A stretch of DNA of 37,541 nucleotides from Crocinitomicaceae bacterium (GTDB lineage Bacteria > Bacteroidota > Bacteroidia > Flavobacteriales_D > Parvicellaceae): positions 43,710 to 81,250 of the forward strand of contig PAST01000008.1 in the NCBI GenBank assembly GCA_002713405.1, read 5' to 3'. The position numbers and the translations under genes were made by a program. This document shows, in pieces, positions 1-37,541 of this stretch. Position 1 is the first letter of the stretch. Every line of letters starts with the position of its first letter. Below the pieces are notes generated by a model. The model made no database searches and was not told the DNA's origin. It saw only the letters and a program-made list of their open reading frames with translations.

Positions 1-231
1 CTCATGAGAAATAATTAATTCTTGGTTTTTATTTACAACGACATCTAGCTCTATTCCATCAACTCCTAATAAAATTGCTTTTTTAAATCCTTTAATTGTA
101 TTTTCTGGGTAAATACCTCTGCATCCTCTATGACCAAAAATTTTATATTCATTTTGTCCCATTACAGCTAAACTTAATAGTAAAAAAAGTGTTATAATAA
201 AATATAATTTGAGATTTAAAAAAGTACCCAT
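1..231 (-). CDS. Glycerophosphodiester phosphodiesterase, N-terminal part (cut by window edge)
   Basis: The frame runs from an ATG at 231 off the left edge of the window, giving the first 77 residues. Residues 1 to about 25 are a signal peptide ending in a run of leucines and AVMGQ. After it comes the hallmark start of the GDPD TIM barrel: GHRGCRG, then PENT, then GVDGIELDV, then SHE at the edge. In this family the His and Arg of the GHRG motif and the Glu and Asp of the ELDV motif bind the catalytic metal and phosphate. Such enzymes hydrolyse glycerophosphodiesters to glycerol-3-phosphate and an alcohol, and the signal peptide places this one in the periplasm or outside the cell. It follows the 2321 aa gene on the same strand after 60 nt with no visible terminator, so it may be co-transcribed. 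The family call is firm; substrate and full length cannot be seen. Confidence 0.9.
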   Translation of the reverse strand, partial: MGTFLNLKLYFIITLFLLLSLAVMGQNEYKIFGHRGCRGIYPENTIKGFKKAILLGVDGIELDVVVNKNQELIISHE

Positions 232-291
232 AAGATTTTTAATTAATTCTAATTAAGGATAGATTTCTTATTTTAAATGTTATAAATTTTA

Positions 292-3200
292 TTATCTCAT
301 AAGATTTAAACTTCCTTCAAATTTTTTGTCTTTAATGGTAAGGGTATAAAAATAGGTTCCTGTAGGAGTTTTACTACCAACACTATTTTTACCATCCCAC
401 TTCAAATTATTTCCAGTTGAAAAATATATTATTTGACCCCACCTATTGTATATTGTTAGTTCAGCACATTTTTCTACCTTTTCTGGTATTTCAATAGTGA
501 ATTCATCATTCATATCATCTTCATTAGGTGTAAAAACATTTGGTTTTCTAACTTCTCCAAGCCAATCATCAAAATTTAACTCAACACCACTGTAGGTAAA
601 GCTTGATATACATCCGTTGGTATCTTTTACAAATAAGCTTCCATAATAATCAGAATCGAAAGGAAAGATTTTAACTACCTCATTATTTATTGAACTATCA
701 GAGTCACTAAATAACCAATAAAAATCAAGTTCTGTTTCTGAAGTATTGTAATAAGTTACTTCTATTCCATCACAGCCTGGCTCAATAACTGTATCAAAAG
801 TCGCTTCTATTAAAGGTATTTCAATATTTAAAGTATCAACTAAAGCACACCCATTTGAATTTGTTAGATTTACTAAGTAGGAGGTACTTGAATTTGGAGA
901 TAAAATCGGATTACCAATATTCGGATTTGAAACACCAACTGAAGGAGTCCAATTAATTGTTGATGGTAAATCTCCATAAATATTTGGTTGATATGAATCA
1001 CCATTACAAATTACTGTATCATTTGATGTGTTAGCAAGAAATAAAAATACTTTAACAGAATCATAACCAATACAGCCATTACTATCAGTTACTTCAACTA
1101 TAAACTCTATATCGTCATCTGGGAAAGCGAGTGGAGAAGCAACAAATGGACGGTTTATGTATAGGCTGTCCAACCAAACGTAGCTAACTCCACCCGAAGC
1201 TTGAAGTGGAATAGGAACGTTAGCACAAGTGTCAATATCAGCACCTGCATTTGCTATAACATTTGCAAATACATCAACTAGTACTGTATCAAAATTTATA
1301 CATCCAAATGCATCTGTCACCTTAAGAATATAACTAGTTGAGGAACTTGGAGAAGAAATTGGATTGTAGATATTTGGATCTGAAAGAGTCGTTGTATTTA
1401 TCCATTCTGGGATGTTTCCACCTGAACCATTTAATTGTAAAGAAATACCGGGACATGTAGCTGTATCATCCCCAGCATCAGCTAATGGTAGCGAGATTAC
1501 AGTTATAAATAAAGAATCCATATTTGAGCAACCGTTAAGATCTGTTGCTGTTACAAAATATGAATAACTAGAATCTGGGAAAGCTATTGGATTGAATATC
1601 GAATCATTAGACAAATTTGTGTTAGGGGACCAGTTGTAATTTGTTACTAATGCAGAACCAGAAGCATTAAGCATTATTGAATCCCCAAAACATAAACTAT
1701 CAATAGCGTTAATGGTCACATTTGGTAAAGAATAAATGCTAACACCAATGGTATCGTAATAGGTACAGTTTAAGGTATCTGTTAGAGCTAATATGTAATT
1801 AGTATCTGTTAGGGAGTACACTGAAGGATTATAAATATTAGTACTAGAAATTGCATAATTTGGAGACCAAGAGTAAGAATAGTTTTGATCAACTGGAGAT
1901 GAAAGTTCAATACTGTCATTTATGCAATAAAATAAGTCTGCTCCTAAATCAAAATTTGGTAGTTGTTTAATATTAATAATTGTTGTATCAATTATATAAC
2001 ATCCATTGGAATCAAATATTGAAACTTCAAAAAGTGTTGTTTCACTGGGAGATACAATTGGATTGGCAGAATATTCATTTAAAAGAATGGTGTCTCCTTG
2101 TGAATTCGTGATTGGACTCCACAAATAGGAACTACCTCCATAAACAGATAAGGACGTACTTTCTCCAAAACATATTGAAGTGTCAATTGATGAATTTCCC
2201 ACAACATCACTGAAAAAGTCTACAAATACAGAATCAATTCCTGTACAAGTATCATTAGTTGTTTCAACTCTAAACCAAGTTGGCATACTAGGTTGAGATG
2301 TTGGATTTGCATTGGTTTGCCCATTTATAGTAGATAAAGAAGTCCATAGGTAAGAAGATCCAAAAGGAGCAGTTGGGTTACCACCTAAGACTACAATACT
2401 AGTACCACATATATTTATTGTGTCTAAACCAGCATCTGTTGGAACATTTGATTCAACTTTAAGAAAGATGGTATCATAATTTACACAATTATTTATATCA
2501 ATAACTTCAACTACATATGTTTCATCGTCAAATGGACTAGCTGTAGGTGTTCCAATTGAAGAGCTAAGTGTAGAATCTGGAAACCAGTTGAAATTCGTAC
2601 CACCAGTTGCAGACAAAGTCAAAGATCCTCCAGGGCATATCCATAAATCTTCTCCAGCATCAGCGATAGGTAAATTCAAAATATTAATTTTAATAGTATC
2701 TGTATTTATGCAAAAGTTAGCATCAATTCCTGAAACAACGTAATTTATAGTGTCTTCAGGCCAAACATTTATAGTACTAGAATTAGTAGATGAAATATTT
2801 ATATTTGGACTCCACTGATAATTAACCGCTCCAAAAACACTAATTTGTGCAGTATCTCCTGAACAAATATTTTGATTATTACCAGCGTCTAATATAGGTA
2901 AACTATTAACTTGAATATTTATCTCAGCTGTATCAATACAATTATTAATTCCAGTAACAATTACTTCATAAATTGAATTTAAAGAAGGCCAAATTTCCGG
3001 ATTTGATATATTAATATTGCTAATTGAATCTTGATTTAACCACAGGTAAGAGGCGCCACCACTAGCAGTAATAATTATGCTGTCTCCATAACAAATAGAT
3101 GAGTCATTGGAAGTAGATATTAATGGTAAATCATTTACTAAAACTTGGATTGTATCTTGGTTAGAACAATTATTTGAATCTGTTCCAGAGACTATATAAT

Positions 3201-6200
3201 CTGTTAGACTTACGGGATAAACAATAGGGTTTGAAATGGTATTACTATTAATATTATTATTTGGAGTCCATAGATAATTATCAGCTCCAATAACTGAGAG
3301 TTGTACTGAATCTCCAATACAAATTGTCTCATCTTGACCAGCATCAATTATAGGTAGACTTAGAATATTTATTGTAAGAGTATCTTGATTGGTACAGTTA
3401 TTTGTGTCAGTACCTACTACAATATAGTCTTGAGTTGTTATAGCCTCGAAAAGTATTCCGTCCGTAATGCCATTATTCCAAGAATAGCTCACGGAACTTC
3501 CTGATGCGCTTAATAAAGTAGAGTCTCTAAAACAAATATTTTGATCTATTCCAGCATTAATATTTGGTTTAGGATTTACAATTATAGTTACTTCTGCAGT
3601 ATCAGAACAAGTGTTTAGATCACTGGCTAAAACTTTATATGTTGTGGTAGAATTTGGCCAAACTTGAGGATTACTTATGTTTGTATTGGATATATTATTA
3701 GTTGTCAGCCAATTAAAAGTATTAGCTCCAAAAACTTCAATTTGAATAGTGTCTCCATCACATATTACAGAATTATTAGATGTAGTAAGTATAGGTAAGG
3801 GATTTACATTAATGTTGATAGTGTCTTTATTAGAGCAATTGTTTAAATCAGTTCCTGTGACAATATATTCTGTGAGAATTATTGGATATGCAAAAGGGTT
3901 TGAAATTGTATTGTTATTGATGTCATTATTTGGAGTCCATAAATAATTATTAGCACCAGTTACTAAAAGTTGTACCGAATCTCCAATACAAATTGTTTCA
4001 TCTTGCCCAGCATCAATTATAGGCAAACTTAAGGAGTTAATTGTGACGGTATCTTGATTGTTACAATTATTTAAGTCCGTTCCAGATAAAATATAGTCTT
4101 GGGTAATAACGGATTGAAATAAAACTCCATCTAATATTCCATTATTCCAACTGTAGCTCACTGCATTTCCAGAAGCATTTAGTAAAGTAGAATCCCCAAA
4201 GCAGACATCCTGATCTAATCCAGCATTAATTGTTGGTTTAGGATTTACTGTTATGGTAATTTCAGCAGTATCAGCACAGGTATTAATATCTGCTGCTAAA
4301 ACTCTATAAGTAGTAGTAGTATTAGGCCATACTTGTGGATTGCTAACTGTAGAATTAGAAATATTATTAGCTGTCAACCAGTTGAAAGAATTACCTCCAA
4401 AAACTTCAATTTGAATAGTATCTCCTTCACAAATTATAGCATCACTAGATGTTGATAGAATGGGTAGGGGATTAATTTCAATTGAGATAGTATCATTTTT
4501 AGTGCATCCATTTGCTAAACTACCAATTAAAATATAAGTTGTATTCACTGTTGGAATCGCCCATGGGTTAGATATGTTTGAAGCACTCAAAAAAGTACTA
4601 GGAGTCCATAAATAGTTGTCTGCACCTGAAGCCTGCAATTGTACAGAGTCATTTATACATAGATTTATATCATTGCCAGCATCAGTTGAAGGCGATGACA
4701 ATCCATTTATTAAAACTGTATCTGTGTTAACACATCCGTCAGAAGATGTTCCTGTTAAAATATAGCTTTGTGAGTTAGTAACTTCAAAAATTTGTCCATT
4801 AATAATACTATTATTCCAATCAAAATTTGGTGCATTACCAGTTGCGTTTAGTGTTACTGAATCTCCAATACAAACTATTTGATCACTACCTGCATTTACT
4901 GTAGGTAAATTGTTAACTGTAATCTGAAAAGTATCTTTTACAAAACAGCCAAAACTATTAGTTCCTGTAAAATAATATGTGGTTGTAACTGTAGGGTTTA
5001 ATGCAGGTATTTCTAAAGTAGAAATATCTGGAATCCAAGAATAATTATCAGTTATTATAGGCGCAGATACAAATGCAGTATCTCCAATACATATTTCATA
5101 ATCAGGAATTGGATTAAATATTCCTGATCCAGGAATAGGGTTTACTGTGACAACTAGAGAATCTTCTGCTTGACAATTATTGCTAGAAGTAAATTGAACG
5201 TTATATTGTGTAGTTAAATCTGGCCAAACTTGCGTAGAAGCTAAATTTGTTTGTGAAATATTAATATTAGGGGACCATGAAAAATTTGTTCCAGTTCCAA
5301 TAGCATTTAAGGAAACTGTATCACCAACACAGATAGTTACGTCATTTCCTGCATCAATGTTTCCGACATCAACAGTTACTTTAACACTATCTCCACCAAT
5401 ACAAGATGTTCCTCTTTGAACCAACAAATAGTAAGATGTTGTTACAGTTGGTTTGACCCAAGTAGACATATTGTTAGGATTGGAGACGTTGGTATTAGGC
5501 TGCCATAACGAAATATAACCAGGTAGAGCTGTTGTAGTTCCATTAAGCAATACACTATCTCCAAGACAAATATTAACATCATTACCAGCGTCTACGATAG
5601 GAGCAGGAGTAATAGTGGTATTTATTAAGATTGGGTCAGATTCGCACCCAAATTGATTTACAGCTTTGAGAAATACACTACCAGTCCCTGGAGCTGTCCA
5701 AAGTATCTTTGCACTGTCTCCATAATTTTGAGTAATTATACCATTTGCTGAGACATCCCAAGTATAACCTGAAATATTTGGGTTGTTATCTGTTGTATAT
5801 GTAGCTTCAGCATTTTGACACTCAATTAATGAACCATAAATATTTACTGGTGGATTTGTTTTATTGACGGTTATATCATAGACAACATCAGTTGTTTTAG
5901 GTGGACAACCTCTGTCAGAAACGGATGCAGAAAAAAAGTATGGAAGAGCTTGAGCTTGTCCGCATCCGGTACTCCATGTAAATGTTGTTCCTACTGTGTC
6001 AACTCCGTTAATCGGATCACTATATAATGTGTCATAATATCCACCTGCTTGAGCTTCTGGAGATGTTAATGTTGAATCAAAAATTTGTCCGTTAACTCTT
6101 AGAGTTAAACTATCTGCTGGTGTATCTGGATCAAAAAATCCGAAATTAAAAGATATATTATCACCTTCTTCAACTGAAAATGATGTATTAGTTGATCCTG

Positions 6201-7257
6201 CTGCAGGATTTAAATTTGGAGCATTATTTGGAGGACAAGCAATAACATTTAGCTGCACTTCTCTAGTAGATATTCCAATTAAAGTTCCATTTCTGTATTC
6301 TTTAATCATTAATCCAACTACATATTTTCCTTGATTATTAGATTTATATTTTGTTAATCCGTTAGAAGCTGATATGTAGTAATAACCAGAAGGTCCAAAT
6401 GGCTGTTGATATGAATACCCCCCAGCATATGTGACTTCTTCAATTGGCAATTGAAATGTATTTGGATACCATGTTAAACTATTTCCTGGACCAGCTCCAG
6501 CACCAGGTGTGCTAACATTATTAGAACCTCCCCATCCCCCAGCATGATTTCCATCTAATGGAGCTGTGAAACTAAAAAGAAGTTCATCCCCATCAGGATC
6601 ATTTGCTGTATTTAAAAAGGTAGTAGTATCACCAGAACAAATGAAAGGAACTGGATTATCTGTAAATATTGGACTATCATTTTCGTATCCATAAGGTGGA
6701 ATATAAGCATAAAAAGCCATTCCTGCTAGACCGGGATCTTGGATGTTGTCTATTCCATTAGCTCCTCCATTTCTACAACAAGCCTCATGAATTAAAAAGT
6801 AGCCTCCTATCACAGGTTGGCCAGTTGATGGGTTTATAGGTGCTAAATCAATTTGTCCAATGTAAAGTACGGTATAAACGCAAGTTGAAGTTCCAACACT
6901 ACATCCACTTGGATTATTAGGGGTAACTTCAAAATATTCTTGAACAGTAGAATTGTAAACCATATCAACATCAGTAGATCCATATTTAGGATAATTTACT
7001 GCAGTTGATGGCAAAATATTAGTAGGGTCATTGTGAGCATAAACTGCAACTGACATATTTGTTGGAATTCCTGGTGGTTGCCAATTTGAGTTGGACCCGC
7101 AATCAAAGTAGTAGTTTAATTTTAGAGTGTACCTAAAGTCACCATTAGGTTGAACCCCTGCAAACTCATAAGCTAGATTTCCTCCAACAAGATGGGTTGC
7201 AAAATAATTCCCTAAAAAAAGAATATTTAGTAATAATAAAAGTACTATTCTAATCAT
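292..7257 (-). CDS. Giant modular surface protein with about 21 Ig-like repeats and T9SS type B C-terminal domain
   Basis: This 2321-residue exported protein has a signal peptide at residues 1-20, followed by ATHLVGGNLAY, an N-terminus also seen in the 1374 aa protein of this window. Residues 20-340 form an N-terminal domain with a CCRN motif and a DPDGDELLFSF segment. Residues 345-550 hold two further beta-domains. From about residue 552 to 2149 there are about 21 Ig-like repeats of 71-80 residues. Most have a DAG..xxIC.GDS start, a central W.P segment and an NC..DTI end, with two cysteines that could pair. A PKD-like domain follows (about 2150-2235). Residues 2240-2321 are a type B sorting domain (NVFTPNEDDMNDEF, then IYNRWGQIIY, then WDGK). 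Such proteins cross the outer membrane by T9SS; SprB-type relatives act as gliding or attachment adhesins. The adhesin role is inference. The gene starts 9 nt after the 851 aa gene. Confidence 0.9.
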   Translation of the reverse strand: MIRIVLLLLLNILFLGNYFATHLVGGNLAYEFAGVQPNGDFRYTLKLNYYFDCGSNSNWQPPGIPTNMSVAVYAHNDPTNILPSTAVNYPKYGSTDVDMVYNSTVQEYFEVTPNNPSGCSVGTSTCVYTVLYIGQIDLAPINPSTGQPVIGGYFLIHEACCRNGGANGIDNIQDPGLAGMAFYAYIPPYGYENDSPIFTDNPVPFICSGDTTTFLNTANDPDGDELLFSFTAPLDGNHAGGWGGSNNVSTPGAGAGPGNSLTWYPNTFQLPIEEVTYAGGYSYQQPFGPSGYYYISASNGLTKYKSNNQGKYVVGLMIKEYRNGTLIGISTREVQLNVIACPPNNAPNLNPAAGSTNTSFSVEEGDNISFNFGFFDPDTPADSLTLRVNGQIFDSTLTSPEAQAGGYYDTLYSDPINGVDTVGTTFTWSTGCGQAQALPYFFSASVSDRGCPPKTTDVVYDITVNKTNPPVNIYGSLIECQNAEATYTTDNNPNISGYTWDVSANGIITQNYGDSAKILWTAPGTGSVFLKAVNQFGCESDPILINTTITPAPIVDAGNDVNICLGDSVLLNGTTTALPGYISLWQPNTNVSNPNNMSTWVKPTVTTSYYLLVQRGTSCIGGDSVKVTVDVGNIDAGNDVTICVGDTVSLNAIGTGTNFSWSPNINISQTNLASTQVWPDLTTQYNVQFTSSNNCQAEDSLVVTVNPIPGSGIFNPIPDYEICIGDTAFVSAPIITDNYSWIPDISTLEIPALNPTVTTTYYFTGTNSFGCFVKDTFQITVNNLPTVNAGSDQIVCIGDSVTLNATGNAPNFDWNNSIINGQIFEVTNSQSYILTGTSSDGCVNTDTVLINGLSSPSTDAGNDINLCINDSVQLQASGADNYLWTPSTFLSASNISNPWAIPTVNTTYILIGSLANGCTKNDTISIEINPLPILSTSSDAIICEGDTIQIEVFGGNSFNWLTANNISNSTVSNPQVWPNTTTTYRVLAADINTCADTAEITITVNPKPTINAGLDQDVCFGDSTLLNASGNAVSYSWNNGILDGVLFQSVITQDYILSGTDLNNCNNQDTVTINSLSLPIIDAGQDETICIGDSVQLLVTGANNYLWTPNNDINNNTISNPFAYPIILTEYIVTGTDLNNCSNKDTININVNPLPILTTSNNSVICDGDTIQIEVFGANTFNWLTTNNISNTNISNPQVWPNSTTTYKVLASDLNTCSDTAEVTIIVNPKPNINAGIDQNICFRDSTLLSASGSSVSYSWNNGITDGILFEAITTQDYIVVGTDTNNCTNQDTLTINILSLPIIDAGQDETICIGDSVQLSVIGADNYLWTPNNNINSNTISNPIVYPVSLTDYIVSGTDSNNCSNQDTIQVLVNDLPLISTSNDSSICYGDSIIITASGGASYLWLNQDSISNINISNPEIWPSLNSIYEVIVTGINNCIDTAEINIQVNSLPILDAGNNQNICSGDTAQISVFGAVNYQWSPNINISSTNSSTINVWPEDTINYVVSGIDANFCINTDTIKINILNLPIADAGEDLWICPGGSLTLSATGGTNFNWFPDSTLSSSIGTPTASPFDDETYVVEVIDINNCVNYDTIFLKVESNVPTDAGLDTINICGTSIVVLGGNPTAPFGSSYLWTSLSTINGQTNANPTSQPSMPTWFRVETTNDTCTGIDSVFVDFFSDVVGNSSIDTSICFGESTSLSVYGGSSYLWSPITNSQGDTILLNEYSANPIVSPSETTLFEVSIFDSNGCYIIDTTIINIKQLPNFDLGADLFYCINDSIELSSPVDQNYSYSWSPNYAISSTNIYNPSVYSLTDTNYILALTDTLNCTYYDTIGVSIYSLPNVTINAIDSLCFGDSIMLNASGSALVTNYNWSPNTNLSNDSIFNPIAFPDSSYSYFVTATDLNGCSNMDSLFITVISLPLADAGDDTATCPGISLQLNGSGGNIPEWINTTTLSDPNIYNPISSPSSSTSYILKVTDAFGCINFDTVLVDVFANVIANAGADIDTCANVPIPLQASGGVSYVWLDSLYINRPFVASPLAFPDDDIEFIVEVTDSNGCIGYDSVKVFLFLANTSNDTVICNGDSYQPNIYGDLPSTINWTPSVGVSNPNIGNPILSPNSSTSYLVNLTNSNGCALVDTLNIEIPLIEATFDTVIEPGCDGIEVTYYNTSETELDFYWLFSDSDSSINNEVVKIFPFDSDYYGSLFVKDTNGCISSFTYSGVELNFDDWLGEVRKPNVFTPNEDDMNDEFTIEIPEKVEKCAELTIYNRWGQIIYFSTGNNLKWDGKNSVGSKTPTGTYFYTLTIKDKKFEGSLNLMR
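2896..4902 (-). repeat. Three tandem copies of a 669-nt (223-residue) three-domain unit
   Basis: Inside the 2321 aa protein (residues 786-1454) Ig-like repeats recur in the fixed order C-A-B. C is 71 residues with NAG.DQ and SWNNG; A is 76 residues with IGDSVQL and YLWTP; B is 76 residues with GDTIQIEVFG and FNWLT. Copies run 4902-4234, 4233-3565 and 3564-2896, each exactly 669 nt, which I checked by placing the first codon of each C repeat and by counting residues in the first copy. The middle and last copies look most alike. The arrangement implies duplication of whole three-domain blocks. Confidence 0.85.
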
Positions 7258-7266
7258 TTTTAAAAA

Positions 7267-9822
7267 TTATTTACAAACAATTTTTTTAGTAATAATATTT
7301 CCATTTTCAAGTGATATTTTTAAAAAATAAACACCAGATGGATTTTCAGAAATATTAATTTCAGCAAAATTAGTATTTAGTTCAATTGTTTTAATTTGAC
7401 TTCCAAGGATATCCAAAACTTCAATTTTTACAATCTTTTTTGTACTTTGAGTACTGAAAATTTTATTATTAGGATTTGGATATACACTTACATTTTCAGA
7501 GTATAATTTAGTAATAATGTTTGTGGTGCTACTTAATGGCCCAATCCAATTGCTACTATTATTACTACAATTTGACTGAACATAAAAATCATAGCTAATT
7601 GAATCTTCAAGACCTGTAACAAAATAATTGTTAACAAAAATATTATTTACAGTAACACCAAGCCCACTAAAAACACCAAAACCTTCAGGACCATATCTTA
7701 TATTCCATGAATCTTCGTTACCACCAGCTTGCCAGTTTAATTCTACAGAAGTATTAGATGTTTGACCTATGACAATATTACTAGGGTCTTCGCATGTTGC
7801 TACTATTATTGCATAGTCTTCTACTTGTCCTCGGTTAACATTATCTGTTGGTCCATTATTATTGCCTACTTCATCACTAGATATTCGTAGCCTGATGGGT
7901 GTGTTTACTACAATATTTGATGGAATTTGAACTATTGATACTGGATCAAATTGATTAATTTTTTCCATAACTTTTTCGTTATTAGAAAAAACTCCATCAT
8001 TGTTATAATCAATCCATGCTCGTGTATCTTGAGAATTAGTTGGGCCAGTATATATTCTCAGTGCATAATTTGTTCCAGGTTCTACAGATGCTTGGAGTTC
8101 ACAAGAATAATCTACATATCCATCAATTCCATCTAGAGAAGGATTGTTCAGATTAGAAAATTGTACTCTTGAAATCCCATAATCGCAACAATAGCTAGTT
8201 GTTATTGGATTAGGACCAGCAGATAAAACCAAGTTTGTTGAATCAATTTCTATGTATTGAGTAAAAGTTATCGAATCACTTCCATAAAAGTTGCTTGATA
8301 TAAGAGTAACATCATAAATTCCATTATTAATGTAGTCATGAGTTGGGTTTTGAGAAATTGAAGTATTTCCATCACCAAAATCCCAGAACCATGCATAAGG
8401 AACATTTGTGGATAAATCTGAAAATTCAACAATGCCATCACATGAATAATTTATATTACTTTCAAAATCAGCAATCGGTGGGCTAAAGTTGTATGCTAAA
8501 TATATAGTGTAATCTTCTGCTTGCCCATATACTGGGTCTGTGCATGGATTTAATTGTCCAGAAAAAGAAGCATCCGACATAATTCGTAATCTTAGAGGAG
8601 TGTTAACGACCCCAAAAGAGGGAATTGAAACTGTTGCAGAAGTAGAGTCACCACTGACTAAATTTGAGACAATTTGCTCTGTAGAAGTTTCAAAAACTCC
8701 ATTGTTATTGAAATCTATCCATGCAAAAAAGTTCTGTGGAATTAAAGAAATATGAGTAGCGCTCAAATTATAAGTTTGGCCAATATAAAATAATGAGGAA
8801 TCACATGTAAAATCTGAATATCCTTCTACAGAAGAGCCTGATATATTACTCAGATTTCCGAAATTAAATTCTGTAATACCGTAGTTGCCAATAGATCCAG
8901 CAATTCCCGTGGTTGGTGTGCAAGAAGGGGCTATTGGAGGAGTATTGGCTAAATTTACTTGAATTAAATTACTGTAAGTTATAGTGTCGCTTCCAAATGA
9001 ATTGGATGTAATAAGTTCAACAGTATAATTACCCGATGAATTATAGGAATGTGTAGGGTTCTGTTGAGTTGATGTATTGCCATCTCCAAAATTCCAGAAC
9101 CAATTATTTGGAGAATTAGATGTTTGATCGTAAAAGTTAACTAAACCGCTACATGTACTAGTTCCACTAGTTGAGAAATCTGATATTGGTGGACTATTAG
9201 GATCAACCCATGAAAATCTAATATTAGGTTTTTGAGTTTCTACACCATTTATCCAATTTGAATTACAGGGTGATGAATTATCTCTTCTTCTATATATTAA
9301 AGAATTATAGGCGTAATTGGTCATATTCATTATTGCGTTCTGTGACCAACTATTATTATAAAAACAAGTTTGTATTACAATATTTGATGTTCCGTCCCAA
9401 TAAAAAGGGGAAGAAAAATTATGCTGATTCCATCCGATTTGATCTGTGTAAGATGCAGGTCCAAAGTATGTAGCTAAATTATTATTACTCCAGGTACTCA
9501 AAGATTGTTGTGTCGTGGATTTCATTTCAATTTCAAACCCATTTAAAACATTGCCACTGTTAGAAACTATGTCAAATGCTAATCCAGTAATATTTCCTGC
9601 AGAAATCCCTGCTGATTGAAGTTCAGTTGCTTTAACTAAAATTTGATGCTTAACTCCTCTGAAAAAATTACCGTATATGGACGGAAACGAAGAATTAGTG
9701 TTCTGTAAATTGTTAGTTCCAACGTAGTGATAAGTAGCCTGAGAATAATAATTCCCTAAGGATAAGCCAAAAGTAAGGCAAAAGAGAGTTAAATGTTTAG
9801 CAAAGATGTTAAATAACTTCAT
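7267..9822 (-). CDS. Secreted multidomain protein: WDG module, two PKD-GEVED pairs, fibronectin III, T9SS type A sorting domain
   Basis: This is an 851-residue exported protein with a signal peptide at residues 1-29. Residues 31-207 are a beta-rich module with VKATELQSAG and FYWDGTSNIVIQTCF, also found inside the 1374 aa protein. Two PKD-GEVED pairs follow: PKD domains at 213-290 and 450-527 (both with FGDGNTS and QNPTH.Y), and GEVED domains at about 300-443 and 545-676 (with FAWIDFNNNGVF or RAWIDYNNDGVF, and GQAEDY or GQVEDY). A fibronectin type III-like domain lies at 677-767. The end (about 776-851) is a type A T9SS sorting domain: VYPNPNN, then VLDILG, then SGVYFLKI and a basic tail. Type A domains direct cargo to the surface or the medium. 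No enzyme domain is visible, so binding or adhesion is likely but inferred. It is the first gene of a unit with the 2321 aa protein, 9 nt downstream. Confidence 0.9.
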   Translation of the reverse strand: MKLFNIFAKHLTLFCLTFGLSLGNYYSQATYHYVGTNNLQNTNSSFPSIYGNFFRGVKHQILVKATELQSAGISAGNITGLAFDIVSNSGNVLNGFEIEMKSTTQQSLSTWSNNNLATYFGPASYTDQIGWNQHNFSSPFYWDGTSNIVIQTCFYNNSWSQNAIMNMTNYAYNSLIYRRRDNSSPCNSNWINGVETQKPNIRFSWVDPNSPPISDFSTSGTSTCSGLVNFYDQTSNSPNNWFWNFGDGNTSTQQNPTHSYNSSGNYTVELITSNSFGSDTITYSNLIQVNLANTPPIAPSCTPTTGIAGSIGNYGITEFNFGNLSNISGSSVEGYSDFTCDSSLFYIGQTYNLSATHISLIPQNFFAWIDFNNNGVFETSTEQIVSNLVSGDSTSATVSIPSFGVVNTPLRLRIMSDASFSGQLNPCTDPVYGQAEDYTIYLAYNFSPPIADFESNINYSCDGIVEFSDLSTNVPYAWFWDFGDGNTSISQNPTHDYINNGIYDVTLISSNFYGSDSITFTQYIEIDSTNLVLSAGPNPITTSYCCDYGISRVQFSNLNNPSLDGIDGYVDYSCELQASVEPGTNYALRIYTGPTNSQDTRAWIDYNNDGVFSNNEKVMEKINQFDPVSIVQIPSNIVVNTPIRLRISSDEVGNNNGPTDNVNRGQVEDYAIIVATCEDPSNIVIGQTSNTSVELNWQAGGNEDSWNIRYGPEGFGVFSGLGVTVNNIFVNNYFVTGLEDSISYDFYVQSNCSNNSSNWIGPLSSTTNIITKLYSENVSVYPNPNNKIFSTQSTKKIVKIEVLDILGSQIKTIELNTNFAEINISENPSGVYFLKISLENGNIITKKIVCK

Positions 9823-9887
9823 AATGAATAATTACGTAAATATAATAAAATTTAATTTTTGTTTAGCTTTTAAACACCGAAACTAAA

Positions 9888-9895
9888 CAAAACTA
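9888..9895 (-). promoter_or_regulatory. Possible -7 box for the 851 aa / 2321 aa unit
   Basis: Read on the minus strand this is TAGTTTTG, a full match to the Bacteroidota TAnnTTTG -7 element. It lies about 65 nt upstream of the start at 9822, in the 133-nt AT-rich gap behind the SurA-like gene. No clear TTG -33 element sits at the expected distance, so the call is weak. Confidence 0.25.
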
Positions 9896-9955
9896 AAAAT
9901 AACTTTAAAAAATAAAGCTATTTAAAAGTAAAAAGGTTGGATCTAAACGGTAAAA

Positions 9956-11287
9956 CTAAAATTTAATATTCCATTTTGAAATGTTAGGACAACCTCTATA
10001 CAATTCTTCGATTTTAATATACGTATTTTTTGCTGTTTTAGTTACCCATTTATCCATTTCATTTATTTGTTTTTGATTAACTGCGTATTTTTGAATGTAA
10101 CTGTAGTCGTCATTTAAGTTTGCTAGGTGTGGTTTTGTTTGGTCTACTAATTTTAAAATTCTATATCCAATATTCCCTTTCTCATCTTCATAATAAAGGG
10201 GTTCTGAATATTCTCCAATCTCTAAATTGTTAATTCCAATAAATAAAGATTTTTCTAAATTCTTCATATCCCAATACATATCACCGGTGGATTGATTAAA
10301 TATTATCCCTCCATCAATGGGATTAGTAGAATTTTGAAATATTGCATTTTCCCAAGATGTTCTTTCATTCTTCAATTCTGTTAAAATTGAGTCACATTTA
10401 ACTTTTAAATCTGCTAATGCGTTTTCACTTATTTCATTTTTAATAAGAACATGTGAACCATAATATTGTTCACCTCTACGTTTTTCTATTTTTAAAATAT
10501 GAAATCCAAATGGGCTTTCAAATACATCTGAAATTGTATTTAAAGGAATTGAATAGGCAATTGCATCAAATTCTGGGACAAAATCACCCCTGTTTACCCA
10601 GCCAAAATTCCCTCCATTAGATTTAGATCCAGGATCGTCTGAATAAAACTCTGCAGCAACAGAAAAAGATATTTCGTTAGATAATATTCTTCTTTTAATG
10701 TTTTGAAGTTTTTTTTTGGTAGATGTCTTTTGGGTGTAATTAATTTTTGGAGCCATTACTAATTGAGAAATTTTGACTTTGCTGTTGATATATGGTATAC
10801 TGTCTACAGGGATATTATTGAAAAATTTTTGAACTTCGCTTGGTGAAGCAACCACACTTCCTGTTATTTCTTGTTGCATTTTTTGAGCTTTCATTTTATC
10901 TTCAATTTGCTCAAAGAACTCTTCTTTTATCTCTTCAATAGATTTTCCGTAAAATTCTTCGAGAGCCTCTGTACCTCCAACTTGTGCTGAGAAATATTGT
11001 ATTCTTTGGTTTAACTCAACTTTAACCATATCTTCTGTAACTTCAATACTGTCAATTTCTGCTTGATGAATAAGTAGTTTCTGAATCATAAATTCATCCA
11101 TTAAATAACAATCTATATTTTCTTCAATTTCCACCCCTTGTTGAATAATTTGAAGCTTTTGACCTTGGATTTCAGAATAAAGAATTGGCTTTTCTCCAAC
11201 AATTGCAATTACTTGATCTATAATTTCTTGACCAAAGGATAATTGAAAAGAAATATTGAAAAGAAATATTATGATTATTTTTTTCAT
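9956..11287 (-). CDS. SurA-like periplasmic peptidyl-prolyl isomerase/chaperone
   Basis: This 443-residue protein has a signal peptide at residues 1-19 (cleavage near SFGQ). Residues 22-150 are a SurA-type helical chaperone segment that begins with IDQVIAIVGEKPILYSEI, the usual SurA N-terminal motif. A parvulin domain lies at about 168-268: FYSDDPGSKSNGGNFGW, then GDFVPEF, then FGFHILKI. A second, degenerate parvulin-like region follows to about residue 385. SurA proteins escort unfolded outer-membrane proteins through the periplasm; this is the best SurA counterpart in the window. Its ATG overlaps the stop of the upstream 284 aa gene by one base (TAATG), implying translational coupling in the guaB cluster. 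Whether it still isomerises proline bonds cannot be told. The gene symbol is left blank because several SurA-like paralogues occur side by side. Confidence 0.85.
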   Translation of the reverse strand: MKKIIIIFLFNISFQLSFGQEIIDQVIAIVGEKPILYSEIQGQKLQIIQQGVEIEENIDCYLMDEFMIQKLLIHQAEIDSIEVTEDMVKVELNQRIQYFSAQVGGTEALEEFYGKSIEEIKEEFFEQIEDKMKAQKMQQEITGSVVASPSEVQKFFNNIPVDSIPYINSKVKISQLVMAPKINYTQKTSTKKKLQNIKRRILSNEISFSVAAEFYSDDPGSKSNGGNFGWVNRGDFVPEFDAIAYSIPLNTISDVFESPFGFHILKIEKRRGEQYYGSHVLIKNEISENALADLKVKCDSILTELKNERTSWENAIFQNSTNPIDGGIIFNQSTGDMYWDMKNLEKSLFIGINNLEIGEYSEPLYYEDEKGNIGYRILKLVDQTKPHLANLNDDYSYIQKYAVNQKQINEMDKWVTKTAKNTYIKIEELYRGCPNISKWNIKF

Positions 11288-12141
11288 TATTTAATTTTTT
11301 CTATTAAGTTGTTTTTAATTCCGTCGTTATAAATATCTTGTCTTAGTTTTTTTCTTAAACTCTTTGCTCTTTGATTAAGAATTATACTTTTTATTTTATT
11401 TTCTTCAAAACTTAATGGAGATGTCCCGTTTTTAATGATAAAATCATACACATTAACAAAATAAATATAATTTTGAAATTCTAAAACAACCTTCTTTTTT
11501 TTCTTAATAAATTCAATTTTGGAATACTTTTCTAAATTAGGTATTTGTTTCATTAAGTCATCAAAAAGCACCCATTCATCTGGACTATAATAAAGAGTAA
11601 CTTCCTCATTTTGACCAATTTTCATTATTTCATCGATCATATCTTCATTCCTTAAGTAGTAATTTTTATTAATTTCTCTTACTAATTTTGATTTTTTTGG
11701 AACTTTTAAATACATACACTTTACTGCGTAATCATTTAATACAAAATCATCTAAATGGTTTTCATAATAATTGCTTATTTGGGACTTACTTATTGAAGTG
11801 TCTAATCTTTTATTGATATAAAACTGCTCAAACTCATAGGAAATAAGAGACATTTTATATTTATTTATTTTCTTTTCAACTTTTTGAACTTCCAGAGGAA
11901 TCATTTCTTCGGATTTGTCCATAATCATTTGGTTAACCAACCATTTATGAATATAATTATTCGCAAAAATTGTGCTATCTGTTTGATTTAAGGTTATTGG
12001 AATCTCATTTATAATATCAGATTTATTTAAATAAATATCCTTAAATCTAGCTAAGTTATTTTCATTGTAGTCACTTTGACAAGAAACGGAAAGTAAGATT
12101 ATCCAAAAATAAATAAAATGTGTCTTTAATAAATTAGTCAA
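11287..12141 (-). CDS. SurA-like lipoprotein without a recognisable parvulin domain
   Basis: This is a 284-residue predicted lipoprotein with an N-terminal hydrophobic segment and lipobox SVSC at about residues 18-21. The body is charged and helical, and its layout resembles the helical chaperone part of SurA-like proteins. I see no GGxxG or FGyHI motifs of parvulin, so it is probably a chaperone-type relative rather than an isomerase. The start is a TTG at 12141; no ATG occurs before the lipobox, and an in-frame stop lies two codons upstream, so TTG is the only sensible start. It begins 3 nt after the 647 aa parvulin gene and overlaps the next gene by one base. Position between two SurA/parvulin genes supports a joint role in outer-membrane protein handling. 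The function is inferred from context and weak resemblance. Confidence 0.7.
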   Translation of the reverse strand: MTNLLKTHFIYFWIILLSVSCQSDYNENNLARFKDIYLNKSDIINEIPITLNQTDSTIFANNYIHKWLVNQMIMDKSEEMIPLEVQKVEKKINKYKMSLISYEFEQFYINKRLDTSISKSQISNYYENHLDDFVLNDYAVKCMYLKVPKKSKLVREINKNYYLRNEDMIDEIMKIGQNEEVTLYYSPDEWVLFDDLMKQIPNLEKYSKIEFIKKKKKVVLEFQNYIYFVNVYDFIIKNGTSPLSFEENKIKSIILNQRAKSLRKKLRQDIYNDGIKNNLIEKIK

Positions 12142-12144
12142 ATA

Positions 12145-14088
12145 CTAAGGTTTTTGTTTAATACTGTAAAGGGTCTCGAAGTTTATATAAATGTTATGTT
12201 TATTTTTAAGAACAGAAAGCCACTGATTTTCTAAATAATTCTGATATGCTGAAACAATAATGCCTTCAGCCTCTTTAAGCTCCTTATTTCTTTGTGGTAA
12301 TTTATCTTCTACAAAAATAAGTACCCATTTTCCTTGGTTGTTAAATGGGCCATTAAAGCCTTTTTCTAAATCGTCAAAAGCTAAATTATATTTATTAAAA
12401 TCATCTATTATTTTGTTTTCATATTTTAAGTTAAAAAGATTGTCAGTATTCAGAATTGACATAATAGAATCGTTGTTAAGCGATTTTTTCAATTTCAATG
12501 ATTTAACTTTATTGATGGTTTTTTTAGATTCTGAGGTAAATAATGTTCCGCTAATTCTGTCAGGCCATTTCCATGTGTCTTTATTTAATCTATAAAATTC
12601 TTTTAAACCAGTTGTGTCTTTTATAGCTTTTGTCCAAATATTTTGATCAGAAATCTCAAAAAGTAAAATGCCATCTCGATACTCTTTCATCAAAGCTTTA
12701 AAATCAGGATGTTTGGTTTCAAGTTGGGTTTTTTCAAAATCAATTAAATTTTGATTTATAAACTTTATGAATTGTTGTTTTATTAAGTTTTCTTCAATTT
12801 TGTCTTTTAAAGTAAGTTTTGATTTCGCTAGATATTTAATAAAATCAAAGTTGGTGAAGGAAACATTTGAAAAAGTTAAAATTGTATTATTTATATTTTT
12901 TAATTTCTTATTGGATTCAATATTTTCATAATCAAAGTTTTTACTTTTTAGAATTCCGACTAATTCTTTCATGTTAAGCATGTTTTTTAATTGGTACTCA
13001 ATTTTTAATTTATTAATAAAAGATGATTTTGTTTTTTGAGCCCTAGCATCTTTTTGAATTTTATTTTTTAGGACATAACTCATTGATTTTAAGTCGCCTA
13101 TTGGTTCATAACTAAGCCTTTTTACTATATGCCAACCATTAGGAGTTTTAAATGGTTTTGAGTATTGACCATCAGTTTTTAGTGAAAAAACCGCTTCCTC
13201 AAATTCTGGATAAAAATTTCCACCTGAATTTATCCATCCTATTTCTCCTCCGTTTTTAGCTGATTTTCTGTCTTCTGAGAATTGAATAGCTAGTTCTTCA
13301 AAAGTTTTGGTTTTTTCAACCAAATCCTTGTATATGGAATTTATTTTTTCCTCAGAAAGGTTATTTTCGTTTTTTAAACTTGTAGTAATCATTATATGAC
13401 TTGTCTTTACTTTTCCCTTAGCTTTTCTTATAGAATTTGGTTTAACTATGTGGTATCCATATTTGGTTCTTACAATCTCAGAAACTTTTCCAACAGGTGT
13501 TTCATAGGCTGCACATTCAAATGAATACAACATTTTAAATGCATTAAAATATCCTAGGTTTCCTTTGCTTGATCTTGCATAAGGGTCTTCGGATAACTCT
13601 TCAGCAACTTCTTCAAAACCCATATTTCCTGAAATAATTTTATTTTTAATATCTAATATTTTATTGAATGCTTTTAATGTGTCTTCTGAAGATGGATTTG
13701 GTCCAAGTTTAGTCATTATGTGACTAGCATTAACTTCATTAATTGTTCTGTAATATGCTTCATTAATTAAATCTTCATTTATTGAAGTATCTATTAAATA
13801 GGGTTTTTCTAATTGAATTCTATATCCACTTAGTTCATCAATGAATTTCTTTGTGGTATCTAATCCTAACTCTTCAGCAGCTATTACTTTAAGTTTAAAG
13901 TTGATAAATAGCTGAATATATTCATCTAAATCTTCTTTAGTAGCAATTTTTTCTTTTTTATTTTTCCAATAAATTTGTTCAAATTCTGTTTTGCTAACTG
14001 TTTGATTATCAATTTTTAAAATAGTATTATCCTGTCCAAAAAATGTTGCATAACAAAATATAATTCCAATTGTTTTGATTAGTTTCAT
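12145..14088 (-). CDS. Periplasmic peptidyl-prolyl isomerase with two parvulin domains
   Basis: This 647-residue exported protein has a short signal peptide at residues 1-18 (CYATFFGQ). Two parvulin domains follow. The first is at about 119-217, with ASHIM, DPYARSSKGNLGYF and KYGYHIVK. The second is at about 227-323, with TSHIM, FSEDRKSAKNGGEIGW, FYPEFEEAVF and NGWHIVK. The remaining 320 residues are lysine-rich and helical, with no domain I recognise. Such proteins are periplasmic folding factors in Bacteroidota and resemble PpiD/SurA functionally. The gene lies 16 nt downstream of guaB and 3 nt upstream of the SurA-like lipoprotein gene, so it is likely in one transcript with both. Both domains keep the core motifs, so isomerase activity is plausible. 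Confidence 0.85.
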   Translation of the reverse strand: MKLIKTIGIIFCYATFFGQDNTILKIDNQTVSKTEFEQIYWKNKKEKIATKEDLDEYIQLFINFKLKVIAAEELGLDTTKKFIDELSGYRIQLEKPYLIDTSINEDLINEAYYRTINEVNASHIMTKLGPNPSSEDTLKAFNKILDIKNKIISGNMGFEEVAEELSEDPYARSSKGNLGYFNAFKMLYSFECAAYETPVGKVSEIVRTKYGYHIVKPNSIRKAKGKVKTSHIMITTSLKNENNLSEEKINSIYKDLVEKTKTFEELAIQFSEDRKSAKNGGEIGWINSGGNFYPEFEEAVFSLKTDGQYSKPFKTPNGWHIVKRLSYEPIGDLKSMSYVLKNKIQKDARAQKTKSSFINKLKIEYQLKNMLNMKELVGILKSKNFDYENIESNKKLKNINNTILTFSNVSFTNFDFIKYLAKSKLTLKDKIEENLIKQQFIKFINQNLIDFEKTQLETKHPDFKALMKEYRDGILLFEISDQNIWTKAIKDTTGLKEFYRLNKDTWKWPDRISGTLFTSESKKTINKVKSLKLKKSLNNDSIMSILNTDNLFNLKYENKIIDDFNKYNLAFDDLEKGFNGPFNNQGKWVLIFVEDKLPQRNKELKEAEGIIVSAYQNYLENQWLSVLKNKHNIYINFETLYSIKQKP

Positions 14089-14104
14089 TTATTAAATTAT
14101 TTAT

Positions 14105-15577
14105 TTATCTTAAATTATAGTTTGGTGATTCTCTAGTTATAGTCACATCGTGAGGATGACTTTCCACCATTCCAGAGCTAGTTATTTTAATAAATTTTGC
14201 TCCCATTAAGTTTTCTATATTTTTTGCACCACAATATCCCATTCCTGCTCTAAGACCACCAATTAATTGATGCATTACTTCTTTTAAAGAACCTTTAAAT
14301 GGAACTCTAGCAGAAATACCTTCTGGAACTAACTTTTTGATGTCATTTTCATATTCTTGAAAATATCTGTCTTTAGAACCTTTTTGCATCGCTTCAATAG
14401 AACCCATTCCTCTATAAGTTTTGAATTTTCTTCCTTCAAAGATTATAGTTTCACCTGGGGATTCTTGCGTTCCAGCAAACATTGAACCCATCATAACACT
14501 AGATGCTCCAGCAGCAATTGCTTTAGGAATATCTCCTGTAAACCTTATTCCTCCGTCAGCAATTATGGGGACTGATGAATCTTCAAGGGCTTTTTTAACA
14601 TTCATAATGGCTGAAAGTTGAGGGAAACCAACACCAGCAATAATTCTTGTTGTACAAATTGATCCTGGTCCGATTCCTACCTTTATAGCATCAGCTCCTG
14701 CATGAACAAGATCTAATGCTGCCTCTCCAGTAGCAATATTGCCCACCACAACATCTAGTTTCGGATATTCTTTTTTAACTTCTTTTAATAAACTAATAAC
14801 CCCTTTTGAATGCCCATGGGCAGTATCAATAACTATTGCATCAACACTTGATTTTACCAAAGCTTCAATTCTTTCAAAGGTATCTTTGGATACTCCTACA
14901 GCAGCAGCAACCCTTAATCTACCAAATTCATCCTTACAGCTATTTGGATGTTGCTTTACTTTGATAATGTCTTTAAATGTTATAAGACCTACTAAAAAAT
15001 CATTTTCATCAATTACCGGTAATTTTTCAATTTTATGATTTTGAAGAATATTCTCTGCTTTTATTAAATCAACATCTTCTTTTGCAGTAACTAGATTTTC
15101 TTTAGTCATTACATCCGCAATCTTCTTATTCAACTTTTTTTCGAATCTTAAATCTCTGTTTGTTACAATACCTTTTAACTTTCTCTCCTTATTTATAACT
15201 GGAATTCCTCCAATTTTGTTTTCAGCCATTAATCTTAAAGCATCACCAACCAAAGCTTCTTCATTTAGTGTAATAGGGTCTAATATCATTCCACTTTCTG
15301 ATCTTTTAACTTTTCTAACTTCATTAGCCTGCCTTTCAATTGACATATTTTTATGTATTACTCCAATTCCACCTTGTTGGGCAATAGAAATGGCTAGATC
15401 ATGCTCTGTAACTGTGTCCATAGCAGCAGAAATGATAGGAGTATTTATGATTATATTTCTGGTGAATTTAGTTCCTAAATTCACTTCATGAGGTAGATTT
15501 TCAGAGTAAGCAGGTACCAATAGTACGTCGTCAAAAGTCAATCCTTCTCCAATAAATTTTTCTTTATTATCTAGCAT
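14105..15577 (-). CDS. guaB: Inosine-5'-monophosphate dehydrogenase
   Basis: IMPDH oxidises IMP to XMP with NAD+, the committed step of GMP synthesis, in the cytoplasm. The 490-residue protein starts [20 protein letters not shown], the standard IMPDH N-terminus. The in-frame codons upstream to 15598 look non-coding, so I chose the ATG at 15577. Two CBS domains occupy about residues 90-215 (for example KIGGIPV and KIEKLPV). The catalytic loop [11 protein letters not shown] places the active-site cysteine at residue 308. The phosphate-binding [10 protein letters not shown] and flap [10 protein letters not shown] segments are present. Length matches the family. It is the first gene of a minus-strand cluster with three SurA/parvulin genes 16 nt downstream, and a -7 box lies just upstream. 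Confidence 0.98.
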
Positions 15578-15595
15578 AAAAAAATAAAACTTTTG

Positions 15596-15627
15596 CAAAT
15601 TTAGAAAAATACTTCTATGTGAAAGAA
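15596..15627 (-). promoter_or_regulatory. Probable guaB promoter
   Basis: Read on the minus strand, 15603-15596 is TAAATTTG, a full match to the Bacteroidota -7 element TAnnTTTG. An imperfect TTTC lies at 15624-15621, about 17 nt upstream, where TTTG is expected. Transcription would start near 15590, leaving a leader of about 13 nt before the ATG at 15577. This also supports that start over the upstream one. Confidence 0.4.
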
Positions 15628-15673
15628 ACCAGAGTTGTATTTAAGGCATATTTAACATTAAAAAAAAATCTCA

Positions 15674-17332
15674 TTAATAATTATAGACATTTTCACCATC
15701 AATTATAGTATAGATAACTTTTGTTTTTAAAATTTCATTTTCCTCTTGGCTTAATATCTCTGTATTTAAAACCACCATATCTGCAGACTTTCCAATTTCC
15801 AAGCTGCCTTTTTCATTTTCCTCGAAATTTGCAAGTGCAGCCCATATAGTCATTCCCTTGAGAGCGTTAATTCTGCTTAAAGATTCATTTTTTTGGAATC
15901 CACTTAAAGGTTTTCCCATATTATTTTTTCTAAAAACCGCAGCATAAAACGTGTAAATCGGGTTGATTTTTTCAACTGGAAAATCAGTTCCAAGAGCAAT
16001 TAAAAAATTTTGTTCCAAAAGTGACTGGTATTGATAACATTCTTTTAATCTTTTCTTTCCAAGTCTTAGTTCAGCCCATGAATAATCAGAAGTAGCATGG
16101 GTAGGTTGAACGGATGGTATTATATTAAATTCATTGAAAAAGTGAATGTCATCTGGATGGATGCATTGAACATGTTCTACTCTCCATCTTAGATCATTAG
16201 AGGATTGTAAAATTTTAGCGTAGGATTTTAGAACTGTTCTGTTGGTCGAGTCTCCGATTGCATGGGTACAAGCTTGGAAGCCTAATTCTTTAATTTTAGC
16301 AAGTTTTTCTTCATAAACTTTTTGATTTTGCAATAGCATCCCGTAATTTGTCTTCTGATCAGAATAAGGCTTTAAAAGACAAGCTCCTCTAGAACCTAAA
16401 GATCCGTCTGCAAAAAACTTGAAAGAGCGAACATTTAATTTATTTGTTTTAAAAGGCTCTGCTAAAGTATCTAAGAAGTACTTGAAATTATTCTCATTAT
16501 CTGTAAGCATTGCAAAAACTTTTATTTTTAATTCATTAGATGAGTGGAGTTTGTCAATAAGTTCTATATCTTCTTTATTGAGTCCTGCAATATCAACTGT
16601 AGTTAAACCAAGTGATATACAATCTTCTTGTGCTTTAATTAATGCCTTCTTTTTAGACGATTCGTCTGGTTTCGGAATTTTTTCCAAAATCAAATTCATT
16701 GCATTGTCAACAAATAATCCAGTGATTTTTTTATCAATTTTTTCAATATACCCTCCTTCAATAGTTGTATCTAATGCAATTTTAGCTGTTTTAATAGCCA
16801 TTTCATTTGCCATAATAACATGTCCATCTATTCTATTAAGAACAATATTTAAATCTTTAAAATGCTCATTCAATAGATCGTTATTTGGCCAGTTTTTATC
16901 TTTCCATTGGTTTTGATCCCAACCGTATCCAACTAGCCAATTTTTATTTTGTTTGTCAATATTTTTTTTGAGAATATCAATTATTTCTTGAAAAGATTTG
17001 GCACTTGAAACATCCACCATTCCTTGCTGAAGACCATAGCCTAGAAAGTGACAATGAGCGTCTATAAATCCAGGATATGCAAATAAGCCCTTTAAATCTA
17101 TAGTTTTATTGGAGGAATATTTATTTAATATTTGATTGTTTTTTCCAAGATCTAGAATTTCCCCATTTTTTATCCCTATTGCCTCATAAACGTTGTAATT
17201 ATCATCCATAGAGAAAATAGTACCATTGTGATAGATGATGTCTACTTCAATTTTTTCTTTGCATGCTACTAAAAAAAATAGTGCAACAATTACAGCTATT
17301 CTATTTAGTTGGATGTTTTTTAAATTGATCAT
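15674..17332 (-). CDS. YtcJ-type amidohydrolase lipoprotein
   Basis: This 552-residue predicted lipoprotein has a hydrophobic signal and lipobox LVAC at residues 21-24. The rest is an amidohydrolase of the Amidohydro_3/YtcJ group. Metal-binding DAHCH has histidines 93 and 95. Other family marks are GWDQNQW, RIDGHVIMAN, FADGSLGSRGA, ACTHAIGD, WRVEHVQ and LGTDFPVE near the C-terminus, and SADMVVL close to the end. Enzymes of this group hydrolyse amide bonds of varied substrates; the substrate here cannot be read from sequence. Lipid anchoring puts it in the periplasm or on the outer membrane. Its first 32 nt overlap the end of the upstream membrane-protein gene, so the two are probably co-transcribed. 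Confidence 0.9.
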   Translation of the reverse strand: MINLKNIQLNRIAVIVALFFLVACKEKIEVDIIYHNGTIFSMDDNYNVYEAIGIKNGEILDLGKNNQILNKYSSNKTIDLKGLFAYPGFIDAHCHFLGYGLQQGMVDVSSAKSFQEIIDILKKNIDKQNKNWLVGYGWDQNQWKDKNWPNNDLLNEHFKDLNIVLNRIDGHVIMANEMAIKTAKIALDTTIEGGYIEKIDKKITGLFVDNAMNLILEKIPKPDESSKKKALIKAQEDCISLGLTTVDIAGLNKEDIELIDKLHSSNELKIKVFAMLTDNENNFKYFLDTLAEPFKTNKLNVRSFKFFADGSLGSRGACLLKPYSDQKTNYGMLLQNQKVYEEKLAKIKELGFQACTHAIGDSTNRTVLKSYAKILQSSNDLRWRVEHVQCIHPDDIHFFNEFNIIPSVQPTHATSDYSWAELRLGKKRLKECYQYQSLLEQNFLIALGTDFPVEKINPIYTFYAAVFRKNNMGKPLSGFQKNESLSRINALKGMTIWAALANFEENEKGSLEIGKSADMVVLNTEILSQEENEILKTKVIYTIIDGENVYNY

Positions 17333-18479
17333 ACATTAAATTTATTACAATTATTAAAAATAAAAGCCCAGGCACTTTATATCTAACAAGCGCACCAATA
17401 ACTGGTGTAGAAATACCAATTAATATAAAAAGCATAGTAATGAAAAATAAAGAGTTCCATAAGATATTTTTAACATCTTGATTTATTTTAATTTTTAAAA
17501 AAATCATTTTAAAAAATAGGTATGCAATCATTAAATACAACAATAAGTTTTCTATTAATGGGAAAAGCTGTAATAAATTATTGATATTATTTGGGAAAGG
17601 TCTAAAAAAACCATTGACTACTCCCTTTGGAATTGCTTTAAGTAATGAAGTTATACTTGGTTCAATTGGAGTTATTTTATAAGCACTTCCAGTATCAAAT
17701 AATTCGCTTAAAGTTATAAAATCATTCTGCTTTTGAGAAAGAATCTTTAATGGATTATAGTTGTTATTCATTTTTCCCAATGCAAAGATAATAACAGCCA
17801 TAATTACACAAATTGTAAATATTATTCTTGGGGGTTTTAATTTTGTTTTTTCTGAAATTATATAGGAAATCAAAGCTGGAAAAACGCAAATAAAAATATA
17901 AAATTTAACCTTAAAAATAATTAATATTGCTACTATAAATGAACTTATATTCGCCCATTTTCTTTTAGGTATTAGGGAATTAAGTATTAGGCCAAATGAG
18001 AAAATTATCATTGGTTCTTTTAATATTCCAGAGCTCCAAAGAAAAATACTTGGAAACAATACAATTGACCAAAATAAAAACTTTGGATATTTAAATTCAA
18101 ATTTTTTTATTAAACTTTTAAATATTAAAACCTCCCCAACAAAACCCATTAATATAAATGTGATGGAGTTAAAAAAATAATTCTTGAACCCTATTAAATT
18201 TAAAATTGCATTTATCTTAATTAAGAGTCTAGATTCATTCATTAATGAGTTTTTGTATGAAGTGTCCCAATTATTCATTTCCATGTAATAATTAAATGAA
18301 AAATATTCTCTATTAAAATCTAAGCCAAGGATGATTTTAAAAAAATCTATTGGATTTTTAAAAAAAGAATGATAAAGCACTAGGCTATCATCATAATATT
18401 TGAAAATGTCTGCAGTATGTCTTTGAGTATAATATTGAGTATAGATATAATATAGAATTAACCCACCAGAAAGTTTCAC
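17301..18479 (-). CDS. Polytopic membrane protein, possible polysaccharide-polymerase or GT-C-like protein
   Basis: This 392-residue protein (from GTG at 18479) has about eight to ten membrane segments. A soluble loop near the N-terminus (residues 20-85) contains TADIFKYYDDS and is followed by FPSIFLWSSGILKEP. That layout recalls Bacteroidota membrane proteins annotated as EpsG-, Wzy- or glycosyltransferase-C-like, but I cannot assign a function with confidence. The start is doubtful. The frame stays open upstream to a stop at 18596-18594 and would add about 38 residues with a convincing membrane helix (LIYICLIIIAIF) and NISRNEI. Yet that stretch has no ATG, GTG or TTG. A non-standard ATT or CTG start, or a lost start codon, is possible. 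The 3' end overlaps the amidohydrolase gene by 32 nt. Confidence 0.7.
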   Translation of the reverse strand: MKLSGGLILYYIYTQYYTQRHTADIFKYYDDSLVLYHSFFKNPIDFFKIILGLDFNREYFSFNYYMEMNNWDTSYKNSLMNESRLLIKINAILNLIGFKNYFFNSITFILMGFVGEVLIFKSLIKKFEFKYPKFLFWSIVLFPSIFLWSSGILKEPMIIFSFGLILNSLIPKRKWANISSFIVAILIIFKVKFYIFICVFPALISYIISEKTKLKPPRIIFTICVIMAVIIFALGKMNNNYNPLKILSQKQNDFITLSELFDTGSAYKITPIEPSITSLLKAIPKGVVNGFFRPFPNNINNLLQLFPLIENLLLYLMIAYLFFKMIFLKIKINQDVKNILWNSLFFITMLFILIGISTPVIGALVRYKVPGLLFLIIVINLMYDQFKKHPTK

Positions 18480-18813
18480 GGCAAAAGCACTAATAATTTC
18501 ATTCCTAGAAATATTTTCAGAATTGAAAAATTTTAGTTTAAAAATTGCAATTATAATTAAGCAGATATAAATTAAAGGACTCAGTGTAATATCTTAGTTA
18601 ATCCAATTTAAAAAAAATAAGCAAACCATATATAATAGTATTTAATATTTATATTATGTTTAGAATCTTTACTACTATTTTTATTAAAAATATTTATCTA
18701 ATCTTTTGCTCTTAATTACAATAATTATAATCCTTAATATAATGTTAGTAAATCAATAAAATTTTGAGTGCTTCATTTCATTCTTTAATTATTTTTGTTG
18801 CTTATATTTTAAT
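18480..18813. other. Divergent intergenic region between the membrane-protein gene and purL
   Basis: This is the only stretch over 300 nt without an assigned gene. Bases 18480-18593 are open in frame with the minus-strand membrane protein and probably encode its N-terminus. The remaining 218 nt are very AT-rich and hold the candidate purL promoter near the right end. I see no RNA gene or strong hairpin in it. Confidence 0.6.
18764..18797 (+). promoter_or_regulatory. Probable purL promoter
   Basis: TTG at 18764-18766 is followed after 23 nt by TATTTTTG at 18790-18797, matching the Bacteroidota pattern TTG-N17-23-TAnnTTTG at the long end of the spacing range. Transcription would start near 18803, about 11 nt before the ATG at 18814. 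I see no purine riboswitch in the region. Confidence 0.4.
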
Positions 18814-21045
18814 ATGTCTAATAATCCTCAAAATAATCCCTCCAGTGTTGAACAAGCAGAAGAGTTGGGATTGAAAAAAGAAGAGTTCAATCACATATGT
18901 GAAGTTTTAGGTAGAGTTCCTAACTTTACAGAACTTAGTATTTACTCGGTGATGTGGTCTGAACATTGCTCCTACAAAAACTCAATTTATTGGCTTAAAA
19001 AACTACCGAAAGATGGTCCTCATATGTTAGTAAAGGCAGGTGAAGAAAACGCAGGTTTAGTAGATATTGGGGGTGGTCTTGCTTGTGCATTTAAAATAGA
19101 ATCTCATAACCATCCTAGTGCTTTAGAGCCATACCAAGGAGCAGCAACTGGTGTAGGTGGTATTAACAGAGATATTTTCACAATGGGTGCAAGACCAATT
19201 GCTCAAATGAATTCTTTAAGATTTGGCCCTTTTGAAAATACTAGAACTAAATGGCTTTTGAAAGGTGTCGTTAAAGGTATTGGTGACTACGGAAATTCTT
19301 TTGGAATACCTGTTATTTCTGGAGAAGTTTTTTTTGACGAAAGCTATGACCAAAACCCTTTAGTAAATGCGTTTTCTGCGGGAATAATGAGTGTTGATGA
19401 TTTAATTTCAGCAACTGCTACAGGAGTTGGCAATCCTGTGTTTATAGTTGGTTCATCAACAGGTAAAGATGGTATTCATGGAGCAGCTTTTGCGTCGAAA
19501 GATATGACAGAAGATTCTATGGATGATTTGCCAGCAGTTCAAGTAGGAGATCCTTTTCAAGAAAAATTATTACTAGAAGCCTCTTTGGAACTATCTAAGA
19601 CTGATGCAGTGATAGGTATGCAAGATATGGGTGCTGCTGGAATTACATGTTCTTCGTCTGAAATGAGTGCTGCTGGAAATGTTGGAATGAAGATAGATTT
19701 AGATAAGGTTCCAACAAGACAATCTGATATGAAAGATTGGGAAATATTACTTTCTGAATCTCAAGAACGAATGCTTGTTGTAGTTGATAAGGGCAAGGAA
19801 GATGTAGTTAAAGAAATTTTTGATAAGTGGGATTTAAATTGTGAACTTATTGGGGAGGTAATTGAAGGTGATTTATTAGAGTTTTATAAAGATGGTAATT
19901 GTGTAGCTAGTTTGCCTCCATCTTCTTTAGTTTTGGGTGGAGGAGCTCCCCAATATCAAAGAGAATATAAAGAACCTTCTTATTTTAAAAAATACCAGGA
20001 CTTTAATATAAATAGTGTGAAAGAGCCAAACGATTTAGTTGAAGTTGGAAAATTTCTTTTTAGTCAGCCTAATATTGCTTCAAAAAAATGGATTTATGAG
20101 CAGTACGATAGTATGGTTGGAACCAATAATGTTTCTACTAATCATCCATCAGATGCAGGAGTTGCTTTAGTTAAAGGCACAAAAAAAGGTATTGCAATGT
20201 CAGTAGACTGTAATTCAAGATATGTTCATGCAGATCCAGAAACAGGGACAGCAATTGCAGTTTCAGAAGCTGCAAGAAATATTGTAGTAACTGGAGGGGA
20301 ACCATCTGCAATTACCAATTGTTTAAATTTTGGAAATCCGTATCACCCAGAATCCTATTGGCAATTTGTGGGTGCTATCCAAGGAATGTCAAAAGCATGT
20401 GAGAAGTTTTCAACACCTGTTACGGGGGGTAATGTAAGTTTCTACAATCAATCTATTATCAATGGAAAAGAAGTCCCTGTTTTTCCCACTCCTACCATAG
20501 GAATGATAGGTCTTGTCGATGATGTTAGAAATATAATGAGTTTAGATTTTAAATCTAATTCTGACCATATATTTTTAATTGGAAAAGTGGTTGAGGATAT
20601 TGCTTCCTCTGAATACTTATTTAAATACCATAAAATAGGTGCTTCTCCAGCACCATATTTTAATTTGGATGAAGAATTTAACCTTCATAAATGTGTTTCC
20701 AATATAATCAATAAAAAACTAATTAGTGCAGCACATGACTGTGCAGACGGTGGGTTATTTGTTTCATTAGTTGAAATGGCAATGACTTCTGATTTTGGAT
20801 GTGAAATTTCTACACAAAAGACAATTAGAAAAGATGCATTTTTATTTGGAGAATCTCAAGGAAGAGTAGTGGTAACAGTCAAGAGTGAACAATTAGATTC
20901 TTTTAAAAGTGAAATAGAATTAAGTGGCGTTCCTCATATTTCCTTAGGTAAAGTAACTACAGATACAAATATTGTCATTGATAATATTAGTTTTGGGTCT
21001 GTAGATAGTTATAAAGAAATTTCTGAAAACGTTATTAAACTCTAA
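18814..21045 (+). CDS. purL: Phosphoribosylformylglycinamidine synthase, small PurL subunit
   Basis: PurL converts FGAR to FGAM using ATP and ammonia delivered from PurQ, the fourth step of purine synthesis. At 743 residues it is the small PurL type, which works with separate PurQ and PurS, rather than the 1200-plus-residue fused form. Family motifs include WSEHCSYKNS near residue 49, the ESHNHPSALEPYQGAATGVGG substrate and nucleotide site (His98 and His100), MGARPIA, QDMGAAGITCSSSEM and DCADGGL near the C-terminus. The ATG at 18814 follows a promoter-like sequence. purQ and purS are not in the window. It is followed by the SPFH gene after 34 nt, so the two may share a transcript. Confidence 0.97.
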   Translation: MSNNPQNNPSSVEQAEELGLKKEEFNHICEVLGRVPNFTELSIYSVMWSEHCSYKNSIYWLKKLPKDGPHMLVKAGEENAGLVDIGGGLACAFKIESHNHPSALEPYQGAATGVGGINRDIFTMGARPIAQMNSLRFGPFENTRTKWLLKGVVKGIGDYGNSFGIPVISGEVFFDESYDQNPLVNAFSAGIMSVDDLISATATGVGNPVFIVGSSTGKDGIHGAAFASKDMTEDSMDDLPAVQVGDPFQEKLLLEASLELSKTDAVIGMQDMGAAGITCSSSEMSAAGNVGMKIDLDKVPTRQSDMKDWEILLSESQERMLVVVDKGKEDVVKEIFDKWDLNCELIGEVIEGDLLEFYKDGNCVASLPPSSLVLGGGAPQYQREYKEPSYFKKYQDFNINSVKEPNDLVEVGKFLFSQPNIASKKWIYEQYDSMVGTNNVSTNHPSDAGVALVKGTKKGIAMSVDCNSRYVHADPETGTAIAVSEAARNIVVTGGEPSAITNCLNFGNPYHPESYWQFVGAIQGMSKACEKFSTPVTGGNVSFYNQSIINGKEVPVFPTPTIGMIGLVDDVRNIMSLDFKSNSDHIFLIGKVVEDIASSEYLFKYHKIGASPAPYFNLDEEFNLHKCVSNIINKKLISAAHDCADGGLFVSLVEMAMTSDFGCEISTQKTIRKDAFLFGESQGRVVVTVKSEQLDSFKSEIELSGVPHISLGKVTTDTNIVIDNISFGSVDSYKEISENVIKL

Positions 21046-21079
21046 TTCTTTTTACTATTTTGTTCATAAAATTTAATTT

Positions 21080-21997
21080 ATGATATACATCAACATATTT
21101 TTATATTCTGTAGCTGTATTTTTAATTTTGAAATCTATAATGATAATTCCTGAACGACAGTCTTGGGTTATTCAAAGACTAGGAAAATTTAACAGAATTT
21201 CTCTTCCTGGATTAAAGTTTAAAATCCCCTTCATTGAAAACATTGCTTCCAAAGAGAATTTAAGAATTCAGCAATTGGATGTAGATGTAGAAACCAAAAC
21301 TTTAGACGATGTCTTTGTTATTTTAAAAATTTCTGTTCAATACAGAATTATAACTGATAAAGTCTATGAAGCTTTTTATGAATTAGATGATCCCCACGAT
21401 CAGATTGCATCTTATATTTTTGATGAGGTAAGGGCAGAAGTTCCAAAATTAGGTTTGGATGATGTTTTCAGTAAAAAGGATGATATTGCATTAGCTGTTA
21501 GAGAAAATATTTCTCAACAAATGGAACAGTATGGTTATAAGATAGTCAAAACTCTAATTACTGATATCAATCCTGATGAATTAGTAAAAGCTTCAATGAA
21601 TAAAATTAATGCTGCTACTAGAGATAAAGAAGCTGCTGTTCAAGAAGCAGAAGCTGAAAAAATTAAGATTGTAAAAAAAGCAGAAGCAGAAGCAGATTCT
21701 AAAAGACTTTCTGGTGAGGGTATTGCTGCACAGCGATTAGAGATTGTAAGAGGGTTCAAAGAATCTGTGGAAGATTTTCAAAAAGCTTTACAAGATGTAG
21801 ATCCTCAAGAAATCATGCAATTTGTATTGATGACTCAATATTTTGATACTTTAACCGCAATTGGTGCTAATGAAAATAACAACACAGTTATGGTTCCTCA
21901 TACACCTGGGGGAATGAAGGATTTTCAACAACAAATTATTGAAGGAACGTTTGTTGGAAAAGAATTATCTAAGCATCAGAAAAAAACAAGTAAATAA
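21080..21997 (+). CDS. SPFH/band 7 (stomatin-like) membrane protein
   Basis: This 305-residue protein has one N-terminal membrane helix (about residues 3-20), then the stomatin/QmcA signature IIPERQSWVIQRLGKF and LPGLKFKIPFIE. The SPFH domain continues to about residue 180, with VDVETKTLDDVFV and VRAEVPKLGLDDVF. An alanine/glutamate/lysine-rich coiled coil (about 180-240, EAEAEKIKIVKKAEAEAD) follows and would drive oligomer formation. A short polar tail ends the protein. Relatives form large ring-shaped assemblies at the inner membrane and often affect membrane proteases or microdomains. No NfeD-type partner gene is adjacent. It follows purL closely, but no functional tie is apparent. Confidence 0.9.
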   Translation: MIYINIFLYSVAVFLILKSIMIIPERQSWVIQRLGKFNRISLPGLKFKIPFIENIASKENLRIQQLDVDVETKTLDDVFVILKISVQYRIITDKVYEAFYELDDPHDQIASYIFDEVRAEVPKLGLDDVFSKKDDIALAVRENISQQMEQYGYKIVKTLITDINPDELVKASMNKINAATRDKEAAVQEAEAEKIKIVKKAEAEADSKRLSGEGIAAQRLEIVRGFKESVEDFQKALQDVDPQEIMQFVLMTQYFDTLTAIGANENNNTVMVPHTPGGMKDFQQQIIEGTFVGKELSKHQKKTSK

Positions 21998-22022
21998 TTC
22001 ATTATTTATGTTTCTTTTAAAT

Positions 22023-22047
22023 TATTTGATTGGGGTTCCTTCAAATA
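22023..22047 (+). terminator. Weak candidate terminator after the SPFH gene
   Basis: The arms TATTTGA (22023-22029) and TCAAATA (22041-22047) can pair over 7 bp around an 11-nt loop that could form two more GG-CC pairs. The run of T after it is short and interrupted. It sits 25 nt after the stop codon of the SPFH gene, the right place for a terminator before the surface-protein operon. Confidence 0.25.
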
Positions 22048-22161
22048 TTTAAAAATATAAATCTAACCTTTTCTTAAAAATTACGTATAATTTTGATAGA
22101 AACATATGATAATTTATCATTAGATATTTTATTAGTCTAATTCTTTCTTTAAATTTACGTA

Positions 22162-25100
22162 GTGAATAAATATTACAGGCTTCTATTATCTCTAATCCTT
22201 ATAATTTCGTTTACCCAAGAAGTTAAGGCTACTCATGTTCCGGGTGGAAATATTTCATATAAGTGTTTAGGTGGTAATAATTACATAATAACTCTTACTG
22301 TATTTGAAGATTGTAGTGGTGCTGTGACAGTGCCAAATACTCCACAGACACTGACAGTTACTAATAGCTGTGGGTTTAATTCTTTGAATCAAATAACACT
22401 TCCAGTTTTATCTTATGGTGACGAAATAAGTCAAGTTTGCTATCCTCAATTACCAAATACTACATGTAATGGAGGATTTCTGCCTGGGATTAAAAAACAC
22501 GTCTACAGTGATACAATTAACCCTATCACCTTACCAGGAAATTGTAATGACTGGACATTCTCTTGGGACGGTTGTTGTAGAAATACTGCTGTTAATTTAG
22601 CCAATCAAGATGGATATTATTTTGAAGCAGTTATAAATAATTCTAATTCTCAGTGTAATTCATCTCCAATAATTAATTCAAATCCAGTTCCATACAATTG
22701 TATCAATATACCAGTTGCCTATAATTTTCAAGTAACAGAACCCGATGGAGATTCTCTTCACTATTCTTTCATTGCCGCATCAGAAATTGCTTTTGGAGGA
22801 GCTGGACCTATTCCTGTTGCATATGCAGGCGGTTATTCACCAGCTAGTCCAATTAACGGCATCTCTTTAGATCCAAATACTGGAGAAATTACCTTTACAC
22901 CAACAATTCAAGGTGCATTTGTTGTAGTTGTTAAAATTGAAGAATTTGATTCTTCTGGAACATCTCTTGGCTATATAATGCAAGATTTTCAATTCCAAAT
23001 AATTACACAAAACTGTATTAATAATGGACCAACTTTACCAGCTTCCCCACTTATAAATTTTTCCGGAAATGCTATTTATCTTGGAGGAAATTCAATACAA
23101 GCATGTGAAGGTGATAGTGTTTGTTTTGATGTTGAATTTTTAGACGTTGATCCTCTAGATTCAATATATATAAACTCAAATGTCACACAAATTTTTCCAG
23201 GTGCCAGTTTCATTCAAAATAGTTTTTTTTCCCCTGCAACTGCTTCAATATGTTTTGAAGTTTTACCGGGTTCAAACCCTTTAAGTTCAATTTCTATTAA
23301 TGTAAATGATAATGGATGTCCCGTTATGGGAACTACTTCATCATTAATTAATGTCACAGTAATTTCCAACACCTATGCTGGTCAAGATGTTACTATTTGT
23401 CAAGGGGAGTCAACCCAAATTTTTGCTACAGGTGGTTCAAATTTTAACTGGTCTATAATAAGTGGAGACCCAATAAGTTTTGGTAATAATTTTTCTTGTA
23501 ACGGATGTTCGAGCCCAATCGCGAGTCCAGCATTTTCTACAGTTTATAAGGTTATAAGTAATCTCTCTGGAGGTTGTTCAAATGTAGATACTGTAAATGT
23601 TAATGTGGCTCCAAATTTTAATTATAATTTGACTCAGTCAGATACCGTTGCCTGTCTTAATTCACTTGTCAATTTCACTGCTTCTCCATCAGGAATTGGA
23701 AACTACACGTATCAATGGGATCCTATTTCTTTTCTAAATAATCCACAAATTGGAAATCCTGAGTTCAGTTCTTCAATGTCTGGTTTCATGAGTTACAATG
23801 TTACAATAACCAATTCCCAAGGTTGTGTTAAAAATGATTCATTATCAATAAATGTTTTACCTGCATATTCCCCAAATATTCAACTAACTGCAAGTGATAC
23901 AGCTGTAATTTGTGGAGATTCTGTATTTATGAATGTGGATTTATTAGGAAATAATCCTGCAATTTGCTCTCCAAGCGGATCAACATCATGTAACTCTCTA
24001 TCCTCAAATCAAATCGTTGGATCAAACATTGGAACTAATACAAATATCTCATATCCTACTCCATTTGGAAATTATTTTAAAAATGTTAAACAACAATATT
24101 TATATAGAGCAAATGAATTTCAATCCGCAGGTTTTAACGGTGGAAAAATTACTGAAATTTCATGGGAGACTGTTTCTAGTAATAACGCTTCAAATAATAT
24201 TGATGATTTCACCATTAAAATAGGTTGTACAAGTTCAAATTCATTAATTTCATGGGAGTCAGGATTGTCCAATGTTTTTTATCAACAAAATTTCTCAGTT
24301 GTTCTAGGATGGAATGATATTGTTTTGGATAATGCTTATGAATGGGATGGTATTTCAAATTTAGTTATTGAAATATGCTATACTAATATTAATCAAAATA
24401 CTTTAAACTTTAATTGGTCTTCTAATTATACCCAAACGCCTTTTAACTCGTCGATTTATTTTAAAGATGATATAACTCCATCCTGTTCTTATAATGGACC
24501 AATAACTGGCTCTTCTAATAAACGCCCAGTAACAAAATTTAGAACTTGTCCAATGATCCCAGATCCTAGCTTCTTTTCATTTGTTTGGTCTCCCTCTTTT
24601 TTCTTGTCTAATTCAGCTGACCAAAACCCAAATGCTGTTCCAATGGTGAGTTCTAATTATCAAGTTTTAGTGACAGATAATTCAGGAGGATGTAAAGATT
24701 CAGCTGATATATATATTGATGTGATTTGTGATACATGTCGTAAACCATCGGCTTTAATTAACGACTTAACTTGTTATGGAGGAAGTGATGCATCTATTTT
24801 TGGTTCGCCAACAGGCATTTTTGGCCCTCCTTGGATAGTGTATTTATTGGACGGTAGTTATAATATCCTTGATTATGATAGTAATGTCGTAAGCACTTTT
24901 TTCTTTGATAGTTTGACTTCTGGTCAATATGTTTTACGTTCTTTAGATACCTCAGGTTGTTATGCAGACACCTTGGTTACAATTAATGATATAACACCAA
25001 TTAGTTTGACTATGACTAATGATACAATAGTTTGTATTGGTGGAAATGCTACTATTGGAGTAACTGCAAATGGAGGCACATCACCTTATATTTATAATTG

Positions 25101-26286
25101 GGAAGGTTTAAGTAATACTACTATGTCACATATTGTTAATCCATTATTCTCTCAGTATTATAAAGTAAATATTCAAGACTCATCTGGCTGTGAATCAAAT
25201 TATGATTCTGTATTGGTAGCTTTGTTTCCACCAATAATTATTAACACTTTAACTGATTCCATTTGTCCATTTGATAGTTTAGATTTAAGTGTTACGGCAT
25301 TTGGTGGTAATGGTGGGCCATATAATTATTCATGGACAAATCAATTGGGTGTACAATTAAGTAATCAGACAACTGCCAATGTTTCACCAATCAATTCTAA
25401 CACATATTATTTTGTCACAGTAAGTGATAATTGTGAGACTCCAGAGAATAACGATTCTGTTTTAGTCAGTTTGTATGATTTGCCTAATGTAGTTTTTTCA
25501 TCTGATACTTCAAGTGGTTGTTGGCCAGTGGAGGTTCTTTTTTATAACAACACCAATACATCTCAAGTCGCAAGTTGTGAATGGAATCTTGGAAATGGCG
25601 TTTTTTCAAATAATTTAGATACTGTGGTGATGATTTACAATACTCCAGGCTCTTACAATGTAACTTTGGAAGTTGTAAATTCGGATGGCTGTGATAATGA
25701 CACTACATATTTTAATTACATAGAGATATACGATTACCCAGTTGCTGGTTTTATATCCCGTCCTAACCCTGCTTCAATTCTTAATCCCTCGGTACAGTTT
25801 GTAGATACTTCTAGTTTAGATGTCGTGTATTTTGATTGGACATTTTACGATAGCACCAATACAGTAATTGGTAGTGATTACGTGCAGAATCCGACCTATA
25901 ATTTTTCCGGAATAATAGAGCAACAGTATTATATACATCTGTATGTAGAGAATCAGAATGGTTGCTCAGATACTGTTAGTGGAACTCAGGTAGTGGAGGG
26001 TGAATATGCTTTTTTCTTGCCTAATTCATTTACACCAAATGGAGATGGGTTGAATGATAGTTTTTTCCCTGTTGGAGATAAGGTATCTATAGAGAATTAT
26101 AGTTTTAAGATATTTAACAGATGGGGAGAATTGATTTTTAGCACGAATGATTTCAATGAAAAATGGGATGGTACTTATCAAAACAATCCATTATCATCAG
26201 ATGCATATATTTGGAAAATTGATTTAGTAGATAGCTCAACAGGCAAAGAAAAAAATCTGAAAGGTTATGTACTATTGTCAAGATAG
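22162..26286 (+). CDS. Large modular surface protein with nested WDG module and T9SS type B C-terminal domain
   Basis: This 1374-residue exported protein starts at a GTG (22162); an in-frame stop four codons upstream limits alternatives. Residues 1-23 are a signal peptide followed by THVPGGNISY. The N-terminal domain (about 24-280) carries a CCRN motif and EPDGDSLHYSF, as in the 2321 aa protein. A second beta-domain (290-405) and Ig-like repeats follow (405-490, 490-570). The third Ig-like repeat, starting at IQLTASDTAVICGDS, is split by a module of about 195 residues (602-796) homologous to the N-terminal module of the 851 aa protein. After a PKD-rich region (869-1285) the end is a type B T9SS domain (1288-1374: NSFTPNGDGLNDSFFP, IFNRWGELIF, EKWDGTY). 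It is likely a surface adhesin or matrix protein by inference, and first gene of a three-gene unit. Confidence 0.9.
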   Translation: MNKYYRLLLSLILIISFTQEVKATHVPGGNISYKCLGGNNYIITLTVFEDCSGAVTVPNTPQTLTVTNSCGFNSLNQITLPVLSYGDEISQVCYPQLPNTTCNGGFLPGIKKHVYSDTINPITLPGNCNDWTFSWDGCCRNTAVNLANQDGYYFEAVINNSNSQCNSSPIINSNPVPYNCINIPVAYNFQVTEPDGDSLHYSFIAASEIAFGGAGPIPVAYAGGYSPASPINGISLDPNTGEITFTPTIQGAFVVVVKIEEFDSSGTSLGYIMQDFQFQIITQNCINNGPTLPASPLINFSGNAIYLGGNSIQACEGDSVCFDVEFLDVDPLDSIYINSNVTQIFPGASFIQNSFFSPATASICFEVLPGSNPLSSISINVNDNGCPVMGTTSSLINVTVISNTYAGQDVTICQGESTQIFATGGSNFNWSIISGDPISFGNNFSCNGCSSPIASPAFSTVYKVISNLSGGCSNVDTVNVNVAPNFNYNLTQSDTVACLNSLVNFTASPSGIGNYTYQWDPISFLNNPQIGNPEFSSSMSGFMSYNVTITNSQGCVKNDSLSINVLPAYSPNIQLTASDTAVICGDSVFMNVDLLGNNPAICSPSGSTSCNSLSSNQIVGSNIGTNTNISYPTPFGNYFKNVKQQYLYRANEFQSAGFNGGKITEISWETVSSNNASNNIDDFTIKIGCTSSNSLISWESGLSNVFYQQNFSVVLGWNDIVLDNAYEWDGISNLVIEICYTNINQNTLNFNWSSNYTQTPFNSSIYFKDDITPSCSYNGPITGSSNKRPVTKFRTCPMIPDPSFFSFVWSPSFFLSNSADQNPNAVPMVSSNYQVLVTDNSGGCKDSADIYIDVICDTCRKPSALINDLTCYGGSDASIFGSPTGIFGPPWIVYLLDGSYNILDYDSNVVSTFFFDSLTSGQYVLRSLDTSGCYADTLVTINDITPISLTMTNDTIVCIGGNATIGVTANGGTSPYIYNWEGLSNTTMSHIVNPLFSQYYKVNIQDSSGCESNYDSVLVALFPPIIINTLTDSICPFDSLDLSVTAFGGNGGPYNYSWTNQLGVQLSNQTTANVSPINSNTYYFVTVSDNCETPENNDSVLVSLYDLPNVVFSSDTSSGCWPVEVLFYNNTNTSQVASCEWNLGNGVFSNNLDTVVMIYNTPGSYNVTLEVVNSDGCDNDTTYFNYIEIYDYPVAGFISRPNPASILNPSVQFVDTSSLDVVYFDWTFYDSTNTVIGSDYVQNPTYNFSGIIEQQYYIHLYVENQNGCSDTVSGTQVVEGEYAFFLPNSFTPNGDGLNDSFFPVGDKVSIENYSFKIFNRWGELIFSTNDFNEKWDGTYQNNPLSSDAYIWKIDLVDSSTGKEKNLKGYVLLSR
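23965..24549 (+). other. Domain-sized insertion inside an Ig-like repeat
   Basis: These bases encode residues 602-796 of the 1374 aa protein. They align by eye with residues 31-207 of the 851 aa protein: YRANEFQSAG with VKATELQSAG, GWNDIVLDNAYEWDG with GWNQHNFSSPFYWDG, and SNLVIEICY with SNIVIQTCF. The flanks join into a normal Ig-like repeat (AVICGDSVFMNVDLLG before, FSFVWSPSFFLSNSADQNP after). A cysteine lies at each edge (602 and 796). Confidence 0.7.
24766..26286 (+). repeat. Direct repeat copy 1: shared C-terminal half of the two surface proteins
   Basis: This stretch encodes residues 869-1374 of the 1374 aa protein (506 residues). It corresponds end to end with residues 296-802 of the 802 aa protein (27535-29058), with a net difference of one codon. 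Both start LTCYGGSDAS and end LKGYVLLS plus Arg or Lys. Similarity rises toward the 3' end, where the type B sorting domains differ at only about nine positions. Confidence 0.85.
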
Positions 26287-26323
26287 ATAATATTTTATAA
26301 CTGAGTTTCAGTATATTTATAGT

Positions 26324-26650
26324 ATGAAGTTCAAGTATATTTCTGTCAAAATTCAAATAATAACCTCTTTACTTTATTTTATCTTATCTAATATTTCTGC
26401 TTTTTCGCAAACTAATCTACAGAATCCATCTTCTTTAATATTTGTAGAGGGTGGAGAAAGAAAAAGCTATATTTCTGTGGAAGAAAATATTAAATCTTTT
26501 GGATTAGATCATATAAATTCAATGATATTAGCCTACAATTCTAAAATGTCGTCAATAGATACCAACGATATAAATAAAAAAGTTTGGTTAAAAAGAATTA
26601 AATATGAACTTGTACTTTTAAGACAAAGAAAACTAGAATTAACCAAATAA
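26324..26650 (+). CDS. Small secreted protein of unknown function in the surface-protein operon
   Basis: This 108-residue protein carries a signal peptide at about residues 1-29 (hydrophobic IITSLLYFILSNISAFSQ). The mature part of about 80 residues is hydrophilic and probably helical, rich in lysine, serine and asparagine. It includes FVEGGERKSYISVEENI and ends in LLRQRKLELTK. I do not recognise the family. The gene lies 37 nt after the 1374 aa gene, and its stop overlaps the start of the 802 aa gene by one base (TAATG), so the two are probably translated together. The setting suggests a periplasmic or surface partner of the T9SS cargo, but that is inference. The coordinates, signal peptide and tight coupling make it very likely a real gene. 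Confidence 0.75.
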   Translation: MKFKYISVKIQIITSLLYFILSNISAFSQTNLQNPSSLIFVEGGERKSYISVEENIKSFGLDHINSMILAYNSKMSSIDTNDINKKVWLKRIKYELVLLRQRKLELTK

Positions 26651-29058
26651 TGAGACCTTTTCTACTATTTTTCATAGTTCTATATTGTTTTAATTTAAAA
26701 GGTCAAACCAATGTAAATTGTGCAAATATGTCTGGAATTTGTACAAATACTGGGTTAACATTTCAAGCAAATAGCGGAGTTACTGCTGCTAGTATTTCTA
26801 ATCCTGGAAATAATTATGGTTGTTTGTTTAATTCACCTAATCCTGCATGGTATTACCTGCAAATATCTCAATCAGGGAGTCTTTCAATGACACTTTCAGC
26901 AGCTCAGGATATAGATTTTATTATGTGGGGTCCTTTTCCAAATTTAGCAAATGCTATTTCAAATTGTAATTCCTATTCTGCGGCTGATATAGTTCCAGAT
27001 TTACCAACTGGTTGTGGAGGTATTTTTGCTTGTACCCAACTAGGATGTAGCTATTCTATTTCTAATATTGAAACACCTTCAATATCTAATGCATTAGCTG
27101 GTGAGGTTTATGTTCTTTTAGTAACCAATTACGCAAATGTAGTTCAAAATATATCTCTTGTTCAGTCAGGCGGTTCTGGAAGTACAAATTGTAATGTTTT
27201 GAATCCATGCGACATGACTTATATTAATGCAAATGTTACATCTTGTGATTCTTTATCTGGAACCTATGATATTAGTGGTGTTGTAGAATTTAATAATGCA
27301 CCTGTTTTGGGTTCGTTAGTTGTTAAAAATTGCTCTGGAGATTCCGTAATTTATAATCCTCCTTTCACTAGCCCATTAAATTATAGTATAAATAATATTT
27401 ACAGTAGTGGTAATCAAAACTGTGTAATAACTTCTTATTTTACAGATGATAACTCATGTAGTTTATCCACTAGTTCATTCATTGAGCCAATTTGTCCGGG
27501 CCCTTGTCTTGCTCCAATCCCAACTGTGGATAGCTTGACTTGTTATGGCGGAAGCGATGCATCTATATCTGGCATCCCCGATGGAACAGACGGTCCTCCT
27601 TGGATTATTCAGCTTATAGATGGAAATTATACAAATATTCTTTTTTCAGATAGTAATATCACATCTTCTTTTTTATTTGATAGTTTAAGTGCTGGTAGTT
27701 ATGTAATAAGATCTTTAGATACTACAGGGTGTTATGCAGATACTATGATAACTATTCCAGATGGTATTCCAATGGTTCTTTCGATGAGTAATGATACTGT
27801 AATTTGTATTGGAGGTACAGCGACAGTCGCTGTTACATCGACAGGTGGAACACCACCTTATAGCTATAGTTGGAATGGTATAAGTGGCAATGGCCCTCAT
27901 GACGTTTCCCCTACTTATTCACAATATTATAAAGTTAGCGTATTAGACTCATTCAACTGTGTGTCTGATTTAGACTCGGTGTTAGTTGCTCTTAACCCAC
28001 CAATATTAACCAATTTACTATCATCTGTTTCAATATGTCCATATGATAGCTTAAATATCACAATTGCTACCTATGGTGGAAACGGAGGTCCATATAATTA
28101 TGGATGGACAATGGCTAATGGAATTTCTGTCGGTTCTCAAAGCAGTCTAAATGTATCACCTGTTGGTAGTTCTACCTACTATTATTTGACTATTACTGAT
28201 AATTGTGAGACTCCAGAGAATTTAGATTCTATTTTAGTTAGTTGGTTTGATTTGCCCACGGTTGATTTTTCCTCTAACAGAGTTAGTGGATGTTGGCCAG
28301 TAGAGGTGTATTTTTATAACCAAACAACTGTTTCACAGGTAGCTAGTTGTGACTGGGATTTAGGGAATGGATTTTACTATAATAACTTAGATACTGTGGT
28401 GACAATTTACAATACTCCAGGGTCGTACCATGTTACTTTAGATGTAACGAATTTGGATGGTTGTGATAATGATACTACTTATTTCAGTTACATAGATGTT
28501 TACGACTATCCTGAAGCTGGTTTTACATCAAGTCCCAACCCTGCTTCTATACTATCTCCTTCAGTTCAGTTTTTAGATACATCAAGTGCAGATGTAGTAT
28601 ATTTTGATTGGACATTTTACGATAGCACCAATACAATTATTGGCAGTGATTATGTTCAGAACCCAATTTATAATTTTTCGGGTATTGAAGAGCAACATTA
28701 TCACATTCGGTTGTATGTTGAGAATCAGAATGGATGTTCTGATACTGTTTACGGAGTTCAGATAGTGGAGGGTGAGTATGCTTTTTTCTTGCCAAATTCT
28801 TTTACTCCAAACGGGGATGGTTTGAACGATACTTTTTTTCCAGTTGGAGATAAGATATCAGTGGAGAACTATAGTTTTAAGATATTTAATAGGTGGGGAG
28901 AGTTGATATTTAGTACTAATGACTTCAATGAAAAATGGGATGGCACGTACCAAAACAATTCATTATCATCTGATGCATATATATGGAAGATTGATTTAGT
29001 AGACATCTCTTCAGGTGAGGAAAAGAGTCTGAAAGGTTATGTACTACTTTCTAAATAG
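26650..29058 (+). CDS. Modular surface protein with T9SS type B C-terminal domain, paralogue of its neighbour
   Basis: This 802-residue exported protein has a signal peptide at residues 1-18 (FNLKGQ). Residues 19-185 form a cysteine-containing N-terminal domain (VNCANMSGICTNTG, then AWYYLQISQSGSLSMTLS, then DIDFIMWGPF), which resembles domains seen in many Bacteroidota exported proteins. A linker domain (190-290) leads into a C-terminal half (296-802) that is paralogous to residues 869-1374 of the upstream 1374 aa protein. It has SprB/Ig-like repeats, a PKD-like domain (GCWPVEVYFYNQ, then CDWDLGNG) and a type B sorting domain at about 716-802. The protein should be exported by T9SS and attached to, or released from, the surface. 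Its ATG overlaps the stop of the 108 aa gene. The gene stops directly against the convergent 310 aa gene with no gap. Confidence 0.9.
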   Translation: MRPFLLFFIVLYCFNLKGQTNVNCANMSGICTNTGLTFQANSGVTAASISNPGNNYGCLFNSPNPAWYYLQISQSGSLSMTLSAAQDIDFIMWGPFPNLANAISNCNSYSAADIVPDLPTGCGGIFACTQLGCSYSISNIETPSISNALAGEVYVLLVTNYANVVQNISLVQSGGSGSTNCNVLNPCDMTYINANVTSCDSLSGTYDISGVVEFNNAPVLGSLVVKNCSGDSVIYNPPFTSPLNYSINNIYSSGNQNCVITSYFTDDNSCSLSTSSFIEPICPGPCLAPIPTVDSLTCYGGSDASISGIPDGTDGPPWIIQLIDGNYTNILFSDSNITSSFLFDSLSAGSYVIRSLDTTGCYADTMITIPDGIPMVLSMSNDTVICIGGTATVAVTSTGGTPPYSYSWNGISGNGPHDVSPTYSQYYKVSVLDSFNCVSDLDSVLVALNPPILTNLLSSVSICPYDSLNITIATYGGNGGPYNYGWTMANGISVGSQSSLNVSPVGSSTYYYLTITDNCETPENLDSILVSWFDLPTVDFSSNRVSGCWPVEVYFYNQTTVSQVASCDWDLGNGFYYNNLDTVVTIYNTPGSYHVTLDVTNLDGCDNDTTYFSYIDVYDYPEAGFTSSPNPASILSPSVQFLDTSSADVVYFDWTFYDSTNTIIGSDYVQNPIYNFSGIEEQHYHIRLYVENQNGCSDTVYGVQIVEGEYAFFLPNSFTPNGDGLNDTFFPVGDKISVENYSFKIFNRWGELIFSTNDFNEKWDGTYQNNSLSSDAYIWKIDLVDISSGEEKSLKGYVLLSK
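27535..29058 (+). repeat. Direct repeat copy 2: shared C-terminal half of the two surface proteins
   Basis: This is the counterpart of 24766-26286, offset by 2769-2772 nt, and encodes residues 296-802 of the 802 aa protein. Short stretches are identical in DNA, for example the GATTGGACATTTTACGATAG block near 25840 and 28610. Synonymous changes elsewhere show the duplication is not recent, or that exchange has been partial. Confidence 0.85.
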
Positions 29059-29991
29059 CTAAAACTTTTTTTGCAATCCTAAATATGGAAGGACTATTGC
29101 ATCAATTCCTAAAGCGTTGTTAATTGCTTCCATATTTATAATCGTAATTCCGATACTCCAGTTTTCTCTAAAATTTCTTGCAAAATTTATTATAATATTA
29201 TTTATCAACCCTAATTGGAGGCCATCTACAGTAATTCCAACTATTTCCCCTGCTAGAGTAAACCTTTCTGCAATTTTTTTTTGACTTGCTAAATATCCCC
29301 CATAATAAAACTCTTCTAAAACTGGAAGATGATATCCTATCATTCCAATAGTTGTATTCTTAAAATTATCTCCATAAGTTATTCTAGGCAAAAACCCCCA
29401 ACTATTTAATTCATTAATTCCATTTAAATTAGTTAGTAGATTTATGCTTCCAATAAGTGATATTCCAGTAGTGAAGGAATTATTTATTTTTTTGGAATAG
29501 GTAAGTGAAGAAAATACATTATATATAAATATATTCCCTACTGAAATTTCAAAATTTTCATGAACTCCTATTTTGGAATTACTTGTTATAAAATAGTGTG
29601 AATTTGTGTTTACACTTCCCTTCTCAGTTATATAGGCCGATGGAAAATAACAATACTTAGTATATATAGGGTTTGGGTTTTTAAATTCTTTGATAGATTT
29701 TATTTGATTTCTTGTAATATATCTATAGGATTTAATTTCATTTTTTTTAAAATTTTTATTCTCATTGGCAATTTGCATACTTAATGAATTGTAATCTTCA
29801 CTTATTAATAAACCTCTAAATTCCTTATTTTCATTAGTAATTATTACTACAATTGTATCATTAGAATAATTATTTATTAAATTAGTTTGTGTCCAGCTAT
29901 TTTGAAAACTTAAGAAAAAAGACCAAAAAACAATAAGATTTATTGAACAAGTTTTATTGAATATATTTTTTAATGAGAGTCTTTTATACAT
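29059..29991 (-). CDS. Probable outer-membrane beta-barrel protein of unknown function
   Basis: This 310-residue protein has an N-terminal signal (hydrophobic [13 protein letters not shown], likely cut near SWTQ). Residues about 38-95 form a small beta-domain, [20 protein letters not shown] then [11 protein letters not shown]. The pattern is common in Bacteroidota exported proteins, where a strand-rich head precedes a barrel. The remainder (from about residue 105, [20 protein letters not shown]) alternates polar and hydrophobic residues and ends in phenylalanine, as expected for an outer-membrane barrel. I cannot name a function. It is not a PorP/SprF-type protein by its N-terminal motif. Its stop codon abuts that of the convergent 802 aa gene, and its ATG lies only 7 nt from the divergent hemE start. 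Confidence 0.75.
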
Positions 29992-29998
29992 TTACACC

Positions 29999-31024
29999 AT
30001 GAATTTAAAGAATGATCTTATACTAAGAGCCGCAAATGGTAAAAAAATTGAAAGAACACCAGTATGGTTGATGAGACAAGCTGGTAGAATTCTTCCTGAG
30101 TATAGAAAAATAAGAAATTCGTTGAGTGGATTCAAAGAATTGGTAGAAACTCCCCATTTAGCTGCAGAGGTTACAATTCAACCAGTAGATATTTTAGGAG
30201 TAGATGCTGCAATTATTTTTTCTGATATTCTTGTAATCCCAGAAGCTATGGGTCTGCAATATGAAATGATAGAAAAAAAAGGACCTTACTTCCCTAAAAC
30301 TATAGAATCCCAAGCCAATATTGATTCTTTAAATAATTCCGATTTAGAAGACCATTTATCTTATGTTTTTGAAGCAATAAAAATCACTAAAAATGAACTT
30401 TCTCAAAGAGTTCCTTTAATAGGTTTTGCAGGTGCTCCATGGACCATATTTGCTTATATGATAGAAGGTCAAGGTTCTAAAACATTTAGTAAAGCAAAGA
30501 GTTTTTTATATAGAGAGCCAGAGTTAGCTCATATGCTATTGGAAAAAATAACAATTTCTACCATTGAATATTTAAAATTGCAAATTAAGGCAGGAGTAGA
30601 TCTGGTACAAATTTTTGATTCTTGGGCTGGGATATTATCTCCAGAATATTACAACGAATTTGGCATGAAATATGTCCATAAAATATGCGATAAAATTAAT
30701 CAAGTCCCTCTTACAGTTTTTAGTAAAGGTGCTTTTTTTGCTCTTCAAAGCATGAAGAATTTAAATTGTAATACAATTGGCTTGGACTGGACTATGGATA
30801 TAAATCAAGCAATAAACTTGTTCGATAATACAAAGACTTTACAAGGTAATTTAGATCCTTGTGTATTATATGGTGATTTTAACCTTATAGAGAAAAAGAC
30901 TAAAGAAATGCTTAATAACTTTGCTGGCAATAGACATATTGCTAACTTAGGACATGGTGTATATCCAGATACCAATCCAGAAAAAGTTAAATGTTTTATA
31001 GAAAGTGTCAAATCAAACAACTAA
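29999..31024 (+). CDS. hemE: Uroporphyrinogen decarboxylase
   Basis: HemE removes four carboxyl groups from uroporphyrinogen III to give coproporphyrinogen III in haem synthesis, in the cytoplasm. The 341-residue protein contains the signature [18 protein letters not shown], with the key arginines at residues 26 and 30. It also has [12 protein letters not shown] with the catalytic aspartate, [16 protein letters not shown], and [13 protein letters not shown] near the C-terminus. I chose the ATG at 29999 because [14 protein letters not shown] is the family start; the in-frame ATG at 29957 lies inside the opposing gene and would add unlike sequence. The OmpA-type gene begins 2 nt after its stop. 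Only 7 nt separate its start from that of the minus-strand barrel gene. Confidence 0.97.
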
Positions 31025-31026
31025 AA

Positions 31027-32208
31027 ATGAGAATTAAATTAATTTTTTTCCTTTTCATATTATTTTCTTTAAATTCTTATTTATGTCAAGAAAATGATAA
31101 TTTGATTATTAACCCAAGTTTTGAAAGTATAGAAGGAAAACTAAGAAAATTAAATCAAATTAATATTGCCAATGATTGGTATTCTCCAACCTCTTTAAAA
31201 GCAGATCTTTTTTCAAGTAGTGTTCCTGGGGATATTGGCACACCTGAAAATGTTTATGGAAAGGAATTTCCTAAAGAAGGAGAAAATTATGCTGGAATAT
31301 TAACATATAGCTACAATAATAAGAAACCTAGAACATATCTTCAATCAATGCTCATTAAGCCACTTGCTAGTGGACTTAACTACTGTGTAAATATTCATGT
31401 AAGCTTATCAGATCTAAGCAAATATGCAATTGACAATATAGGAGTTTACATTAGTCAAGACCCAGTTACACTGGATAAAAAAGGCGATATTATTTTCAAT
31501 GATAAAGCAATACTGTCTACTGTAGTAACTAATGAAAAAAGTAAAATTTACAAGTCAAGATATAAATGGGAAACCATTTGTGGAGTTTACCAAGCCAATG
31601 GAAAAGAAAAGTATATAACAATAGGTAATTTTTTCAATAATAAGGATACCGAATATGAAAAACTTATTAAGTCTGATGATTTCCCTGGAATTCAATTACC
31701 TGAAGCTTATTATTACATAGATAATGTTGAGCTTGTTTTAGTAGAAGATCCTGATTTATGCGACTGTAACAAAGGACAAAAAAAGAAAAGAGAATCCATA
31801 GTCTACCATTTTGATGTCCAGGTTGACGAGAAATTACCAATTGATTTAAAACTTAAAAAGTACTCAGTATATTTTGATGTGGAAAGTTATTCTGTGGACC
31901 CTATGTTCGATAACAATTTAAATAATGTAATAGATATTTTAAAGAACAATCTAGATTTGAAATTACAGTTAAATGGACATATTGATAACTTAGAAAAACA
32001 AGCTATTAATGAAGATCCAGAAAACAAGATTTTAAAGAATTTAGGTAATTACAGATCAAAATCAGTAAAAGATTTTTTATTAAAAAATGGAATTTCTTCA
32101 GATAGAATTACTGCTGAAGATTTAGGTTCTGAGCAACCCGCTTCCAAGGGAACTACTATGTTTAGTATGGCCAAAAACAGGAGGGTTGAATTCATAATAA
32201 TCAAATAA
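31027..32208 (+). CDS. OmpA-domain exported protein with N-terminal carbohydrate-binding-like domain
   Basis: This is a 393-residue exported protein. The ATG at 31027 gives a clean signal peptide (residues 1 to about 20, FFLFILFSLNSYLCQ); the longer frame from 30991 would overlap hemE and lacks one. Residues about 25-235 begin NLIINPSFES, a typical start of a galactose-binding-like jelly-roll domain. The C-terminal 115 residues are an OmpA/MotB peptidoglycan-binding domain: VYFDVESYSVD, then LQLNGHIDN, then NYRSKSVKDFLLKNGI, then AKNRRVEFIII. The aspartate and arginine that hold diaminopimelate in this fold appear present, although the usual GHTD reads GHID. It would tether an outer-membrane or surface structure to the cell wall. 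It lies 2 nt after hemE, without an obvious functional link. Confidence 0.85.
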   Translation: MRIKLIFFLFILFSLNSYLCQENDNLIINPSFESIEGKLRKLNQINIANDWYSPTSLKADLFSSSVPGDIGTPENVYGKEFPKEGENYAGILTYSYNNKKPRTYLQSMLIKPLASGLNYCVNIHVSLSDLSKYAIDNIGVYISQDPVTLDKKGDIIFNDKAILSTVVTNEKSKIYKSRYKWETICGVYQANGKEKYITIGNFFNNKDTEYEKLIKSDDFPGIQLPEAYYYIDNVELVLVEDPDLCDCNKGQKKKRESIVYHFDVQVDEKLPIDLKLKKYSVYFDVESYSVDPMFDNNLNNVIDILKNNLDLKLQLNGHIDNLEKQAINEDPENKILKNLGNYRSKSVKDFLLKNGISSDRITAEDLGSEQPASKGTTMFSMAKNRRVEFIIIK

Positions 32209-32212
32209 TTTA

Positions 32213-33505
32213 ATGCTAAAATCAAATAAGAAAATTCAAAAAGCCTGGACTTTTTACGATTGGGCTAATTCAGTATACCCCTTGGTGATTTCCAGTGCAA
32301 TTTTTCCTGTTTTTTACGAAGGCTATGTTGATGAGAAAGTTTTTTTCTTTGGATTTGAATTCATTAACACTGCTCTAATTACTATTTTAAGCTCATGCTA
32401 TTTTCTGTTATTAGTTCTAATTCTTCCTGTATTATCTGGTATTGCAGATTCTACTGGCAATAAAAGAGCTTTCATGCAATTCTTTTGTTATTTAGGTTCT
32501 TTTTGTTGTGTGCTTCTCTCTTTTTTTGATAAAAACCATCTGGAAATAAGTATGCTGTTATTTGTGATGGCAGGAATAGGGTTTTGGAGTAGTTTGGTTT
32601 TTTACAATGCTTTTCTTCCTGAAATAGCAGAAAAAAAAGACCATGATAGTTTGTCTGCTCGTGGTTTTTCTATGGGTTATTTTGGTAGTGTTATTTTACT
32701 TGTGCTTTGTTTGTTCTTAATTTTCAACTCTCAAGAAAGTGAGCGGGCTTTTTATACTAGATTATGTTTCGCATTAACTGGCTTGTGGTGGTTTTGTTTT
32801 TCTCAAATTACTTTCAAAAATCTTCCCAAAGGAGAAAAAATTAGAATCAAAGACAAGTCTACTTATCAAAAAGGAATTATAGAGCTTAACAAGGTTTGGT
32901 TGTACATTATGAAAACAAAGAGGCTCAAAAGGTTTATATACTCTTTTTTTGTTTACAGTATGGCAGTACAAACGATAATGTTGGTTGCCGTATATTTTGG
33001 TACTAAAGAAGTGAATTGGGGAGAAGGTGCTAATGCAAAGATGGGCTTAATCATTGGAGTTCTACTTATACAATTAATTGCAATTCCAGGAGCTATTTTA
33101 CTTTCGAAAATCTCTAAGTTTAAAGGGAATTTATTTGCATTGAAGTTGGTGGTATTTATTTGGATTTTGTTATGTTTAAGTGCTTTATTAGTCTATGAAC
33201 CCATTCATTTTTATCTTATTTCAGGCTTTGTTGGTTTAGTAATGGGTGGTATTCAGTCTTTATCAAGAAGTACTTACTCAAAATATCTTCCCTCTGGTAC
33301 AAAAGACACTTCTTCTTTTTTTTCCTTTTATGATATTTCTGAAAAATTGGGCATCGTAATAGGAATGTTTTCTTACGGTTTCATCGAACAGGTTACTGGT
33401 AGCATGAGAAATTCAATTGTAGCTTTGGTAGTTTTTTTTATAGTTGGTTTACTTTTGCTTTTTCAAGTCCCTAAAGAAGAGATTTCTATAGAAAACTATG
33501 CATAA
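32213..33505 (+). CDS. UMF1-family MFS transporter
   Basis: This 430-residue integral membrane protein has about twelve hydrophobic segments. It begins KAWTFYDWANSVYPLVISS, the diagnostic N-terminal motif of the UMF1/Atg22-like branch of the major facilitator superfamily. Further family marks are SGIADSTGNKRAF in the first cytoplasmic loop and GGIQSLSRSTYSKYLP in the C-terminal half. The substrate of bacterial UMF1 proteins is not established. Its yeast relative Atg22 exports amino acids from the vacuole, but that should not be carried over. The gene begins 4 nt after the OmpA-type gene, and its last 8 nt overlap the start of the next gene, so it is embedded in the hemE-lhgO run. Confidence 0.92.
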   Translation: MLKSNKKIQKAWTFYDWANSVYPLVISSAIFPVFYEGYVDEKVFFFGFEFINTALITILSSCYFLLLVLILPVLSGIADSTGNKRAFMQFFCYLGSFCCVLLSFFDKNHLEISMLLFVMAGIGFWSSLVFYNAFLPEIAEKKDHDSLSARGFSMGYFGSVILLVLCLFLIFNSQESERAFYTRLCFALTGLWWFCFSQITFKNLPKGEKIRIKDKSTYQKGIIELNKVWLYIMKTKRLKRFIYSFFVYSMAVQTIMLVAVYFGTKEVNWGEGANAKMGLIIGVLLIQLIAIPGAILLSKISKFKGNLFALKLVVFIWILLCLSALLVYEPIHFYLISGFVGLVMGGIQSLSRSTYSKYLPSGTKDTSSFFSFYDISEKLGIVIGMFSYGFIEQVTGSMRNSIVALVVFFIVGLLLLFQVPKEEISIENYA

Positions 33506-34715
33506 AATATACGATATAGCCATTGTTGGAGGAGGCATTGTTGGTGCAGCAACTTTTTACAAATTACAACAGCATTTCCCTAACAAGAATCTAGTTCTCA
33601 TTGAAAAAGAAGATCAGTTAGCTAAACATCAATCAGGAAGTAATTCTGGGGTGATTCATTCAGGATTGTACTATAAACCAGGATCTAACAAAGCTAGGAA
33701 TTGTGTTTTGGGAAGACATGAGTTGGTTAAATTTTCAAAAGAGTACAAGGTCACCCATGATATCTGTGGAAAGGTTGTGGTTGCTACTCATGAAAAAGAA
33801 TTTAACTTTTTAGATAAGATTTATAAAAATGGTTTGGAAAATAATACTGAAGGGATTGAAAAAATTAATGCCAATCAAATAAAGGATATTGAACCAGAAG
33901 TAAATGGAATTGCAGGAATTTGGGTTCCTTGTACTGGAATAATTGATTATGTAATGGCAACTAAAAAAATGGTAGATGTTGCTCGTGGATGGAATGAAAA
34001 TAGTGATGTCTTGCTTTCTCAGAAAGTAAACTCTATTGAAAACCAAGCAGATTTAAAGATAATTAGAACACAGAATAAGATTATAAAATCAAAGTATCTT
34101 ATAGTCTGTGGTGGGCTTCAGGCAGATAGACTTGCCAAAAGTGATGATATAATACTTAAGGAGAGAATTGTTGGATTCAGGGGAGATTACTACAAACTAG
34201 AAGACCATGCAAAAAACAAAGTAAATAACCTTATTTATCCTGTTCCTGACCCTGCTTTTCCTTTTTTAGGGGTTCATTTCACAAGAATGGTGAATGGGGA
34301 TGTTGAATGTGGTCCAAATGCTGTTTTTAGTTTTAAAAGGGAAGGTTACAATAAAACGGATTTTAGCTTAAATGACTCAATAGATGCTTTAACTTACCGA
34401 GGAACTTGGCAACTTTTCTATAAAAATGCTTCTTATGGGATTAATGAATATAGAAGAGCTTTCTCAAAAAAATTATTTTTAAAAACTTTACAAAGATTAA
34501 TTCCCTCTTTAACCATGAATGATATTAAGCCTGGAAGAGCAGGTGTAAGAGCTTTGTTATTAAGTCAAAATGGAGATACCAAAGATGATTTTAGAATAGA
34601 ATATACTTCCAATAGTATTCATGTTTTAAATGCACCTTCACCTGCAGCAACTGCTTGTTTAGCAATAGGTAATGACATAAAAGAAACGGCTATTGAGAAT
34701 TTTGCACTAAACTAG
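33498..34715 (+). CDS. lhgO: L-2-hydroxyglutarate oxidase
   Basis: This 405-residue FAD-dependent oxidoreductase has the N-terminal dinucleotide-binding motif IVGGGIVGAA at residues 9-18. Next comes HQSGSNSGVIHSGLYYKPGSNKAR, which is characteristic of LhgO and separates it from other DAO-family oxidases (the run here is quoted only as a motif at about residues 46-69). Near the C-terminus, AGVRALLL and NAPSPAATACLAIG complete the FAD-binding fold. The enzyme oxidises L-2-hydroxyglutarate to 2-oxoglutarate, passing electrons to the membrane chain, and so repairs a side product of central metabolism. Length fits the family. The start overlaps the UMF1 gene by 8 nt. Its stop codon directly abuts the stop of the convergent 181 aa gene. 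Confidence 0.93.
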   Translation: MHKIYDIAIVGGGIVGAATFYKLQQHFPNKNLVLIEKEDQLAKHQSGSNSGVIHSGLYYKPGSNKARNCVLGRHELVKFSKEYKVTHDICGKVVVATHEKEFNFLDKIYKNGLENNTEGIEKINANQIKDIEPEVNGIAGIWVPCTGIIDYVMATKKMVDVARGWNENSDVLLSQKVNSIENQADLKIIRTQNKIIKSKYLIVCGGLQADRLAKSDDIILKERIVGFRGDYYKLEDHAKNKVNNLIYPVPDPAFPFLGVHFTRMVNGDVECGPNAVFSFKREGYNKTDFSLNDSIDALTYRGTWQLFYKNASYGINEYRRAFSKKLFLKTLQRLIPSLTMNDIKPGRAGVRALLLSQNGDTKDDFRIEYTSNSIHVLNAPSPAATACLAIGNDIKETAIENFALN

Positions 34716-35261
34716 TTAGTAAGTTATTTTAGATTTTTCAAAAATTGATTTCCAATCCCAAATATAATTCTCAATTAGGGAATCAATTTTTTTCAAGAAA
34801 ATAGGATTAGGAGTATTCAATTGTGCAAAATAATCATCTTGGTATTTTCCTAGTTTAAACTTAAAAAATACAGATTTAGACATGCCGTACAATATGTTTT
34901 TTGATGGGTGGTTTACCCTTGAAATAAAGGAGCTGTAATTTTCTAATTTCTCTTTCATTTCATTAAAATCCATCTCAAAAACTACACTCATTTCCTTAAT
35001 AATAGAATTGCAAACCGCATTTTCTTCGTGATTAGAAAGTATTCTTTCAAAAAACTTCATATTTCCAGCTATTATTATGTGCATGAGAATAGAAGGATCT
35101 TTGTAATTTAGTTTAGGGTAGGATTCTAGTTCTGAATCATTGTAAATTGCATCTAGAAAATCTTCAAAAGTTTCATCCACTACACGAAGCGTTTTATGTA
35201 CAAATTGCTTTGCTAAAACTTTATGAGTTATCCTTTTTTTTACAAATAGAGTTGCAAACAT
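34716..35261 (-). CDS. Conserved-looking cytoplasmic protein of unknown function
   Basis: This 181-residue protein has no signal peptide or membrane segment. It is rich in lysine, phenylalanine and acidic residues and looks mostly helical (for example DETFEDFLDAIYND near residue 29 and FEMDFNEMKEKLENYSS). I do not recognise a domain or motif. It is on its own on the minus strand, convergent with lhgO (stop codons adjacent, no gap) and divergent from yidC (186 nt apart), and a -7-like box precedes its start. Codon and base use match the neighbours. The intact frame, sensible start and tight fit support a real gene. Confidence 0.65.
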   Translation of the reverse strand: MFATLFVKKRITHKVLAKQFVHKTLRVVDETFEDFLDAIYNDSELESYPKLNYKDPSILMHIIIAGNMKFFERILSNHEENAVCNSIIKEMSVVFEMDFNEMKEKLENYSSFISRVNHPSKNILYGMSKSVFFKFKLGKYQDDYFAQLNTPNPIFLKKIDSLIENYIWDWKSIFEKSKITY

Positions 35262-35280
35262 TATTAGAGTTAGATTTCAA

Positions 35281-35288
35281 CAAAAATA
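35281..35288 (-). promoter_or_regulatory. Possible -7 box for the 181 aa gene
   Basis: On the minus strand this reads TATTTTTG, a full match to TAnnTTTG, 20 nt upstream of the ATG at 35261. I see no TTG at the expected -33 distance. Confidence 0.3.
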
Positions 35289-35421
35289 TTTGATGTTGTC
35301 TTAATTAAGTAGTTAGAGCTATCTCCTTTATTCACAAAGTTATCAACGATACTAATAAAACTTATTAAATAAATTCTTTGTATTATTTGTTATTCTCTTC
35401 CCTTTTTTGACTAAGAAAAAA

Positions 35422-35429
35422 TATATTTG
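35422..35429 (+). promoter_or_regulatory. Possible -7 box for yidC
   Basis: TATATTTG matches TAnnTTTG and lies 18 nt before the ATG at 35448. The nearest upstream TTTG (35406-35409) is only 12 nt away, closer than usual, so the -33 element is uncertain. The box overlaps the alternative TTG start at 35427, which favours the ATG at 35448 as the real start. Confidence 0.3.
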
Positions 35430-35447
35430 TGCTCTAAATTTCTATTA

Positions 35448-37349
35448 ATGGATAAAAATACTACTACGGGTTTAATTTTAATTGGTGCCGTAGTTATGGC
35501 TTTCATGTTTTTGAATCAGCCTAACGAGCAACCCAATCCTACTAACCCAGTTAGTCAATCTAATGAGGTTATTTCTGATGTAAATAGTACTGAATTAACA
35601 GAGTTTAAATCTTCAACTAAATCTGAACCTGATTTGGAAATAGATTCTACAGACAATATTATTTTTCAAAAACTTTTAGCTCAAAAAGAAAAAGAGAGAC
35701 TAATTGAGAATTATGGAATCTTTTATGGTTCAGTTAAAGGTGAGGAAAAAAATTATTTTCTAGAAAACGATAAAATAAGACTTTCTTTTTCTTCCAAAGG
35801 CGCAAGAATTACTAATGCTGAAATGGTAGAGTTAGATGAAAACGGTCAATATAAATACAGGACTTACAACAATTTTTTTAGTGATGAAAATAAACCTATT
35901 TCTCTTTTTGAAAAAGAAACTTCTCAAATGAGTCTTACAATAGTGGATGCTGAAAAAGTTATACCAGTGGAAACCAGTGATTTGTTTTTTGATTTGGTTA
36001 AAAGAAACGATAGTCTCTTAGTTTTTAGAGCAAATGCTGGTTCTCCAGACAAATATCTTGAATTTTCTTACCGCTTGTCTAATGGTGATTATGATGTTGA
36101 TTTTGAAATTAATTACCACAATATTGAAAATGATATAAAGTCTGACGTTGATTTAAAGTGGTTCATGAAAGGATTATCTACTGAAAAATTAGCAGAGGAT
36201 GAAAGAAATATTTGTACCATTATGTATAGATATTTTGGTAGTACAAGAGATTATCTTTCTGAGATGTCTGACGAAGAAGACGATCTTCAAAGTAATATAA
36301 ATTGGATAGCTTTTAAACACAAGTTTTTTTCTTCGATACTATTGAGCGAAGATGGCCTTGGTAAAACAAAAATTGTTCACCGAAATTTAGAGGATAATAA
36401 TTATACCAAATCTTATGCTTCAAGAACTTCTATACCGTCTATGGGTAGAGTTCCATTGAAGTTTTTATTCGTTCCCAATGACTATGACATATTAGAATCT
36501 TATAACTATGAAATGGAAGATCTTATTAATTTAGGTGGAAGTGTTTTCGCTTGGGTAAATAGATACCTTATTGATCCAGTTTTTAAATTTTTAATTTCTT
36601 TTGGGTTTTCGATAGGTTTGGTTATTCTATTGCTAACAATAATTGTTAAGATTGTTATTATGCCATTGACCTATAAAAACTACATGTCAACAGCAAAAAC
36701 AAAGGTTATTAAGCCTGAAATGAATAAAATCACAGCTAAGTACGAAGGAAAAACGGACAAAAATGCTGCGATCAAAAAGCAGCAAGAAACTATGGCTTTA
36801 TACAAGCAAACTGGTGTAAACCCGATGGCTGGCTGTATACCTATGATTATTCAAATGCCAATTTTGATTGCTGTATTTAGATATTTTCCAGCAAGTTTAT
36901 CTTTAAGACACAAGGGTTTTTTATGGGCTGAAGATTTAAGTTCCTTTGATTCAATTTTAGATTTGGGATTTGAAATTCCTTTTTATGGAGACCATGTTAG
37001 CCTATTTGCTCTTCTAATGGCAGGATCTACTTTAATCTACACTATTACTAACTCTAGTCAAATGACAGCACAAACCCAACCTGGAATGCCTAATATGAAA
37101 GTCATTATGTATTTTATGCCAATCATGTTTATTTTCTTTTTTAATAAATATTCTGCCGGTCTTAGCTATTATTATTTCTGTGGAAATATCATGAATATTG
37201 GTATAATGTGGGGAATTAAAAAGTTTCTTATTGATGAAGATAAAATCAGAGCAAAGATTGAGTCTAACAAGAAAAAAATTAAAAAGAAATCTCGTTTTCA
37301 GCAGCGATTAGAAGAAGTTGCCAAGCAACAACAGAAAAAGAGGAGATGA
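35448..37349 (+). CDS. yidC: Membrane protein insertase YidC
   Basis: YidC inserts and folds inner-membrane proteins, alone or with Sec. The 633-residue protein starts MDKNTTTGLILIG at 35448, giving the usual first membrane helix (about residues 8-24). Seven extra upstream residues from TTG at 35427 look spurious. A Ser/Thr/Asn-rich linker leads to the large periplasmic beta-domain (about 75-375). The insertase core follows from about residue 385, including IVIMPLTYKNYMS, GVNPMAGCIPMIIQMPILIA and the later helices FALLMAGSTLIY and IMYFMPIMFIFFF. The positive groove residue next to MPLT appears to be lysine (IIVKIVIMPLT) rather than the arginine of E. coli. The C-terminus is a strongly basic tail (about 608-633) that could contact ribosomes. 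rpmB begins 54 nt downstream. Confidence 0.97.
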   Translation: MDKNTTTGLILIGAVVMAFMFLNQPNEQPNPTNPVSQSNEVISDVNSTELTEFKSSTKSEPDLEIDSTDNIIFQKLLAQKEKERLIENYGIFYGSVKGEEKNYFLENDKIRLSFSSKGARITNAEMVELDENGQYKYRTYNNFFSDENKPISLFEKETSQMSLTIVDAEKVIPVETSDLFFDLVKRNDSLLVFRANAGSPDKYLEFSYRLSNGDYDVDFEINYHNIENDIKSDVDLKWFMKGLSTEKLAEDERNICTIMYRYFGSTRDYLSEMSDEEDDLQSNINWIAFKHKFFSSILLSEDGLGKTKIVHRNLEDNNYTKSYASRTSIPSMGRVPLKFLFVPNDYDILESYNYEMEDLINLGGSVFAWVNRYLIDPVFKFLISFGFSIGLVILLLTIIVKIVIMPLTYKNYMSTAKTKVIKPEMNKITAKYEGKTDKNAAIKKQQETMALYKQTGVNPMAGCIPMIIQMPILIAVFRYFPASLSLRHKGFLWAEDLSSFDSILDLGFEIPFYGDHVSLFALLMAGSTLIYTITNSSQMTAQTQPGMPNMKVIMYFMPIMFIFFFNKYSAGLSYYYFCGNIMNIGIMWGIKKFLIDEDKIRAKIESNKKKIKKKSRFQQRLEEVAKQQQKKRR

Positions 37350-37351
37350 TA

Positions 37352-37383
37352 TTTGTTAATCCCATAAAAATGAACTTAATTTG
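37352..37383 (+). promoter_or_regulatory. Possible rpmB promoter
   Basis: TTTG at 37352-37355 is followed after 20 nt by TTAATTTG at 37376-37383, one base off the TAnnTTTG -7 consensus. Transcription would begin near 37389, about 15 nt before the rpmB ATG, giving the ribosomal-protein gene its own promoter in the short gap after yidC. Confidence 0.4.
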
Positions 37384-37403
37384 CAGCTCAAATTTTTAAT
37401 ATC

Positions 37404-37541
37404 ATGTCTAGAGTTTGCCAAATTACAGGAAAAAAAGTTATTACTGGAAATAACGTTTCTAAGTCTAATAGAAAGACAAAAAGAAAATTCTATCCAAACC
37501 TTCAAACTAAAAAATTCTTTATTCCTGAAGAAAATAAGTGG
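37404..37541 (+). CDS. rpmB: 50S ribosomal protein L28, N-terminal part (cut by window edge)
   Basis: The frame from ATG at 37404 runs off the right edge and gives 46 residues: [11 protein letters not shown], then [18 protein letters not shown] and LQTKKF. This is the typical start of L28, including the VCQ(I/V)TGK motif and the basic NRKTKR stretch that contacts 23S rRNA. About 30 residues are expected beyond the window. The cysteine of VCQITGK is kept, but whether a zinc-binding form is present cannot be judged from this fragment. It follows yidC with its own candidate promoter. Confidence 0.95.

Follow-up and report, generated by a model that had tools for sequence, protein, structure and literature searches.

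According to studies of RTX adhesins, the domains that bud from Ig-like split domains are ligand-binding heads that point off the stalk (PMC12077191, PMC10865825). These adhesins, represented by AhLap, MpIBP and FrhA, are type I-secreted proteins of Aeromonas, Vibrio and Marinomonas, and their heads are CBM, PA14, vWFA or RTX domains. In the CE20 SGNH carbohydrate esterases, an accessory domain is also inserted in another (catalytic) domain of a carbohydrate-active protein (PMC12313940).

In this study, the whole stretch of DNA analysed, which we call the window, comprises 37,541 nucleotides from a Crocinitomicaceae bacterium. It encodes a 1374 aa protein that shares with the RTX adhesins an interrupted Ig-like beta-sandwich, a complete inserted domain and a stalk of repeats; the adjacent termini of the inserted head, a further likeness, are read for our module from circular permutants. 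However, the module hosts differ from RTX adhesins in their type IX secretion, their unlisted head family, their conserved neck cysteines and the nesting of the module in other folds too, and from the CE20 esterases in both host and module. A type I secretion signal and an RTX nonapeptide region were not found in the 1374 aa host; the CHU_C / TIGR04131 type IX sorting domain is present instead. By analogy, the module would work like the heads of RTX-adhesin split domains while being unrelated to them and not a member of their group. Our literature search returned no paper that names the module or joins split domains with Bacteroidota, although one may still exist.

The features of the two module-bearing proteins in the window are the following.

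7267-9822, minus strand: 851 aa protein, type IX-secreted, with two PKD, two GEVED, fn3 and Por_Secre_tail
9205-9732, minus strand: N-terminal, un-nested module copy of the 851 aa protein, residues 31-206 (BLASTP and AF2)
22162-26286, plus strand: 1374 aa host protein, type IX-secreted, with Ig-like/PKD repeats
23371-23607, plus strand: Ig-like repeat 1 of the 1374 aa protein, uninterrupted, residues 404-482 (window-repeat profile)
23677-23856, plus strand: Ig-like repeat 2, uninterrupted, residues 506-565 (window-repeat profile)
23884-23955, plus strand: first part of Ig-like repeat 3, strands A and B, residues 575-598 (profile and AF2)
23956-24006, plus strand: neck ahead of the module, bearing C602 and C610, residues 599-615 (alignment)
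24007-24549, plus strand: nested jelly-roll-like module with C689, C739, C775 and C796, residues 616-796 (BLASTP and AF2)
24574-24723, plus strand: second part of Ig-like repeat 3, strand C to the last strand, residues 805-854 (profile and AF2)
Residues 1286-1372, plus strand: CHU_C type B sorting domain of the 1374 aa protein (profile match)

The interrupted repeat and its insert

Both proteins end in a type A or type B sorting domain, on which their assignment to type IX secretion is based. The 1374 aa protein has a signal peptide, read by eye, and a C-terminal CHU_C / TIGR04131 type B domain (2.4e-17; Pfam, NCBIfam), and the 851 aa protein ends in a Por_Secre_tail / TIGR04183 type A domain (1.6e-11). 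The sequence-only reading had given both open reading frames with correct coordinates and had pointed to 23965-24549, which is residues 602-796 of the 1374 aa protein, from the first neck cysteine to the last cysteine. The module core, about 180 residues in length, lies at approximately residues 616-796 (24007-24549), and the whole interruption covers approximately residues 599-804.

The same reading had claimed that the third Ig-like repeat is interrupted, and excision bears this out. The 2321 aa window protein supplied 12 uninterrupted Ig repeats, from which we made a profile of 74 positions. The two flanks of the insert match complementary pieces of this profile, positions 3-21 and 26-73, with single scores of 6.4 bits for the first and 34.9 bits for the second. 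When the insert (residues 598-804) is removed, the joined flanks form one repeat that covers positions 3-73 of 74 with 47.0 bits, and the restored repeat scores 40.8 bits in the excised whole protein; control cuts shifted by 10-45 residues reach at most 21.7 bits. Because excision turns two profile fragments into one full repeat, the module interrupts the third repeat after strand B and ahead of strand C.

Structure prediction, which had been proposed as a check, gives confident strands on both flanks and confident modules. The AF2 model of the nested unit (48-sequence alignment; pLDDT 91.8, pTM 0.79) has strands at 9-14 and 25-32, then the insert, then strands at 242-247, 268-276 and 282-291. 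The free module of the 851 aa protein is modelled with the same strand order as the nested copy (pLDDT 92.0, pTM 0.89), and both copies are predicted to be beta-sandwiches with a pLDDT of about 92.

The two modules are homologous. The alignment of the insert with residues 31-207 of the 851 aa protein, previously made by eye, is confirmed by BLASTP, in which the nested module matches residues 31-206 with 97 bits, E 2e-30 and 35% identity over 178 columns, and the motifs QSAG, GWN and WDGxSN are matched in the same order. The two whole proteins match with E 4e-25.

Cysteines bracket the insert, as had been noticed (C602 and C610 ahead of it, C796 at its end), and this pattern is specific to nested copies. 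At least two cysteines occur within the 26 residues ahead of the module in 63 of 68 nested Ig copies vs 0 of 33 N-terminal copies, and a cysteine at the module end is found in 66 of 68 vs 0 of 33. Every nested copy has C739 and C775, which many N-terminal copies have as well. C602 and C689 are lost jointly in exactly the same three of 66 rows, two of which are related, and the second neck cysteine and the end cysteine are both absent from one locus (L102). These joint losses lead us to predict the disulfides C602-C689 and C610-C796.

Two other window proteins resemble the host. The 2321 aa protein (292-7257, minus strand), the source of the empty-repeat reference, has many uninterrupted Ig-like repeats and an N-terminal domain that by eye resembles that of the 1374 aa protein. 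The neighbouring 802 aa protein (26650-29058, plus strand) is 70% identical to the 1374 aa protein in its C-terminal 539 residues, and its N-terminal half is unlike that of the 1374 aa protein and has no module; the gene pair appears to be an adjoining duplication with head exchange.

The possible function of the module

We consider it probable, at about 0.6, that the module is a ligand-binding head which stands out to the side of a stalk secreted by the type IX system. The module would be a compact jelly-roll beta-sandwich head with adjoining N and C termini. In the 1374 aa protein, the third Ig-like repeat would act as a split domain: the head would bud from its B-C loop, and the two halves of the repeat would fold around the foot of the insert. 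Held by a short neck in which the two predicted disulfides serve as staples, the head would point sideways from a type IX-exported stalk built of Ig and PKD repeats. The 851 aa protein would carry this head at its free N-terminal tip. The ligand is probably a glycan, most likely on a particle, an alga or a neighbouring cell. The suggestion that the module is displayed from a loop of the Ig-like fold is well supported by the excision tests, the AF2 model and the conserved neck cysteines. Many members of the family are N-terminal or tandem; projection from a split domain is therefore not needed for the role of the module.

The binding role is proposed because the fold neighbours of the module are CBM, lectin and carbohydrate-esterase jelly rolls together with phage proteins, and because the heads of RTX adhesins bind ligands. 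In Foldseek searches against the PDB, the matches to CBM, lectin and carbohydrate-esterase jelly rolls are weak (best E 6e-4, TM below 0.5) and differ in function. Phage proteins, some of them minor tail proteins, were also matched, the best being a viral model with a TM of 0.77 and E 8.5e-8. The likeness to jelly-roll CBMs and lectins (CBM6/CBM35-like, the acetyl xylan esterase CBM, phage tail jelly rolls) is one of beta-sandwich fold class, whereas the TM to PDB entries is below 0.5 and there is no convincing sequence match. In sequence searches of Pfam, NCBIfam and PDB sequences, no family covers the module and no curated CBM or lectin family matches it. Matches to IcmE (25 positions) and DarT were at chance level and were rejected.

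An unlikely alternative, although the most probable of those considered, is that the module is a structural or processing insert (a spacer, brace, folding aid or multimerisation unit) with no external ligand. The most conserved residues (WDGxSN, G..I and Q.L..A.EL) look as though they may be structural, no conserved binding site was located in the module, nested copies carry extra cysteines, and ligand binding is something that we infer. However, the module also occurs by itself at N termini, in tandem arrays and as a neighbour of LamG and PNGase F domains, and many binding domains are among its fold neighbours. It is considerably less probable that the module is a catalytic or carbohydrate-processing domain, as might be supposed from its presence in PNGase F-like proteins and from those fold neighbours that are parts of carbohydrate esterases. 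In such esterases the catalytic SGNH domain is distinct from the jelly roll, which forms a CBM-like domain at the N terminus (PMC9105624), and across 40 diverse members of our family only two Gly and one Trp are invariant, with no conserved catalytic set. We regard the binding head as the best inference and not as a result.

Inheritance of the window copies

The source genome has two copies of the module, and 50 of 60 relatives carry it. In the tree, the Ig B-C clade that holds the nested window copy has a support of 97 and the N-terminal clade that holds the 851 aa copy a support of 99, and each clade has orthologues in relatives. The host labels require 23 changes overall, and supported branches force at least six for the Ig B-C label; these counts are upper-end, the tree being a quick search with long branches in which several Ig B-C copies (L093, L100, L022, L046 and others) are truncated or weak. 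The tree indicates that host changes were repeated but took place long ago and that the window pair is not a recent swap; the two copies are members of separate clades, each inherited vertically. In several relatives, as in the window, an N-terminal-type gene and a second-copy gene share a contig on opposite strands, 6-22 kb apart (G001, G002, G004, G005, G006, G016, G018, G019 and G032).

The sequence-only reading had inferred a mobile or swappable unit of exported proteins. Over long evolutionary times this stands, as the module occurs at N termini, in tandem, in the Ig B-C loop, near the end of Ig_7, permuted in a lamin-tail domain and, in PNGase F-like proteins, beside LamG. A recent exchange between the two window genes is not supported: that neighbouring genes lately swapped or duplicated a mobile segment might be suspected from the position of both genes within 14 kb and from the linked copies in several relatives, but it is very improbable given the 35% identity and the different supported clades, each with its orthologues. 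Moreover, no flanking target-site-like repeats surround the module DNA, its GC content (0.30) is only slightly below that of the flanks with no strong composition break, and neither a phage search with the nested copy nor a plasmid search with the N-terminal copy gave a match.

Other hosts and circular permutation

The nested module is real, and the phenomenon is larger than first reported. The module occurs in 36 of 296 near-complete Bacteroidota genomes (E 1e-10), and of 78 loci from GTDB contigs, two (L064, L076) are labelled Cloacimonadota/Cloacimonetes. A profile search for nested and terminal copies had been suggested earlier, and among 94 unique internal copies excision restores a complete Ig repeat in 65 (median 57.6 bits), compared with 8 for shifted-cut controls, although the window module was the seed of the searches behind these counts, which are therefore not an unbiased census; in the wider sample of 296 Bacteroidota genomes, N-terminal copies are commoner. 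Cut points were varied and controls were given equal freedom; cuts at the exact ends missed many cases because approximately 20-30 neck residues were left behind. The remaining internal copies include tandem ones (L076, L064), some nested in other ways and some that, by eye, follow Calx-beta-like repeats (L129-L131, L139). In one record (L043), which is labelled Chloroflexi and possibly mis-binned, each of two adjoining Ig repeats holds a nested copy (residues 599-775 and 879-1058). One copy in an Ig B-C loop (L061) lacks neck cysteines and groups with N-terminal copies at modest support, which suggests a separate insertion.

Pfam Ig_7, a CHU_C-associated Ig-like family, is itself a host and is split near its end by the module in L118 (two copies), L126 and L067; when nested units are taken together with their flanks, no other Pfam family is matched as often (7 of 48 members). 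Excision extends the Ig_7 match from 5-67 (48.0 bits) to 5-84 of 84 (60.7 bits) in the first L118 copy and from 6-67 (53.2 bits) to 6-83 (61.0 bits) in L126, and gives near-complete matches in L067 and the second L118 copy. On our own reading of the repeat, the insertion point would be the F-G hairpin. All three loci reach the gathering score of Ig_7 (PF19081) after excision, whereas the window host repeat does not reach it; no Pfam family was found in that region, and the repeat is Ig-like by the window's own repeat profile.

In many relatives, PNGase F-like type IX proteins of approximately 1150-1280 aa contain a divergent copy of the module with a LamG domain after it (L110-L116, L138, L140, L141, L143 and L144). 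In a collinear alignment with the solved PNGase F, weak in its first part and strong in its second, 528 extra residues fall between residues 60 and 74 of that enzyme, and Pfam N-glycanase_N did not recover the first half in the excised proteins. Nesting in the N-domain is probable here.

In two further loci (L135, L137), the second half of the module (profile positions 83/90-175) precedes the first half (2/3-83/95) inside a lamin-tail domain; L135 also matches the CotH kinase domain. Excision lengthens the LTD match of L135 from 16-74 to 16-106 of 109 (47.4 to 57.9 bits) and raises that of L137 from 45.7 to 54.3 bits, and the L135 copy, when rotated back, gives one match over 3-175 of 177 with 180 bits. 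A targeted search of the taxonomic order found this LTD-CotH architecture, seen in L135, L137 and L147-L176, in about 35 genomes from two of its families (f8 and f9), and all 30 fetched loci have the permuted arrangement, 29 by an automatic rule and one (L168) by reading. In the permutants a link of 0-5 residues, mostly 1-2, connects the native C terminus to the native N terminus, and this indirect sequence evidence suggests that the module termini lie side by side. Such termini would make the module pluggable, as this is the geometry required of a plug-in domain.

It is hardly credible, despite the weak match of the N-terminal flank alone (6.4 bits), that two degenerate half-Ig segments merely flank an ordinary tandem domain, since excision regains a full-length repeat in 65 copies and fills out the Pfam matches of other hosts (Ig_7 and LTD), and AF2 predicts confident strands on both flanks. 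For the family as a whole, we propose at even odds that it is an unnamed family of plug-in domains, found in Bacteroidota and Cloacimonadota, which by several independent insertions entered loops at no fewer than three or four unrelated host sites (the Ig B-C loop, the end of Ig_7, in permuted form a lamin-tail domain and probably the PNGase F N-domain). Type IX-secreted proteins would thereby have gained interchangeable binding heads, with disulfide staples specific to their class where the neck is that of an Ig repeat.

The surface proteins of Bacteroidota contain long chains of Ig and PKD repeats whose working parts are seldom identified, and split repeats may mark the site of the working head, as in RTX adhesins. 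The module is widespread, is unnamed in the libraries searched, and tolerates both insertion in several folds and circular permutation. This natural tolerance would provide a set of recombinant constructs for finding what the hosts bind, and the module may serve as a naturally occurring model in which to study what makes a domain insertable.
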